A stretch of 64,000 nt of DNA from Wenyingzhuangia aestuarii (lineage in GTDB: Bacteria > Bacteroidota > Bacteroidia > Flavobacteriales > Flavobacteriaceae), in contig NZ_JAATJG010000003.1 in assembly GCF_011927765.1 (NCBI RefSeq), positions 1 through 64,000 on the forward strand, given 5' to 3'. The position numbers and the translations under genes are program-made. Under the pieces are notes generated by a model, which saw nothing but the letters and a program-made list of their open reading frames with translations, had not been told where the DNA came from and did not search any database. Position 1 is the stretch's first letter. Every line of letters starts with the position of its first letter. Positions 1 through 64,000 of this stretch are shown here, in pieces.

Positions 1-137
1 TATCCAAAAAAATATAATTCTATTGAGCAATTAGAAAGTGAGATTAAAAACTATATTAGCTATTATAATAATGATAGAATATCAGGGAGACTAAAGGAAT
101 GAGCCCGATAAAATATCGAGCTCATTATTCTAATTAG
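1..137 (+). pseudogene. Transposase C-terminus, frameshifted (IS3 family)
   Basis: Frame 1 reads YPKKYNSIEQLESEIKNYI followed by SYYNNDRISGRLKE and a stop at 100-102. The conserved continuation KGMSPIKYRAHYSN is present but in another frame, from about position 93 to the stop at 135-137. Integrase-core transposases of this family normally end with an unbroken YYN.kRi...LKGmSPi.YR motif, so one base appears to be missing near 91-96. The break removes only the extreme C-terminus. Whether the 5' part is intact cannot be seen. Confidence 0.7.
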
Positions 138-146
138 TTTATTATT

Positions 147-174
147 AACCGTCCAACTTTTGGGGTGCTGTCCA
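147..174 (+). repeat. Terminal inverted repeat of the IS3-family element
   Basis: The block containing GTCCAACTTTTGGGGTG and ending TGTCCA lies directly after the transposase stop and matches the general form of IS3-group right ends. The boundary at 174 is inferred from the terminal CA. The following 270 bases up to queA are AT-rich and hold only the queA promoter. Confidence 0.65.
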
Positions 175-387
175 AATAGCTGGCTTTTTTATATCCTTAT
201 TTTTACTTAGAGATTAAGAACTCTAAAATTTCACAAAACACTCTTTCTTTAATATTTTAAGCTTTTATTTCCCCAAAAACAAAGACTACTCATAGATATA
301 AAGGTTTCTTTTACATGTTATTTCATTCTACATTCAACCCCTAACCCCTTGTATCTGTTAGCTTTCTGAAAATAAACATCAATATGC

Positions 388-419
388 TTGACAACCCCTA
401 TTCTCAGATTGTATATTTG
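388..419 (+). promoter_or_regulatory. Bacteroidota-type promoter for queA
   Basis: TTG at 388-390 and TATATTTG at 412-419 have the form and spacing (21 bases) of the -33 and -7 elements used by the primary sigma factor of Bacteroidota. The ATG of queA follows 25 bases after the -7 box. This argues against reading the TTG at 388 as a start codon. Confidence 0.6.
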
Positions 420-444
420 CATCCTATCTAAAAACAACATATAC

Positions 445-1494
445 ATGAAGTTATCTGCATTTCATTTTGATTTACCTGAGGAATTGATAGCACAACATCC
501 AGCTGAATATAGAGATGAATCTCGTTTAATGGTATTAAACAGAAAAGAGCAAACTATAGAACATAAGACTTTTAAAGACGTAATTGACTATTTTGACGAT
601 GGTGATTTAATGGTCTTAAACAACACTAAAGTTTTCCCTGCTCGTATGTTTGGTAACAAGGAAAAAACGGGAGCTAGAATTGAAGTTTTCTTATTACGCG
701 AATTAAATGCTGAAAACCGTTTGTGGGATGTTTTAGTAGATCCTGCTCGTAAAATTAGAATTGGAAACAAATTATTTTTTGGCGAAGATGATTCTTTAGT
801 TGCTGAAGTAATTGACAACACCACTTCTAGAGGACGTACTTTACGTTTCTTATATGATGGTTCTTACGAAGAGTTTAGACAAAAATTAGAGGATTTAGGA
901 GAAACTCCAATTCCAAAACATATTGACAGAGCTGTTGAACCAGAAGACGAAGAACGTTTTCAAACAATTTATGCTAAAGAAGAAGGAGCTGTTGCAGCAC
1001 CTACGGCTGGATTACACTTTTCTAAACACCTAATGAAGCGTTTAGAAATTAAAGGTGTTGATTTTGCAGAATTAACTTTACATATTGGTTTAGGTACTTT
1101 TAACCCAGTTGAGGTAGAAGATTTGTCTAAACACAAAATGGACTCTGAAAAAATGAGCGTAAGTGAAGAAACTTGTGAAAAAGTAAACAACGCTATCAAC
1201 TCAAAACGTAGAGTTTGTGCAGTTGGAACAACTGTAATGAGATCTATAGAATCTACGGTTTCATCAAACGGAAGATTAAACCCATACACAGGTTGGACTA
1301 ATAAATTTATTTTCCCTCCTTACGAGTTTAGCATTGCTAACTGCATGATTACCAACTTACACCCATCTAAATCTACTTTAATGATGCAAGTTGCAGCCTT
1401 TGCAGGTTATGATTTTTTAATGAAAGCTTACGAAGAAGCAATTAAAGAAGGATACAAGTTTAGTACTTACGGAGATGCTATGTTGATTATCTAA
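445..1494 (+). CDS. queA: S-adenosylmethionine:tRNA ribosyltransferase-isomerase QueA
   Basis: 349 aa. QueA transfers and isomerises the ribose of SAM onto preQ1 in the wobble position of GUN tRNAs, making epoxyqueuosine in the cytoplasm. The protein begins [20 protein letters not shown] and continues with [22 protein letters not shown] and [10 protein letters not shown], all QueA signatures, and is of normal family length. The ATG at 445 is chosen because an upstream in-frame TTG (388) lies inside the promoter and would add non-conserved residues. It is a single-gene unit with its own promoter and a strong terminator at 1518-1550. No other queuosine gene is in view. Confidence 0.95.
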
Positions 1495-1517
1495 TCCACA
1501 GAAACACATACTGCAAC

Positions 1518-1550
1518 ATCCCGAAGTTTTACACTTCGGGATTTTTCTTT
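1518..1550 (+). terminator. Rho-independent terminator after queA
   Basis: A 10-bp stem (ATCCCGAAGT / ACTTCGGGAT) with a 5-base loop is followed by TTTTTCTTT. Confidence 0.85.
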
Positions 1551-1563
1551 TACAATAGTTACG

Positions 1564-1571
1564 TACCTTTG
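1564..1571 (+). promoter_or_regulatory. -7 box (TACCTTTG) upstream of rlmN
   Basis: TACCTTTG matches TAnnTTTG and lies 24 bases before the ATG at 1596. No clear -33 TTTG is seen, so support is partial. Confidence 0.4.
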
Positions 1572-1595
1572 CCAAACAGTTTTACACCATACATT

Positions 1596-2630
1596 ATGTC
1601 TAAAAAAGATATTAGAGCCCTTACTAAAGATCAATTAAGAGATTTTTTCGTTGAAAACGGAGACAAAGCTTTTAGAGGTAACCAAATTTACGAATGGTTA
1701 TGGTCTAAATCTGCTCATACTTTTGATGACATGACTAACATCTCTAAACAAACTAGAGACATGTTAAATGAAAACTTTACTATTAATCATATTGAAGTTG
1801 ACAATATGCAACGTAGTAAAGACGGTACGGTTAAAAATGCTGTAAGACTTCACGATGGATTAATTGTAGAATCTGTTTTAATTCCAACCGATTCTAGAAC
1901 TACTGCTTGTGTATCTAGTCAAGTAGGATGTAGTTTAGATTGTGAATTTTGCGCTACGGCTCGTTTAAAACGAATGCGTAATTTAAATGCTGATGAAATT
2001 TTTGATCAAGTAGCAGCTATCAATCAAGAAAGTATCAAAACTCATAAACACAAGTTGTCTAATATTGTGTATATGGGAATGGGAGAGCCGTTGATGAACT
2101 ACAACAATGTAATGAAATCTATAGAAATGATTACCAGTGATGAAGGTTTGGGAATGTCTCCTAAAAGAATTACCGTATCTACTTCTGGTTTACCTAAAAT
2201 GATTAAAAAATTAGCTGATGATGAAGTAAAATTCAATTTAGCCGTTTCTCTACATTCAGCTATCGAAGAAACTCGTAATAAAATCATGCCTTTTTCTAAG
2301 AATTTCCCATTAACAGAGTTACGTGAATCTTTAGAATATTGGTATGCTAAAACACAAAGCAGAATTACTTACGAATATGTGGTATGGAGAGACATTAACG
2401 ACAAACAGGTTGATATTAATGCCTTGGTTACTTTTTGTTCTTATGTTCCTTGTAAAGTAAACATTATTGAATACAACCCTATTGATGATGGACAGTACCA
2501 ACAAGCTAGTACAAAAGCTATTGATGATTATGTTTATTCTTTAGAAAAAAACGGAATTGTGGTAAATGTTCGTAGATCTAGAGGTAAAGATATTGATGCT
2601 GCTTGTGGACAATTAGCTAATAAAAGTTAA
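1596..2630 (+). CDS. rlmN: Dual-specificity 23S rRNA/tRNA adenine-C2 methyltransferase RlmN
   Basis: 344 aa radical-SAM enzyme that methylates C2 of A2503 in 23S rRNA and A37 in tRNAs. The [4Fe-4S] motif CxxxCxxC is at C112, C116 and C119, preceded by the conserved C105 in TTACVSSQVGC. The second catalytic cysteine, which carries the methyl group in the family, is C337 in AACGQL near the C-terminus. GEPLMNYNN (SAM-binding) is also visible. The ATG at 1596 is preferred over an in-frame TTG at 1569 because that TTG is part of the -7 box. Terminators isolate it from queA. Confidence 0.95.
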   Translation: MSKKDIRALTKDQLRDFFVENGDKAFRGNQIYEWLWSKSAHTFDDMTNISKQTRDMLNENFTINHIEVDNMQRSKDGTVKNAVRLHDGLIVESVLIPTDSRTTACVSSQVGCSLDCEFCATARLKRMRNLNADEIFDQVAAINQESIKTHKHKLSNIVYMGMGEPLMNYNNVMKSIEMITSDEGLGMSPKRITVSTSGLPKMIKKLADDEVKFNLAVSLHSAIEETRNKIMPFSKNFPLTELRESLEYWYAKTQSRITYEYVVWRDINDKQVDINALVTFCSYVPCKVNIIEYNPIDDGQYQQASTKAIDDYVYSLEKNGIVVNVRRSRGKDIDAACGQLANKS

Positions 2631-2632
2631 AA

Positions 2633-2890
2633 CTACTTATACTTCATCTTTAACATTAACAACAACAAAGCTCCTAGTGTAAAAAAACTATTGGTTACGT
2701 AAATAATAGGATCATCTTTAAAGACTCCATACATCAACCAAAAAAAACCATTTAAAGCTCCTACGCATAACCCAATCCAAGACAAACTGCTAGTATCCTT
2801 TTGTTTGTAAGATTTCCATACTTGTGGAAAAAACATACTACTAGAAGTAATTCCTCCCAATACTCCAAAAACAGAAGCTATAGTAATCAT
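2633..2890 (-). CDS. SemiSWEET-type small sugar transporter (PQ-loop protein)
   Basis: 85 aa, three predicted transmembrane helices: residues about 2-20, 37-57 and 63-82. The PQ-loop motif FFPQVWKSYKQKDTSSLSW, between helices 1 and 2, is the signature of bacterial SemiSWEETs, which dimerise to move sugars across the inner membrane. A longer frame would start at 2998, but it has no family match and a promoter (TATCTTTG at 2910-2917, TTG at 2937-2939, both minus strand) lies inside that extension. The ATG at 2890 is therefore chosen. The gene converges on rlmN, with stops two bases apart. Substrate unknown. Confidence 0.85.
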   Translation of the reverse strand: MITIASVFGVLGGITSSSMFFPQVWKSYKQKDTSSLSWIGLCVGALNGFFWLMYGVFKDDPIIYVTNSFFTLGALLLLMLKMKYK

Positions 2891-2909
2891 TTTATTTTTA
2901 TTTAAGTTG

Positions 2910-2939
2910 CAAAGATAACGACATGAAATATAACAACAA
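2910..2939 (-). promoter_or_regulatory. Promoter of the SemiSWEET gene
   Basis: On the minus strand, TTG (2939-2937), a 19-base spacer and TATCTTTG (2917-2910) match the Bacteroidota consensus, 19 bases before the ATG at 2890. Confidence 0.6.
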
Positions 2940-3023
2940 CTTATGATCAAATATTTATTCTTAAAGTAATCGGAAATGATTAATAAAGAATAACTCACAT
3001 TTTCTTATTTTAAAAAAACATTA

Positions 3024-3656
3024 TTAAATCTCTCTTTCTAAAACTCTTATGGTCTTACTATCTTCAGAACTCATTTCTAATATTAAAAATGAACCTTCAA
3101 AATAGTATTCAAAATCCATAAAACCTTCATCATCATTAAATTCATGGTCATTATAAGAGTATCCTGTATCAAAATTAATTTCCAAATCTTCATACTTAAG
3201 AGACAATGCCTTTAACTTAATATTTAAAGTATCATAATTTAAAACAGAACCACTTAAAAACTCTTTAGAATAGTTCTTTTTGTATTGATAACACCCTCCC
3301 TCTTCTTTCGCTGGTATAGTAGACTCACGATGAATAGTATTTAGAAATTTATTATTTTCTTCAAAAAACTCCCAATACTCAATATTACTTTGACACTGTA
3401 ATAAAAACACCTCGTTATCAGTATCACAAATATTAACCATTATAGAATCTCTATTTTTAAAACAAAAATCATCTATATAAGTTGTATCCACCTCTTGAAC
3501 ACCGTTTTCAGTATAAGAATCCACATACCTGACTATCTTCCACTTTCCGTATATTGAAGTCTCTTGTTTTCCAATTTCGTTATCTTGACCAGTATCATTA
3601 TCACTACAGCTAATTAATAGATAAATTAATGAAAAGATATAAAACACTTTTTTCAT
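3024..3656 (-). CDS. Lipoprotein of unknown function, lipocalin-like
   Basis: 210 aa. The N-terminus MKKVFYIFSLIYLLISC is a lipoprotein signal with the acceptor cysteine at residue 17, so the product should be anchored in the periplasmic or outer membrane. The mature part begins acidic and then GKWKIVRYVDSY, which resembles the first strand of lipocalin-like lipoproteins common in Bacteroidota; a beta-rich pattern follows. Several cysteines are present (residues about 84-125). The longer start at 3701 would hide the signal peptide, so the ATG at 3656 is used. No partner gene is evident. Function unknown. Confidence 0.65.
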   Translation of the reverse strand: MKKVFYIFSLIYLLISCSDNDTGQDNEIGKQETSIYGKWKIVRYVDSYTENGVQEVDTTYIDDFCFKNRDSIMVNICDTDNEVFLLQCQSNIEYWEFFEENNKFLNTIHRESTIPAKEEGGCYQYKKNYSKEFLSGSVLNYDTLNIKLKALSLKYEDLEINFDTGYSYNDHEFNDDEGFMDFEYYFEGSFLILEMSSEDSKTIRVLEREI

Positions 3657-3770
3657 CGCTAAATTTTTAGTGTAATATAAGCCAATCTTGAACAATTTCA
3701 AATACTAAAAAAACACTATTTCAAATCAATTTCAACAATAATAATATGTATATTTACAACTGATAAGCTT

Positions 3771-3854
3771 TAGGGGTGTTTTGTAATAGTAAAACCTACA
3801 AAACTGAGAGTTACCCTTTGAACCTGAATAAGTTAGAACTTACGTAGGGAAAAG
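3771..3854 (+). promoter_or_regulatory. TPP riboswitch (THI element) of the thi operon
   Basis: The block contains AGGGGTG (3772-3778), ACTGAGAGTTACCC, TTTGAACCTGAATAAG and ACGTAGGGAA, the conserved THI-box segments in the right order. It lies in the leader of thiS, so thiamine diphosphate should switch off the whole operon. A short hairpin plus U-rich stretch follows at 3856-3880, then about 90 leader bases before the thiS ATG. Confidence 0.95.
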
Positions 3855-3855
3855 T

Positions 3856-3880
3856 GAGGTCATAGACCTCTTTTGTTATT
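3856..3880 (+). terminator. Putative riboswitch expression-platform hairpin
   Basis: GAGGTC-ATA-GACCTC (3856-3870) is followed by TTTTGTTATT. The short stem directly downstream of the aptamer could be the terminator formed when TPP is bound. An alternative antiterminator pairing was not resolved. Confidence 0.5.
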
Positions 3881-3969
3881 AGCATAGCAACGCAATTCTT
3901 CGCGTACTATCTTAATCAAGTTTAAGTAGACATCTGTCTGCAAAGGTTATCGCCAAAATATTTTGAATA

Positions 3970-4173
3970 ATGATAACCATAAAAGTAAACAATCAACCCA
4001 AAGAAATTTCAGAAAATAATTCTGTTGCTAATTTGTTACATCAATTAGAGCAACCAGAACATGGAATTGCTGTGGCCATTAATCAACAAATTATTACCAA
4101 AACAGCTTGGACTACTAAAACCATCAACAATGGTGATGATATTTTGATTATTCAAGCTACACAGGGAGGATAG
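3970..4173 (+). CDS. thiS: Sulfur carrier protein ThiS
   Basis: 67 aa, beta-grasp ubiquitin-like protein ending in the required Gly-Gly (TQGG). ThiF-type enzymes adenylate this terminus, it is converted to a thiocarboxylate, and it delivers sulfur to ThiG for thiazole formation. Usual family length. It is the first gene after the TPP riboswitch. The adenylating partner is probably the ThiF/MoeB-like protein at 16077, outside this operon. Confidence 0.93.
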   Translation: MITIKVNNQPKEISENNSVANLLHQLEQPEHGIAVAINQQIITKTAWTTKTINNGDDILIIQATQGG

Positions 4174-6149
<1,976 letters not shown>

Positions 6150-6356
6150 TATAAGTCGGGAGTTGCTTTAGATGGACATCGAGCGGTGGTTACAGAGCGT
6201 AGTCGAAGTAAGTCGAGATGCCCATCTAAAGCCGGGCTTTCGGTACTCGCTTTTTAAAAAGGTGTTCGAGCGGAGTCGAGAATAAGTTTCAGAAAATCAC
6301 CATTTTAAAAGAGCTCAAACAAAACCTCAATCCCTAACTCAATAGTAATTGACAAT
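6150..6356 (+). repeat. Interspersed palindromic repeat downstream of thiC
   Basis: The arms 6165-6180 (GCTTTAGATGGACATC) and 6217-6232 (GATGCCCATCTAAAGC) match at 15 of 16 positions and enclose CGTAGTCGAAGTAAGTCGAG. A second small element TCGAGCGGAGTCGAGA lies at about 6267-6282. The base composition is clearly more GC-rich than the genes around it. Elements of this kind occur between genes in many flavobacterial genomes (from memory). No coding frame is seen. Confidence 0.6.
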
Positions 6357-6947
6357 ATGATCATTTTAATAGCACCCGAGAACGATATACCCAACGAAAT
6401 TGAAATTCTACATCAACTATTTCAACAAGGTTTAGAGTATTATCATTTTAGAAAACCATACAAAAACTACCAAGAACATTGTGAGTATTTAAATCAGATA
6501 AATAAACAATATCATAACAGAATTGTAGTGCATTATTTTCATGAGTTGGTCAACGAATATTCTTTAAAAGGAATTCATTTTCAGGAACAAAAAAGAAGAG
6601 ATCATTTAGATACTCCTACCGATTATTTTGTCAAACTCAATAATATGTATGGAAAAACCATAAGCTCTTCTTTTCATGAACCTGAGGAACTTGAGAATTG
6701 TACTTTTGAATTTGATTATCATTTACTAAGTCCTGTATTTTCATCTATTTCTAAACAAGGATACAATGGTCGTGGTTTTGATGTCAATCACATTGATAAA
6801 ACAATCATTGGTATGGGTGGAGTTACTACAGAAAATTTAGCCGAATTTGATAAATTAGGTTTTAAAGGAGTGGGTGTTTTAGGTGGTATTTGGAATAGTA
6901 AAAACCCAGTGGAAGATTTTAAAAAAATGCAAGCATCTTTTAATTAA
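6357..6947 (+). CDS. ThiE/TenI superfamily protein (probable TenI-like)
   Basis: 196 aa TIM-barrel protein related to thiamine phosphate synthase and the thiazole tautomerase TenI. Visible landmarks are YYHFRKP (phosphate-side strand), GIHFQ, DYHLLSPVF and IGMGGVT. It lacks the LIINDR and GLGPV..TTTK motifs of a true ThiE, and a normal ThiE is encoded at 8569 in the same operon. It is therefore more likely TenI-like, aromatising the ThiG product or acting in salvage. The tautomerase assignment is inference; a second phosphate synthase is the alternative. Confidence 0.75.
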   Translation: MIILIAPENDIPNEIEILHQLFQQGLEYYHFRKPYKNYQEHCEYLNQINKQYHNRIVVHYFHELVNEYSLKGIHFQEQKRRDHLDTPTDYFVKLNNMYGKTISSSFHEPEELENCTFEFDYHLLSPVFSSISKQGYNGRGFDVNHIDKTIIGMGGVTTENLAEFDKLGFKGVGVLGGIWNSKNPVEDFKKMQASFN

Positions 6948-6985
6948 CAATGAGCAATGAACAAATAACAATAGGCCATGAGCAA
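6945..6985 (+). repeat. Short repeated units CAATGAGCAATGAAC in spacer
   Basis: The 30-base spacer after the TenI-like gene reads as variants of (A)CAATGAGCAATGA: CAATGAGCAATGAAC, ACAATAGG and CCATGAGCAAT. It runs into the start codon of the next gene, whose first codons ATGAGCAATAAT belong to the same unit. Confidence 0.5.
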
Positions 6986-7331
6986 TAATATTATACTTGA
7001 TAAAACCTACGACTTTGCTGTTGCAATAGTCAAGCTTTCTCAGCAATTAGTTTCTGAAAAGAAAGAATATGTTTTATCAAAACAAATACTTCGTTCTGGT
7101 ACTTCTATTGGTGCTAATACAGAAGAAGCTATTGGCGGAATTTCAAAGAAGGATTTTATTGCTAAATTATCGATAGCCTACAAAGAAGCTCGTGAAACTA
7201 AATACTGGTTACGAATTTTAAAAGACACCGATTACATTAATCAAGATGAATTTAACCACTATTTCAAAGCCGTTGAAGAAATATTGAAAATTTTATATTC
7301 TATAATTAATTCATCTAGAAACAACTTATAA
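6978..7331 (+). CDS. Four-helix-bundle protein (23S rRNA intervening-sequence protein family)
   Basis: 117 aa, almost entirely helical. The pattern SKQILRSGTSIGANTEEAI, then KDFIAKLSIAYKEARETKYWL, is characteristic of the family first found encoded in 23S rRNA intervening sequences. The molecular function is unknown. It sits between two thiamine biosynthesis genes with no metabolic connection visible; its stop is one base before the thiD start, so it must be cotranscribed. Another member follows at 8155. These genes are often found as passengers in Bacteroidota operons (from memory). Confidence 0.85.
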   Translation: MSNNIILDKTYDFAVAIVKLSQQLVSEKKEYVLSKQILRSGTSIGANTEEAIGGISKKDFIAKLSIAYKEARETKYWLRILKDTDYINQDEFNHYFKAVEEILKILYSIINSSRNNL

Positions 7332-7332
7332 C

Positions 7333-8151
7333 ATGAAAATTGATCATTGTTCTTTGCCAATTGCAAATTGTATTTTAACTATTGCAGGGTTTGATCCAAG
7401 TTCCGGTGCCGGAATTACTTCAGATATTAAAACATTTGAGGCACATAACTTTTATGGTCTATCTGTATGTACAGCGGTTACGGTTCAGAATGACATCGAT
7501 TTTAAAAACTGTCATTGGATTCCTACTGATCTTATTTTGAAACAAATAGAAACTTTGTTTGAGCGTTTTAAAATCAACATCGTTAAAATAGGAATCATCC
7601 AATCTTGGGAAGTATTATCACTTGTTTTAGATAAATTACACTCGTTAAATTCGGAAATAAAAATCGTTTTAGACCCTATCATCAAAGCAACTGCTGGTTT
7701 TGACTTTCACACAGAAGAAAACCAAGATTTGTTAGATAAAATTTGGGGACAGTGTTATATCATCACTCCTAATTATGATGAAATTCAGCTCCTATATCCA
7801 AACTTAGATATTGATGACACTCTAGAACATATTTCTAACAAAACCAACATCTATTTAAAAGGCGGACACAGAGAAGATAAAAAAGGTTGGGACGAATTGT
7901 ATCATAGTGGAATTGTCATGGTAAACATTCCACCAAACGTAGATAAAGTTTTTGATAAACACGGAAGTGGTTGTGTATTATCTTCATCATTAGCTTGTAA
8001 CCTTGCTTTAGAACAAGAATTAGAAGATGCTTGTAAATTAGCTAAATATTATGTGGAACGTTTTTTAAACTCTAATGAGTCTTTATTAGGAACGCATATT
8101 AGAATTCAGAATGAAGAAGTTAAGGATTCAGAAAAGAAATTTAATTTATAA
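7333..8151 (+). CDS. thiD: Hydroxymethylpyrimidine/phosphomethylpyrimidine kinase ThiD
   Basis: 272 aa ribokinase-fold enzyme that phosphorylates HMP and HMP-P to HMP diphosphate. ILTIAGFDPSSGAG (residues 14-27) is the ThiD N-terminal signature; the anion hole and catalytic region DKHGSGCVLSS lies near residue 215. The first 13 residues (MKIDHCSLPIANC) precede the normal start of the fold and appear to be encoded by repeat-like spacer sequence. No other in-frame ATG gives a complete first strand. The gene starts one base after the upstream stop. Confidence 0.95.
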   Translation: MKIDHCSLPIANCILTIAGFDPSSGAGITSDIKTFEAHNFYGLSVCTAVTVQNDIDFKNCHWIPTDLILKQIETLFERFKINIVKIGIIQSWEVLSLVLDKLHSLNSEIKIVLDPIIKATAGFDFHTEENQDLLDKIWGQCYIITPNYDEIQLLYPNLDIDDTLEHISNKTNIYLKGGHREDKKGWDELYHSGIVMVNIPPNVDKVFDKHGSGCVLSSSLACNLALEQELEDACKLAKYYVERFLNSNESLLGTHIRIQNEEVKDSEKKFNL

Positions 8152-8154
8152 GCT

Positions 8155-8526
8155 ATGGAAAAGACGAATACATTTCAAGATTTAGTTGTTTGGCAAAAAG
8201 GCCATCAATTTGTCTTAGAAGTTTATAAAATCACCAAACAATTTCCCAAAGAAGAAATTTACGGATTGACTTCGCAATTTAGAAGAGCAGCCATATCTAT
8301 CACTGCCAATATTGCTGAAGGTTATAAGAGATTAAGCTATAAGGAAAAATTACGTTTTTATAATATTGCTCAAGCTTCGTTAGAAGAGTGTAAATACTTT
8401 TTAATTCTTTCTCGTGATTTAGAGTACACAGATCAATTTCAAAAACTAAATGATTTAATTAACGAAGTAAGTAAAATGCTAAATTCTTACTGTAGGAACA
8501 TTGCAAACAAAAACAATTATTCTTAA
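8155..8526 (+). CDS. Four-helix-bundle protein (23S rRNA intervening-sequence protein family), second copy
   Basis: 123 aa. FQDLVVWQKGHQFVLEVYKITKQFP is the family's first helix, followed by YGLTSQFRRAAISITANIAEGY and YNIAQASLEECKYFL. It is a different subfamily from the copy at 6978, so it is probably an independent arrival, not a tandem duplication. Function unknown. It begins three bases after thiD and ends just before a repeat-like spacer and thiE. Confidence 0.88.
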   Translation: MEKTNTFQDLVVWQKGHQFVLEVYKITKQFPKEEIYGLTSQFRRAAISITANIAEGYKRLSYKEKLRFYNIAQASLEECKYFLILSRDLEYTDQFQKLNDLINEVSKMLNSYCRNIANKNNYS

Positions 8527-8568
8527 CTCCTAAAATTCTCATATTCTTAACTACTGAATTCACACAAA
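8527..8568 (+). repeat. Repeat-like pyrimidine-rich spacer before thiE
   Basis: CTCCTAAAATTCTCATATTC followed by TTAACTACTGAATTC shares units with the spacers before thiG (9211-9297) and thiH (10069-10205). Confidence 0.45.
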
Positions 8569-9210
8569 ATGATCATCAACAAGCTACATTACATATCTCA
8601 AGGAGCAACACCTAAAGAACATTTAGAAAATATTCAGAATGCTTGTCAATCGGGTGCTGAATTGGTACAACTTCGTTTGAAAAATTTATCTGATAAAAAA
8701 GTTTTAAAAACAGCTTTAGAAGCTAGAGAAATTACCAATCATTTTCAGACAAGATTAATCATCAACGATCATTATAAAATAGCCAAAGAAGTAAAAGCTG
8801 ACGGGGTTCATTTAGGGAAAACAGATACCTGCCCTACTGAAGCTAGAAAACATTTATACACTTGGCAAATTATTGGAGGTACCGCAAACACTTTAGAAGA
8901 TTGTAAAACTTTAATTAACAAAGAGGTTGATTATATTGGTTTGGGACCTTTTAGATTTACCACCACCAAAGAAAATTTAAGTCCTGTTTTAGGTCTAGAT
9001 GGATACACGGTCATTTTAGAAGAATTACAAACAGAAACTCCCATTATTGCTATTGGAGGAATTACAGAAAACGACATCGCTGAACTTTTAAAAACAGGAG
9101 TTTCGGGGATTGCCATGTCTGGAGAAATTACTCGTGATTTTAATAAAATCAGAACCTTTAATAAACTATTACAAGCAGGAAATAGCGAAGAACAAAAGTA
9201 TGAGTTTTAG
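8569..9210 (+). CDS. thiE: Thiamine phosphate synthase ThiE
   Basis: 213 aa TIM barrel that joins HMP diphosphate and hydroxyethylthiazole phosphate. The substrate-binding motifs are intact: VQLRLK (R36, K38), LIINDH (N66, D67), GVHLGKTD (H81-D86), GLGPFRFTTTK (124-134) and AIGGIT (161-166). The N-terminus KLHYISQGATPKEHLENI is typical of flavobacterial ThiE. It lies between a four-helix-bundle gene and thiG under the upstream riboswitch. A degenerate paralogue is encoded at 15445. Confidence 0.93.
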   Translation: MIINKLHYISQGATPKEHLENIQNACQSGAELVQLRLKNLSDKKVLKTALEAREITNHFQTRLIINDHYKIAKEVKADGVHLGKTDTCPTEARKHLYTWQIIGGTANTLEDCKTLINKEVDYIGLGPFRFTTTKENLSPVLGLDGYTVILEELQTETPIIAIGGITENDIAELLKTGVSGIAMSGEITRDFNKIRTFNKLLQAGNSEEQKYEF

Positions 9211-9297
9211 ATATTCAAAATTTAAAGAGAATGAGTGAGTAGAATACTCTACACAACTACTTAAATTCTTGACTTCTTAACTCCTAAAAAATAAATA
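9211..9297 (+). repeat. Structured repeat-like spacer between thiE and thiG
   Basis: It contains a small hairpin GTAGA-ATAC-TCTAC (9239-9252) and the unit CTTCTTAACTCCTAAAAA just before the thiG start. The same unit, with one base changed, stands before thiH. Confidence 0.5.
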
Positions 9298-10068
9298 ATG
9301 AACGATATCTTAAAAATAGCAGACAAAGAATTTAATTCTAGACTGTTCACCGGAACAGGAAAATTTAGTTCAAATCATTTAATGTCTGAAGCCTTAATTG
9401 CTAGTGATAGTGAATTAATTACTGTTGCTTTAAAACGTGTAGATGTAGATAACGAACAGGATAAAATGCTACAAAGCATTCTACGTCCAAACGTGAATTT
9501 ATTACCTAACACCTCTGGAGTAAGAGATGCTAAAGAAGCTGTTTTTGCAGCACAATTAGCCAGAGAAGCTTTGGAAACCAATTGGATTAAATTAGAAATT
9601 CACCCAGATCCTAGGTATTTATTACCAGATCCTATAGAAACCTTAAAAGCTGCCGAAGAATTGGTAAAACTAGGTTTTGTTGTAATGCCTTATATTCATG
9701 CAGATCCTGTTTTGTGTAAAAGATTAGAAGATGTAGGAGTGCAATGTGTAATGCCTTTAGGAGCTCCTATAGGAACCAACAAAGGAATTAAAACGGTTGA
9801 CTTTTTAGAAATTATTATAGAACAAAGTAATGTTCCTGTAATTGTAGATGCTGGAATTGGAAGTCCATCTCATGCAGCTTATGCTATGGAATTAGGTGCC
9901 GATGCTGTTTTGGTAAACACCGCTATTGCTGTTTCTCAGAATCCTGTACAAATGGCCAAAGCTTTTAAAATGGCTGTGGAAGCAGGTAGAATGGCTTTTA
10001 ATGCAAAATTAGCTAGCGTTAAAAAACATGCAGAAGCAAGCAGTCCGTTAACGAGTTTTTTACAGTAG
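9298..10068 (+). CDS. thiG: Thiazole synthase ThiG
   Basis: 256 aa TIM barrel that condenses deoxyxylulose phosphate, dehydroglycine and the ThiS thiocarboxylate into the thiazole phosphate. The Schiff-base lysine is K98 in [45 protein letters not shown] and [18 protein letters not shown] are the family's most conserved blocks. Length is normal. ThiH downstream supplies dehydroglycine and ThiS upstream the sulfur. Confidence 0.96.
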
Positions 10069-10205
10069 TAATGTATATAGTAGTTCAGAATTTAAGGAGT
10101 TAGAGCTCACAAGTGAGCATGAGTTAAGGAGCAGGTTGCGAAAGTAATGCTCAAATTCTTAATTCCTCATATTCTTAACTTCTTAACTACTAAAAATAAA
10201 AAAAC
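10069..10205 (+). repeat. Long imperfect inverted repeat between thiG and thiH
   Basis: Outer arms 10078-10096 and 10174-10192 are complementary at 17 of 19 positions. An inner perfect hairpin GCTCAC-AA-GTGAGC lies at 10105-10118. The right arm includes CTTCTTAACTACTAAAAA, shared with the thiG spacer. There is no T-run, so it is not an ordinary terminator. Confidence 0.6.
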
Positions 10206-11318
10206 ATGAACAACACATTTCAAAATCAATTTGACACCTACAATTGGGATGAAACTTTGGCAAGCATCAATGCTAAAACCACTCAAGATGTTGAATATGC
10301 GCTTTCTAAAAACAAGCGAGATTTAGAAGATTTTAAAGCATTAATCTCTCCTGCTGCCGCTCCTTATTTAGAGCAAATGGCACAGTTGAGTATGGCAAGT
10401 ACTAAAAAACGTTTTGGAAACACCATCCAAATGTATGTACCTATGTATTTGTCTAACGAATGTCAGAACATTTGTACGTATTGTGGTTTTAGTATGACCA
10501 ATAAAATTCCTCGTAGAACATTAACGGATGACGAAATATTAAAAGAAATTGCCTTTATAAAATCTAAAAGATACGATCATATTTTATTGGTTACAGGAGA
10601 AGCAAACAAAACGGTTGGTGTTCCTTACATTAAACATGCCATGGAATTGATTAAAGATCAATTTTCTAACATTACCATTGAAGTTCAGCCACTAGACCAA
10701 CATGAATACGAAGAATTGATTGAGGCTAATTTGTATGCCGTATTGGTGTATCAAGAAACCTATCACAGAGATGAATACAAAAAACATCACCCTAAAGGGA
10801 AAAAATCTAATTTTGATTATCGATTAGATACTGCTGATAGATTGGGAAAAGCTGGAGTTCATAAAATAGGATTGGGGGCTTTATTTGGATTAGAAGATTG
10901 GAGAGCCGATAGCTTTTTTACTGCTTTGCATTTAAAGTATTTACAAAAGACCTATTGGAAAACAAAATACTCTATCTCCTTCCCTAGATTACGTCCGCAC
11001 AGTGGCGGATTGGAACCTAAAGTAGAAATGACCGACAAACATTTGGTACAAACCATTTGTGCGTTTAGATTGTTAGATGAAGATGTAGAATTATCAATGA
11101 GTACTCGTGAAAGCGAAGTTTTTAGAAACAACATTGTACATTTGGGAATTACTTCTTTAAGTGCCGAGTCTAAAACCAACCCTGGAGGTTATGTAGTAGA
11201 ACCGCAATCTTTGGAACAATTCGAAATTTCTGACGAAAGACCTACGGAAGAAATTGCTTTGATGTTAGAAAACCAAGGATTAGAACCTGTTTGGAAAGAT
11301 TGGGAAGCATTTAAATAA
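10206..11318 (+). CDS. thiH: 2-iminoacetate synthase ThiH (tyrosine lyase)
   Basis: 370 aa radical-SAM enzyme that cleaves tyrosine to p-cresol and dehydroglycine for ThiG. The cluster motif CQNICTYC (C86, C90, C93) is intact. LLVTGEANKTVGVPYI, EVQPLDQHEYEEL and KIGLGALFGLEDWR are ThiH blocks; the C-terminal ESKTNPGGY and QFEISDERP are also typical. Use of ThiH instead of the oxygen-dependent glycine oxidase ThiO is expected in Bacteroidota. Confidence 0.95.
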   Translation: MNNTFQNQFDTYNWDETLASINAKTTQDVEYALSKNKRDLEDFKALISPAAAPYLEQMAQLSMASTKKRFGNTIQMYVPMYLSNECQNICTYCGFSMTNKIPRRTLTDDEILKEIAFIKSKRYDHILLVTGEANKTVGVPYIKHAMELIKDQFSNITIEVQPLDQHEYEELIEANLYAVLVYQETYHRDEYKKHHPKGKKSNFDYRLDTADRLGKAGVHKIGLGALFGLEDWRADSFFTALHLKYLQKTYWKTKYSISFPRLRPHSGGLEPKVEMTDKHLVQTICAFRLLDEDVELSMSTRESEVFRNNIVHLGITSLSAESKTNPGGYVVEPQSLEQFEISDERPTEEIALMLENQGLEPVWKDWEAFK

Positions 11319-11329
11319 AAAACATATTA

Positions 11330-11590
11330 ATGAAAATATCTGTAGAACTTACCTTAACTCCTTTACAAAACGAGTTTGAACAACCTATTATTGATTTTAT
11401 CATCAAACTAAGAGCCTCAGGATTAACCGTACTAGAAAATCCATTAAGTACTCAGGTATATGGAGATTATGACAAGGTGATGAACTTAATAACTTCTGAA
11501 CTAAAGAATACCTTTGATTTAATTGACAATGGAATTTTATTCATGAAAATTGTAAAATCAGATCGTAGTGACTATGAGCCATTTTTTTAA
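11330..11590 (+). CDS. Thiamine-binding protein homologue (YkoF/MTH1187-like)
   Basis: 86 aa, ferredoxin-like fold family that includes MTH1187 and YkoF domains, some of which bind thiamine. The sequence starts MKISVELTLTPL and has LRASGLTVLENPLSTQVYGDYDKVM, which is the conserved centre of the family. It begins 12 bases after thiH and overlaps the permease gene by 23 bases. This points to a role in thiamine uptake or sensing. Direct ligand binding is inferred from context. Confidence 0.75.
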   Translation: MKISVELTLTPLQNEFEQPIIDFIIKLRASGLTVLENPLSTQVYGDYDKVMNLITSELKNTFDLIDNGILFMKIVKSDRSDYEPFF

Positions 11591-12212
11591 CCTCTTATTT
11601 GGTCAATACGCTGATTACGAAACTTTAGACATTAGCTTAGAAATTATTGCAGTTCTTTTTGGGTTGATATCTGTATTGTTCTCTAAAAAAAATCATGTTT
11701 ATGTATTTCCTACCGGCATGATTAGCACAGCTATTTTTGTCTATTTGCTTTTTAAATGGCAACTTTTGGGGGACATGCTTATCAATGCATACTACTTTAT
11801 TATGAGTATTTATGGTTGGTATATTTGGTCTTACAAAAGTGGAGAAAATAACGAAACTCCCATTTCTTCAACAACAGCTTTAGAAAAAAAGAAAAGTGTG
11901 GGTATTTTTATAGCCACACTTCTTTTTGTATTTATTGTGTATACTGTTTTTAACAAATGGACTCATTGGACAGCTTATGTAGATACGGTTACTACAGCTA
12001 TCTTTTTTGTTGGAATGTGGTTAATGGCCAAAAGAAAAATTGAAAATTGGCTTTATTGGATTGTTGGAAATACAATTTCGGTCCCACTCTATTTTTACAA
12101 AGGATTTACATTTACTAGTTTTCAGTATTTCGTATTTACATTATTAGCAATTTCAGGATATTTAGCATGGAAAAAGCACTTGAACAACAACCCTCAGAAC
12201 TCCTTAAAATAG
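11568..12212 (+). CDS. pnuT: PnuC-family permease, probable thiamine transporter PnuT
   Basis: 214 aa inner-membrane protein with about seven helices, rich in tryptophan. IDISLEIIAVLFGLISV-like and NAYYFIMSIYGWYIW segments match the NMN/vitamin transporter family PnuC. The position in a TPP-riboswitch operon, between a thiamine-binding homologue and a kinase, supports the thiamine-specific PnuT subgroup. PnuC-type proteins work by facilitated diffusion, with trapping by phosphorylation, so the next gene is a natural partner. A second ATG six bases in (11574) is equally possible as start. Confidence 0.85.
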   Translation: MTMSHFFNLLFGQYADYETLDISLEIIAVLFGLISVLFSKKNHVYVFPTGMISTAIFVYLLFKWQLLGDMLINAYYFIMSIYGWYIWSYKSGENNETPISSTTALEKKKSVGIFIATLLFVFIVYTVFNKWTHWTAYVDTVTTAIFFVGMWLMAKRKIENWLYWIVGNTISVPLYFYKGFTFTSFQYFVFTLLAISGYLAWKKHLNNNPQNSLK

Positions 12213-12742
12213 TTTTATTTGGACCAGAAAGCACAGGTAAAACAACCTTGTCTAGACAATTAGCCAAGCATTACAAAACCAATTGGGTAGCTGAATTTTC
12301 TAGAGATTACTTACAAGAAAAATGGGATACAGATAAATTAATTTGTGAACCTAAAGACATACTTCCTATTGCTGTTGGACAAATACAGTTAGAAAACAAC
12401 ATGGCTTTAACAGCCTACAAAGTGTTAATTTGTGATACCGATTTGTTAGAAACAAAAGTATACAGCCAACAATACTACAATGGAGTGGTACCTACAGAAC
12501 TTGAAAAAGCCATCAGCCAAAACACTTACGATTTCTATTTCTTAACCTACATAGACACTCCTTGGGAAGCAGATGATTTACGTGACAAACCCGAGGAAAG
12601 AGAAGAAATGTTTAATGCTTTTGAACAAGCTTTAATTACACACAACAAACCTTATCTGCTATTAAAAGGAAACAAAGAAACTCGTTTACATACCGCTATC
12701 CATACTATTGATAAACTTCTAACAACAAAGTCTTTAAAATAA
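12167..12742 (+). CDS. P-loop kinase of the NadR-like family, possible vitamin-trapping kinase
   Basis: 191 aa. Walker A is GPESTGKTT (residues 19-27); WVAEFSRDYLQ and ICDTDLLETKVYSQ (Walker B region) match the ATPase/kinase domain of NadR. It overlaps pnuT by 46 bases, so translation is probably coupled. In NAD salvage PnuC works with a NadR kinase. By analogy this protein should phosphorylate thiamine or a precursor brought in by PnuT. That substrate is inference. Confidence 0.75.
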   Translation: MEKALEQQPSELLKIVLFGPESTGKTTLSRQLAKHYKTNWVAEFSRDYLQEKWDTDKLICEPKDILPIAVGQIQLENNMALTAYKVLICDTDLLETKVYSQQYYNGVVPTELEKAISQNTYDFYFLTYIDTPWEADDLRDKPEEREEMFNAFEQALITHNKPYLLLKGNKETRLHTAIHTIDKLLTTKSLK

Positions 12743-12780
12743 AACAGAGCGGTTTCGTTTATTTATCCAACTTTACGCTC

Positions 12781-12788
12781 TAACTTTG
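12781..12788 (+). promoter_or_regulatory. -7 box (TAACTTTG) upstream of the second TPP riboswitch
   Basis: TAACTTTG fits TAnnTTTG and lies 14 bases before the aptamer, as expected for a leader starting just upstream. No clear -33 element. Confidence 0.45.
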
Positions 12789-12802
12789 CAGTGTTCTCAT
12801 AA

Positions 12803-12868
12803 AGGGGTGCCTATTATTGGCTGAGATCATACCCAACGAACCTAGAACAGGCAATGCTGTTTAGGGAA
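12803..12868 (+). promoter_or_regulatory. TPP riboswitch upstream of the TonB-dependent receptor
   Basis: AGGGGTGCC, GGCTGAGATCATACCC, GAACCTAGAACAGG and TTTAGGGAAA are the THI-box segments in order. There is no clear terminator between the aptamer and the gene, so control may act on translation initiation. It marks the receptor as a thiamine-related outer-membrane importer. Confidence 0.93.
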
Positions 12869-12941
12869 ATAAATGTTACAAAACTATAACTATTCAAAAC
12901 AACCGAATAATTACCTCTTTTTATTCATTTTATTTAAAAAA

Positions 12942-15293
12942 ATGAAACTAAACTTACCCTTTACAAAAGGAACATCAATAACCTTTTTCTTTTTATTGAT
13001 GAGCTTAGCTATACAAGCGCAAACTGTTTTAACAGGAAAAGTAACAAATCAAAACTTAGAGCCTTTACCTGGAGCTACTGTCTTTATTAAAGAATTAAAC
13101 AAAACAACAATTACAGATTTAGATGGTTTGTTTGAAATCCGTTTAAAGGAAGGAAGCTACACTTTACAGGCATCTTATATTGGATATTCTAGTGTTACCA
13201 AACAAGTAAACTCATCAAAAAACAACCTTACGTTTGTATTAAAAGACCAAACTCATCAACTAGATGAAGTATTGGTTTCTGCAGTTAGAGTACAAGAAAA
13301 CTCACCTGTAACCCACTCTAATTTAAACAAAGAAGAAATTGCCAAACGTAATTTAGGACAAGACATTCCTATTTTAATGAACTACATGCCATCTGTAGTA
13401 ACAACATCTGATGCTGGTGCCGGAATAGGATATACAGGAATTCGTGTTCGTGGTTCAGATGCTTCTCGTACCAACGTTACCATTAACGGAATCCCTTATA
13501 ACGATTCTGAAAGTCAAGGAGTTTACTGGGTAAATGTAAACGATATTGCATCGTCTACACAAAGTATTCAATTGCAACGTGGTGTTGGTACTTCTACCAA
13601 CGGAGCAGGTGCTTTTGGAGCCAGTCTAAACTTATTAACAGACAACGGTGCTAAGCAAGCTTTTGGTGAAATTTCTACCTCAGCCGGTTCTTTTAACACT
13701 AAAAAAATAACCGCAAAATTAGGAACAGGTTTGTTAAATAATCATATCAATTTAATTGGTAGAGTTTCTAAAACTACTTCTGATGGATATGTAGATAGAG
13801 CTTCTTCTGATTTGACTTCTTACTTTTTACAAGGAAGTTACAAAGATGACAACACTTTAATTAAAGCTTTAGTTTTTGGAGGTCATGAAATTACTTATCA
13901 ATCTTGGAATGGTGTTGATGCGGCTACGTTAGCTAGCGATCGTACTTTTAATTCTGCTGGAGCAAAATATGATAATGCTTGGAATGTAACAGGATATTAT
14001 GACAACGAAGTGGATGATTATAAACAAGATCATTTACAACTACACTGGAACCAGAAGTATAACAATTATTTCTCTTCAAATATAGCATTACACTATACTT
14101 TTGGTCGTGGATTTTATGAACAATACAAGCAAGGTGCTGATTTTTCTGATTACAATTTAACTCCTATTACTATAGAAAACAAAACCATTAATACTACAGA
14201 TTTAGTTAGAAGAAAATGGTTAAATAATGATTTTTATGGAGTTACGTACAATTTAAATTATAAAACAAAACAATTAGATTTTTTAATTGGAGGGGCTTTA
14301 AACAAATACGAAGGAGATCATTTTGGAGAAGTAGTATGGGCAAGAAATGCATCTGATAGCGAAATTAGAGATCGTTATTACGACAATTATGGAAACAAAA
14401 CAGATGGAAACATTTATGCAAAAGCTACTTATAAACTAAACAATCAACTTTCTTTATTTGGAGATTTGCAATACAGAGTTGTAAATTATGAGGCAAATGG
14501 TGTACAAACCAACCTTGTTGATGATACTTTTAAATTCTTAAATCCTAAAGCAGGAATTACTTATTTAGTAAACACTAGCAATAGTGTATACGCATCTTAT
14601 GCTCGTGCCAACAAAGAACCTAACCGTACAGATTACGAAAACGGAAATCCAAAACCAGAACAATTAGACGATTTTGAACTAGGGTGGCGTTACAAAACAA
14701 ACAAATCTAAAATTAACACCAACATTTATTACATGTTCTACACAGATCAGCTTACTTTAACTGGACAGGTAGATGCTATTGGATCTCCTATTAGAGCCAA
14801 TTCAGGTGAAAGTTACCGTTTAGGATTAGAGGTAGATGCTAGTTTTTACATCAATAAATATGTAACAATTTCTCCAAATGTAACTTTTAGTCAAAACAAA
14901 AATGTGGACTATAAAGAAACGGATGGAACTATTATAACGGATTTAGGAAATACAGAAATTTCTTATTCACCAAGTATTGTAGCGGGTAACATGATTACAG
15001 TAACTCCTATAGATCAATTATACATTAGTCTTTTATCAAAATTTGTAGACACTCAATACATGAGTAATACCGAATTAAAAGCATCAAAATTAAAAAGCTA
15101 TTTTGTTAGTGATTTAAACTTAAACTATAGTTTTTATCCTAAATCAACCTTTAAAGAAATTACACTAACAGGTTTGGTAAACAATATATTTAACAAACAA
15201 TACGTTTCTAATGGGTATATGTGGGGAACAACTCCGTACTATTTTCCACAAGCAGGAACTAACTTTTTAGTAGGAGCTACTTTTAAATTCTAA
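12942..15293 (+). CDS. TonB-dependent receptor, probable thiamine (or precursor) importer
   Basis: 783 aa outer-membrane receptor. A signal peptide (about residues 1-27, ending AIQAQ) precedes a carboxypeptidase-regulatory-like beta-sandwich (LTGKVTNQNLEPLPGATVF). Then come a TonB-box-like LDEVLVSA, a plug domain (GIRVRGSDASRTNVTINGIP, LQRGVGTSTNGAGAFGASLN) and a beta barrel ending in aromatic GATFKF. An upstream in-frame ATG at 12873 abuts the riboswitch but would add 23 residues ahead of the signal peptide, so 12942 is preferred. The TPP riboswitch gives the substrate class; no SusD partner is present. Confidence 0.9.
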   Translation: MKLNLPFTKGTSITFFFLLMSLAIQAQTVLTGKVTNQNLEPLPGATVFIKELNKTTITDLDGLFEIRLKEGSYTLQASYIGYSSVTKQVNSSKNNLTFVLKDQTHQLDEVLVSAVRVQENSPVTHSNLNKEEIAKRNLGQDIPILMNYMPSVVTTSDAGAGIGYTGIRVRGSDASRTNVTINGIPYNDSESQGVYWVNVNDIASSTQSIQLQRGVGTSTNGAGAFGASLNLLTDNGAKQAFGEISTSAGSFNTKKITAKLGTGLLNNHINLIGRVSKTTSDGYVDRASSDLTSYFLQGSYKDDNTLIKALVFGGHEITYQSWNGVDAATLASDRTFNSAGAKYDNAWNVTGYYDNEVDDYKQDHLQLHWNQKYNNYFSSNIALHYTFGRGFYEQYKQGADFSDYNLTPITIENKTINTTDLVRRKWLNNDFYGVTYNLNYKTKQLDFLIGGALNKYEGDHFGEVVWARNASDSEIRDRYYDNYGNKTDGNIYAKATYKLNNQLSLFGDLQYRVVNYEANGVQTNLVDDTFKFLNPKAGITYLVNTSNSVYASYARANKEPNRTDYENGNPKPEQLDDFELGWRYKTNKSKINTNIYYMFYTDQLTLTGQVDAIGSPIRANSGESYRLGLEVDASFYINKYVTISPNVTFSQNKNVDYKETDGTIITDLGNTEISYSPSIVAGNMITVTPIDQLYISLLSKFVDTQYMSNTELKASKLKSYFVSDLNLNYSFYPKSTFKEITLTGLVNNIFNKQYVSNGYMWGTTPYYFPQAGTNFLVGATFKF

Positions 15294-15312
15294 TAGCAAT
15301 ATTCTATTCATA

Positions 15313-15345
15313 AAAAAAAGCAGCTCTAAGAGCTGCTTTTTTTAT
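15313..15345 (+). terminator. Terminator after the TonB-dependent receptor
   Basis: AGCAGCT-CTAAG-AGCTGCT flanked by A and T runs. Confidence 0.88.
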
Positions 15346-15444
15346 TGGTACAATTAAGATTTTAACTTTCATACTCCCTAAAATAGTAAATGGTTGTAAC
15401 TTCGTACGGCAATTAGTTAACACTTAAATTCAAGAATTAAAACT

Positions 15445-16074
15445 ATGGTTATACCTAAGCTACATTATAAATCTCAAGGAGCAACACCACAAGAGCACCT
15501 AGACAATATTCAACAAGCATGTTTGTCTGGAGTAGAATTAGTTCAGTTAAATGTAGCAGCTATTTCTGATAAAAAGTTGTTAAAAATTGCCGAAAAAGCA
15601 CATAAAATCACAAGTCTTTATCAGACCCGATTGATTATTACTAACCATGCTAAAATTGCCAAAGAAATAAAAGCTGACGGTGTTTATTTTGATGAAATTC
15701 AAAATGATTTATCGGCCATTCGCAAAAACCTATACACTTGGCAAGTGATAGGATGCACTGCTAACAATTTAGAAGAAAGCAAATCACTCATCAACGCAGA
15801 AGTAGATTATATTGGTTTAGGACCATTTAAAAGCGCTACAGACAATACAATTACATTAAACGGATATACTGTTTTGATTGAAGAACTAAAAACAGAAACT
15901 CCAATTATTGCCTTTGGAAAAATCACACTAGAAGATGTTCCCCAAATTATTGAAACAGGAGTAAATGGAATTGCTGCTTCTGAAGAAATCACCAAAGATT
16001 TTAACAAAATTCTTACTTTAAACAAACTACTAAACGCTTCGTCAACACAAGAACAGCGTTATAATTTTGACTAA
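15445..16074 (+). CDS. Degenerate ThiE paralogue (active-site residues lost)
   Basis: 209 aa, clearly homologous end to end with the ThiE at 8569: both share LHY.SQGATP.EHL and VDYIGLGPF, with more than half the residues identical by eye. The catalytic positions differ, however. R36 of VQLRLK is N36 (VQLNVA), LIINDH is LIITNH, GVHLG is GVYFD, the TTTK loop is gone, and AIGGIT is AFGKIT. A working thiamine phosphate synthase is therefore unlikely. The reading frame is intact and lies two bases before the ThiF-like gene, so it may have a regulatory or binding role. Confidence 0.8.
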   Translation: MVIPKLHYKSQGATPQEHLDNIQQACLSGVELVQLNVAAISDKKLLKIAEKAHKITSLYQTRLIITNHAKIAKEIKADGVYFDEIQNDLSAIRKNLYTWQVIGCTANNLEESKSLINAEVDYIGLGPFKSATDNTITLNGYTVLIEELKTETPIIAFGKITLEDVPQIIETGVNGIAASEEITKDFNKILTLNKLLNASSTQEQRYNFD

Positions 16075-16076
16075 TT

Positions 16077-17120
16077 ATGGCCTTAAATAGTAACGAAAAA
16101 ATATTGTATAGTCGTCACCTCTTATTGAATGAAATTGGACTAGAGGGACAAGAAAAAATAAAAAATGCTAAAGTTTTAGTTATTGGAGCTGGCGGATTGG
16201 GCTGCCCTATTCTTCAGTATTTAACAGCTGCAGGAGTAGGAACTATTGGTGTAATGGATGGAGATACTGTAGATGTAACCAATCTACAACGTCAAATTTT
16301 ATTTACAGTAGATGATATTGGAAAATCCAAAGCCAGAGCAGCTACCAACCGAATGAAGCAATTGAACCCTTATGTAAAATTTAAGGTGATTGATTCTTTT
16401 TTAACCATTAACAATGCAGTTGAATTGTTCAATCAATATGATATTATTGTAGATGGTTCTGACAATTTTCAAACTCGTTATTTATGTAACGATGCTGCCG
16501 TACTAGCAAACAAACCTTTAGTTTTTGGTTCTATTTTTAAATTTGAAGGTCAGGTTTCTGTATTTAATTACAAAAACGGTCCTACTTACCGATGCTTATA
16601 TCCTACACCGCCTAAACAAGGCTCTGTTCCCTCTTGTTCAGAAATTGGAGTACTAGGTGTACTTCCTGGAATTATAGGGAGCTATCAAGCCAATGAAGTG
16701 ATTAAAATTATTTGTGGAATTGGAGACGTTTTATCAGGAAAACTACTAACGATTAACACCCTTAGCAATCAAAATTTTGTCTTAGGGTTTGAGAAAAACA
16801 CTTCGATTAAAATTACCCAATTAATAGACTATGATTTCTTTTGTGGTATAGAAGAATTTGAAAATGAAATTGAATTTTCAGAAATTACCTCAGCATATCA
16901 ATTAGTTGATATTAGAACTCAACTAGAAAGAGACATTCAAAACATTGGAGGAATACATATTCCAGAAGAGACACTTAGAAACAATCCAAACTTATTAAAC
17001 TCTACTAAAAGAATAGTGCTGTATTGTGAAACTGGAAACAGAAGTAAGCAGCTTATTAAGGACTTAAATTTAACGGTTAGTTCTTTAAAAGGAGGCATAA
17101 AAAAAGCATCACAATTGTGA
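16077..17120 (+). CDS. thiF: ThiF/MoeB-family adenylyltransferase with C-terminal rhodanese-like region
   Basis: 347 aa. The E1-like domain has GAGGLGC (37-43), the acidic D61/D63, NLQRQ (69-73) and DGSDN (127-131) for ATP and Mg. C188 in PSCSE is the likely catalytic cysteine. A rhodanese-like C-terminus has the loop CETGNRS with C317. It should adenylate the C-terminus of ThiS (or MoaD) and pass on sulfur. Only one cysteine is left at each of the two usual CxxC zinc sites (C174 in TYRCLY; the FFCG position), so zinc binding is doubtful. No separate thiF exists in the main operon. Confidence 0.85.
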   Translation: MALNSNEKILYSRHLLLNEIGLEGQEKIKNAKVLVIGAGGLGCPILQYLTAAGVGTIGVMDGDTVDVTNLQRQILFTVDDIGKSKARAATNRMKQLNPYVKFKVIDSFLTINNAVELFNQYDIIVDGSDNFQTRYLCNDAAVLANKPLVFGSIFKFEGQVSVFNYKNGPTYRCLYPTPPKQGSVPSCSEIGVLGVLPGIIGSYQANEVIKIICGIGDVLSGKLLTINTLSNQNFVLGFEKNTSIKITQLIDYDFFCGIEEFENEIEFSEITSAYQLVDIRTQLERDIQNIGGIHIPEETLRNNPNLLNSTKRIVLYCETGNRSKQLIKDLNLTVSSLKGGIKKASQL

Positions 17121-17131
17121 TGCTTTTTTTA
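17099..17131. terminator. Bidirectional terminator overlapping the end of thiF
   Basis: GCATCACAATTGTGATGC (17106-17123) is a perfect palindrome flanked by A-run and T-run. Its left half encodes the last codons and stop of thiF (TGA at 17118-17120), and it faces the convergent gene ending at 17129. Confidence 0.88.
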
Positions 17132-17617
17132 TAATTCTGCAATATAATTAAATCCTTCTGTTCTATTCTCCACAAAGATTTTTTTCTCATTTAAATAATC
17201 TTCTAGCTCTTTAACTAGATCTGCTTTTTTCTCAGGCTCATAATGAACCGCAAATAAGTTTTTCTTTCCATCTTCCGTAGTGTACTCAACAAACAAAGCA
17301 TTATAAACGCAGGTAGTCCCAAATTTTTTTGAAAAAGGTTTAGAAGTATTGTTTTTAACAGTAGGTGTTCCTCCCGTTCTTATTTTTAACATATTCTGAC
17401 TACAATCCACAAACATGTCATTATATAGAACTTTTGATTTGTACTCTTCTGTTAAAAAATATCCACTATACTCCTCAAAATGTGCTACTAATACTATTTT
17501 ATTAACATTCTTCCAACAAACAACACTCTTGTCTTTTGAAGAAGACATAACATTAATCCCCTTACTGTCAAACGACAATAAAGATTTTCCTTTAAATTTA
17601 GCAAACAACTTTCTCAT
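17129..17617 (-). CDS. Conserved hypothetical protein, possible PH-like fold
   Basis: 162 aa, no signal peptide or membrane segment. The alternating pattern LLSFDSKGINVMSSSKDKSVVCWKNVNKI resembles the first strands of bacterial PH-like domains, and the C-terminus (LVKELEDYLNEKKIFV) is a helix, as in such folds. I do not recognise a named family. The ATG at 17617 is used because the alternative at 17632 lies inside the -7 box TATATTTG (minus strand 17629-17622). That leaves only four bases between box and start, which would make the mRNA nearly leaderless. Confidence 0.6.
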   Translation of the reverse strand: MRKLFAKFKGKSLLSFDSKGINVMSSSKDKSVVCWKNVNKIVLVAHFEEYSGYFLTEEYKSKVLYNDMFVDCSQNMLKIRTGGTPTVKNNTSKPFSKKFGTTCVYNALFVEYTTEDGKKNLFAVHYEPEKKADLVKELEDYLNEKKIFVENRTEGFNYIAEL

Positions 17618-17621
17618 ACTG

Positions 17622-17629
17622 CAAATATA
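17622..17629 (-). promoter_or_regulatory. -7 box (TATATTTG) of the gene ending at 17129
   Basis: Minus-strand TATATTTG matches TAnnTTTG and stands four bases before the chosen ATG; no obvious -33 element. Confidence 0.4.
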
Positions 17630-17648
17630 CACTTTAAAAACACTCTAA

Positions 17649-17704
17649 TTGACGTATGTTAAGTAAACTGCGTAAAAACACCGTTTTTTTTTAACATACA
17701 TCAA
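17649..17704. repeat. 14-bp inverted repeat downstream of the gatB-aspS gene
   Basis: TTGACGTATGTTAA (17649-17662) and TTAACATACATCAA (17691-17704) match at 13 of 14 positions around a 28-base spacer containing a run of eight or more T. It lies between the fusion gene's stop and the promoter of the next gene. It may terminate the fusion transcript, but its shape is unlike the neighbouring terminators. Confidence 0.55.
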
Positions 17705-17711
17705 CTAAAAT

Positions 17712-20700
17712 TTATTTCTTCATAATCACTCTAACATTCATTTCTTCAACTTTTTTAGTTGATAATGGAGATGGAGAACCAAATAACAAATCTTCAGAGC
17801 TTCCTGTTTTAGGAAAAGCCATTACTTCTCTAATAGATGCTTTTTTCTCTAAAATCATCATTAATCTATCTACTCCCCATGCAATACCTCCGTGTGGTGG
17901 TGCTCCGTAATGAAAAGCCTCATACATCGTGCCAACACTCTTTAACATTTCTTCTTTATTGTAACCCATGTTTTTATAGGTTGCTTCTAAAATTTCAGGT
18001 TTGTGAGCACGAACAGATCCTCCTCCTATCTCATAACCGTTTAAAATTAAATCGTATTGTTGTGCAATAATATTACCAATTTCATCTTCTTTACCCTTCA
18101 TATGTTTATCTAAATCATAAAGAGCAGGCATAGAGAATGGATTGTGTGTAAAAGTCCACCTACCTTCTTCTGTTTTTTCAAACATTGGGAAATCTACTAC
18201 CCAAGCAGGTCTTAATTCTTTAGGATTAATTAATTTTAACATAGCTCCTAATTCTTGACGAACTGCATCTAAAGCTTTGTTAGCAGTAGCATAATCCGCT
18301 GCCGAAAAATAAACGATATCTCCAACTTGCGCATCACACTTTAGTATGATATTTTTAGCAATCTCTTCTCCTAAAAACTTAATAATTGGAGACTGTAAAT
18401 CATTTTCATTTACAATAATATAAGCCAATCCTCCTAAGCCATGTTGCTGTGCAATAGAAGTTAACTTTTCTATTTGTCCTTTAGACATTCGTTTTCCTCC
18501 TTGTTCTTCTGCAGAAACTTTAATACACTTTACAATTCCACCTTCATCAATAGGTTTAGAGAACACTTGGAATGTGGTATCTTTTACAATATCTGTAATG
18601 TCTTGCATTTGCAATCCAAAACGTAAATCTGGTCTATCACAACCATATTTATCCATGGCATCTTTGTAGGTAATTACTTCAAATGGACGTAAAATCCATT
18701 TGTTACCATATATTTTCTTTACAATGGTATTAAACATCTCTGTATTCAAATCTATGATTTGTTGCATAGATGCATAAGCCATTTCTATATCTAACTGTGT
18801 AAATTCTGGTTGACGATCTCCACGAGAATCTTCATCACGGAAACAACGAGCTATTTGGAAATACTTTTCAAAACCACCAACCATCAACATTTGTTTGAAC
18901 TGCTGTGGTGCTTGTGGCAAGGTATAAAAAGAACCTGGTTGCTTACGAGTGGGTACAATAAATTCTCTTGCACCTTCATCTGTTCCCGCAGTTAAAATAG
19001 GAGTTTCTATTTCTAAAAACTCTTGTTCGTCTAACATGTCACGTAACAACTTAATTACTCTATGACGATTGACTACTGCTTTACGAACTTCTTGATTTCT
19101 ATGATCTAAAAACTTATATTCAAAACGAACAGCTTCGTTAGAACGCATTGCCTTTTTAATTTCAAAAGGTAAAGTTCTAGATAAGTTTAAAATATCTAAA
19201 TCTGTAGCTTCTAATTCAACTTTTCCTGTTCTTAATCCAGCGTTGTAATCACTTTCGCTACGTTGTACTATTTTACCTGAAACTGTAATGACAGATTCTG
19301 GTTTTAATTTCACCAATTCATCTAAGTTAGGGAATGATTCTCTACTTAAACGAACCTGGATAACCTCATAAGAAGAATCACGCAAATCAATAAACATCAA
19401 CTCTCCATGATCTCTAACGGAACTTACCCAACCTGCTAAAGTTACAGTTTCATCAATTGTTTCTTCAGAAATTTGAGTGATGACATGTGTTCTGTATTCT
19501 TCTTTAATAATTAAAGGAATTTCAGGTAACACTTCGTTAGTACTTAGTACTGAGTCCTTAGTATTAAGTTCTTCTGTAGTTTCACTAATCTTTGTGCTTT
19601 GTACTTGAGACTTTGTACTACCCGACAGGGTTTCCAAAATCATTTCACGAACTACATTTCCTGGAGCTCCTTTTCCTATTTTACCAATTACTTTTCCTAC
19701 TAAAACTCCTGATTTTCCTTTGTTACCACCTTTAATATCATTGGCAATTGCTTCGTTTTCAGCAATAGCAGCATTTACTGCTTCTTGAATTTGCTCAGTA
19801 GAAATAGTGTTATCAGCAAAGTATTTTTTATAATCAAAACTAGCATCTGCTAATAGAGATTCAATTGCTTTTTGAACCAATACAACAGTAACTTCTCCGT
19901 TTTTAAAAGATTTAAAAATAGAGATTAAATCATCTATATTTTTTATCTTATCATAATCTTCTGCCTTTAAATTATTGGTTAATGTTTTGGCTACAAACGC
20001 TACATCACCAACAGCATCAATTAAACTCATTACCGTTTTAGAACGCAAAGCATCTGCTGTAAAAAACTTAGCATCTTGAGGCAATACTTTTCCTTCAATC
20101 AACTTAGATTCCACAAAATATGGCAATACTTTAGGATCTACAGTAATTCCATCAACCACATTTTTAATAGCCACAAAAGGTAAATCTGGCTCAGAAATAT
20201 AACGATAATCTGCATCGTATTCTTTCTTACGCATTACCTTAGTTTGCTTTAATGCTTCATCCCACAAAACCGTAGTTTGATCGGGTCTAAATTCTTTATG
20301 TTCTAAAAAGTAATTTAATTGTTTTTCTATTTCTTCTTTTAAAGCCTCAACCATAAACTTGAATGAATTCAAGTTTTTAATCTCGGTACGAGGGTTTAAA
20401 ACATCTGTTCCTTTGATACGTAAAGACACCGAAACATCTGACTTAAACTGACCTTTGTCTAAGTTGGCTTCAGAAATCCCTAAGTTTTGCACAATACGTT
20501 GAATGTATTGTGCATAAGTAGATGCATCTTCTATATTACGAATACATGGTTTGGTTACAATTTCAATTAACGGAACCCCCGCTTTGTTAAAATCTACCAA
20601 AGAAATGGTTTTCTCGTGCACTAATTTAGCCGCATCTTCTTCTACATGTACTTGCTCTATCTGTACTGTAAACTGAGAACCATCATTACGATAACAAGCC

Positions 20701-21053
20701 ACTTCTCCATCAGGAATGATAGGGTTGTGAAACTGTGTAATCTGAATATTTTTAGGGTTATCTGGATATTCGTAATGTTTACGATCCCAAGATATTACTT
20801 CGTTAGAAAAAGTAGAGTTTACGGCCTTACCAAAATAAATAGCTTTGGTAATAGCTTCTTTATTAATGGCTGGTAAAACTCCCATCTGACCTGTACATAC
20901 CGGACAAATATTTGTGTTTGCTTGCTCACTTTCTTCGTTAGCACATCCACAAAACAATTTAGATTTTGTGTTTAAACGTACGTGCGTTTCAATTCCAGCT
21001 ACCAACTCTATGTTGTTTTCTTCTAGTAGCGTATTTAATCTATCTAATTCCAT
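17712..21053 (-). CDS. gatB-aspS: GatB-AspRS fusion: amidotransferase subunit B joined to aspartyl-tRNA synthetase
   Basis: 1113 aa in one uninterrupted frame. Residues 1-476 are GatB: cradle with GIETHVRLNTKSKLFCGC, zinc cysteines C35, C37, C50 and C53, YPDNPKNIQITQ, and a helical/YqeY tail ending GKIGKGAPGNVVREMILE. Residues about 477-518 are a low-complexity Ser/Thr/Glu linker. Residues 519-1113 are a complete bacterial AspRS: anticodon-binding OB fold (GWVSSVRDHGELMFIDLRD), motif 2 (RCFRDEDSRGDRQPEFTQLD), GAD insertion, and motif 3 (GIAWGVDRLMMI). H549 in RDHG is the residue linked to non-discriminating AspRS. The ATG overlaps the gatA stop by one base. The product should both charge tRNA-Asp/tRNA-Asn and take part in GatCAB transamidation. 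Confidence 0.93.
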   Translation of the reverse strand: MELDRLNTLLEENNIELVAGIETHVRLNTKSKLFCGCANEESEQANTNICPVCTGQMGVLPAINKEAITKAIYFGKAVNSTFSNEVISWDRKHYEYPDNPKNIQITQFHNPIIPDGEVACYRNDGSQFTVQIEQVHVEEDAAKLVHEKTISLVDFNKAGVPLIEIVTKPCIRNIEDASTYAQYIQRIVQNLGISEANLDKGQFKSDVSVSLRIKGTDVLNPRTEIKNLNSFKFMVEALKEEIEKQLNYFLEHKEFRPDQTTVLWDEALKQTKVMRKKEYDADYRYISEPDLPFVAIKNVVDGITVDPKVLPYFVESKLIEGKVLPQDAKFFTADALRSKTVMSLIDAVGDVAFVAKTLTNNLKAEDYDKIKNIDDLISIFKSFKNGEVTVVLVQKAIESLLADASFDYKKYFADNTISTEQIQEAVNAAIAENEAIANDIKGGNKGKSGVLVGKVIGKIGKGAPGNVVREMILETLSGSTKSQVQSTKISETTEELNTKDSVLSTNEVLPEIPLIIKEEYRTHVITQISEETIDETVTLAGWVSSVRDHGELMFIDLRDSSYEVIQVRLSRESFPNLDELVKLKPESVITVSGKIVQRSESDYNAGLRTGKVELEATDLDILNLSRTLPFEIKKAMRSNEAVRFEYKFLDHRNQEVRKAVVNRHRVIKLLRDMLDEQEFLEIETPILTAGTDEGAREFIVPTRKQPGSFYTLPQAPQQFKQMLMVGGFEKYFQIARCFRDEDSRGDRQPEFTQLDIEMAYASMQQIIDLNTEMFNTIVKKIYGNKWILRPFEVITYKDAMDKYGCDRPDLRFGLQMQDITDIVKDTTFQVFSKPIDEGGIVKCIKVSAEEQGGKRMSKGQIEKLTSIAQQHGLGGLAYIIVNENDLQSPIIKFLGEEIAKNIILKCDAQVGDIVYFSAADYATANKALDAVRQELGAMLKLINPKELRPAWVVDFPMFEKTEEGRWTFTHNPFSMPALYDLDKHMKGKEDEIGNIIAQQYDLILNGYEIGGGSVRAHKPEILEATYKNMGYNKEEMLKSVGTMYEAFHYGAPPHGGIAWGVDRLMMILEKKASIREVMAFPKTGSSEDLLFGSPSPLSTKKVEEMNVRVIMKK
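19500..19625 (-). other. Linker segment between GatB and AspRS, repeat-like DNA
   Basis: In the coding direction this segment consists of near-copies of short units: AGTACAAAG, AAGTACAAAGCACAAAG, CTTAATACTAAGGACTCAG and TACTAAGTACTAACG. Such tandem units are typical of flavobacterial intergenic spacers (from memory), and the thiS-thiC spacer is similar in style. It encodes a polar, probably disordered linker rich in S, T, K and E. No ATG or stop is present in frame. Confidence 0.65.
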
Positions 21054-22453
21054 TACTGCACTTGGTTTAAGAAGTTTGCAAACTGTAAAATAGTTTGTTC
21101 TTTGTTTTTAGCTCCTGTTACTTGAATTCCAGTTTCGGTTCCAAACGGACATGTTAACGTTGGTAATTGTCCTAAACTGAACCCTACGGTATAAGCATCC
21201 GACAAATACATAGCATGTGGATTGCTTAATACTTCTCCTATTTTAGGAACAGGTCCTGGAGTTACAGGTGATAAAATAATATCTACTTTATTAAAATCAG
21301 CTTCAAAAGCTGCTTCTATTTCTTTTCTTAATTCTTGACCTTTTAAATAAATTGCATCTGAAAATCCTTGAGACAATACTTGGTTTCCTCCTACAATTCT
21401 TCGTTTTGTTTCCTCCGTAAAGTTTTCAGAACGAGTTACCATATAAGTTTCTTTCAAGTTTTTACCCTCAATACGGTCTCCGTAGTTAGTACCATCTAAC
21501 CTAGATAAGTTAGAGGCTGTTTCTGCCATGGCTAAGGTGTAGTAGGTAGAAACTAAAGTATCCGCATCAAAAAAGTCTAATTCTTGAACTTGGTACCCTG
21601 CTGTTTTAATTTTTTCTATCGTAGCTAAAAAATCAGCTTTAATAGTAGGATCAATTGCATCATTCTCTATAAAGTTTTTAAAGTAACCTACTTTAATTCC
21701 TTCGGGTTTAGAAGCAACCACCTCAGCACTAATCTTTTCAGAAACTACAGAAGTTTGATCTTTTGCATCTTTTCCACTGATGACATTCATCACAATAGCA
21801 ACATCTTCTATAGATTTTGCCAAAGGCCCTACGGTATCTGTAGAGGATGCATAAGCCATCAATCCGTAACGAGAAACTCGTCCGTAAGTTGGTTTTAATC
21901 CATAAATTTTATTGTATCCTGCTGGCTGACGGATAGAACCTCCTGTATCTCCTCCAATAGAAAAAACGGTATAACCTGCAGCTACATTTACAGCCGATCC
22001 TCCTGAAGAACCACCCGCTACTAAACTAGTATCTACTGCATTTTTAACACTTCCAAATACTGTGTTTTCAGAAGAAGAACCGTGACCAAAACTATCACAA
22101 TTTTCTTTAGCCATTGGAATGGCACCCGCATCTAACAACTTTTGAATAGCGGTTGCTGTGTAGGCTGATTTGTATTTTTTTAATAAATCTGAACTTGCAG
22201 ATGTATAGGTTCCTTGTACCATGTATACATCTTTAATTCCAAACGGAATTCCTTCTAACAAACCTATTTCTTCTCCATTGGCAATTTTAGCATCTACTTT
22301 TGCAGCAGCTTCTAAGGCCAAATGATCTAAAACAGTGTTTACTGAATTGAATTTATTTTCTTTTAGCAAGGCTAATTTTTGAGTTACCAATTCTGTACAA
22401 GTAAACTCTTTAGCGACTAACTGATTGTGTATTTTTTGAATTTGAGACTCCAT
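21053..22453 (-). CDS. gatA: Glutamyl/aspartyl-tRNA amidotransferase subunit A (GatA)
   Basis: 466 aa amidase-signature enzyme that releases ammonia from glutamine for transamidation of misacylated tRNA. The Ser-cisSer-Lys triad is K74 (GIKD), S149 (GGSSGGSA) and S173 (GGDTGGSIR). Length is normal. It starts directly after the gatC stop (TAGATG) and its stop overlaps the next start by one base, so gatC, gatA and the gatB-aspS fusion are translationally coupled. The fusion partner carries the tRNA kinase and channel functions. Confidence 0.95.
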   Translation of the reverse strand: MESQIQKIHNQLVAKEFTCTELVTQKLALLKENKFNSVNTVLDHLALEAAAKVDAKIANGEEIGLLEGIPFGIKDVYMVQGTYTSASSDLLKKYKSAYTATAIQKLLDAGAIPMAKENCDSFGHGSSSENTVFGSVKNAVDTSLVAGGSSGGSAVNVAAGYTVFSIGGDTGGSIRQPAGYNKIYGLKPTYGRVSRYGLMAYASSTDTVGPLAKSIEDVAIVMNVISGKDAKDQTSVVSEKISAEVVASKPEGIKVGYFKNFIENDAIDPTIKADFLATIEKIKTAGYQVQELDFFDADTLVSTYYTLAMAETASNLSRLDGTNYGDRIEGKNLKETYMVTRSENFTEETKRRIVGGNQVLSQGFSDAIYLKGQELRKEIEAAFEADFNKVDIILSPVTPGPVPKIGEVLSNPHAMYLSDAYTVGFSLGQLPTLTCPFGTETGIQVTGAKNKEQTILQFANFLNQVQ

Positions 22454-22720
22454 CTAACCTTCAATTACTTTAGACACCACTAAATACCCATCTTTCTCTT
22501 TTGGAAAGTTTTCTTTAATGATTTGTTTGGTGATTTCTGAACTATTTTCAACAACATCTGCACGCAAATCGCCTATAGACACTGCATTTTTTGCATTTTG
22601 ATTTGATGAATTTTGATTGATTTCAGCATTTTTGATTACATCAAACAACTTATCCACCGCCTCAGAAGACTTTGCTCCTTTGATGCTAGACAAGATGTCT
22701 ACAGGCATTATTTTACTCAT
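22454..22720 (-). CDS. gatC: Divergent GatC subunit
   Basis: 88 aa. The C-terminal half (LRADVVENSSE...FPKEKDGYLVVSKVIEG) is the GatC belt that wraps the GatA-GatB interface. The N-terminal half (MSKIMPVDILSSIKGAKSSE) is unlike the usual GatC helical pair and contains an Asn/Ser-rich stretch near residues 34-46. Position directly upstream of gatA supports the assignment. An alternative start at residue 5 cannot be excluded. The first gene of the operon, with a TATTTTCG box upstream on the minus strand. Confidence 0.8.
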   Translation of the reverse strand: MSKIMPVDILSSIKGAKSSEAVDKLFDVIKNAEINQNSSNQNAKNAVSIGDLRADVVENSSEITKQIIKENFPKEKDGYLVVSKVIEG

Positions 22721-22822
22721 TTCTTTTGTTTTTTAAGTCAGACTTCAAGCCTGCGAAAATACAAAAGTTTTAGCGGAGTTAAAAGCTTTGAAAGTCTAAT
22801 CTTTAGACTAGATTAATTCCAC

Positions 22823-22864
22823 AAAAAAAACAGTCAAATTCCCTTTAAAAATCTGACTGTTTTC
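22823..22864 (-). terminator. Terminator downstream of the porin gene
   Basis: Minus strand: ACAGTCA, a 17-base loop, TGACTGT, then eight T. It closes the SLC13-porin unit. Confidence 0.75.
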
Positions 22865-22890
22865 ACGAACAACTAATAAAAAAACAACTA

Positions 22891-24132
22891 TTATTTTATA
22901 CTTATCTGGTATTGCAATACTGCCATCCCTTTTCTATCTATTTCTTTTAGACTTGCAACATCAAAAACAGGTCTATATTGGTATCCTAAACTCAATTTAT
23001 TTCCATGCCCCTTTCCGTTTAAAAAGAAGTTTACTGTAAAGTCATACAACACCATTGCTTGCTCTAAAGCATCAAAATTTGAATATTGAACCGCAATATT
23101 TGGCTGAGTAATAACTTGCTTATTTACAGGAAACGCATACCCAAATTGGGTGTACCATGTAGTTCCTGTTCCTATCATAGGAAATCCGTTACCATCTCCA
23201 TTATAGGTAGTTCCTGAACTGCTATCAAATACAGAACCATTTGCATCTACAGATCTTATGTAGTTTTTACCAAAATCTAGATTGTAACAACCTAAATAAG
23301 CAGTAATTCCATGATTAACCTCTAAAGGTAAACTCAAGAAAGAATCCACAGCCCAATTTTTCATATCATACAAATTAGTAGCAGCTGATACAACATCTCC
23401 ATCGGCAAAAGCTTTTTCTTGAAACTGTCCTCCTATACCAATATTAAACACCTTCTTTTTGTTAATATAGGTTCCTGTTTGGTAAGATGATTTGTTAGAT
23501 TCCTCTTCAAAAAATTGATATTTTACATAAGTAGAAACTCTTTTTCTTGGTCTATTATTTGCAAAATCTACCTTTCCAACTGTAAGAGCTTTGGTTACTG
23601 TTATTGGGTTTGAAACTACCAATCTATAATCAAACTTAGCTACCTGTCCCTTAAACCAAACACTTAAATTACGACCTAAATCATCATCTTTATTCACTGT
23701 ATTTAAAGAAAACAATGGAGAATCTAAGCCCATTAATGATTTTGAAGAACGCACATTCCATCTATCCAAACCTTGCCACCCAGACTTTCCCAATCCAACC
23801 TCTAACTCTTTAGAGAAAGAATACTCCGCATACAAGTCTAACACTTGCAAAGGAAAATTTTGAGACTTATGATTAAAATTATTTCCTCCAAACATTGCAT
23901 ATGTATATATTTTAGGAGTAATTTGAGATGAAACAGGAATTCTTAACCTACGGATTGACACATCGGTATAACTATCTGTTTTTTCACCATTAATAGTAGT
24001 CCCCTCATTTAAATCAGAATATCTTGCCCAAAGTTGAGTTGTTATAGACCAATTTACTTTTGGTTTGTCCTGAGCTTTAAGCCCAACACTTAGCAACATT
24101 AACACGAGGACTATTTCCTTAATATTTTTCAT
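22891..24132 (-). CDS. Outer-membrane porin, OprP/phosphate-selective-porin-like
   Basis: 413 aa with a signal peptide (MKNIKEIVLVLMLLSVGLKA-Q). The mature part alternates aromatic and polar residues as in a beta barrel and ends with LQYQISIK. RRLRIPVSSQITPKIYTYAMFG and the LDLYAEYSFSKELEVGLGK segment resemble porin O/P family strands. The gene lies 18 bases after an SLC13-type transporter on the same strand. The pair may move the same anion or dicarboxylate across outer and inner membranes; this pairing is inference. Confidence 0.7.
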   Translation of the reverse strand: MKNIKEIVLVLMLLSVGLKAQDKPKVNWSITTQLWARYSDLNEGTTINGEKTDSYTDVSIRRLRIPVSSQITPKIYTYAMFGGNNFNHKSQNFPLQVLDLYAEYSFSKELEVGLGKSGWQGLDRWNVRSSKSLMGLDSPLFSLNTVNKDDDLGRNLSVWFKGQVAKFDYRLVVSNPITVTKALTVGKVDFANNRPRKRVSTYVKYQFFEEESNKSSYQTGTYINKKKVFNIGIGGQFQEKAFADGDVVSAATNLYDMKNWAVDSFLSLPLEVNHGITAYLGCYNLDFGKNYIRSVDANGSVFDSSSGTTYNGDGNGFPMIGTGTTWYTQFGYAFPVNKQVITQPNIAVQYSNFDALEQAMVLYDFTVNFFLNGKGHGNKLSLGYQYRPVFDVASLKEIDRKGMAVLQYQISIK

Positions 24133-24150
24133 TTTTCTAAATTGAACTTA

Positions 24151-25602
24151 TTAAATTAACCCTGCCCATTGAAAACCTAACACCACTAGCACCACTATAA
24201 TTGGCCCAAGTAAACCAGCAATCAATCCTCCAAATCTAAAATCTTTTTGCTCTATGAGACCTGTACTAAAAGAAATAGCATTTGGTGGTGTAGAAATTGG
24301 AAAGAACAATGCTGTTGATGCACTAAACCCAATAACCAAAGGCAAAATAATTGGATTATCTGTTGCTAAAATAATTGCAATTGGAATTAAAATAGTAGTA
24401 GTTGCTGTATTACTCATAAAATTTGATAAAACCACAGTGATTAAAGCAAACACTCCAATCATAACATATCCGTTTAAGCTATATTCATTTAACAATCCTA
24501 CATAGTAAGCAGCTAACCCCGTTTCTTTAATTGCTAGTCCTAAAGACAAACCTCCTGCAACCAACATTAAAGTATCCCAAGGTAGTTTTCTTACATCTTC
24601 TGAATTTACAATTCGAAACATCGTCAACAACATAATAGGCAACATAGAGACTGTAGAAGCAGATATACCATGAACTTTACCTGTTAACCACAACAACATA
24701 GTCAACACCAAAACACCTAAGACAAATTTCTTTTTCATCATAAATATTTTTTCTGTAGAACCTTCTTCTGGCTCTCCTTCACTTAAAAATCCTAAATCGA
24801 TGGTAGATACTTTAGGTATAAATTTACTAATCATAATAAACCAGAAAATCAATACCAAAATAATCGCTACCGGAAACCCAATCATCATCCATTCTAAGAA
24901 TCCAAATTTAATTCCGTTTTGTAACAATCCATCTACAGCAACTGCGTTTGGTGGTGAACCAATAATAGTTCCCATCCCTCCTAAAGAAGCCGCAGCAGGA
25001 ATACCAATTAATAAAGCTTTGGTAATTTTAGCATCTTTTGGCAATGTTTTTAAAAACGGTAACACGGCAGCAATCATCATAGCTGTAGTTGCAGTATTAC
25101 TCATAATCATAGAAAACACAGCGGTAACCAACATAATACCTAACAACACATACCTTGGTTTTGTTCCAAATCTTTTAATGGTTAGTTTAAATATGGTTTT
25201 ATCTAACCCTACTTTCTGCATTGCTTCCGCCATAAAGAAACCACCTAACATTAGCCATATTACTGAGTTTGACCATGTTTGTACATATTTCTGAACTATT
25301 TTATTAGAAGTAGTAGGATCTATATCGTGATAATGTTTTCCGAGGGCAAAAACCAGAAACCCAAAAATTAGCAACCCTACCGTAAAGGGGGGAATAGCTT
25401 CTGTTACCCATAAACACACGGATAATATTAATAAAAACAACACATAGATCTGAGGAGTATCTAAAGCTGGAGATTGTAACATATAAGTTCCTCCAAACGC
25501 TAAAATAATACTTATCAAGAAATTAATAATTCTTCCTTGATAACTAACCATGTGCTGAATACTGGAATATTTTCTGATTGAATCTGATCTTGAATCTGAC
25601 AT
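24151..25602 (-). CDS. SLC13/DASS-family sodium-coupled anion symporter
   Basis: 483 aa inner-membrane protein with about 11-12 helices. The two SNT motifs (MSNTATTAM and MSNTATTTI) and the paired substrate loops GTIIGSPPNA and FPISTPPNA define the divalent-anion:Na+ symporter family. Typical substrates are C4-dicarboxylates, citrate or sulfate; the sequence alone does not decide. The N-terminal about 25 residues are hydrophilic. It heads a two-gene unit with the porin downstream. Confidence 0.9.
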   Translation of the reverse strand: MSDSRSDSIRKYSSIQHMVSYQGRIINFLISIILAFGGTYMLQSPALDTPQIYVLFLLILSVCLWVTEAIPPFTVGLLIFGFLVFALGKHYHDIDPTTSNKIVQKYVQTWSNSVIWLMLGGFFMAEAMQKVGLDKTIFKLTIKRFGTKPRYVLLGIMLVTAVFSMIMSNTATTAMMIAAVLPFLKTLPKDAKITKALLIGIPAAASLGGMGTIIGSPPNAVAVDGLLQNGIKFGFLEWMMIGFPVAIILVLIFWFIMISKFIPKVSTIDLGFLSEGEPEEGSTEKIFMMKKKFVLGVLVLTMLLWLTGKVHGISASTVSMLPIMLLTMFRIVNSEDVRKLPWDTLMLVAGGLSLGLAIKETGLAAYYVGLLNEYSLNGYVMIGVFALITVVLSNFMSNTATTTILIPIAIILATDNPIILPLVIGFSASTALFFPISTPPNAISFSTGLIEQKDFRFGGLIAGLLGPIIVVLVVLGFQWAGLI

Positions 25603-25862
25603 TATATAGTTGTTTTTAGTTTCTATATAAATTTACGCTAGAACCTAATTTTAAACTATCAAAAATCCATTATTTTCGAAAACGATATAAGTGTATTTTT
25701 AAGTCAAATAGTCAGTAAACATGCCTTATTAGATGATTATTATCATAGTTTTGACTCTTGAATTTATTTAAAAATATATGCTTTTTTAAAGCTTTCCAAA
25801 AACAAGATTCTAGCAAATCAAAAACTCATCAAAAAAGTGATTCAAAAAAAGCAGATTTGACG

Positions 25863-25880
25863 TTTTTAGAATTCTAAAAA
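25863..25880. repeat. 18-bp perfect palindrome upstream of gyrB
   Basis: TTTTTAGAATTCTAAAAA is fully self-complementary. It lies about 160 bases upstream of the gyrB -7 box and could be a protein-binding site; a chance match in AT-rich DNA is possible. Confidence 0.5.
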
Positions 25881-26038
25881 AGCTCATAAATCAATTTTTT
25901 AAAAACGAAGCAAAAAAATTTAACATCCAAATTCAAAAACCCTAAATAAAGCCATTTAAAGGCTATTTAAGGACTTTTTAGTTTTTAAGCACTTAACGGA
26001 TTTTTAGCACTACTCCTTTTTAAACACATCTTATTTAT

Positions 26039-26046
26039 TATATTTG
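26039..26046 (+). promoter_or_regulatory. -7 box (TATATTTG) of gyrB
   Basis: TATATTTG matches TAnnTTTG, 39 bases before the gyrB ATG. Confidence 0.5.
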
Positions 26047-26073
26047 ATAGGATTCAAAAATCTAAAACAATAA

Positions 26074-28026
<1,953 letters not shown>

Positions 28027-28052
28027 TTAAAAGCTCACACAAAACAAATCCC

Positions 28053-28088
28053 AAAGGAGATGAATTTAAATTCATTTCCTTTTTTTTA
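28053..28088 (+). terminator. Terminator after gyrB
   Basis: AAAGGAGATGAATTT pairs with AAATTCATTTCCTTT (one G-T wobble), followed by T8. Confidence 0.82.
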
Positions 28089-28118
28089 TTAACAAATTCT
28101 TTAAAATGCGTTTGTTCC

Positions 28119-28126
28119 TATTTTTG
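28119..28126 (+). promoter_or_regulatory. -7 box (TATTTTTG) of the gene at 28160
   Basis: TATTTTTG, 33 bases before the ATG. No convincing -33 element. Confidence 0.4.
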
Positions 28127-28159
28127 TACCTTCGTAGGTAACGTAAAACAACTACACTT

Positions 28160-29209
28160 ATGAAAAAAATAATCTTACTAACGGCTTTAACAGCAGGTTT
28201 GTTTACTGCCAAAGCACAAGAAATTGAAGAGTTTTTAGTTCTAGGAAAAGATGCAGGAACCATGCTTCAATCTTATTTAGAACCTGCATTTAAAGGAACT
28301 ATGTACAACCTTAATAGCGGTTGGTACAGAACAGCAAAGCCACACAGAGTACTTGGTTTTGACATTACTTTAAACGCAACGCTATCTTCTGTTCCTAGCA
28401 GCGGTAAAAACTTTACATTTAAAAACAGTGATTATGAAAACTTATACATCCAAGGTACAGGAACTGATAAGCTTAGTTCTGATCCGAATGCCACTGTATC
28501 ACTACCAACCTCTTTTGGAGGAACAACAAATTCAGTTTTAGAATACGAAGGAGAAGGAGAATTTTTAGGAGTCAAAGAAACTAGAAAATTTAAATTTAAC
28601 GCCTTGAATGGTTTAACTGACGATATTGGATTTAGCCAAGTTCCCGCTGCTATGATTCAAGCAGGAATAGGATTACCTTTTAAAACAGATGTTACAGTTA
28701 GGTTTGTACCCGAAGTAGGAAGTGATAAATTTAAATCTGACTTAATAGGTTTTGGAGTGAAACACAATATTTTACAATATTTTCCTATTGCTAAGCGTAT
28801 TCCTTTGGTTGACATCTCTTTATTTGGAGGATATACTAAATTATCATCTACTTATATTCCTGGAGACGATCAAAGTATTGATATGGAAGTAAAAACATTT
28901 ACAGGACAATTGTTAGGATCTGTAGATTTAAAAATTGTAAACTTTTTTGTTGGGCTAGGATACTCTAAAGGACAATCTTCTTTAAATGTTACAGGAGATT
29001 ATAGTTTTGAATACGAAATTGATGGATTACCAGGAAAACAAACAAGAACTATTGATGAAGCAGATTTACCAAAATTAAAGAACGACATCAATAGCTTTAT
29101 GACCACTGCAGGTATGAGCTTAAACTTAGCTTTCTTTAAAATATATGGAAGTTACACCTTACAAGAATACAACTCTATTAACGCAGGTGTTTCCTTTAGT
29201 TTTAGATAA
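28160..29209 (+). CDS. Secreted/outer-membrane protein, DUF6588-like
   Basis: 349 aa with a signal peptide ending AKAQ (about residue 19). The mature N-terminus EIEEFLVLGKDAGTMLQSYLEPAFKGTMYNLNSGWYRTAK and the GFSQVPAAMIQAGIGLPFKTDV segment match, from memory, a Bacteroidota-specific family of uncharacterised beta-barrel-like proteins. The C-terminus NAGVSFSFR ends in Phe-Arg with alternating hydrophobics, consistent with an outer-membrane barrel. Single gene between two terminators. Function unknown. Confidence 0.65.
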   Translation: MKKIILLTALTAGLFTAKAQEIEEFLVLGKDAGTMLQSYLEPAFKGTMYNLNSGWYRTAKPHRVLGFDITLNATLSSVPSSGKNFTFKNSDYENLYIQGTGTDKLSSDPNATVSLPTSFGGTTNSVLEYEGEGEFLGVKETRKFKFNALNGLTDDIGFSQVPAAMIQAGIGLPFKTDVTVRFVPEVGSDKFKSDLIGFGVKHNILQYFPIAKRIPLVDISLFGGYTKLSSTYIPGDDQSIDMEVKTFTGQLLGSVDLKIVNFFVGLGYSKGQSSLNVTGDYSFEYEIDGLPGKQTRTIDEADLPKLKNDINSFMTTAGMSLNLAFFKIYGSYTLQEYNSINAGVSFSFR

Positions 29210-29230
29210 TCTTTAATATTTTACACACAT

Positions 29231-29266
29231 AAAGCCTATTGCTAATTATCGCAATAGGCTTTTTTG
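29231..29266 (+). terminator. Terminator after the gene at 28160
   Basis: AAAGCCTATTGC - loop TAATTATC - GCAATAGGCTTT followed by T-run: a 12-bp stem. Confidence 0.9.
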
Positions 29267-29309
29267 ATTTTTATTCCCTATTTTTAGAGGAATTATCAAA
29301 CTAAAAAAT

Positions 29310-29774
29310 ATGATGAAAAAAATTTTTGGACTGTTATTCGTTTTTACAATTTCTTTAAACGCACAAACATCAAAAGAAAAAGTACAAGAACTAATTAAAG
29401 AAATGCAAGCAGATAAAATGATTAGTCAAGTGATGGATCAAATGGTACCCATGATGCAACAACAAATAAAAGCATCCTTAAAAACCGAAGAACAAAAACA
29501 AAAATTGGAAAAGATAAATACAATTCTTTTTGAAGAAGTAAAATCTTTTACTAAAGAAATGGTAAATGGTCCTATGGTAACTATTTACGCTAAACATTTT
29601 AGCAACAAAGACATTAACAACTTGATAAAATTTTACAAAGGAAAAACTGGTAAAAAGTTAATAGAACTAACTCCTGTAATATCAAAGGAACTGATGCAAA
29701 CCATGATGCAAAATGAAATTCCAGAATTCCAAAAAAGGATAAAAGAGCGAATTAAAAATATAGAAACTAAATAA
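29310..29774 (+). CDS. DUF2059-family exported protein
   Basis: 154 aa with a signal peptide ending LNAQ (about residue 19). The rest is alpha-helical and rich in Lys, Gln and Met. The C-terminal HFSNKDINNLIKFYKGKTGKKLIELTPVI is the DUF2059 signature (a segment before fixed F/Y-x-S-x-x-G-x-K). Family role unknown, presumably periplasmic. A second ATG directly follows the first. It precedes mdh by 129 bases and is probably separate from it. Confidence 0.75.
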   Translation: MMKKIFGLLFVFTISLNAQTSKEKVQELIKEMQADKMISQVMDQMVPMMQQQIKASLKTEEQKQKLEKINTILFEEVKSFTKEMVNGPMVTIYAKHFSNKDINNLIKFYKGKTGKKLIELTPVISKELMQTMMQNEIPEFQKRIKERIKNIETK

Positions 29775-29903
29775 TCTTCTTTTACTTAAATTTTCTATTC
29801 AAAATTATTTTTAATCCTTTTTAATGACCTAAATCATATTTTGAATCGAGACAAATAATTACATTTAATACGTAAAAAATAATCATCTATAAAACTCAAT
29901 AAA

Positions 29904-30830
29904 ATGAAAGTAACCGTAGTTGGAGCAGGTGCCGTTGGAGCATCATGCGCAGAATATATAGCCATTAAAAACTTTGCTTCCGAAGTAGTAATTGTAGACA
30001 TTAAAGAAAACTTTGCCGAAGGTAAAGCTATGGATTTAATGCAAACAGCTTCTTTAAATGGTTTTGATACAAAAATTACAGGATCTACAAACGATTATTC
30101 TAAATCTGCTGGATCTGATGTTGCCGTAATTACTTCAGGAATTCCAAGAAAACCAGGAATGACTCGTGAAGAATTAATTGGTATTAATGCAGGAATTGTA
30201 AAAGAAGTTTCTGAAAACTTAATTAAACACTCTCCTAACGTTATTATTATTGTAGTATCTAACCCTATGGATACCATGACTTATTTAGCGTACAAATCTA
30301 CTGGCTTACCTAAAAACAAAATTATTGGTATGGGAGGAGCTTTAGATTCTGGACGTTTTAAATATCGCTTGGCAGAAGCGTTAGATGCTCCGTTATCTGA
30401 TATTGACGGAATGGTAATTGGTGGTCATTCAGACACTGGAATGATTCCTTTAACTAGATATGCTACTCGTAACTCTATTCCTGTTACACAGTTTATTTCT
30501 GAAGACCGTTTAGAAGAAGTTGCACAAGCTACTATGGTTGGTGGAGCTACTTTAACTAAAATGTTAGGTACTTCTGCTTGGTATGCTCCAGGTGCTGCCG
30601 TATCTGCCATGGTACAAGCAATTGCTACAGACTCTAAAAAAATATTCCCATGTTCTGCCTACCTAGAAGGAGAATACGGACAATCGGACATATGTATTGG
30701 TGTTCCTTGTATATTAGGAGCTAATGGAATTGAAAAAATTGTAGCTATTGAATTAAATGAAGCTGAGGCTACTAAGTTTGCTGCTTCTGCAGATGCAGTT
30801 AAAAAAACAAACGGACTGTTAGATGTTTAA
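29904..30830 (+). CDS. mdh: Malate dehydrogenase
   Basis: 308 aa NAD-dependent enzyme of the TCA cycle, LDH-like type. The Rossmann motif GAGAVGASCAEYI is at residues 7-19 and D35 (VIVDI) selects NAD. Substrate-binding arginines lie in SGIPRKPGMTREEL (80s), the family NPMDTMTYL follows, and the catalytic His is in VIGGHSDTGMIPL. Length is normal for the bacterial 'LDH-like' MDH group. Ended by a bidirectional terminator. Confidence 0.95.
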   Translation: MKVTVVGAGAVGASCAEYIAIKNFASEVVIVDIKENFAEGKAMDLMQTASLNGFDTKITGSTNDYSKSAGSDVAVITSGIPRKPGMTREELIGINAGIVKEVSENLIKHSPNVIIIVVSNPMDTMTYLAYKSTGLPKNKIIGMGGALDSGRFKYRLAEALDAPLSDIDGMVIGGHSDTGMIPLTRYATRNSIPVTQFISEDRLEEVAQATMVGGATLTKMLGTSAWYAPGAAVSAMVQAIATDSKKIFPCSAYLEGEYGQSDICIGVPCILGANGIEKIVAIELNEAEATKFAASADAVKKTNGLLDV

Positions 30831-30846
30831 CACCAAAAAACATCCT

Positions 30847-30884
30847 AAAAAAAAACGCTACTTAAATTTAAGTAGCGTTTTTTT
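30847..30884. terminator. Bidirectional terminator between mdh and the pirin gene
   Basis: CGCTACTTAAATTTAAGTAGCG (30856-30877) is a perfect palindrome flanked by A9 and T7; its edge touches the stop codon of the convergent gene. Confidence 0.92.
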
Positions 30885-31596
30885 ATACTAGCATTGGAAC
30901 TTCCATTAACAAAACATATGTATTGGTTTTAAACTTAAAGCAAACTTCTTCCTTTTCTATAATCCCCATTCCATCTCTACTTATTAATTCTTGACCTTCA
31001 ACATATAGCTCTCCATAAAGAACAAAAACATACAAACCATTGGATTTATTATTTAACTGATAAACAGCTTCTATACCTCCTTCAAATTTACCCATATTAA
31101 AATAGGCATCCTGATGAACCCAAACTCCATCATCATTTTGGTTAGGAGATAATATTTGATAAAACTCATTTTGTTTTTCTAAACCTTTAATAGACTGTTG
31201 ATCGTATCTTGGCAATACATTTTGCTTATTTGGAAACAACCAAATTTGTAAAAACTCAACTTTTTGATCTTGGTTCTTATTATACTCGCTATGATACACA
31301 CCAGTTCCCGCACTCATTACCTGAATATCGCCTTCTTTAATAACTCCATGAGTTCCCATAGAATCTTTATGCTCTAAATCCCCCAACAAAGGGATAGATA
31401 TAATTTCCATGTTATTGTGCGGATGTGTACCAAAACCTTTTCCTCCAATTACTTTATCATCATTTAAAACACGTAATACACCAAAATTCATTCGTTCCGG
31501 ATTTTGATAACCTGCAAAACTAAATGTATGGTGACTTTCTAACCAGCCATGATTGGCATAACCTCTAGACCCAGCTTTATGTAGTATTGTTTTCAT
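30883..31596 (-). CDS. Pirin-family bicupin protein (YhaK-like)
   Basis: 237 aa. The family start GSRGYANHGWLESHHTFSFAGY is present, with metal ligands in THPHNNMEI (two His) and VYHSE (His, Glu). Pirins of this type are iron cupins; some show quercetin dioxygenase activity. The shorter length (about 235) fits the YhaK subgroup. In vivo role unknown. It converges on mdh. Confidence 0.88.
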   Translation of the reverse strand: MKTILHKAGSRGYANHGWLESHHTFSFAGYQNPERMNFGVLRVLNDDKVIGGKGFGTHPHNNMEIISIPLLGDLEHKDSMGTHGVIKEGDIQVMSAGTGVYHSEYNKNQDQKVEFLQIWLFPNKQNVLPRYDQQSIKGLEKQNEFYQILSPNQNDDGVWVHQDAYFNMGKFEGGIEAVYQLNNKSNGLYVFVLYGELYVEGQELISRDGMGIIEKEEVCFKFKTNTYVLLMEVPMLV

Positions 31597-31627
31597 TTTT
31601 ATTTTGATTGATTATATAGCTCTACTA

Positions 31628-31804
31628 TTATTGACCAATAGGATTTACATTAAAATAAGTTAACACATCTCTACTCCACTCAGTTTGTATTTCTATAGGA
31701 TTACAACAAACCTCACAGTCTTGAATATAAGTTTCACTTACAGAAAACTCTAATTGCACATCTACATTTTCCCAACAATAAGGGCAGGTAAAATTGTGAT
31801 TCAT
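31628..31804 (-). CDS. CPXCG-motif small cysteine-rich protein
   Basis: 58 aa, short enough to be missed by length cut-offs. The translation starts MNHNFTCPYCWENVDVQLEF; a second cysteine pair CEVCCNPIEI follows at residues 30-34. This pairing of CPYC and C..CC(R/N)P is that of the Cys_rich_CPXG family, small zinc-ribbon-like proteins of unknown function in gamma-proteobacteria and Bacteroidota. ATG and TAA are intact. It lies 42 bases downstream of the gene ending at 31847 and may be cotranscribed with it. Confidence 0.78.
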   Translation of the reverse strand: MNHNFTCPYCWENVDVQLEFSVSETYIQDCEVCCNPIEIQTEWSRDVLTYFNVNPIGQ

Positions 31805-31846
31805 ATTTATAGTTTTTGTTAAGTTACAAAAACTATGATACTAATT

Positions 31847-32725
31847 TTAACGAACTAGGTTATCTTTAAAAGCAAGGTAATCTTTCTTAAAAAAAGTATG
31901 GTATGGAAATAATAAAATAAGTAATACAGCGGGAGCTACATTAAAAACTACATCATTAAAAAATGTATTAAACAAATGAAAACAGACTAGAATAAGTAAT
32001 ACAAAACTAGCGTATACTCTACTAAACACAGCCAAAACAGCCGTTAACTGAACGGCAAACACAAGTACCGTAGCTACTTCCCAAAAATATGGTATTTGAT
32101 AAGCATTAAACATAAATTCAGAAACTGTATTATCTAAACTTCTTCTCCCCACAATGGCATTTAGCTCTACAGCATCTGAATGTAACCAGCTTACCTGATC
32201 AAAATTTTTAGTATAAATTGTTTTTGCTAAAGAAAGAAACTTCCAAAAACCAGCCATACTGTAGGTTACTAAAACCCCTATTAAGGAAACTTTAACACTA
32301 TAAGAATCATATATATTTAGTTTTTTAGACAAAAAACTAAAACTAGGTACTATAATAGAAAATAAATGAGCCAACACAAAAGTATGACCTACTGCTGAGG
32401 TACATCCATAATTCCATTTTATTGCATTAAGCCACAATACTCCTAAAAACAACAGCAAAGAACTTATTATATTTTTTTTATAAATATTATAAATGGACAA
32501 AGCTAAAGAGGAGACTGCCACTACATAAAATAATACATTAGAAACAGGATGAGGCATAAATATTTTTTGAAACATCCAAATAGGCTGATAAAGAATACTT
32601 GGCCTTTGACTTATGATGGTATAATCATACACTACAAAGAAAATCCACAGAACGGTAAACACCATTAATAATGAGTATGCCTTCTTGTAATTATAAACCC
32701 AAATTAGATCCTTATTCTCCATCAT
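31847..32725 (-). CDS. Polytopic membrane protein of unknown function
   Basis: 292 aa with about eight hydrophobic helices. Conserved-looking elements are WNYGCTSAVGHTFVLAHL in the middle and AGFWKFLSL; these recall HTTM/DoxX-type membrane proteins, but the match is weak and I do not name a family. The gene overlaps the stop of the upstream gene by one base, so the two are translated together. Confidence 0.6.
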   Translation of the reverse strand: MMENKDLIWVYNYKKAYSLLMVFTVLWIFFVVYDYTIISQRPSILYQPIWMFQKIFMPHPVSNVLFYVVAVSSLALSIYNIYKKNIISSLLLFLGVLWLNAIKWNYGCTSAVGHTFVLAHLFSIIVPSFSFLSKKLNIYDSYSVKVSLIGVLVTYSMAGFWKFLSLAKTIYTKNFDQVSWLHSDAVELNAIVGRRSLDNTVSEFMFNAYQIPYFWEVATVLVFAVQLTAVLAVFSRVYASFVLLILVCFHLFNTFFNDVVFNVAPAVLLILLFPYHTFFKKDYLAFKDNLVR

Positions 32726-33180
32726 TATTTAGTTGAAAAAATAACTTTTGTTTTGTAACTAAGAGGATTTTTGTAAACATCTATAGGATTAAACTCTTCC
32801 TCAACAATTAAATATTCTGGATAACTCACACCTATAGCTGTTGCAAAGGCTCTAATTCTGTCTGCATAATATACCTTAGGGTTTTTACTTGCTAAAATAC
32901 CTTGTGATTCTTCGTTGATAAAATAAAAATAATCATCCTTATCAAACAAAGAATATCCTTTGTTATCAACTCTAATGGTATCAAATTCTTTGGTTACACC
33001 GTACAATCTATAATCCTTAGCACTATATTCCCAGCCTGAGGGTTTTGTGTATAATTTCCAATAAAAAAAAACATAAATTCCCTCTCCTCCTTTTATTGTA
33101 TTTACAAAAGAAAACACAGACATTCCAACAGTAAAAAAGAATAACGTTACCTGGTAATAATATCTTTTTTTACTACTCAT
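32725..33180 (-). CDS. Membrane-anchored hypothetical protein, partner of the polytopic protein
   Basis: 151 aa. One N-terminal transmembrane helix (about 9-27) is followed by a soluble part starting FFYWKLYTKPSGWEYSAKDY. No enzymatic motif. It is coupled by a one-base overlap to the membrane gene downstream and begins 6 bases after trkH, so trkA, trkH and this pair may form one operon. Function unknown. Confidence 0.6.
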   Translation of the reverse strand: MSSKKRYYYQVTLFFFTVGMSVFSFVNTIKGGEGIYVFFYWKLYTKPSGWEYSAKDYRLYGVTKEFDTIRVDNKGYSLFDKDDYFYFINEESQGILASKNPKVYYADRIRAFATAIGVSYPEYLIVEEEFNPIDVYKNPLSYKTKVIFSTK

Positions 33181-33185
33181 ACCTC

Positions 33186-34685
33186 TTAATTACTTTTCCA
33201 AAAATACGGAGTTAACACAATTAATACAGTAAACAATTCAAGCCTACCTATTAACATTAAGAAAGAACAAAACAACTTAGCGGAGTCTGTTAAATGTGCA
33301 AAATTATCTACCGGGCTTAATGTTCCTAATGCAGGTCCAATATTCCCTAAACAGGAGGCTGCAGCTCCAAATGCAGAAAGAAAATCTAAATCTAAAAAGG
33401 TTAATATTATGGTACTTAAAATAAAAATCAACATATAAATAACAAAGAACGATAGAATATTAAAGATAATTACCCTAGAAACTCTACTCCCATTATAACG
33501 TACCGATATAATTGCTTTTGGATGCAATTGTTTTTTTAATTCTAACAAAGAATTTTTAATCATAATTACATGACGAACCACTTTAACCCCTCCACTTGTA
33601 GACCCTGCTGAACCTCCAATAAAAAATAAAGAGAACATTAAAGCTGTAGCTAAATAGTTCCACATGGTAAAATCTGCCGAAACAAATCCTGTAGTTGTTA
33701 ACACACTAACCACCTGAAAAGCTGCATGTCTAAAACCACTTTCTAATGCCCCATAAGGCATTGGATGATTAACCGTAGTATGCAACATTGGATCTTGAAA
33801 CCAAACAATTAAAATAGTAATTGCAATGGTTACTACTACCGTTAAAATAAAGTAATATCGAAATTCATCATCTTTATAAATTTTAGAAGGCTTGCCTTTT
33901 AAAGCAAAGTAACTTAGTACAAAGTTTGCTCCCGCAACAAACATAAAACCAATGATGATATACTGAACCAAAGGATTGTCATTCCAATAAGCCAAACTTG
34001 CATTTTTAGTAGAAAACCCTCCTGTGCTTAATGTTGCCATGGCATGATTAATAGCATCAAACCAAGTCATTCCAGCTATTTTTAACAACAAAAATTCAAT
34101 AATTGTAAAACTAAAATAGATTAACCATAAACGTTTTGCTGTTTGCGTAATTCTAGGATGTAATTTATCTGTAGAAGGTCCTGGTGCTTCGGCCACAAAT
34201 AGCTGCATTCCTCCAATTCCCAACAAAGGTAAAATAGCTACGGTAAGTACAATAATTCCCATTCCACCAATCCAATGGGTTGCACTTCTCCAAAACAACA
34301 CTCCTTTAGGAACACTTTCTATATCTGTTAAAATAGAAGCTCCTGTGGTAGAATATCCGGATATAGTTTCAAAAATGGCATCAGGAAAAGAAGTAATTGT
34401 TCCCGTCATTAAATACGGCAGACTTCCCGTTAACGTTAGCATTAACCAACCTAAGGTTACGATTAAATAACCATCTCTTTTCTGAATTTCTTTTCTAGCA
34501 TTTCTATTAAAAAACCACAACAAAAAACCTATAGCAATGGTTAAAAAACCTGCTGATAAAATTCCTGTACTAGCAGTTTCGTGATAATACCAACTAAAGG
34601 GTTCTGACAGCAGCATAAAAACTCCATTCATCATGGAAGTATGCCCTAAGAAACTTGCTATAATTTTTAAATTTAATCCTTTCAT
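33186..34685 (-). CDS. trkH: Potassium uptake protein TrkH
   Basis: 499 aa inner-membrane channel with about ten helices and four pore repeats. Selectivity-filter segments are visible: GYSTTGASIL, LSTGGFSTKN, VLTTTGFVSADF and CLGNIGPAL. TrkH forms the K+-conducting dimer gated by TrkA, which is encoded immediately upstream (3-base gap). N-terminus and length fit the Bacteroidota TrkH group. Confidence 0.92.
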   Translation of the reverse strand: MKGLNLKIIASFLGHTSMMNGVFMLLSEPFSWYYHETASTGILSAGFLTIAIGFLLWFFNRNARKEIQKRDGYLIVTLGWLMLTLTGSLPYLMTGTITSFPDAIFETISGYSTTGASILTDIESVPKGVLFWRSATHWIGGMGIIVLTVAILPLLGIGGMQLFVAEAPGPSTDKLHPRITQTAKRLWLIYFSFTIIEFLLLKIAGMTWFDAINHAMATLSTGGFSTKNASLAYWNDNPLVQYIIIGFMFVAGANFVLSYFALKGKPSKIYKDDEFRYYFILTVVVTIAITILIVWFQDPMLHTTVNHPMPYGALESGFRHAAFQVVSVLTTTGFVSADFTMWNYLATALMFSLFFIGGSAGSTSGGVKVVRHVIMIKNSLLELKKQLHPKAIISVRYNGSRVSRVIIFNILSFFVIYMLIFILSTIILTFLDLDFLSAFGAAASCLGNIGPALGTLSPVDNFAHLTDSAKLFCSFLMLIGRLELFTVLIVLTPYFWKSN

Positions 34686-34688
34686 TTA

Positions 34689-36035
34689 CTAGTTGTTAAA
34701 AAACTTTTCTACTTGCGAAATTGCATCTGGCAAGCAAAAAACAATAGCTCTATCTCCAGGTAAAATGGTAAAATCACCATACGTCATTAAAGCATTTCCT
34801 TTTCTAACCACACCTCCCAAAACAGCTTTTTCGGGTAGGTCTAAGTCTTTTATTTTTGCTTCGGTGATTTTGGTGTTTCTTCTTACAAAAAACTCTAACA
34901 CCTCAGCTTCTACATTATGTAAATTAGCCAATGCCAATACACGACCTTTACGAACGTGTCTAAAAATAGCACTTGCTGCTAATATTTTTTTATTGATTAA
35001 AGTATCTATTCCTATGGATTGAGAAATATCCATGTAATTCATGTTTTCTACCAAGGCAATGGTTTTTCTAACTCCCTTAGATTTTGCCACCAAACTGGTC
35101 ATAATATTGGTTTCTGAATTACCAGACACCGCTATAAAAGCATCCATATTACTTAAAGATTCTTCTTCTAACAATTCAATATCTCTTCCATCTCCATGAA
35201 TCACTAAAGTATTTTTTAATTCATCAGACAAATCAAAGCACTTATCTCGGTTTTGTTCAATCATTTTTACCCTTAAACTTTTACCACAAAGTCTTCTGGC
35301 TATTTTTTGACCAATTCTACCCCCACCAAGAATCATTACATCTTTAATTCCTACTTTTTCTTTATCTACCAGTATATGTACTTTACTTAAACTTTCTCTT
35401 GGTACAGAAAAATAAACCTGATCATTTAGTTCAAAAACAGAATTACCTCTTGGAATTACAATTTCGTTAGAAGTATCTCTTTTAATCGCTATGACAATAA
35501 AATCAAAACTGTATTTTGTATTAATTTCTTGTACTGTTTTTCCTACAATGGGTGAATCTTCGGATAATTTTGCTCCTAAAACACTTAATTCCCCTTTTTC
35601 AAAATCAAACTTATCATTAAAAGCGGTTTCATTTACTAAGATTTCTATTTCGTTAGCCGCTAATTCTTCTGGAGAAATCATATAATCAATTCCTACATCA
35701 GAAAAGTTAATTTCTTTGGTTTTAATGTATTCTGTATTAGAAATACGGGCTATTGTTTTTTTAACCCCCAGTTTTTTACCTATTCCAGCAATGGTTAAAT
35801 TGGTGTTTTGAGACTCGGTTACAGCAACCAACAAATCAGCATCAGCAATTCCAACTTCTTTTAAAACCTGAATAGAAGCAGCATCTCCTTTTTTAGTATA
35901 CACATCTAAATGTGCATTTAAATGGTTAAGTCTCTGGGTGTTTTGGTCAATCACATAAATGTCTTGTGCCTCCATAGACAACAACTTTGCTAAATGATAC
36001 CCAATTTCACCAGCCCCTGCAATAATAATCTTCAT
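34689..36035 (-). CDS. trkA: Trk system potassium uptake regulator TrkA
   Basis: 448 aa peripheral protein with two RCK modules. The first Rossmann motif IIAGAGEIGYHLAKLL is at residues 3-18 and the second MILGGGRIGQKIARRL near 233-249; each is followed by a TrkA-C domain. NAD(H)/ATP binding to the RCK ring opens TrkH. First gene of the trkA-trkH unit, with a TATATTTG box (minus 36059-36052) 16 bases upstream. Confidence 0.92.
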   Translation of the reverse strand: MKIIIAGAGEIGYHLAKLLSMEAQDIYVIDQNTQRLNHLNAHLDVYTKKGDAASIQVLKEVGIADADLLVAVTESQNTNLTIAGIGKKLGVKKTIARISNTEYIKTKEINFSDVGIDYMISPEELAANEIEILVNETAFNDKFDFEKGELSVLGAKLSEDSPIVGKTVQEINTKYSFDFIVIAIKRDTSNEIVIPRGNSVFELNDQVYFSVPRESLSKVHILVDKEKVGIKDVMILGGGRIGQKIARRLCGKSLRVKMIEQNRDKCFDLSDELKNTLVIHGDGRDIELLEEESLSNMDAFIAVSGNSETNIMTSLVAKSKGVRKTIALVENMNYMDISQSIGIDTLINKKILAASAIFRHVRKGRVLALANLHNVEAEVLEFFVRRNTKITEAKIKDLDLPEKAVLGGVVRKGNALMTYGDFTILPGDRAIVFCLPDAISQVEKFFNN

Positions 36036-36051
36036 ACCTGAATATTTGCTA

Positions 36052-36059
36052 CAAATATA
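36052..36059 (-). promoter_or_regulatory. -7 box (TATATTTG) of trkA
   Basis: Minus-strand match to TAnnTTTG, 16 bases before the trkA ATG; no clear -33 element. Confidence 0.45.
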
Positions 36060-36095
36060 TTACATTTAATTAGTATCTGTCACTATTAAAATGCT

Positions 36096-36794
36096 ATGAA
36101 ACAAGATATCAAACCATTAACCATTAAAGAGTGGAAAGAAGAAGATAGACCTAGAGAAAAACTGGCTCTTAAAGGAGTAGATTCCCTTTCAGACTCAGAA
36201 CTTTTAGCTATTTTAATTGGATCTGGAAACCGAAAAGAATCTGCCGTAGAACTTTCTAAAAGAATGCTAAATTATTTTAACAACAATTTAAACGAACTAG
36301 CAAAGGCCAATTTAAACGAGTTGATGAAATTTAAGGGAATTGGAGAAGCCAAAGCCATTAGTATAACCACAGCATTGGCTCTAGGTAAAAGACAACGTTT
36401 ATCTGCAGCTTTAACCATTCCTAAAATTACCTGTAGCAAAGATGCTTTTGAAATTTTTCAGCCTATTTTAGGTGATTTACCTCATGAAGAATTTTGGATT
36501 CTACATTTAAACAACAGCAACAAGGTTATTGACAAACAACTAATTAGCAAAGGAGGCTTAACAGGTACTTTGGTAGATGTGCGAATTGTTTTTAAGAAAA
36601 GTTTAGAACTTTTATCTACAGCTATTATTTTAGGTCACAATCATCCCTCTGGAAAATTACAACCTAGCAATGCCGACAAACAAATTACTCAAAAAATTAA
36701 AAATGCAGGAGCTACGCTAGACATTAAAGTATTGGATCATTTAATAGTCACCCAAAAAGCTTATTTTAGCTTTGCAGACGAGGGAATTATTTAA
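36096..36794 (+). CDS. radC: RadC/JAB-domain protein
   Basis: 232 aa. N-terminal UPF0758 helix-hairpin-helix part (REKLALKGVDSLSDSELLAILIGSG, LMKFKGIGEAKAISI) and C-terminal MPN+/JAB domain with the metal motif HNHPSGKLQPSNAD. The family keeps the name DNA repair protein RadC, but a repair role is not established. Divergent from trkA, five bases before the next gene. Confidence 0.93.
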   Translation: MKQDIKPLTIKEWKEEDRPREKLALKGVDSLSDSELLAILIGSGNRKESAVELSKRMLNYFNNNLNELAKANLNELMKFKGIGEAKAISITTALALGKRQRLSAALTIPKITCSKDAFEIFQPILGDLPHEEFWILHLNNSNKVIDKQLISKGGLTGTLVDVRIVFKKSLELLSTAIILGHNHPSGKLQPSNADKQITQKIKNAGATLDIKVLDHLIVTQKAYFSFADEGII

Positions 36795-36799
36795 AAACT

Positions 36800-38116
36800 A
36801 TGGAGGAAGAATTATTAATATACACACAAAAAATAACACCTAGGGTAAGTTATGTTTTTAAACATATTTTTGTTCGTATTTTAAACATCCCCATAAAGTT
36901 TACCTCTACTATAGAAGAGTTTGTAGCACATGATGGTCTTAAAATGACGTATGCAAAAGCTCCACTTGGTAACGAATTTTTTATCCAAAGCCATACCTTA
37001 CTTTTTGAACAAGGAATTAACGATATAGAAATTACCATGTCTCAATGGGACAGTACTCCGTGTTTTTTTAGCAAGGGAAAAAAATCTGTGATTCCATTTG
37101 ATATTTTTGCTGCTAGTTTTTACTTACTTAGTAGATACGAAGAGTATTTACCTTGTGTATTAGACGAAAATGATTGTTATCCGGCTGAAGAAAGTATTGC
37201 TTACAAAAACAATTTTTTAGACAAACCTATTATTAATGTTTGGGCTTATAAATTATTAAAAGCACTAAAAGAAAAATATCCAGAATTTAAACACCAACCT
37301 AACAAATACAAATACCTTTCTACCTTTAGCATTAATCAAACATTTTTATACAGATGCAAAGGAGTGATTAGAAATCTTGTAGGTGGGTTTTATGATTTTT
37401 TTACCTTAAAACTTTTTGAAGTATGGATGCGTATTGCTGTATTTTTAAGAATTAAAGAAGATCCTTACAACACTTTTGATAAAATTATAACGCTACAGAA
37501 AAAGCACAATATTAAAACTATTTTCTTTTTCTTAATTGCCAACTACACTACTTATGACAACAATGTAGCTTTTACCAAAAGAAAATATCACTTACTTATA
37601 AAATCTATTGCAGACTATGCCAAAGTAGGATTATTAAGTTCTTATTTTACAATGGATAACGAAGATAAACTAAAAAAAGAAGCCAACCGTTTATCTCATA
37701 TCATTAACACTCCTACTAAAATATCTAGACAACATTTTGGAAGAAATAAACTGCCCGAAACTTATCAAAAACTTATCGATTTAGATATTTCAGAAGATTA
37801 TTCTATGGGCTATTTAAAGCACTTAGGATTTAGAGCAAGTACCTGCACTCCTTTTTATTTTTACGATTTAGATTTTGAAATTCAAACACCTCTAAAAGTA
37901 TATCCTTATGCTTTTATGGACAACACTTTACGTTTTGATTTACAACTAAGCCCCAAACAGGCTTTAATGAAGGTTAATCATATTACCAACATGGTAAAGC
38001 AAGTAAACGGAACGCTAGTTTCTGTGTTTCATAACGATTGTCTTTCTAATTTTGGTGATTGGAAATACTGGGAAGATTTTTATGAAGATGTTTTAAATTG
38101 CGTAAAAGAATCATGA
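36800..38116 (+). CDS. Polysaccharide-deacetylase-family protein (DUF7033-type)
   Basis: 438 aa. The N-terminal half has VSYVFKHIFVRILNIPIKFT and PFDIFAASFYLLSRYEEYLP, typical of the uncharacterised N-terminal domain found in flavobacterial polysaccharide deacetylases. The C-terminal part resembles the NodB-type barrel, but the expected metal Asp and His-x-x-x-His pairs are not clear: the usual T(F/Y)D start appears as TFSIN (residue 176). It may therefore be inactive. A 4-base ATGA overlap couples it to the next gene. Confidence 0.7.
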   Translation: MEEELLIYTQKITPRVSYVFKHIFVRILNIPIKFTSTIEEFVAHDGLKMTYAKAPLGNEFFIQSHTLLFEQGINDIEITMSQWDSTPCFFSKGKKSVIPFDIFAASFYLLSRYEEYLPCVLDENDCYPAEESIAYKNNFLDKPIINVWAYKLLKALKEKYPEFKHQPNKYKYLSTFSINQTFLYRCKGVIRNLVGGFYDFFTLKLFEVWMRIAVFLRIKEDPYNTFDKIITLQKKHNIKTIFFFLIANYTTYDNNVAFTKRKYHLLIKSIADYAKVGLLSSYFTMDNEDKLKKEANRLSHIINTPTKISRQHFGRNKLPETYQKLIDLDISEDYSMGYLKHLGFRASTCTPFYFYDLDFEIQTPLKVYPYAFMDNTLRFDLQLSPKQALMKVNHITNMVKQVNGTLVSVFHNDCLSNFGDWKYWEDFYEDVLNCVKES

Positions 38117-38976
38117 TTCAGTACGTTCAAAGAAAAAATATTGATATTGATAAATATGATGCTTGTATTCAAAACGCAAGCAACTCAAGAATTTATGCTT
38201 TAAGTTGTTATTTAGACATTGTTGCAAACCATTGGGATGCATTAATTTTAAACGATTATGAAGCTGTAATGCCTTTACCATGGAAAAGTAAGTATTTTAT
38301 TAAATACATTTATCCTCCTTGCTGGACCCAACAACTAGGTGTGTTTTCTTTACATAAAATCACTCCTAATTTAGTTCAAAATTTTATCAAGGCAATTCCT
38401 AGAAAGTTTTTAAAAACAACTATTCAGTTTAATAGTGAATGTATAATAGAAACACAAATTAAAAACAATTACATACTAGCACTTAACAGAGATTATTCTT
38501 TCTTAAAAACGGGTTATAATAAAAACAGAAAACGTATTCTATCTAAAATAAATACTACAAATAATGTTACTATTTTTAACGACTCACTAGATAACTTTAC
38601 TAGCTTTTTTAATCAAATAGATCATAACTTTTCTATTCAACAAAAAGAAAAAAACAAACTCTTTAAACTTATTAAAAAATTAATAGACTTAAATAAAGGA
38701 CAAATTATTTCTGTAAAAATTGATAAAAAAACAGAAGCTACCGTTTTTATTACCCTCCATAAAAACAGAATAACAAACTTAGTTCCCATGGCTACTAAAA
38801 AGGGAAAAAAAAGAAATTTACCTACTATTTTAATTGATTACATTATACAATATCATCAAAACACAAATATGATTTTAGATTTTGAAGGCTCTATGATTCC
38901 GGGTGTTGCACAGTTTTACAAAAGCTTTGGAAGTGAACTAGAGCAATATTTTTTATATTCTAAAAAAATCACTTAA
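38113..38976 (+). CDS. GNAT/FemAB-like acyltransferase
   Basis: 287 aa from the ATG at 38113, whose first bases overlap the preceding stop (ATGA). The two-lobed layout, MPLPWKSKYFIKYIYPPCWTQQLGVFS and the late LDFEGSMIPGVAQFYKSFGSE, matches GNAT-fold peptidyl/acyl transferases of the FemAB group found next to polysaccharide genes. Acceptor unknown. A longer start at 38098 is also in frame but overlaps more of the upstream gene. Confidence 0.7.
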   Translation: MIQYVQRKNIDIDKYDACIQNASNSRIYALSCYLDIVANHWDALILNDYEAVMPLPWKSKYFIKYIYPPCWTQQLGVFSLHKITPNLVQNFIKAIPRKFLKTTIQFNSECIIETQIKNNYILALNRDYSFLKTGYNKNRKRILSKINTTNNVTIFNDSLDNFTSFFNQIDHNFSIQQKEKNKLFKLIKKLIDLNKGQIISVKIDKKTEATVFITLHKNRITNLVPMATKKGKKRNLPTILIDYIIQYHQNTNMILDFEGSMIPGVAQFYKSFGSELEQYFLYSKKIT

Positions 38977-40567
38977 TTAAACCCTGACAAAACAGACAGT
39001 ACCACTGCACAATAATTTCGTTATACTCTTTAATTTTCGTCTTTGGTTTTATGCCATTTTTAAGCATAGATTTTTTCATTTGTGCCGCTACCTCTTCATA
39101 ATTTAGAACATCATTTTTAACAAGTTTGTTCTTGTACATAAAATAAGGCACTCTTTTTTTAACTTTATTTTTAATGTTTTGTAATTGAATTTTAAGAACT
39201 GTTGGCTGAAGTTCTTCATTAAAATTAACTCCATATGCATCAAAATAAGAATGCTTTAAAACATCATCATACAACATTTTACCTTTTTTATATTTAAAAG
39301 GAATATCTCTAAAAAAAGAAAGTAGTTCTAAATCCCAATACGGGAGTCTGTGTTCGTAACCAAAGTAACTATAAACGTTTGTTGAGTTTATAATAAACTT
39401 TGTAAAAAACTCTTTTAAATCATAGTCTTCAAAAACAGCATGTGGTTCTTTATTAAGATAATCAGAATTAAACAACATTAATTTCTCTCTAATTACTGGT
39501 AATGTTTGCTCTTTAAAAGATACACTTGTTTGGTGATGTCTATACCTTCTATTAAAAATAAAACTCTCCATAGTTTCATTATTTAAAGATTCCGGAAAAA
39601 CACTTAAAAACTGACTACCTCCTAAAAAATCTCCACAATGCCCAGGTATAAAAATAGCATCTTGATTTACTAAGTGATTCTCTTTAATATGTTTTACAGC
39701 AAAATACTCTTGTAAAAAAGGCATAGAACTATAATTTCCCGAATAGGTTACATATTCTTTAAAACACTTTGTCTCTAAAAAACCCTCCATAAAATCTTTA
39801 GAATATTCAATAAAAAACCACTTATACCCCAAAGCTTCTGCTGTTTTTCTTGAATTATCAACCTCTACATTGTTTTTCTTACCGTATGTATAACAAATCA
39901 CATTCTCATGATTGTATTTTTTTAACATTACAGCAATTAATCTAGAATCAAAACCACCACTTAACGGCAACACTACCTGCTTTCCCTTTATAGACTGTAT
40001 TAACCTACCAAAAGCCTCCTCAAACACATGTGTTGCTTTTGTTTTTAAAACACTGTACGGGGATTCTGTAGCCTTGTTAAAGGCATAAGAAAAAAAGTAA
40101 GCTTGTTTAACCAAAGTACCTCCTGAAAAGACCAAATATTCATTAGATTGATTTTGATATATATTTTTAATTAATGTTGTATCCCAAGTAGTATGTTCAG
40201 AAGCTAAAAAAGAAACAATCGCATTATTATCATAGTTCTTTAAACTACAGTATTCTTTTAAAAACAAAATATCATCACTAACAAAAACACTTCCGTTTTT
40301 ATAGGTATAAAAAACCGGAAACAATCTGGATGTATCTGATGCTATAAACAACTCCTCAGCTACTTTAACAAGAACTGTAAAACAACCATTTATGTTTTTT
40401 ATTTTAAATAAAAACTCATCTATATTTCTTATTTTTTTAAAAAAAGAAACTAAGTTATCTTTTTCGTAATAGTTCCCTTCGGAATCAAAAAAATATCCTT
40501 TCACAGAAATTCTTTCTTCAGTATACCAAGAAAAACCATTGTTTTTTTTCAAAAAAACATTATTCAT
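38969..40567 (-). CDS. Asparagine-synthase-like protein lacking a catalytic N-terminal cysteine
   Basis: 532 aa from the ATG at 40567 (the upstream TTG at 40573 adds two residues). The synthetase domain has the PP-loop LPLSGGFDSRL; PYWDLELLSFFRDIPFKYK is the usual late motif. The N-terminal domain is glutaminase-like in shape (GCFTVLVKVAEELFIASD) but begins MNNVFLK without the Cys2 needed for glutamine hydrolysis. Such enzymes amidate or otherwise modify sugars and peptides in polysaccharide clusters. It overlaps the convergent gene by 8 bases. Confidence 0.8.
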   Translation of the reverse strand: MNNVFLKKNNGFSWYTEERISVKGYFFDSEGNYYEKDNLVSFFKKIRNIDEFLFKIKNINGCFTVLVKVAEELFIASDTSRLFPVFYTYKNGSVFVSDDILFLKEYCSLKNYDNNAIVSFLASEHTTWDTTLIKNIYQNQSNEYLVFSGGTLVKQAYFFSYAFNKATESPYSVLKTKATHVFEEAFGRLIQSIKGKQVVLPLSGGFDSRLIAVMLKKYNHENVICYTYGKKNNVEVDNSRKTAEALGYKWFFIEYSKDFMEGFLETKCFKEYVTYSGNYSSMPFLQEYFAVKHIKENHLVNQDAIFIPGHCGDFLGGSQFLSVFPESLNNETMESFIFNRRYRHHQTSVSFKEQTLPVIREKLMLFNSDYLNKEPHAVFEDYDLKEFFTKFIINSTNVYSYFGYEHRLPYWDLELLSFFRDIPFKYKKGKMLYDDVLKHSYFDAYGVNFNEELQPTVLKIQLQNIKNKVKKRVPYFMYKNKLVKNDVLNYEEVAAQMKKSMLKNGIKPKTKIKEYNEIIVQWYCLFCQGLIK

Positions 40568-40579
40568 ATTCAATACTTT

Positions 40580-41860
40580 TTAACGATGAGATAATTTAGA
40601 AATTTTTAAAAAATACACTGTGCAAAAAATATTATATATAAAGCCCACAGCAGACAATAAAACTAAAGAAACAATAATATTCTGAAACAGCATATACCCA
40701 AAGTAAATTGCTAAAAAACGAAATATTAAAAGCACTACTTCATAAACAACAAAACTCTTTTGCTTATTTAAAATAGAGACAATAGAACTTATTGGTGAAT
40801 TTACAAAAGCCAAAAGCAACCAAGGGATTAAAATTCTTACATAAAGCCCTGTTTCATTCCAATCTTCTCCAAAAAGAATATTTAAGAAATAAGAACTAGC
40901 AAATAAGGCAAGGAAAATTAACACCGAAATCCATATTAAATGCTTGTATGTTTTTAAAACAAAGTCATACAAACCCTGTCCTTTATTATACAATTTACTA
41001 GCAGTATTAAAAAAAACTTGATTTACAGAACCTCCTACAATTCCAGAAGGTGTTTTTGTTAATTTTTGAGATAATCCATATAAACCTGCATAAGACAAAC
41101 CGTAATATTTGGTAATTAGCAAAACGGGTAATTCGCTTGACAATACATCTGTAAAATGAAGCAATGTATTAAACAAAGGAATGTCTTTGTATTTTTTGAC
41201 CAAAAGATACATTCTATTTATAGAAATGTGATGCTTGTATTTATAAATATTTTTAAATGATAATTTTAACAAAACAATAAAATTCATAAACTGACCTAAT
41301 AACAAACCAGGTATTAGCCCCAAGGCACTAAAACTACTAAACCCTGTTGTTATTTGCCCAACACACATTGTTGAAGATTTACTGATAGCTCCTGTAGAAA
41401 TATTTTTAAAAGCATCCATTCTATTATTCCAATACTCTAAAGCAGTAACCGAAGCAATAAAAAAAACACTCAACGGTAAAACGTAAATAAAACTCCCTAT
41501 TTTCTGTATGTTTAAATGATATAAAATTTGAGCTTTAAAGAAAAAAACGAGCGTAAATAGGACTACAGAAAAGAGAGAAATAATTATAAAATTAAAAAAC
41601 AACACGTTAATAGCATCTTTATCTCTTTTAGGTAATAGAATTGCGAATTCATAATTTAAAGAAGCTATTGTTTTTAATAATAAAATAGCTGATGAAAAAA
41701 GAACATATACTCCAAAAATAGTTTCATCAAACAAGCGTGTTAAAATTGGTATAGAAAAAAAAACAAGCATTTGACTAACAACAGAACCTGTTAGTAGTGT
41801 AAATACATTTTTAAGAAAACTGTTTTTTAAATTCTTCTTTATAGCAGAGAGTATCTTCAT
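40580..41860 (-). CDS. Oligosaccharide flippase family protein (Wzx-like)
   Basis: 426 aa, about 12 hydrophobic helices. The N-terminus FTLLTGSVVSQMLVFFSIPILTRLF with YEFAILLPKRD is characteristic of the PST/MOP flippases that move lipid-linked glycans across the inner membrane. It lies 12 bases upstream of the asparagine-synthase-like gene, so the two likely belong to one glycan pathway. No glycosyltransferase is next to it. Confidence 0.85.
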   Translation of the reverse strand: MKILSAIKKNLKNSFLKNVFTLLTGSVVSQMLVFFSIPILTRLFDETIFGVYVLFSSAILLLKTIASLNYEFAILLPKRDKDAINVLFFNFIIISLFSVVLFTLVFFFKAQILYHLNIQKIGSFIYVLPLSVFFIASVTALEYWNNRMDAFKNISTGAISKSSTMCVGQITTGFSSFSALGLIPGLLLGQFMNFIVLLKLSFKNIYKYKHHISINRMYLLVKKYKDIPLFNTLLHFTDVLSSELPVLLITKYYGLSYAGLYGLSQKLTKTPSGIVGGSVNQVFFNTASKLYNKGQGLYDFVLKTYKHLIWISVLIFLALFASSYFLNILFGEDWNETGLYVRILIPWLLLAFVNSPISSIVSILNKQKSFVVYEVVLLIFRFLAIYFGYMLFQNIIVSLVLLSAVGFIYNIFCTVYFLKISKLSHR

Positions 41861-41874
41861 TTAGAGTCTTTTCA

Positions 41875-43146
41875 TTATTTGTATTTATCACCCCATCTAT
41901 CCTTCATTACTTTTCTAAACTCATTTTCACGAGCATTGACTCCTGGATTATATAATGACACCCCTTTTAATTCATCTGGCATAAATTCTTGCTCTACAAA
42001 GTTCCCTTCATAGGCATGAGAGTATTTATAATCTGCTCCATAATTTAAATCTTTCATCAACTTGGTTGGAGCATTTCTTAAATGCAAAGGAACAGGTAAA
42101 TCTCCAGTTTGTTTTACAATTTGGATAGCTTTATTAATAGCCTCATAACTCGCATTACTTTTAGCTGAATTTGCCAAATAAATAGCACATTGACTTAATA
42201 AAATTCTAGCTTCAGGATAACCAATGGTGGTGACCGCTTGAAACGTATTGGTTGCCATAATTAAAGCCGTAGGATTTGCATTTCCAATATCTTCGGATGC
42301 AGAAATTAACATTCTACGCGCAATAAACTTTACATCTTCTCCTCCTTCAACCATTCTTGCCAACCAATAGACTGCTCCGTTTGGATCTGACCCTCTTATT
42401 GATTTTATAAATGCTGAAACAATATCATAATGTTGCTCTCCTGTTTTATCATATCTAACCACATTTCTTTGTACTTTCTCAAGTACCAAATCGTTGGTAA
42501 TAACTACTCCTTCTTCTTCCGAAGCAACAATCAACTCAAAAATATTTAACAATTTTCTAGCATCACCACTAGAGACTTGCAACAAAGCATCTATTTCTTT
42601 TAAAACCACCTTCTTTTTAGCAATAGTTTCATCTTCTTGCATGGCACGTTTTAGCAAAGCCTCCATATCTCCTTTGTCAAAAGGATTTAACACATAAACT
42701 TGACAACGAGATAACAATGCAGGAATTACCTCAAAACTTGGATTTTCCGTAGTAGCTCCAATCAAGGTAACCCAACCTTTTTCTACTGCTGCTAACAGTG
42801 AGTCTTGCTGTGATTTACTAAATCGATGAATTTCATCAATAAACAAAATAGGGTTCTTAGTAGTAAACAAACCGCCACTTTGTTTGGCTTTATCAATTAC
42901 TTCTCTCACATCTTTTACTCCCGAGTTAATTGCACTCAAGGTAAAAAAAGGTCGTTTAGAGGTTTCTGCAATAATATTTGCCAAGGTAGTTTTTCCAATT
43001 CCTGGAGGTCCCCATAAAATTAAAGACGGAATCATTCCTTTGTTGATATGATTCGTTAACACTCCTGTTTTTCCCACAAGGTGTTGCTGACTGATATAGT
43101 CTTCTAATGTTTTAGGTCGAATGCGTTCTGCTAAAGGTTGATTCAT
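41875..43146 (-). CDS. rarA: Replication-associated recombination protein RarA (MgsA)
   Basis: 423 aa AAA+ ATPase related to the clamp loader. [20 protein letters not shown] is the family start; Walker A is GPPGIGKTT, Walker [16 protein letters not shown], sensor 1 [10 protein letters not shown] and the C-terminal [15 protein letters not shown] is present. It acts at stalled forks with SSB. The frame is open up to 43233, but the extension is not conserved, so the ATG at 43146 is used. Confidence 0.93.
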
Positions 43147-43196
43147 AAAGTAAATATACGAGTTGTTAAGTAAATGGTGAATTGATTTACTTTGCT

Positions 43197-43204
43197 TATT
43201 TTTG
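43197..43204 (+). promoter_or_regulatory. -7 box (TATTTTTG) of the OsmC gene
   Basis: TATTTTTG, 19 bases before the ATG. Confidence 0.45.
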
Positions 43205-43223
43205 AAATCTAAATTTAAGAAAC

Positions 43224-43649
43224 ATGGCAACACAAAAAATATCTTTACAATGGAAAGAAGGAGTCCATTTTGAATCTAACGGACCCGGAGGAAACGTACC
43301 TATTGATGGTTCTGAAGAAGTAGGTGGACAAGGAAAAGGTTTACGTCCTAAAGCATTAATGTTATCTGCCTTAGCAGGTTGTTCTGGTATTGATGTAGCT
43401 TCTTTAATTAAGAAAATGCGTATTGATGTGGATACTTTTGATATTGATGTAGAAGCAGAGTTAACGGAGGAACACCCTAAATTTTATCATAAAGTTTGGG
43501 TAAACTTTAATTTTTACGGAGATAACTTAAACGAAAAGAAAATAGAAAAAGCAGTTACTTTGTCTGTAGACACTTATTGTGGTGTTATGGAAATGTTCCG
43601 TCAGTTTGCAACTGTAGAGACTAAGATTAATTATTTTCCTAAAAAATAA
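43224..43649 (+). CDS. OsmC-family protein
   Basis: 141 aa. The fold is OsmC/YhfA-like: the redox cysteine pair appears as C52 in LAGCSGIDVASLIKK and the second in DTYCGVMEMF. Members reduce organic hydroperoxides, but this short subgroup is less well characterised. It sits on its own, divergent from rarA, with a terminator downstream. Confidence 0.85.
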   Translation: MATQKISLQWKEGVHFESNGPGGNVPIDGSEEVGGQGKGLRPKALMLSALAGCSGIDVASLIKKMRIDVDTFDIDVEAELTEEHPKFYHKVWVNFNFYGDNLNEKKIEKAVTLSVDTYCGVMEMFRQFATVETKINYFPKK

Positions 43650-43723
43650 CGTACCCAGACTACAATCTAAACAATATCTATAAACTATGATTGGTCTTTA
43701 AGCCGCAATCTAGAATTACAAAT

Positions 43724-43755
43724 AAAAAAGGGAAGCTAATTAGCTTCCCTTTTTT
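43724..43755. terminator. Bidirectional terminator between osmC-like and PAP2 genes
   Basis: GGGAAGCTAATTAGCTTCCC is a perfect palindrome flanked by A6 and T7. Confidence 0.92.
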
Positions 43756-43756
43756 A

Positions 43757-44338
43757 TTATCTCGTTATGTTTTTATCAAACCATTTATAGACTAAATACT
43801 TAGCTAATTTTAAATATAAAATTGCTTCTATAATTCCCAAAGCGTATCCGCATAAAATATCTACAGGATAATGTTTTCCCATATAAATTCTACTATATGC
43901 AAACAGCAAAGGGTATATATAAAATAAAACAGCCCACTTAAATTTATCTTTAAACAGCAAATACACAAAAGTAGTTACTGCCATAGAAGTAGTTGCATGT
44001 CCAGACACAAAACTAAAGCTACGCGAACATTTTAAGATTCTTATTTGCTCCATTACTCCTTCTTGCCAACAAGGTCTTGGTCTTTCAAAAGAATACTTAA
44101 TTATATTTACCAAAACATCTGACAGACCTGCCATGGCACAAATAAAGAAAAACAAAAACAAACCTTGTTTCCATGTATAGTTCTTTATTAATAAAAAAAG
44201 CCAAAAGAGAAAAAGCGGAATCCAATTGGTTGGTTTTGTAACAAACAACCAAAAAGCATCATAAGGCTCACTACCCAAATTATTATAAAATATTAATAAT
44301 TGTTGATCTGCCTGAACAAGACTTTCTAAAAAACTCAT
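43757..44338 (-). CDS. PAP2-family membrane phosphatase
   Basis: 193 aa with about five helices. Three PAP2 motifs are intact: KYSFERPRP, SFVSGHATTS and SRIYMGKHYPVD. Likely substrates are undecaprenyl diphosphate or lipid phosphates; the sequence does not decide. A 4-base overlap couples it to the tatA-like gene upstream. Confidence 0.9.
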   Translation of the reverse strand: MSFLESLVQADQQLLIFYNNLGSEPYDAFWLFVTKPTNWIPLFLFWLFLLIKNYTWKQGLFLFFFICAMAGLSDVLVNIIKYSFERPRPCWQEGVMEQIRILKCSRSFSFVSGHATTSMAVTTFVYLLFKDKFKWAVLFYIYPLLFAYSRIYMGKHYPVDILCGYALGIIEAILYLKLAKYLVYKWFDKNITR

Positions 44339-44610
44339 AGTTTTGTTCTTCTAATAGGTCCTGTCATATCATCAATATTCTCCTTTACGTCATCTATTGC
44401 TTTTTTAACATCTTTAGTTACATCTAAATCAATACCCGATTTAGTTGCACTATTGTTAATTTCACGTTTAATATCGTTTGTTGCATTCTTAACCTGACTC
44501 ATCCCCTTAGCTAATCCTCTAGCTATTTCAGGAATTTTATCTGCACCAAAAAACATCACTACAATAAGTAGAATAATAAAGACTTCTGGACCTCCAATAA
44601 ATAAAAACAT
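44335..44610 (-). CDS. tatA: Sec-independent translocase protein TatA/TatB
   Basis: 91 aa. One N-terminal helix (residues 5-20) with FGADKIPEIARGLAKGM, the hallmark of TatA/TatB, then an amphipathic helix and charged tail. Which of the two it is cannot be settled by length alone. It works with TatC, not in the window, to export folded proteins. Confidence 0.88.
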   Translation of the reverse strand: MFLFIGGPEVFIILLIVVMFFGADKIPEIARGLAKGMSQVKNATNDIKREINNSATKSGIDLDVTKDVKKAIDDVKENIDDMTGPIRRTKL

Positions 44611-44672
44611 AGTGTTCTAATTTTTAACAAAGATAGTGGGAATAAATGAATTCTATAAATTTAAAATTCCAC

Positions 44673-44704
44673 AAAAAAAGGTCTCGCAAAAACGAGACCT
44701 TTTT
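44673..44704 (-). terminator. Terminator after leuA
   Basis: AGGTCTCG - CAAAAA - CGAGACCT, with A7 on the plus strand giving a U-run in the leuA transcript. Confidence 0.88.
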
Positions 44705-44724
44705 AATATAATTAACAACTTAAA

Positions 44725-45888
44725 TTAGCTTAATTTAATATTGTTTTGTTCCATTAAAACATGAATATCTTCATTTACCACTTCTTTCTTAGTATCTGCA
44801 TACTCTAAAAACTTAGGGTAAATAGTATCTAATTCCAATTTGGTTAATTCGTATCCAACATTTTTAGCTCTATAAGCCAATGCTGCTCTACCACTACGTG
44901 CCGTTAATACAATTGCAGATTCTGTAACACCTACATCTGCTGGATCCATAATTTCGTAAGTTTCTCTATTCTTAATTACTCCATCTTGATGAATTCCAGA
45001 CGAGTGTGCAAAAGCGTTAGAACCTACTACAGCTTTGTTTGCTTGTACAAACATTCCCATATGCTCTTGTACCATTTGAGATGTACTGTATAATAATTTT
45101 GTATTAACTCCAGTATCTAAGTTTAAGTTTGGATGCTGTTTCATAATCATAACTACTTCTTCTAAAGAAGTATTTCCAGCTCTTTCTCCAATACCGTTGA
45201 TGGTACATTCAATTTGACGAGCTCCGTTAATTGCTCCTGCAATTGAGTTTGCTGTAGCCAAACCTAAATCGTTATGACAGTGACAAGACAATACTGCCTT
45301 CTCAATTCCTTTTACATTTTCTTTTAGGTACTTAATTTTAGCACCATATTCATCTGGCAAACAATATCCTGTTGTATCAGGAATATTTAACACTGTTGCT
45401 CCAGCTTTAATAACCGCTTCACAAACTCTAGCTAAATATTCATTATCTGTACGACCAGCATCTTCTGCATAAAACTCTACATCTTCTACAAATCCTTTTG
45501 CATACTTAACGGCTGCAACAGCTCTTTCGATAATTGCATCTCTGTTAGAATTAAATTTGAATTTGATATGAGAGTCTGAAGTTCCAATTCCTGTATGAAT
45601 TCTTGGTCTTACTGCATGTTTTAAAGCTTCTGCCGCTACTTTAATATCGTTTTCTACCGAACGAGTTAGTCCACAAACAGTTGCGTTCTTTACCAATTTA
45701 GCAATAGCTTCTACCGATTTAAAATCTCCAGGACTAGAAACGGGGAAACCTGCTTCAATAATGTCTACCCCTAATATGTCTAAACGCTCAGCAATTACTA
45801 ACTTTTGCTCTGTGTTTAGTTTACATCCGGGAACTTGCTCTCCATCTCTAAGAGTAGTATCAAATATTTGTACGTGATCCTTAGCCAT
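44725..45888 (-). CDS. leuA: 2-isopropylmalate synthase (short form)
   Basis: 387 aa. It has the aldol-type core [15 protein letters not shown] (residues 8-22), the metal-binding [13 protein letters not shown] and the [15 protein letters not shown] motif, which together define the 2-isopropylmalate/homocitrate synthase family. The C-terminal LeuA regulatory domain of the 500-residue enzymes is missing: the protein ends soon after the [12 protein letters not shown] helical region. Short leucine-type enzymes without this domain occur in Bacteroidota. Other family members (citramalate or homocitrate synthases) cannot be fully excluded. Single gene with its own promoter. Confidence 0.87.
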
Positions 45889-45915
45889 TATTGTTGTTTT
45901 TTAACTTTAAGGAAA

Positions 45916-45945
45916 CAAAAATAAACTTCTCTAAAGGCGAGCAAA
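45916..45945 (-). promoter_or_regulatory. Promoter of leuA
   Basis: Minus strand: TTTG (45945-45942), an 18-base spacer and TATTTTTG (45923-45916), 27 bases before the ATG. Confidence 0.65.
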
Positions 45946-46058
45946 ACACCTATTAAATTACCTTTCCCTTAGCCAAAACAACTTTTATCAGCTAAACCCT
46001 AACAAACACAAGGCAATACACAAAATAAGTTTACGACATCCAAGAGCTAAAATCTGAA

Positions 46059-46074
46059 TATTTTTGTATTTTTG
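46059..46074 (+). promoter_or_regulatory. Tandem -7 boxes upstream of the gene at 46099
   Basis: TATTTTTG occurs twice back to back (46059-46066 and 46067-46074), both matching TAnnTTTG; the second is 24 bases before the ATG. Confidence 0.45.
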
Positions 46075-46098
46075 ATAGAAATTTGGCAATTGTAAAAC

Positions 46099-47646
46099 AT
46101 GAAAAAAGAAAAGAAGACTGACCCACTATTTTCGCTGATTAAATCTTTAAGTAAATCAGAAAAAAGACAATTTAAACTGTACGCAGGTAGATTGGAAGGA
46201 AATACGCAATCTAACTTTATGGCTTTGTTTGTTTTAATAGACAAAATTCATTCTTATGACGAAAAATTAATCTTAGCCAAAACAGGAATTAGAAAACAAC
46301 AAATATCTAACACTAAAGCACATTTGTATCGTCAAATTTTAATTAGTTTACGATTAAGTCCTATTCATCAAAATAGCATTACACAAATTAGAGAGCAAAT
46401 AGATTTTGCTACCATACTATATACCAAAGGTTTGTACAAACAAAGTTTACGTTTGTTAGACAAAACCAAATCTGTAGCTGTTGCCAAAGAACAATACAAC
46501 TTGGCTTATGAAATTATTGAATTAGAAAAGGTAATAGAATCGCAATACATTACTCGTAGTATGAGTGATAGAGCAGATACTCTTGCGATTGAAGCCAAAA
46601 ACATCAACCAAAAAAACGTAATTACTAGTAAACTTTCTAACTTGTCTTTACAGCTATACAGCTGGTTTTTAAAACACGGATACGCTAGAAACGATACTGA
46701 CACCCACACGGTAGAACAATACTATGCCGATAGAATTCCTAAATACAAATTTTCTGATTTAGGTTTTACAAGTAAAATGTATTTGTATCAAGCCAATCTA
46801 TGGCAAGGATTTATTACTCAAGATTTTTTATCATGTTATCGTAATTCACAAAAACTGGTTCAGTTATTTCATGATTTGCCAGACATGAAAAAACTGCATC
46901 CTGTATTTTATTTAAAGGCTGTTAATTACTTACTAGAATCGCTTTTTTATCTACAGAAAAAAGATAAGTATCAGGAAACTTTAGAGGGTTTAACAAAAGA
47001 AATTCAAGACGAAAAAATATTTTCATCAGAAAACACCCAAAACCTATGTTTTCTATACTTATATCAACACAAAATAAACTCTTTTTACTTAACAGGAGAG
47101 TTTAAAGAGGGGACACAATTTGTAAAACGTGTGTTGATTGAATTGGACAAAACGGACAAAAAAATAGATGCACATCATGTTATGTTATTTTATTACAAAA
47201 TAGCCTGTATGTTTTTTGGTGCTGGTGATTATGAAAAATGTATTTTTTACTTAAACAAAATTATTAAAAATAAAGATTTAAAAATGCGTGAAGACTTACT
47301 ATGCTATACACGTGTTTTAAATCTAGTTGCCCACTACGAATCTGGTGATGATGAATACATTGAGGAACTAATTAAGTCTACCTATAAGTTTTTATTAAAA
47401 ATGAATAACTTGTACGAGGTGCAAAGAAAGATGATTAAATTCTTAAGAAACTTAAGCAATTTGTATCCGCACGAATTAAGAAAAGCTTTTAAAGAATTAT
47501 ACGAAGAATTAAAAGTGTACGAAGATCATCCGTACGAAAAACGTTCTTTCTTATACCTAGATATTTTGTCTTGGTTAGAATCTAACATTAAAGGTGTGCC
47601 GGTAGAAGAAATTGTAAAACAAAAAATCCAAAGAAAAGCATCTTGA
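46099..47646 (+). CDS. Conserved helical-repeat (TPR-like) cytoplasmic protein
   Basis: 515 aa without signal or membrane segments; almost all alpha-helical. N-terminal KSLSKSEKRQFKLYAGRLEG is a recognisable start of an uncharacterised Bacteroidota family, and the middle contains TPR-type helix pairs (YNLAYEIIELEKVIESQY, YEKCIFYLNKIIKN). Probably a scaffold or regulator; function unknown. It overlaps truA by four bases, so the two are cotranscribed. Confidence 0.6.
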   Translation: MKKEKKTDPLFSLIKSLSKSEKRQFKLYAGRLEGNTQSNFMALFVLIDKIHSYDEKLILAKTGIRKQQISNTKAHLYRQILISLRLSPIHQNSITQIREQIDFATILYTKGLYKQSLRLLDKTKSVAVAKEQYNLAYEIIELEKVIESQYITRSMSDRADTLAIEAKNINQKNVITSKLSNLSLQLYSWFLKHGYARNDTDTHTVEQYYADRIPKYKFSDLGFTSKMYLYQANLWQGFITQDFLSCYRNSQKLVQLFHDLPDMKKLHPVFYLKAVNYLLESLFYLQKKDKYQETLEGLTKEIQDEKIFSSENTQNLCFLYLYQHKINSFYLTGEFKEGTQFVKRVLIELDKTDKKIDAHHVMLFYYKIACMFFGAGDYEKCIFYLNKIIKNKDLKMREDLLCYTRVLNLVAHYESGDDEYIEELIKSTYKFLLKMNNLYEVQRKMIKFLRNLSNLYPHELRKAFKELYEELKVYEDHPYEKRSFLYLDILSWLESNIKGVPVEEIVKQKIQRKAS

Positions 47647-48428
47647 AATACGAAAACGACTCTTATTACTTACTAAAATTACAATATCTAGGTTTTCGAT
47701 TTCATGGCTGGCAAAAACAGCCCAACGTTAAAACCGTACAAGGAATTTTAGAAAAAACATTTCAATTTATTTTTAAGCACAACTCTTTTAAAACCTTGGC
47801 CTCTGGAAGAACAGATGCTATGGTATCTGCCAACGAAGCTTATTGCCACTTAATTACCAAAACATTTTACAATATAGATTGGATGCTTTTGGAGTTAAAT
47901 AAAAACCTACCTCAAGACATTAGAATTTTAGCTATTGAAGAAGTTGACCTTAATTTTGATATTATACAAGCTTCTAAAATTAAAGAATATCATTATTTGT
48001 TTTCACACGGAGAAAGAAATCATCCATTTTGCGCTTCACTTATCACAGGAAAAAACTCAGTTTTAAACATTCCATTAATGCAACAAGCCGCTAAATTATT
48101 TGAAGGAAAACACAATTTTAAAAAGTACACCAAAAAACCTAGTGAAAACACAGTATTTGAGAGAGAGGTATTTCATTCAGAAATTACCAAGAACACTTTA
48201 TACACTGCTAATTTTTTTCCTAAAGAAAGTTTTATTTACACCGTAAAAGGACCCGGATTTATGCATTATCAAATAAGAATGATGATGGGGATTTTATTCC
48301 AATTAGGAAGTGGAGAAGTAGATTTAGACTTTTTTAAGAAAACATTAAGCCATTGGAATGATGAAATTATTTTAAAAGAAATTGCCCCTGCAAGCGGATT
48401 AATTTTACATAAGAACACTTTTAAATAA
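47643..48428 (+). CDS. truA: TruA-like tRNA pseudouridine synthase
   Basis: 261 aa. The family start YYLLKLQYLGFRFHGWQKQP and catalytic D58 in ASGRTDAMV are present; the usual GRTDxGVHA reads GRTDAMVSA, so this is a divergent subgroup. TruA isomerises U38-U40 in the anticodon stem. No ATG is available near the conserved N-terminus; translation begins at TTG (47643) in a TTGA overlap with the preceding stop. Confidence 0.82.
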   Translation: MKYENDSYYLLKLQYLGFRFHGWQKQPNVKTVQGILEKTFQFIFKHNSFKTLASGRTDAMVSANEAYCHLITKTFYNIDWMLLELNKNLPQDIRILAIEEVDLNFDIIQASKIKEYHYLFSHGERNHPFCASLITGKNSVLNIPLMQQAAKLFEGKHNFKKYTKKPSENTVFEREVFHSEITKNTLYTANFFPKESFIYTVKGPGFMHYQIRMMMGILFQLGSGEVDLDFFKKTLSHWNDEIILKEIAPASGLILHKNTFK

Positions 48429-48576
48429 TATTCTTTAGTAAAAACACCATTTAGGCCTCCGTAGTAATACCTATTTTTAGTAACTATCAATAAATTAAGT
48501 AGTTTACCCCTTTTTCATTTACTATTTTCGAACAGTTGAAAAATCAAAACATTCATCTTTCAAGGAATAATTAACA

Positions 48577-49746
48577 ATGAAAATAACCAAACTTTATAAA
48601 GAATTTTTTAATAGTGAAAAAACAAGCGGACTCATATTAATAGTTTGCACCATTTTATCACTAACCATTGCCAACTCAAGTCTAAACACAAATTACCATG
48701 CTTTTTGGAATATTCAATTTGCAGGACACAGTATTGTCCATTGGATTAACGATGGATTAATGGCTATTTTCTTTTTATTGATTGGTTTAGAATTAGAAAG
48801 AGAAATATACCACGGAGAACTATCCAACATTAAAGATGCTTTGTTACCCATTTTTGCAGCCTTAGGAGGAATTCTAATTCCTGCAGGAATTTACATGTAT
48901 TTTAACATGGGTACCAATACACAATCAGGAGCAGGAATCCCTATGGCTACTGATATTGCTTTTGCTTTAGGAATTTTATCTTTATTAGGTAAAAGAGTTC
49001 CTACCTCTTTAAAAATATTCTTAACCGCATTGGCTGTTATTGATGATTTAGGAGCTATTTTAATTATAGCCACCTTCTACACCAAAACCATTTTTTGGAC
49101 AAATCTATTAATAGCTTTTGGTATTTTTGGTACGCTGTTACTTTTAAACAAATTAAAGGTAAAAAGTTTGATTGTTTATTTAATTGGAGGTGTAGCCATG
49201 TGGTATTTTATGTTAAACTCTGGTGTACATGCAACTATTACAGGAGTTTTATTAGCTTTTGCTATTCCTTATAGAGATGGTAGCAAAAACTCAACTTCCT
49301 ACAAATTACAGCACTTTTTACACAAGCCTGTAGCTTTTATTATCCTTCCTGTATTTGCTTTAGCAAACACTGCTATTGTATTAAGTGGTGATATTGGAGA
49401 AACGCTATCGCAAAACTATAGTATTGGTATTGCACTAGGATTAATTATAGGAAAGCCATTAGGAATTTTTGCTATTACATTTTTAGCGGTATCCTTTAAA
49501 CTTTGCAAACTCCCTAATGATTTAAATTGGAAATCTATTATTGGAGTAGGATTCTTAGGAGGTATTGGCTTTACCATGTCTATTTTTATTACCCTACTTG
49601 CTTTTGATAATGATGATATTATTAATAAAGCTAAATTTATCATTCTAATATCTTCTTTAGTTGCAGGACTAATTGGGTTTATCAGCTTAAAACTAACCTT
49701 AAAAAAGAAGAAACAGAAAACTAGCAAGGCACAAACACACCTATAA
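48577..49746 (+). CDS. nhaA: Na+/H+ antiporter NhaA
   Basis: 389 aa with about 12 helices. The ion-binding motif TALAVIDDLGAIL (two Asp) and MATDIAFALGILSLLG are diagnostic, as are GVHATITGVLLAFAIP and VGFLGGIGFTMSIFI. Uses the proton gradient to expel sodium, with role in pH and salt tolerance, as expected of a marine organism. Single gene. Confidence 0.95.
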   Translation: MKITKLYKEFFNSEKTSGLILIVCTILSLTIANSSLNTNYHAFWNIQFAGHSIVHWINDGLMAIFFLLIGLELEREIYHGELSNIKDALLPIFAALGGILIPAGIYMYFNMGTNTQSGAGIPMATDIAFALGILSLLGKRVPTSLKIFLTALAVIDDLGAILIIATFYTKTIFWTNLLIAFGIFGTLLLLNKLKVKSLIVYLIGGVAMWYFMLNSGVHATITGVLLAFAIPYRDGSKNSTSYKLQHFLHKPVAFIILPVFALANTAIVLSGDIGETLSQNYSIGIALGLIIGKPLGIFAITFLAVSFKLCKLPNDLNWKSIIGVGFLGGIGFTMSIFITLLAFDNDDIINKAKFIILISSLVAGLIGFISLKLTLKKKKQKTSKAQTHL

Positions 49747-49808
49747 CAAGCTGTTTATTAGCTTTATATATTTTTTAATTTCAGCAACCTATATTAAAAT
49801 AAAAACTT

Positions 49809-49816
49809 TATATTTG
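49809..49816 (+). promoter_or_regulatory. -7 box (TATATTTG) of rpsO
   Basis: TATATTTG, 55 bases before the rpsO ATG; the transcript would begin just upstream of the leader hairpin. Confidence 0.5.
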
Positions 49817-49822
49817 CCGTCC

Positions 49823-49841
49823 GATTACCAAAGAGGTAATC
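49823..49841 (+). promoter_or_regulatory. Leader hairpin of rpsO
   Basis: GATTACC-AAAGA-GGTAATC forms a 7-bp perfect stem near the predicted 5' end of the rpsO mRNA. S15 autoregulates through structured leaders in several bacteria, so this could be an S15 binding site. No experiment supports this here. Confidence 0.45.
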
Positions 49842-49871
49842 TGCATAATAATCATTTACAAAAATATTAGC

Positions 49872-50141
49872 ATGTCATTATCAAAAGAAGCAAAAGCAGA
49901 GATTTTTGCAAAACACGGAAAGTCAGCTACTGACACAGGTTCTACAGAAGGTCAAATTGCATTATTCACAAAAAGAATTGCAGACTTAACTGAGCACTTA
50001 AAGAAAAACAGAAAAGATTACAACACACAACGTTCTTTAGTAAAGTTAGTTGGTAAACGTAGATCTTTACTAGATTACTTAACTAAGGTAGACATTTTAC
50101 GTTACCGTGCAATAGTTGCTGAATTAGGATTAAGAAAATAA
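49872..50141 (+). CDS. rpsO: 30S ribosomal protein S15
   Basis: 89 aa, normal length. LSKEAKAEIFAKHGKSATDTGSTEGQIALFTKRI and RSLVKLVGKRRSLLDYL are the conserved S15 segments that bind the central domain of 16S rRNA. Followed by a terminator, then pnp, an order that is common in bacteria. Confidence 0.97.
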   Translation: MSLSKEAKAEIFAKHGKSATDTGSTEGQIALFTKRIADLTEHLKKNRKDYNTQRSLVKLVGKRRSLLDYLTKVDILRYRAIVAELGLRK

Positions 50142-50151
50142 TTCAAGATAT

Positions 50152-50181
50152 AAAAAGAGGCTTAATCGCCTCTTTTTTTTA
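50152..50181 (+). terminator. Terminator between rpsO and pnp
   Basis: AAGAGGC-TTAATC-GCCTCTT with T10 downstream. Confidence 0.9.
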
Positions 50182-50194
50182 TTTTAGACACTTC

Positions 50195-50324
50195 GATAGG
50201 AGATATCCTATCTCAAAAAATAAGAGATCAGAACCAAGATTCTGATTCCATTGTAAACAAAACCCTACAACAACACAACATTTTTGTTATACAATAACCG
50301 TTGGATTTTCTTATTTAATCCAAC
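50195..50324 (+). promoter_or_regulatory. Structured leader of pnp
   Basis: Two clear hairpins precede pnp: GATAGGA-GATA-TCCTATC (50195-50212) and GTTGGATT...AATCCAAC (50300-50307 with 50317-50324), the latter ending 18 bases before the ATG. pnp is autoregulated through a leader stem in E. coli; a similar role is possible here. Confidence 0.45.
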
Positions 50325-50342
50325 ATTTAAAACATTTTATTT

Positions 50343-52574
50343 ATGATACCTAAGGTATTTAAAGAAGTTATCGAATTAGGAGACGGGAGAACCGTATCTA
50401 TCGAAACTGGAAAATTAGCAAAACAAGCTCATGGTAGCGTTGTGGTGCAAATGGGGAAAGCCATGTTACTTTGTACTGTAGTTTCTAACTACAAACAATC
50501 TGACGTAGACTTTTTACCTTTAACAGTAGATTACAGAGAAAAATTTGCTGCAGCTGGTAAATATCCTGGAGGTTTCTTTAAAAGAGAAGCTAGACCAAGT
50601 GATGACGAAGTATTAACAATGCGTTTAATTGACCGTGTATTACGTCCATTATTCCCTAAAGATTATCATGCAGAAACTCAGGTAATGATTCAGTTAATGT
50701 CTCATGACCCAGAAGTAATGCCAGATGCTTTAGCTGGATTAGGAGCTTCTGCTGCTATTCAATTAAGTGACATCCCTTTTGAAACTCCAATTTCTGAAGC
50801 TCGTGTGGGTAGAATTAACGGAGAGTTTGTAATTAACCCAACTAGAGCTCAATTAGCTGAATCTGATTTAGATATGATGATTGGAGCTTCTGCTGATTCA
50901 GTAATGATGGTAGAGGGTGAAATGGATGAAATTTCTGAAGAAGAAATGGCTGATGCAATTAAATTTGCACACGAAGCTATTAAGTTACAATGTGCTGCTC
51001 AAGTACGTTTAGCTGAAGCTTTCGGAAAAAAAGCAACTCGTGAATACGACCAAGCTGAAGAAAACGAAGAATTAGCCGCTAAAATTAACGCTTTAACTTA
51101 CGATAAGTGTTATGCTATTGCAGCTAAAGGAACTTCTAAAGTAGAAAGAACTGATGCTTTTGCAATTGTAAAAGAAGAAGTAAAAGCTGCTTTTACAGAA
51201 GAAGAATTAGCAGAATACGGAGACTTAGTTAGCAAATATTTTAACAAATCTCAAAAAGAAGCTGTTCGTGAATTAACATTAGCAGAAGGTTTACGTTTAG
51301 ATGGTCGTAAGACTACTGAAATTAGACCAATTTGGGGAGAAGTAGATTACTTACCTTCTACTCACGGATCTTCTATTTTTACTCGTGGTGAAACGCAAGC
51401 GTTAGCAACAGTAACTTTAGGAACATCTAGAGATGCTAACATTATTGACTCTCCAACAAACGAAGGAGAAGAGCGTTTTTACTTACACTACAACTTCCCT
51501 CCTTTTTGTACAGGTGAAGCTAGACCTTTAAGAGGTACTTCTCGTAGAGAGGTTGGACACGGAAACTTAGCTCAAAGAGCATTAAAAGGAATGATTCCTG
51601 CAGAATGTCCTTATACAGTAAGGGTAGTATCAGAAGTATTAGAATCTAACGGTTCTTCTTCTATGGCAACAGTTTGTGCCGGTACTATGGCTTTAATGGA
51701 TGCGGGAGTTCAAATTACAAAACCAGTTTCTGGTATTGCAATGGGATTAATTTCTGATGGTAGCCGTTACGCTGTATTGTCTGATATTTTAGGTGATGAA
51801 GATCACTTAGGAGATATGGACTTTAAAGTAACTGGTACTGCTGATGGTATTACTGCTTGTCAGATGGATATTAAAGTAAAAGGATTGTCTTACGAAATTT
51901 TAGTGAATGCACTAAAACAAGCTAGAGAAGGACGTTTACATATCTTAGGAAAAATTACTGAAGTAATTGAAACTCCTAATGCAGATGTAAAATCTCACTC
52001 TCCTAAAATGATTACTAGAGTAATTCCTAACGATTACATTGGTGCTTTAATTGGACCAGGAGGTAAAAACATTCAAGAATTACAAAAAGTTACAGGATGT
52101 ACTATTGTAATTAACGAAGACCCTGTTACTACAGAAGGAATTGTTGAAATTTTAGGTACTGGACAAGAAGGTATTGATAAAGTTTTAGCTAGTATTGAAT
52201 CTATGTTATTTAAACCAGAAGTAGGAAAATCTTACAAGGTAAAAGTAATTAAGATGTTAGACTTTGGAGCTGTTGTAGAATATTTAGATGCACCAGGAAA
52301 CGAAGTTTTATTACACGTAAGTGAATTAGCTTGGGAACGTACAGAAAACGTTACTGATGTAGTAAATATGGGAGACGAATTTGAAGTAAAATACTTTGGA
52401 AAGGATCCTAAAACTCGTAAAGAGAAAGTTTCTAGAAAAGCCTTGTTAGAAAAACCAGAAGGTTTTAAACCAAGACCACCAAGAGAGAATAACGACCGTG
52501 GTGGACGTGATAACAGAGGTAGAGACAATCGTAGAGACGATAGAAAACCCAGAGAAGAAAAGAAAACTGAATAG
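50343..52574 (+). CDS. pnp: Polyribonucleotide nucleotidyltransferase (PNPase)
   Basis: 743 aa. Two RNase PH domains (first with [21 protein letters not shown]; second with [15 protein letters not shown] and [11 protein letters not shown]), a KH domain ([18 protein letters not shown]) and an S1 domain ([16 protein letters not shown]). The C-terminus is an Arg/Gly/Asp-rich tail ([13 protein letters not shown]). It degrades RNA 3' to 5' with phosphate. Length is normal. Confidence 0.97.
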
Positions 52575-52595
52575 TTTTTAACTCTTATATATTTT

Positions 52596-52623
52596 AAAAG
52601 CACCTCAATTGAGGTGCTTTTTT
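52596..52623 (+). terminator. Terminator after pnp
   Basis: AGCACCTCAATTGAGGTGCT palindrome with flanking A4 and T-run. Confidence 0.9.
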
Positions 52624-52763
52624 ATTTTAATCATAACTCACTACAAAACAACTACTTGAAAAGTATAATGAAATATTTTTACTTTTTATTCGTTCTTTTT
52701 GTAACAAAAAAGCAAAAACCAACGTATTTAGAAAGACATACAAAGTTTAACAAGTAGAAATCC

Positions 52764-53627
52764 ATGAGACAACTTAAAATTACCAAGCAGGTTACCAATC
52801 GTGAAACGGCTTCTTTAGATAAATACCTTCAAGAAATTGGAAAAGTAGATTTAATTACTGCCGATATGGAGGTAGAATTAGCTCAAAGAATTAAAGCTGG
52901 AGACCAAGCTGCCTTAGAGCGTTTAACAAAAGCAAACTTGCGTTTTGTGGTATCTGTAGCAAAACAATATCAAAACCAAGGATTAACTTTACCCGATTTA
53001 ATTAACGAAGGAAACTTAGGATTAATTAAAGCTGCTAAACGTTTTGATGAAACTCGTGGTTTTAAATTTATCTCATACGCTGTTTGGTGGATTCGTCAAT
53101 CTATCTTACAAGCTTTGGCAGAACAATCTCGTATTGTACGTTTGCCATTAAACAAAATTGGATCTATCAACAAGATCAATAAAATGTACGCTTTCTTAGA
53201 GCAAGAAAACGAACGTCCACCATCTGCAGAAGAAATTGCTAAGAAATTAGACATGACTGTAAATGATGTAAAAGAGTCTATGAAAAACTCCGGTCGTCAT
53301 GTATCTATGGATGCTCCATTAATTGAAGGTGAAGATTCTAACTTATACGATGTATTAAACTCTGGAGAGTCTCCAAACCCAGACAGAACTTTATTACACG
53401 AATCTTTAAAAGTAGAAATAGAACGTGCTTTAGAAACCTTAACTCCTAGAGAAGCAGATGTAGTACGTTTGTACTTTGGATTGGGTGAACACCAACCAAT
53501 GACTTTAGAAGAAATTGGAGAAACTTTTGATTTAACTCGTGAACGTGTTCGTCAGATTAAAGAAAAAGCAATCCGTAGATTAAAGCACACATCAAGAAGT
53601 AAAATTTTAATGACTTACTTAGGTTAG
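52764..53627 (+). CDS. rpoD: Primary RNA polymerase sigma factor (RpoD/SigA)
   Basis: 287 aa, the short primary sigma typical of Bacteroidota, lacking region 1.1. Region 2 is [34 protein letters not shown] and [15 protein letters not shown]; region 4 has the helix-turn-helix [28 protein letters not shown]. This protein should read the TAnnTTTG promoters listed for this window. Spacing to rpe (26 bases) suggests cotranscription. Confidence 0.95.
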
Positions 53628-53653
53628 TCAAACCTCTATACAATAAAACAAAG

Positions 53654-54310
53654 ATGAGTAAATTAGTAGCTCCATCGGTTTTAGCAGCCGACTTTGCAAA
53701 CATCCAACGTGATGTAGAAATGATTAACAGTAGTGAAGCAGATTGGTTTCATATAGATATTATGGACGGAACATTTGTTCCTAACATATCTTTTGGAATG
53801 CCAGTTGTGCAGGCTATTAAAAAACATGCAACCAAACCTTTAGATGTACATTTAATGATTGTGAATCCAGATCAATACATTAAAACTTTTAAAGAAATTG
53901 GTGCCGATATTTTAACGGTACACTACGAGGCTTGTACACATTTACACCGTACTATTCAGGCTATTAAAGCTGAAGGTATGCAAGCAGGTGTGGCTTTAAA
54001 CCCACACACTCCTGTTGCTGTTTTAGAAGATATTATTCAAGAACTAGACTTAGTATGTATTATGAGTGTGAATCCAGGTTTTGGAGGACAATCTTTTATT
54101 GAAAACACTTATTCTAAAGTTCAGCAATTAAAAAACCTAATCACTTTTAAAGGTTGCGAAACTAAAATTGAAATTGACGGTGGTGTTACCAACAAAAACG
54201 CTAACAACTTAATAGAAGTTGGTGCAGATGTTTTAGTAGCTGGTAGTTATGTTTTTGGAGCAGAAGATCCTATTGAAACTGTAAAAGAATTAAAAGCAAT
54301 GATTAACTAA
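53654..54310 (+). CDS. rpe: Ribulose-phosphate 3-epimerase
   Basis: 218 aa TIM barrel of the pentose phosphate pathway, interconverting ribulose 5-phosphate and xylulose 5-phosphate. VAPSVLAADFANIQRDV, HIDIMDGTFVPNISFG, DVHLMI and MSVNPGFGGQSFI contain the metal-binding His/Asp and phosphate-binding residues. It follows rpoD and precedes transaldolase, also a pentose phosphate gene. Confidence 0.96.
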   Translation: MSKLVAPSVLAADFANIQRDVEMINSSEADWFHIDIMDGTFVPNISFGMPVVQAIKKHATKPLDVHLMIVNPDQYIKTFKEIGADILTVHYEACTHLHRTIQAIKAEGMQAGVALNPHTPVAVLEDIIQELDLVCIMSVNPGFGGQSFIENTYSKVQQLKNLITFKGCETKIEIDGGVTNKNANNLIEVGADVLVAGSYVFGAEDPIETVKELKAMIN

Positions 54311-54327
54311 TAATCATTCACAATACT

Positions 54328-54357
54328 AAAAAAGCTCCTCAATTGAGGAGCTTTTTT
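54328..54357 (+). terminator. Terminator after rpe
   Basis: AGCTCCTCAATTGAGGAGCT palindrome with A6 and T6 flanks. Confidence 0.92.
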
Positions 54358-54448
54358 ATTTAATACATTTTTAACACAAGTATGTTAAATCTTCTTTCCT
54401 ACTATCAAAAGGATTTATATATTTACTACACACATAAATTATAGACTG

Positions 54449-55099
54449 ATGAAATTTTTTATAGATACAGCAAACCTTGACCAAATTAAAGAGGCTCAAG
54501 CACTAGGAGTTTTAGACGGAGTTACCACAAACCCATCTTTAATGGCTAAAGAAGGAATTAGTGGTGAAGCTAATATTATCAACCACTACAAAGCAATTTG
54601 CGATATTGTAGATGGAGATGTTAGTGCAGAAGTTCTTTCTGTAGATTTTGATGGAATGGTAAAAGAAGGAGAAGCACTAGCTGCTTTAAACCCTCAAATT
54701 GTAGTAAAATTACCTATGATTAAAGATGGGATTAAAGCCTGTAGATATTTTACTGCCAAAGGAATTAAAACCAATGTAACCTTAGTGTTTTCTGTAGGAC
54801 AAGCTTTATTAGCAGCCAAAGCAGGTGCTACTTATGTATCTCCTTTTATTGGTCGTTTAGATGATATTTCTACAGATGGTTTGCACTTAGTTAGTGAAAT
54901 TAGAGAAGTATATGATAACTACGCTTTTGAGACTGAAATTTTAGCTGCATCTGTAAGACATACAATGCACATTGTAGATTGTGCTAAAATTGGTGCCGAT
55001 GTTATGACAGGTCCTTTACCTGCTATTGAAGGATTAATGAGACATCCTTTAACAGATAGTGGATTGGCTAAGTTTTTAGAAGATGCTAAAAGTTTATAA
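54449..55099 (+). CDS. Transaldolase / fructose-6-phosphate aldolase, short (TalC/FSA) type
   Basis: 216 aa. MKFFIDTANLDQIKEAQALG, DGVTTNPSLMAKEG, KLPMIKDGIKA (Schiff-base Lys), TNVTLVFSVGQALLAAKAGA and YVSPFIGRLDD identify the compact transaldolase group, which includes both true transaldolases and FSA. Proximity to rpe fits transaldolase. Confidence 0.92.
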   Translation: MKFFIDTANLDQIKEAQALGVLDGVTTNPSLMAKEGISGEANIINHYKAICDIVDGDVSAEVLSVDFDGMVKEGEALAALNPQIVVKLPMIKDGIKACRYFTAKGIKTNVTLVFSVGQALLAAKAGATYVSPFIGRLDDISTDGLHLVSEIREVYDNYAFETEILAASVRHTMHIVDCAKIGADVMTGPLPAIEGLMRHPLTDSGLAKFLEDAKSL

Positions 55100-55112
55100 A
55101 AATAAACCCCAT

Positions 55113-55143
55113 AAAAAAGCGACTCAAAGGAGTCGCTTTTTTA
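55113..55143. terminator. Bidirectional terminator at 55113
   Basis: AAAAGCGACT-CAAAGG-AGTCGCTTTT with A and T runs on both sides; its edge overlaps the stop codon of the convergent gene (55141-55143). Confidence 0.9.
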
Positions 55144-55935
55144 TGATATTTCTATAGTTACTTTGTAACCTTCATTACTTCTAACATTAAAAACTTTTCC
55201 ATCAGCAAAAATTAAATACTGACCTTTAATTCCTTTTAACACTCCTTGGTAAAAGTTTTCTTTCTCTAAATTTAAACTACCTACTTTGGTAGGATATTCT
55301 TCTACCGGATAATTTAGTTCTAAAATAAGATCTTCATTTACATAATACTCTTTAGTCTCTTCTGGTAAATATTGTCTTAATTCCTTTTTAACAGCAATCA
55401 AATCCTGATCAGCAACATCATTTTTTAACATTTTTTGCCAACTAGTCTTGTCACTTACAAATTCTTTTAAAGCAACTTCTGTAATTCCTGCTAAATATCT
55501 GTTAGGCACTTCTACAAAAGGAATAGCTTTATTAGCTCCCTGATCTATCCAACGCGTTGGAACCTGTGTTTTTCTAGTAACACCAACTTTTACGTTGCTA
55601 GACAAAGCTAAGTATACAATATGTGGTTGTAATTGTGCCTTTTCTTCGTAGGCTAAATTTCTATCTTCTATTCCTAAATGAGCTTTACTTAATTCTGGTT
55701 TCATCACCCAATCTGCCACTCCTGGTTGCTCGTAAAAACACTCATAACAATGTCCTTGTCTAAATATTTTTTTCTCTTTACCGCAACATAAACATTGATA
55801 ACCATCAAAAGTAATGGCCATGGTTTTATTAAGTAACTGATTTAAATTCAATACATGAGAAGACGTATTTAAATAATACTGTACTTGTTCTGTATTTTCC
55901 GTAGCCATTTTTGTTAATACACCCTGATATTTCAT
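55141..55935 (-). CDS. DUF2797 protein
   Basis: 264 aa, cytoplasmic. Cysteine pairs CLCC (50-53) and C..C in GHCYECFYEQPG form a probable zinc knuckle; the segment VYLALSSNVKVGVTRKTQVPTRWIDQGA resembles the GIY-YIG-like core seen in DUF2797. A Bacteroidota-wide family of unknown function, possibly nucleic-acid related. Its promoter box lies 24 bases upstream. Confidence 0.85.
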   Translation of the reverse strand: MKYQGVLTKMATENTEQVQYYLNTSSHVLNLNQLLNKTMAITFDGYQCLCCGKEKKIFRQGHCYECFYEQPGVADWVMKPELSKAHLGIEDRNLAYEEKAQLQPHIVYLALSSNVKVGVTRKTQVPTRWIDQGANKAIPFVEVPNRYLAGITEVALKEFVSDKTSWQKMLKNDVADQDLIAVKKELRQYLPEETKEYYVNEDLILELNYPVEEYPTKVGSLNLEKENFYQGVLKGIKGQYLIFADGKVFNVRSNEGYKVTIEIS

Positions 55936-55959
55936 AGAAAAAAACTAAATTTAGATTAT

Positions 55960-55967
55960 CAAAGATA
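55960..55967 (-). promoter_or_regulatory. -7 box (TATCTTTG) of the DUF2797 gene
   Basis: Minus-strand TATCTTTG, 24 bases before the ATG. Confidence 0.5.
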
Positions 55968-55999
55968 TAGTTTTTAACCCGTAAATAGTATTTTAATCT

Positions 56000-57526
56000 A
56001 TGGCATTGCCTATTGTAAACTCAATTATTTCGTGGTTTCTTAAAAAAAGAAAACATCAAGTAGAACTTTTTGTAAAGTATCCTGTAGAGGTACAAATTGA
56101 ACAAATGTTACAACTACTAAGAACTGCAGCTAAAACTAGCTATGGAGAAATATATGAGTTTAAAACAATTAAAACCTATGAGGATTTTAAAACTAAAATT
56201 CCGTTAATAAACTACGAGGGACTAAGCCCTTATATTCAAGAACAAAGAACCACAGGCAACAGTATTCTTTGGCCCAACAAAATTAAATGGTACGCTAAAT
56301 CTAGCGGTACTACCAATTCTAAAAGCAAGTTTATTCCTGTGAGTGAAGATGCCATTAAACAATGCCATTTTAAAGGAGGAAAAGACATGCTAACTTTATT
56401 TTGCAACAACAATGAAGATGCAAAATTATTTACCGGTAAAAATTTACGACTTGGAGGTAGTAGTGCTGTGTACGAAGACAACGATGCTTACTTTGGTGAC
56501 TTATCTGCTATTATTATAGAAAACTTACCGCTATGGGCAGACATGAGCAGTGCTCCTAAACAAGAAGTGGCTTTAATGTCTGAATGGGAATCTAAAATGG
56601 ATGCCATTATTAAAGAAACGGTGAACGAAAATATTACAAGTTTAGCTGGAGTGCCATCGTGGATGCTAGTTCTACTAGAACGTGTGTTAAAATATACTGG
56701 AAAAAATAACATTTTAGAGGTATGGCCTAACCTAGAGGTTTATTTTCATGGAGGAGTAAATTTTAATCCTTATAGAGAACAATACAAAAAATTAATTCCT
56801 TCTGATACGTTTAAATATTACGAAACCTACAATGCTTCCGAAGGCTTTTTTGCTATTCAGGATCAAAACAACAGTGATGAGCTGTTACTAATGTTAGATT
56901 ACGGAATTTTTTATGAATTTATTCCTATGGATGAGTATAAAAGTATTCACTCTAACACAATTGCATTATCCGAAGTAGAAGTTGATAAGAATTATGCAAT
57001 GGTGATTACCACCAACGCTGGTTTATGGAGATATATTATTGGTGATACTATTAAATTTACATCTATTACTCCACACCGAATTAAAATAACAGGAAGAACC
57101 AAACATTTTATTAATGCTTTTGGAGAAGAACTGATTATTGAAAATGCTGAAGAAGCTTTAACAATTGCTTGTAACAAAACCAATGCATTGATTAAAGAAT
57201 ATACTGCTGCTCCTATTTTTATGGCAGAAAACGAAAAAGGAAGCCATGAATGGTTAATTGAGTTTGAACAAGACCCAAGTAGTATAACTGATTTTCAAAA
57301 TGCTTTAGATACTGCCTTACAAAACATCAACTCAGATTATGAAGCAAAGAGATACAAAGATATTACCTTAACCCTACCTGTAATAAGTATTGCTAGTAAA
57401 GACCAATTTCACTATTGGTTAAAAAGCAAAAACAAATTAGGGGGGCAACACAAAGTACCAAGGTTATATAACGATCGGACTTTTATAGACGAAATAAAAC
57501 AATATCAACTAGAACAACACTCTTAG
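56000..57526 (+). CDS. GH3-family (auxin-responsive-promoter-like) acyl-adenylate-forming protein
   Basis: 508 aa, ANL-superfamily fold. KIKWYAKSSGTTNSKSKFIPVS is the ATP-binding P-loop; YNASEGFFAIQD is motif A5 and the C-terminal WRYIIGDTIKFT with ITGRTKHFINAFGEE is the hinge region. In plants GH3 enzymes join amino acids to jasmonate or auxin; bacterial substrates are unknown. It converges on the next gene with a four-base overlap. Confidence 0.9.
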   Translation: MALPIVNSIISWFLKKRKHQVELFVKYPVEVQIEQMLQLLRTAAKTSYGEIYEFKTIKTYEDFKTKIPLINYEGLSPYIQEQRTTGNSILWPNKIKWYAKSSGTTNSKSKFIPVSEDAIKQCHFKGGKDMLTLFCNNNEDAKLFTGKNLRLGGSSAVYEDNDAYFGDLSAIIIENLPLWADMSSAPKQEVALMSEWESKMDAIIKETVNENITSLAGVPSWMLVLLERVLKYTGKNNILEVWPNLEVYFHGGVNFNPYREQYKKLIPSDTFKYYETYNASEGFFAIQDQNNSDELLLMLDYGIFYEFIPMDEYKSIHSNTIALSEVEVDKNYAMVITTNAGLWRYIIGDTIKFTSITPHRIKITGRTKHFINAFGEELIIENAEEALTIACNKTNALIKEYTAAPIFMAENEKGSHEWLIEFEQDPSSITDFQNALDTALQNINSDYEAKRYKDITLTLPVISIASKDQFHYWLKSKNKLGGQHKVPRLYNDRTFIDEIKQYQLEQHS

Positions 57527-59298
57527 TTTTCTATAATTACATCTTTTAAAATAGGTTCTATAGTATGTCTAGGAATGTCTTCAATTTTCATAAAAATTAA
57601 GGCATCAATAGCATCATTAAAATCCTGATCTATATTATAGGCAACAAATTTTGCATTTTGCTTAATGTATTGTTTAATTAAAACAGGCAGTCGTAATTTA
57701 TCACCCTCTACCTCTTTAATCAACTTATCTAGCTTTTTAACATCACCGTTAATCTGATTCTCTAAGTAAAATTTTTCACTATCTGTTAAGTCAACCTCAA
57801 ATGGGGTTTTAGAGCTTATGTAATTTTTAACCTCATTATTGCTATAGTACTTGTCTAAAAAGTACATCAACGTAGATTTTGAATAATTGGTAAACAAATT
57901 ACTAATAGTGGCTCCTCCCATTAAATATTTATATTGAGGATATTTAACAGTTACGGCAGCAATTCCTCTCCATAGTAAAAATAAAGGCATAGGTTTTTGT
58001 TGAAATTCTGGCACAATAAAAGCCCTTCCCATTTCTATAGTTTCCGGAAGCTTTACATCCATTTCTGATGAAAATTTAAAAAAATTAGCTACGTAAAAAC
58101 TTTGAAAACCTCCACGCTTAAAAATTTCTTCCCCTAACCCCATACGATAAGCACCTACAAATTTTTGCTCTTCTTTATTCCACAAAATTAAATGATGGTA
58201 ATAATCGTCATATTTATCGGTATCGCATTTTTTATTAGTTCCTTCTCCAATCAACCTAAAGGTAATTTCTCTAAGTCTACCTATCTCTTCCATTAAGTTT
58301 GGAATTAAAACGGCTTTGGTAAAAAACACTTCATACTCATTAGATACAAACAATCTTTTTTTCTGTTCTCTAATAGCATCAATCTCTTTGCAAATATCTT
58401 CTTGATTTTTGGGCAAAGCAACTTGCTTAACGCGTTTTTTTAAACGTTTTCTGTATTGTTTTACCAACTTTTTTTTCCTTAGAAAGGATTTGGACAACAA
58501 ATAAGTTTTCTCTCTTAAAAAGTTGTTTAAAACAGTTAAGTCATCTATTTTTTGGATTTCCTTTTCTTTAATGGGTGCTCCAATTTTAATATGAATGACT
58601 TGTCTTTTTTTATTACCAAGTTCCGATGGTAATTTTAACGTTCTTAACACAGGACTTAATTTAGCTAGCAAATAAAAAAGCCAGCTATTTTTAGCATGGA
58701 AATAAATTGGGACTACAGGTACATTTGCTTTTTTGATAAGCCTAATAGCTCCATCTTCCCAAGTTTTATCAACATATATATTTCTCTCTTTTGTAGTAGA
58801 AACTTCTCCTGCAGGAAAAATACCTAAAGAATTACCTTCTTTTAAATGTTTTAAAGCCGTGATTAATCCTTTAACACTAGATTGATCTTGTTTTCGATCA
58901 TCAAAGGGATTTACAGGTAAAATATATGGGCTTACAGGAGCTTGTTTTTGTAATAAAAAATTTGCGATGACTTTATAATCAGCTCTAATTTCTAACACAT
59001 TTTTTAACAATAGAACTCCATCTATTCCTCCTAAAGGATGATTAGAAATGGTAATAAAACTTCCTTCTCTTGGAATTTTATCTAAGTCCGATTGAGAAAC
59101 TTGAAACTTAATTTCGTACTCTTCTAACAAACCATTTAAATAAGGTAAAATGGGTTTGTGTTTGTATTTGTCATACACCTTATTCGCTTTGTTTAGTTGG
59201 GTAACGAATAAAAAAAACTTCCCTATTAAAAAACCTAATACAGGAATCTTATCAAGCTTTAATAAAGCTGCAAAATCTTTTGAACTCACTAACGACAT
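57523..59298 (-). CDS. Bifunctional acyltransferase: PlsC-type domain fused to a GNAT/hemolysin-type domain (OlsF-like)
   Basis: 591 aa. The N-terminal domain is a lysophospholipid acyltransferase: SNHPLGGIDG (residues 85-94, NHx4D) and FPAGEVS. From about 320 on is a GNAT-like N-acyltransferase (EVFFTKAVLIPN...YRMGLGEEIFKRGGF) of the OlsB/hemolysin type. Fusions of this order make amino-acid lipids such as ornithine lipids. Bacteroidota also make glycine and sulfonolipids by this route, so the head group is open. The upstream TTG (59304) is not needed. Confidence 0.85.
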   Translation of the reverse strand: MSLVSSKDFAALLKLDKIPVLGFLIGKFFLFVTQLNKANKVYDKYKHKPILPYLNGLLEEYEIKFQVSQSDLDKIPREGSFITISNHPLGGIDGVLLLKNVLEIRADYKVIANFLLQKQAPVSPYILPVNPFDDRKQDQSSVKGLITALKHLKEGNSLGIFPAGEVSTTKERNIYVDKTWEDGAIRLIKKANVPVVPIYFHAKNSWLFYLLAKLSPVLRTLKLPSELGNKKRQVIHIKIGAPIKEKEIQKIDDLTVLNNFLREKTYLLSKSFLRKKKLVKQYRKRLKKRVKQVALPKNQEDICKEIDAIREQKKRLFVSNEYEVFFTKAVLIPNLMEEIGRLREITFRLIGEGTNKKCDTDKYDDYYHHLILWNKEEQKFVGAYRMGLGEEIFKRGGFQSFYVANFFKFSSEMDVKLPETIEMGRAFIVPEFQQKPMPLFLLWRGIAAVTVKYPQYKYLMGGATISNLFTNYSKSTLMYFLDKYYSNNEVKNYISSKTPFEVDLTDSEKFYLENQINGDVKKLDKLIKEVEGDKLRLPVLIKQYIKQNAKFVAYNIDQDFNDAIDALIFMKIEDIPRHTIEPILKDVIIEN

Positions 59299-59330
59299 AA
59301 TCAAACTATTAATTCATAGCTAGCAAGAAT

Positions 59331-59366
59331 AAAAAAAAACCTTCAGCATTACTGAAGGTTTCTTTT
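59331..59366 (-). terminator. Terminator of the gld operon
   Basis: AACCTTCAGCATTACTGAAGGTT (59339-59361) hairpin with A9 on the plus strand, giving the U-run for the minus-strand transcript. Confidence 0.88.
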
Positions 59367-59390
59367 ATATAAATATTAATAAATTGTAAT

Positions 59391-60302
59391 CTAATAGGTC
59401 CACATATCGGATTCTAGATTTCTAATTTCATCTTTAATTTTTTCTGCCTCTCTTAATTGGAATAAAGAATTCCCTCTTATATATTCGTTAATACTTCTAT
59501 TACCAAACATGTTTTCTTCTTTAATAATTACCGATGAAAACGCTCTAGTATTTAAAATATAATCATAAGATTCTACGTGAGCTGCAAATCCATTTTTAGT
59601 AGGATGAGAGTTGTGCAATACCGTTCTAGCATCAGGATAGAACACCCAAAACAAAGGATAAAATGCATCATCCATAATATCATCTCTACCAATAGTTTGT
59701 ACATCTGGAGCCATAGGTGCAATGGCTAACAAACGATAATTCATTTGACCTGTTATCTTATTAAAATACCAAATTCCTTTAATTTGATATGATTGAATAT
59801 CTTGCGCTTTGATAAAGTTTTTATCAATATACTCATCAATATTAGTCTCTCCTTGATTTAACATGTCATAACCATAACTAGCTGTATCAATTCTTACTAA
59901 TTTCTTTTCAACCTCAGATACAGGTAATTTATTAATGAATTGTGAATCTTCATACACCTCTGTAATTTTACCATTTCTGATATTGTCTAACAAAGTTGAA
60001 AACAAAGACTTTGTATTGGCTAATACATTTTCTTCATTAATTGGATAATACAATCTATAGTTTTGTTTTTGATACAAATCTATAGACTCCCAAACTACTT
60101 TAGACCACAAAATATCACGCTCATCAACATATTCATATGGTAATGGCTTGTCGTGATCTAAACGCACTCTGTCTTCTGACTTTGCTCCAATTTCACTTGC
60201 CTTTTTTGCATTTAACAAACCGTAGTTTGATTGTGAAAAAGCAATTAAAGTTGTTGCAAAAAACAAAAACATAAATGCACTAACTAACTTATAATTCTTC
60301 AT
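59391..60302 (-). CDS. gldN: Gliding motility / type IX secretion protein GldN
   Basis: 303 aa. Signal peptide (to about residue 24, IAFSQ), then the periplasmic domain with YEYVDERDILWSKVVWESIDLYQKQNYRLYYP, characteristic of GldN/PorN. GldN forms a ring with GldK at the outer membrane side of the T9SS. Last gene of the gldK-L-M-N operon, with a terminator downstream. Confidence 0.95.
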   Translation of the reverse strand: MKNYKLVSAFMFLFFATTLIAFSQSNYGLLNAKKASEIGAKSEDRVRLDHDKPLPYEYVDERDILWSKVVWESIDLYQKQNYRLYYPINEENVLANTKSLFSTLLDNIRNGKITEVYEDSQFINKLPVSEVEKKLVRIDTASYGYDMLNQGETNIDEYIDKNFIKAQDIQSYQIKGIWYFNKITGQMNYRLLAIAPMAPDVQTIGRDDIMDDAFYPLFWVFYPDARTVLHNSHPTKNGFAAHVESYDYILNTRAFSSVIIKEENMFGNRSINEYIRGNSLFQLREAEKIKDEIRNLESDMWTY

Positions 60303-60310
60303 TCTAGTTC

Positions 60311-61870
60311 TTAATTAGAAATTTCTACACTAATTGGTAATACTTCTTTAAGCTTATACGATGAGTTTCCAATAATACTTGCTCTAATACCAAAGATAGT
60401 AACAATATCTCCTCTTTTAGCAGATGCAATCGCTTTTTGAGCCTGAGAATTCATTCTATTTCCGTTTACTATTACAGTAGTTTTACCTGGAACCTTTACT
60501 TTAAAACTTAATACTTTTAAATCTAAATCAAAAACAAAATCAGGTAAACCAGCTGCTACAGATGATTTTGCTAAACTTGTTTTAGGCATTGTTATAGAAC
60601 CATATTCACCTCTAATACTTGCCATTGCTTGCGGTACATCTTTAATTCTAAACGTTACTGGTGGAGATTTAATTGTTTCTCCAGAGTCTGTTGTTCCACT
60701 AACATTTATACTTACAGTTTTACCTGTACCTGGTTTTAACATATAGCTAGATCCACTTTGTTTTCTTAAACCAGAAGCACTTGCTTTTACTTTTGTAGGG
60801 CTAATACCTGGCATAGAAATAGTAATAGGATTGTCTAAACCTCTATAAACTACATTCATTTTATCTGCAGAAACAATAGCTTGATTAGAGCCTGCTACTA
60901 CTGAATAATTTCCATTTACAGGAACCACTACTGGTTTACCGTTTTCAATAAATGTAAAGCTTCCCACAATAGGTCTATCTCCTACTGCTCCCGCTTTAAA
61001 TTTATAAACAACCTTACCGTCTACAAAGTTTTTAGAATTTTTTAAATCTATTTTAGCTCCGTTAATTTTAACTTCATTAGGAACTTTTGTATCATCCTTA
61101 CTTGCTAAAAATACTGTTGCCTCTACATTGTCTCCTGGGCTAAATGTATTCTTATTTAACTTTACAAAAGCTTCTAAATTTGTTGCTGATGTAGCTTTCT
61201 TTAAACGTCCAGAAATAAAACTACTTAATGTTTCGTTTTCAATACTCAACACTACATTCTCCATGCTAGATAATACAGCTAAAGAACCTATAGATGGCAA
61301 ACCGTAAAAATTATAGTTTAACCATGGAATGTTAACACCATCAACTTTTGTTGGCTTTGTATCAAAACTCGCATTTATCTGATTTTTTACAGTTGGATCT
61401 TCTACCAATTGTAACATTTCTGTTCTATACTTTTGAACTGTTTCTATAAATCTTTTACCCGTTTTAGAAGCACCATTTGCACTAAATAAATAACTATCTA
61501 CCACCTCACTTTTATCCATATCTGCTGCAGGTAATTTACCTGTTTCAGGATCCTTTTCTACTGAGGATATAATTTTAGTTTTTAAAAGAGTTAATTCATT
61601 TATCAATTCTTCAGATAATTCTCTTACCTGTTCTCCCTTTTTGTATAACACTCCATATTGAGCTTCATTTTCTTGACTCAATCTTTTTAACTCTGCTAAA
61701 GTCTCTTTATTCTTAACTATGTTTGTTTCTATAGTACTTTCAGAACTATCAAACAATTTAGAAAAAGCCTCCATAACCTCCGACGATACGTTTAATGCTA
61801 ACATTGCCATTAGCACTAAATACATCAGATTTATCATTTTCTGTCTAGGGCTTTGTTTACCTACTGCCAT
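60311..61870 (-). CDS. gldM: Gliding motor / type IX secretion protein GldM
   Basis: 519 aa. One transmembrane helix (about 13-32, MINLMYLVLMAMLALNVSSE) and a large periplasmic part of repeated beta domains (SVVAGSNQAIVSADKMNVVYRGL). GldM/PorM spans the periplasm and transmits energy from the GldL motor to GldK and GldN. Length and order within the operon are normal. Confidence 0.95.
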   Translation of the reverse strand: MAVGKQSPRQKMINLMYLVLMAMLALNVSSEVMEAFSKLFDSSESTIETNIVKNKETLAELKRLSQENEAQYGVLYKKGEQVRELSEELINELTLLKTKIISSVEKDPETGKLPAADMDKSEVVDSYLFSANGASKTGKRFIETVQKYRTEMLQLVEDPTVKNQINASFDTKPTKVDGVNIPWLNYNFYGLPSIGSLAVLSSMENVVLSIENETLSSFISGRLKKATSATNLEAFVKLNKNTFSPGDNVEATVFLASKDDTKVPNEVKINGAKIDLKNSKNFVDGKVVYKFKAGAVGDRPIVGSFTFIENGKPVVVPVNGNYSVVAGSNQAIVSADKMNVVYRGLDNPITISMPGISPTKVKASASGLRKQSGSSYMLKPGTGKTVSINVSGTTDSGETIKSPPVTFRIKDVPQAMASIRGEYGSITMPKTSLAKSSVAAGLPDFVFDLDLKVLSFKVKVPGKTTVIVNGNRMNSQAQKAIASAKRGDIVTIFGIRASIIGNSSYKLKEVLPISVEISN

Positions 61871-61912
61871 AAAAATTTAGTTTTTTTGTTATTACTAGCT
61901 TATATGCAGAGA

Positions 61913-62575
61913 TTACTTATTCCCCATTGCACTTAACATACCTCCATACACATTATTTAATGAAGCTATATTTTTAGACAACGTTTCCATTTGTTTTGTT
62001 AATTCTTCTGATTTTTCAGAAACTGAACTTACCAACTTAGATTGATTATTTAATACTTCCATTTGAGCAGATTGTACTTTCGTCATACTATCTTCTTGAG
62101 TAGCATACATAGAGTTAATCTTTTCTAAGTGATTTGCTGCAGAATTAATTTCTTTGTTATACTTACTAGTATCGGCAACAGAACTTGAACTTTCTCCAAT
62201 TTGTTTTGCAGCAGCAGACAAATTATTCATGCTTGTTGTTAATTTGTTAATTACATCTGCATCTAAATTAGAAGCAGCTAACATTTCATCTATCTTTTTA
62301 GTTAAAACTCCTTCTGGACTTTCTTTTTCTTTTTTTGTAGATCCCATACCTCCTGCTAATTCAGGATACACTAATGACCAATCTAACTCCTCTTGTGGCA
62401 AAGGTTCAAATGCTGATAATAAGAAAATTAAAGCTTCGGTACCTAAACCTACAATTAACATTAGGTTTGCATTAGGCATGTGGATAATTTTAAACAAAGC
62501 CCCAATAATAACGATAGCTCCTCCAATACCATAGGCCATTGCCATAAACTTTTTAAATCCTTTTGAGTGTAACAT
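61913..62575 (-). CDS. gldL: Gliding motor / type IX secretion protein GldL
   Basis: 220 aa. Two transmembrane helices (about 11-28 and 35-55); the second contains GLGTEALIFLLSAFEP, whose Glu is the proton-path residue of the motor in studied homologues. The C-terminal cytoplasmic region is coiled-coil-like with repeated KxxxLxx. GldL with GldM forms the proton-driven T9SS/gliding motor. Confidence 0.94.
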   Translation of the reverse strand: MLHSKGFKKFMAMAYGIGGAIVIIGALFKIIHMPNANLMLIVGLGTEALIFLLSAFEPLPQEELDWSLVYPELAGGMGSTKKEKESPEGVLTKKIDEMLAASNLDADVINKLTTSMNNLSAAAKQIGESSSSVADTSKYNKEINSAANHLEKINSMYATQEDSMTKVQSAQMEVLNNQSKLVSSVSEKSEELTKQMETLSKNIASLNNVYGGMLSAMGNK

Positions 62576-62606
62576 AGTATAGTATAATTTATTTAATCTA
62601 GTTTTT

Positions 62607-63995
62607 TTAATAATCTAATCCTCCCCATCTAGCTTCACCTAAATAGTCTTGTACAGTTCTAAATCCAATGTAAGATTTAGCAGAATCTGCATATTCGTAA
62701 TCTTGTGTACTTACTTCTAAAAAATAAGCAATGTCTTTCCAAGATCCACCTCTAATTACTTTTCGTTTATTGGTAGGATCATCTACATCAACATTTAAAG
62801 ATGATGTTACATAAGATGCTGAAGTATTGTAAGCTGTAGATGTCCATTCTGACACGTTTCCTGCCATGTTATACAATCCATAATCATTTGCTTGAAATGA
62901 TAAAGCTTCTACAGTATAAGTAAATCCATCTGCAGCTAAATTATTACGCTTAGGTCTAAAGTTTGCTAAATAGTAACCATGTCTATCCGTTACATATGGA
63001 CCTCCCCATGGATATTTACCGTTTTCTATACCTCCTCTAGCAGCAAATTCCCATTCAGCCTCTGTAGGTAATCTAAAATCTGGTGTTTGTACTCCTGACC
63101 CTATTGCTTTTAAATAGTCATTTTTCTTTTTAGTTCTCCAATTACAGAAAGCTTTAGCCTGATTCCAGCTAACTCCAACAACCGGATACTCTTCGTAAGC
63201 CGTGTGCCAAAAGTAATTCTTAACCATTACGTCGTTATGAGAGTAAGCAAAATCTTTAGCCCACACAGCTGTATCTGGATATACATTAATATCTACCTCA
63301 TCATAAACATTCTTTTTAGCAACATTCATAATGTTACTTTTGTGCTTAGATAAATATGAATACTTTAATAAAGAAATATCAAAAACTCTAACATTTCCAG
63401 CATCATCGCTTGGTAAATATAATTGATCCATTACCTCTGCATATTCTTCATCTGGAAACTCATCAGCTCTCCACATTAAGGGTACACTCCAATTTAAAGG
63501 CAAAGTTCCTTTATGATTTTGACTAATCACTCCATAAGTTTTAATCATGTATTTTTGGTAAGGAGTATAGTTTTCTTCTTCAGCAGCACTTCCTATTTTT
63601 GGTTCGATGTATTTGTAATCTGCAATAGAAAAACGTTTATCATCTTCTTTAGAAGCACCAACAATAGACTCTGCATAATTGGCTAACTCTGTTCTTACGA
63701 TAGAATCTCTAACCCAGTATACAAATTCTTTATATTCGCTATTGGTAATTTCAGTATCATCCATAAAAAATTCTTTTACAGATACAGATCTAGGAGGAAC
63801 TTCAAATCCACCCCACCTATTTTCTTCTGTTTTACCCATAGTAAAAGAACCTCCTGGAACCAAAACCATACCGAACGGTTTTTCTGCAAACCATGCAGTT
63901 TCTGCTTTTGATCCTATAAGTTCTCCACGATCACCAAAACCTCCACAACTAACCAGTGTAGTTATTATCATGGAAAGGAACAGTATTTTCTTCAT
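62607..63995 (-). CDS. gldK: Gliding motility / type IX secretion lipoprotein GldK
   Basis: 462 aa, complete at the window edge. Lipobox LVSC with C17 acceptor. The core is a formylglycine-generating-enzyme/sulfatase-modifying fold (MVLVPGGSFTMG, PVVGVSWNQAKAFCNWR, RLPTEAEWEFAARGG, NMAGNVSEW, VIRGGSW) used structurally in GldK/PorK; it is not expected to be catalytic. First gene of the operon; its promoter is outside the window. Confidence 0.95.
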   Translation of the reverse strand: MKKILFLSMIITTLVSCGGFGDRGELIGSKAETAWFAEKPFGMVLVPGGSFTMGKTEENRWGGFEVPPRSVSVKEFFMDDTEITNSEYKEFVYWVRDSIVRTELANYAESIVGASKEDDKRFSIADYKYIEPKIGSAAEEENYTPYQKYMIKTYGVISQNHKGTLPLNWSVPLMWRADEFPDEEYAEVMDQLYLPSDDAGNVRVFDISLLKYSYLSKHKSNIMNVAKKNVYDEVDINVYPDTAVWAKDFAYSHNDVMVKNYFWHTAYEEYPVVGVSWNQAKAFCNWRTKKKNDYLKAIGSGVQTPDFRLPTEAEWEFAARGGIENGKYPWGGPYVTDRHGYYLANFRPKRNNLAADGFTYTVEALSFQANDYGLYNMAGNVSEWTSTAYNTSASYVTSSLNVDVDDPTNKRKVIRGGSWKDIAYFLEVSTQDYEYADSAKSYIGFRTVQDYLGEARWGGLDY

Positions 63996-64000
63996 ATTGT

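Follow-up and report, generated by a model that had tools for sequence, protein, structure and literature searches.

The window, a 64-kb stretch of the Wenyingzhuangia aestuarii genome (64,000 nucleotides), contains an operon with the gene order gatC-gatA-[gatB::aspS] (Table 1). The last gene is a single intact frame of 1113 codons on the minus strand, running from an ATG at 21053 to a stop codon that ends at 17712, in which the amidotransferase subunit GatB is joined to an aspartyl-tRNA synthetase (AspRS). No tRNA genes were found in the 64-kb window.

Table 1. Positions of the fused gene, its parts and the neighboring operon genes in the window.
Feature	Position	Strand	Evidence
gatB::aspS fusion gene, 1113 aa	17712..21053	-	Open frame; domains of GatB and AspRS in Pfam and NCBIfam; intact in all 80 kept relatives (best 80 of 561 candidates)
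GatB catalytic domain, GatB_N PF02934, aa 18-298	20160..21002	-	Pfam E 4.5e-92
GatB C-terminal YqeY-like tail, GatB_Yqey PF02637, aa 354-476	19626..19994	-	Pfam E 5.5e-9
Linker, aa 477-518	19500..19625	-	Hypervariable low-complexity first part, then conserved LPEIPLIIK-type segment
AspRS anticodon-binding OB fold, tRNA_anti-codon PF01336, aa 537-622	19188..19445	-	Pfam E 1.4e-12
His549 codon, in RDHG	19407..19409	-	Solved AspRSs that are named Asp/Asn ligases have His here
AspRS class II catalytic domain, tRNA-synt_2 PF00152, aa 640-1083	17805..19136	-	Pfam E 4.2e-106; aspS_bact
GAD insert PF02938, aa 831-928, inside the AspRS catalytic domain	18270..18563	-	Pfam E 4.1e-19
gatA, 466 aa	21053..22453	-	Amidase PF01425 E 5.8e-115; TIGR00132 best NCBIfam model
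gatC, 88 aa, divergent, Asn-rich variable middle	22454..22720	-	Upstream of gatA in 81/81; PF02686 and profile match

The fused gene and its operon

The fused protein scores 343.8 bits against the NCBIfam gatB model TIGR00133 (cut-off 314.8) and 645.5 bits against aspS_bact (cut-off 373.85), so that one polypeptide passes both. Its AspRS half is of the bacterial type, with the OB fold, the class II core and the GAD insert all present, and it keeps the FRDE and G-x-DR motifs, which we take to be class II motifs 2 and 3, respectively. TIGR00132 is the best NCBIfam model for GatA, yet the score of 429.3 bits is under the model cut-off of 481.1. The gatC frame of the window has no Pfam match at E 0.001; its E value against PF02686 is 0.0087, below the gathering score, and the GatC of a relative passes with 3e-7. 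A seven-row profile matches the PDB GatC chain 3h0l_C at 6e-5. GatA, GatB and GatC are all encoded, the window's GatC being sub-threshold in Pfam and its GatA in the NCBIfam gatA model.

The best 80 of 561 candidate loci from relatives were kept, giving 81 sequences with the window. The frame is single and intact in 80/80 of them, and the 1-nt overlap of gatA with the fusion gene is retained in 80 of the 81 loci. Both halves are strongly conserved, with dN/dS between the window and its nearest relative (L010) of about 0.06 for GatB and about 0.05 for AspRS. The intact frames, the overlap and the low dN/dS exclude chance and a sequencing, frameshift or assembly artefact. Broken copies may be under-sampled because only the best 80 of the 561 candidates were kept. 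Of 171 positions that are near-invariant in 20 unfused GatBs, 85 are retained by 14 or more of the 15 fusions sampled and 86 fail this strict criterion.

The fusion is not confined to close relatives. Among 120 Flavobacteriaceae genomes, one per sampled genus, GatB was found in 20, always in a frame of 1115-1131 aa that also holds AspRS. It also occurs in eight genomes from a single family of a different order. The original prediction of GatB and AspRS in one 1113-codon frame at 17712-21053, in an operon with gatC and gatA, is borne out by these data, and the same domain order recurs in other proteins, namely in all 80 kept relatives (the best 80 of 561), in the 20 family genomes and in those of the other order.

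A second AspRS and the routes to Asn-tRNAAsn

In the terms of the prediction, a separate functional gatB or aspS elsewhere in the genome would count against it. No separate gatB was found. A standalone AspRS gene is present on C1 (L001), and the fusion as the sole AspRS of the cell is therefore rejected; this alters the original idea but does not refute it. Two AspRSs, one standalone and one fused, occur in 20/20 carriers of the family sample, and exactly one in 98 of the 100 non-carriers; none was found in the non-carriers G034 and G051. The fused and standalone enzymes share only 37% identity, and the bit scores of the fused half against 1efw, 4wj3 and 6wom are nearly the same (454, 447 and 443, respectively); it is therefore unlikely that the fused half arose as a recent copy of the flavobacterial aspS. 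The fused AspRS is probably a dedicated second copy. A non-discriminating AspRS would charge both tRNAAsp and tRNAAsn; given the standalone AspRS, the fused one may serve tRNAAsn only.

The two AspRSs also differ in individual residues. The His of the RDHG loop in the OB fold, the residue of the non-discriminating type at a position with a role in tRNAAsn recognition, occurs in 81/81 fusions and in 0/49 standalones having a residue there. Among PDB structures the position is occupied by His in 4wj3, 4rmf, 5w25, 5gro and 4o2d, by Leu in 1c0a, 6hhv and 1efw, and by Lys in 6wom, which agrees with the naming of entries as Asp/Asn ligases. In the catalytic domain, all 81 fusions differ from all 50 standalones in having Ala715 (for Ser) and Asn971 (for His), so that substrate handling may differ as well.

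The usual one-step asparaginyl-tRNA synthetase (AsnRS) was found in 34 of 41 genomes, in one of them with two internal stops. It was absent from the 2-Mb metagenome-assembled genome of L022, from those of five close relatives (L010-L014) and from the window's genome (G000), where nothing exceeded the cut-off. AsnRS was not found in the Wenyingzhuangia-Ochrovirga-Flavicella group, to which the window belongs. The enzyme appears to have been lost in the window's lineage, where no route to Asn-tRNAAsn other than the fusion is evident.

In many bacteria GatCAB serves instead to make Gln-tRNAGln, as stated in PMC4206432, where GatCAB recognition of tRNAAsn is attributed to the U1-A72 pair. Were that its role here, the fused AspRS would merely be a redundant tRNAAsp synthetase. 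GlnRS is present in 25/25 carriers tested, which disfavors the Gln pathway; the tail of GlnRS has no Pfam match. AsnA was found in 0/25 carriers and in 2/7 non-carriers of the same search. AsnB (TIGR01536) is missing in 12 of 20 carriers compared to 4 of 100 other genomes (Fisher p 1.6e-8, a test that ignores kinship); the other 8/20 have a TIGR01536 match, so asparagine synthetase is not replaced in every carrier. The presence of GlnRS and the absence of AsnA, and often of AsnB, point to Asn rather than Gln. A role in Gln-tRNAGln synthesis is also disfavored by the fusion partner, an AspRS with His549, by the lack of AsnRS in the window's group and by the run of Asn codons in the leader of relatives described below, and we regard it as highly improbable. 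Our reading is that the operon encodes a fused enzyme dedicated to Asn-tRNAAsn, to which we assign a probability of roughly 0.8.

The leader upstream of the operon in relatives

A short open reading frame with a run of Asn codons, together with terminator and antiterminator hairpins, precedes the operon in 51 of the 80 relatives (the best 80 of 561) and is missing from 29. It is absent before gatC in the window and from the AsnRS-less genomes. The leader is predicted to be an Asn attenuator. Its peptide motif, N-run-F-NN(P/S), is conserved in the 51 loci, and when the mononucleotides of one locus were shuffled 2000 times, a mini-ORF containing 8 or more Asn arose only twice. Strand 1, which lies in the coding end, is paired to strand 2 in 99% of cells, a figure that sliding lowers to 67% or less. 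For the terminator, 93% of cells are paired, compared to 66% or less after sliding, with 19 double-change cells against 8.9 in shuffles; in L024 its T run is interrupted.

These properties argue against a chance Asn mini-ORF in front of an ordinary terminator. Such an origin would be helped by the AT-rich region, in which AAT/AAC runs arise more easily. Furthermore, the leader model also scores 17-32 bits at other places of the window and of the loci, the covariation is thin (18 of the 19 double-change cells lie at one pair and two of five measures are not above shuffles), and helix 1:2 has none. On balance a chance origin seems improbable. Rfam has no match at the leader position in the leader-bearing L051 and L041. 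A similar leader at asnS was looked for and rejected: stretches of 19 carriers have no Asn mini-ORF there, and the best match of the leader model in these and in 8 other asnS loci has an E value of 0.11.

The distribution of the leader bears on carriers that have AsnRS, which is found in 19 of the 20 carriers of the family sample. In these organisms the fusion might be a dispensable relic that only the AsnRS-less group still needs, and the TIGR01536 protein of 8/20 carriers would fit such a view. Yet no broken copy occurs among the 80 relatives kept (the best of 561 candidates), with the sampling bias noted above, both halves are strongly conserved, and the Asn-run leader with its terminator precedes the operon in 21 of the 34 AsnRS-bearing carriers examined (it is missing in 13). 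A relic is thus an improbable explanation. The pathway in AsnRS-bearing carriers would rather be a tRNA-dependent supply of asparagine, often replacing asparagine synthetase, and where the leader is present, ribosome stalling at Asn codons would switch the operon on.

The proposed particle and its known counterparts

According to the proposed mechanism, the AspRS half would aspartylate tRNAAsn, and the GatB half, with GatA and GatC, would then amidate the Asp on that tRNAAsn to Asn, while the standalone AspRS would handle tRNAAsp. Bacterial AspRS is normally a dimer, and the particle would thus have the composition (GatC-GatA-GatB::AspRS)2. The linker, some 40 residues long and predicted to be disordered, would hold both sites together, and the tethering may spare the release of mischarged Asp-tRNAAsn. 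The Wenyingzhuangia-Ochrovirga-Flavicella group, with neither AsnRS nor leader, would depend on the fusion as its only evident source of Asn-tRNAAsn. A single frame implies 1:1 tethering only as long as the chain stays whole, and the fusion protein could undergo post-translational cleavage.

The linker is hypervariable in both sequence and length. In the 81 sequences its conservation is 0.26 over aa 476-500 and its length is 47-62 over the counted span, and between the window and L010 its dN/dS is about 0.36 (aa 477-508) compared to 0.05-0.06 in the enzyme halves. An AlphaFold prediction with an input of 35 rows gave a pLDDT of about 23-25 over aa 481-520, in line with predicted disorder; the mean pLDDT of the fusion, 62, is poor and makes the model uninformative on docking. 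With a linker so long and floppy, the two halves could be ordinary indirect-pathway enzymes whose joining in one chain brings co-expression and stoichiometry but no channelling. Such an arrangement would equally be dedicated to Asn-tRNAAsn. It is a serious but rather unlikely alternative: the 1-nt overlap already couples gatA to gatB::aspS, so that a fusion is unneeded for co-expression alone, all GatBs of the family sample are fused (20/20), the eight genomes of another order also carry the fusion, and the LPEIPLIIK-type segment before AspRS is conserved, unlike the remaining linker.

The core of the original prediction, a covalent transamidosome, is well supported by the family-wide conservation, the presence of GlnRS, the absence of AsnRS in the window's clade, the His of RDHG and the predicted Asn attenuator found in relatives, and is modified in that the AspRS half is a second copy. 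The complete picture is tentative, its chances being somewhat below even: a covalent transamidosome with a tRNAAsn-only AspRS would pass Asp-tRNAAsn to GatB unreleased, a marine flavobacterial group would have lost AsnRS and depend wholly on it, and many relatives would switch it on with a new class of Asn leader-peptide attenuator. Among the matches listed from the openly licensed PMC literature there is no description of a gatB::aspS fusion and no earlier one of the Asn leader. Channelling as a protection from Asp-tRNAAsn is hard to test because natural transamidosomes are transient; a fused one would have fixed stoichiometry and a linker that can be cut. The group without AsnRS constitutes a natural loss experiment, and in relatives with both AsnRS and the predicted attenuator one can see how the cell may balance the direct route against the indirect one.

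The Asn-transamidosome of non-discriminating AspRS, GatCAB and tRNAAsn (3kfu, 4wj3) has the same enzymes and reaction, and each half of the fusion matches its chains. There, AspRS and GatB are separate chains, and the molecule name of the 3kfu AspRS marks it as archaeal-type, whereas in the fusion AspRS forms the C-terminal half of the chain that begins with GatB. Two-AspRS bacteria of the Deinococcus-Thermus group resemble the fusion carriers in using a second AspRS with GatCAB for Asn on tRNA, beside AsnRS and GlnRS and often without asparagine synthetase (PMC4206432). Their second AspRS is archaeal-type, a kind without the GAD insert, whereas that of the window is bacterial-type, with GAD, and fused.

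Other fusions differ in their partners. The AspRS-GatC type mentioned in the original prediction exists as the NCBIfam model NF009460, likewise a synthetase-amidotransferase fusion of the same pathway, but with GatC rather than GatB; the window fusion scores 475.8 against its cut-off of 1379, with only the AspRS part matched. The gatC-gatA fusion of Mycobacterium smegmatis is also a fused amidotransferase polypeptide and, by the title of PMC7541841, contains no synthetase. Chain 3al0_C, GatC-linker-GluRS, links an amidotransferase subunit to its synthetase, as here, but belongs to the Gln pathway and looks engineered, since its molecule name lists a separate linker. GluRS2 of Helicobacter pylori is not known to be fused. 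Like the fused AspRS, it is an additional synthetase whose dedicated task is to mischarge tRNA for an amidotransferase, in this case in the Gln pathway (PMC9976931). For the leader, the counterpart is the Bacteroid-trp leader RF01692, found in L041, a peptide leader RNA of the same phylum that responds to Trp rather than Asn.

Anatomy, conservation and spread of the fused gene

As the original prediction held, GatB and AspRS share one frame in an operon with gatC and gatA. Both halves exceed their NCBIfam cut-offs, and an intact single frame of identical design is found in all 80 kept relatives, the best 80 of 561 candidates from a scan of named genomes. Broken or unfused copies may be under-sampled because of this choice. 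The fused AspRS is of the bacterial type and lies C-terminal to GatB in the same chain (Pfam). The window's GatC is below the Pfam threshold, but was identified by a profile search, and Pfam recognises the GatC of one relative with the same operon. GatC of the window and its relatives contains an Asn-rich variable segment between two conserved parts.

Features of the window and domains of the fused protein (aa, residues)
Feature	Position	Strand	Evidence or remark
gatC	22720-22454	minus	divergent; identified by profile search
gatA	22453-21053	minus	Pfam match; under NCBIfam gatA cut-off
gatB::aspS, 1113 codons	21053-17712	minus	Pfam and NCBIfam matches for both halves
GatB part	aa 18-298 and 354-476		Pfam
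AspRS OB fold	aa 537-622		Pfam
AspRS class II core	aa 640-1083		Pfam
AspRS GAD insert	aa 831-928		Pfam
TPP riboswitch	3762-3867	+	Rfam
S15-Flavobacteria leader	49809-49874	+	Rfam

Strong purifying selection acts on both halves and far less on the linker: between the window and its nearest relative (L010), dN/dS is 0.031/0.534 for GatB, 0.037/0.725 for AspRS and 0.206/0.575 for the linker. In the predicted structure the pLDDT of the linker is about 23-25 over residues 481-520. T, Q, S, K and N are more frequent in the linker than in the remainder of the protein, and its tandem peptide repeats, e.g. PTTNNQQ, occur in several genera (relatives such as L026, L027, L028 and L033).

The kept relatives belong to genera that include Wenyingzhuangia, Ochrovirga, Flavicella, Polaribacter, Algibacter, Tamlana, Flavivirga, Confluentibacter, Mariniflexile, Aestuariibaculum and Flavobacterium. 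Mapping of the phylogenetic spread, proposed with the original prediction, placed the domain order in 20 of 120 Flavobacteriaceae genomes (one per genus, the window's among them), where GatB was found in a frame of 1115-1131 aa every time, and in eight genomes from one family of another order. The latter came from a search of 396 genomes of the class (E <= 1e-200), whose ten matches also comprise the window's genome and one other of its family. The eight are 58-70% identical to the window's fusion and all are preceded by gatA and gatC. Seven are full length and one (genome G643) stops at a contig edge; three matches cross a stop, positioned at the C-terminal end of the 1112-1120-aa frames. GatB is present in 316 of 392 genomes of the phylum; the frames among the matches listed, which do not include the fusion carriers, are 375-621 aa long and therefore unfused.

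Two aspartyl-tRNA synthetases and the proposed supply of Asn-tRNA

The window's genome encodes three PF00152 proteins: the fusion, LysRS and a 585-aa AspRS. A separate functional aspS had been named beforehand as refuting the prediction. This gene is a separate aspS, but it modifies the prediction rather than refuting it: the fused enzyme is then an additional AspRS, probably a dedicated one. Each of the 20 carriers of the fusion has precisely two aspS_bact matches, of which one lies in the GatB frame; 98/100 non-carriers have one, and G034 and G051, both non-carriers, have none at threshold. The fused and standalone enzymes of the window's genome are 37% identical. Changes at one position in the RDxG loop of the OB fold presumably alter tRNAAsn recognition. 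The residue is His in all 81 fusions; among the standalone enzymes it is Lys in 46, Leu in two and Arg in one of 49, and a fiftieth has a gap. His is also found in 4wj3, 4rmf, 5w25 and 5gro, PDB entries named Asp/Asn ligase, and in 4o2d; the residue is Leu in 1c0a, 6hhv and 1efw and Lys in 6wom.

The fused AspRS would be the enzyme that loads Asp on tRNAAsn, and GatCAB, tethered via a linker predicted to be disordered, would amidate it. The particle would be a dimer, from which mischarged tRNA may stay unreleased. Two features of the sequences appear not to fit the proposed roles. Ala715 and Asn971 are invariant in the 81 fusions, compared to Ser and His in 50/50 standalone AspRSs. Moreover, 20 unfused GatBs share 171 near-invariant positions, of which 86 fail to be retained in 14 or more of the 15 fusions sampled.

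Of the 120 family genomes, 118 have AsnRS. It is missing from the window's genome, which is 99.99% complete, and from G034, a 320-contig assembly that has no AspRS match either. AsnRS was also looked for in the window's genome together with those of 40 out of the 80 relatives; 34 of these 41 have it, G153 counted. It is absent from the window's genome, from those of L010-L014 (three Wenyingzhuangia, Ochrovirga pacifica and Flavicella marina, the top five of the relatives' list) and from a 2-Mb MAG (L022). The window's group therefore has no other visible route to Asn-tRNAAsn. In G153, a fusion-bearing MAG (L077), the sole asnS match (C7:131145-132314) is partial with two internal stops, which may reflect a further AsnRS in decay or a fault of assembly.

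Gene content points to asparagine for the GatCAB pathway here. Each of the 25 carriers tested, 20 from the sample and five named ones, has GlnRS and none has AsnA, compared to AsnA in two of seven non-carriers. Asparagine synthetase is lacking in 12/20 carriers vs 4/100 non-carriers (TIGR01536, E <= 1e-50; p 1.6e-8, not corrected for kinship). Among the matches listed, which cover seven of the eight matching carriers (all except G031), five carriers have only longer frames (607-642 aa) and two have a 572-aa frame. The GlnRS frame is 666-747 aa long in 24 of the 25 carriers and 574 aa in G097; in non-carriers it is 573-585 aa in five of seven and 693 aa in G078, and G100 has no match. Pfam has no match for the additional C-terminal part of the GlnRS of the window's genome (L196, C1:173300-176700).

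A predicted asparagine attenuator in relatives

In 51 of the 80 relatives, gatC is preceded by a short ORF of 14-16 codons, whose start is 110-160 nt before gatC in 48 of them. It encodes an Asn run and then F-N-N-P (in a few, N-T-P or N-N-S). On its 3' side are GGAAGGTTRTTG, with small variations, then CCTTCC and GGAAGG, and a run of at least six T in 50 of the 51 (that of L024 is interrupted). Together these elements are predicted to form an Asn attenuator. In the classic reading, a ribosome stalled at the Asn codons would free strand 2 for antitermination. Leader-peptide attenuation has been proposed before amino-acid operons of another flavobacterium (PMC9723704).

Pairing between strand 1, which lies in the last leader codons, and strand 2 is seen in 99% of cells vs at most 67% when slid; these columns hardly vary, and they show no double changes and no measure above shuffles. 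For the terminator, 93% of cells pair and there are 19 double-change cells, above all 500 shuffles, although 18 are at one pair; two measures, pairs with double changes and pair types, are not above shuffles. Relatedness was not controlled for in these figures. Mean energies are similar, -13.5 kcal/mol for the terminator (counting L020, cut in the analysis, as 0) and -12.0 kcal/mol for the antiterminator. Rfam has no match at the leader position in the two relatives searched (L051 and L041).

The patchy distribution of the attenuator does not fit the overall picture. The leader was not found in the window or L010-L014, and it is present in 21/34 AsnRS-bearing carriers examined vs 0/6 without AsnRS (p 0.007, L022 excluded, kinship not corrected). 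With a covariance model that gave its controls 128 and 110 bits, everything else scored at most 32.2, and no leader was found in the window or the 29 leaderless relatives. No Asn mini-ORF was found in the stretches fetched at asnS of 19 carriers.

Between gatC and the upstream gene, which ends at 22891, the window has a hairpin that resembles a terminator and carries a T run (22821-22862, minus strand); it was not among the matches of a terminator scan, and similar hairpins occur in L010, L011 and L013. Several leaderless operons, including the window's (22734-22761, minus strand), share a short sequence directly 5' of gatC, CTTGAAGTCTGACTTA or CTTAAAAGTTTGACTTT. It comes after a box resembling the TAnnTTTG consensus.

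Comparison with known systems

The reaction proposed for the fusion is already known. No GatB-AspRS fusion appears among the papers listed by searches of the openly licensed literature or in passages of a synthetase-database paper (PMC11580382). The AspRS-GatC fusion (NCBIfam NF009460) is an annotated cousin; it too joins a synthetase to an amidotransferase, as does 3al0_C, which is apparently engineered. In a survey of 547 genera (PMC4206432), extra AspRSs are listed for Deinococcus-Thermus and 15 other genera, mainly Actinobacteria and four Firmicutes; none is counted there in Bacteroidetes, which are placed among genera with AsnRS, GlnRS and GatCAB and without Asn synthetase. Some of these Bacteroidetes may be carriers in which the survey missed the fused AspRS. 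The GatB-AspRS fusion is classed as a new form of transamidosome, and the gene content of its carriers resembles the tRNA-dependent Asn synthesis of Deinococcus, Thermus and Bdellovibrio, as described in the same survey (PMC4206432).
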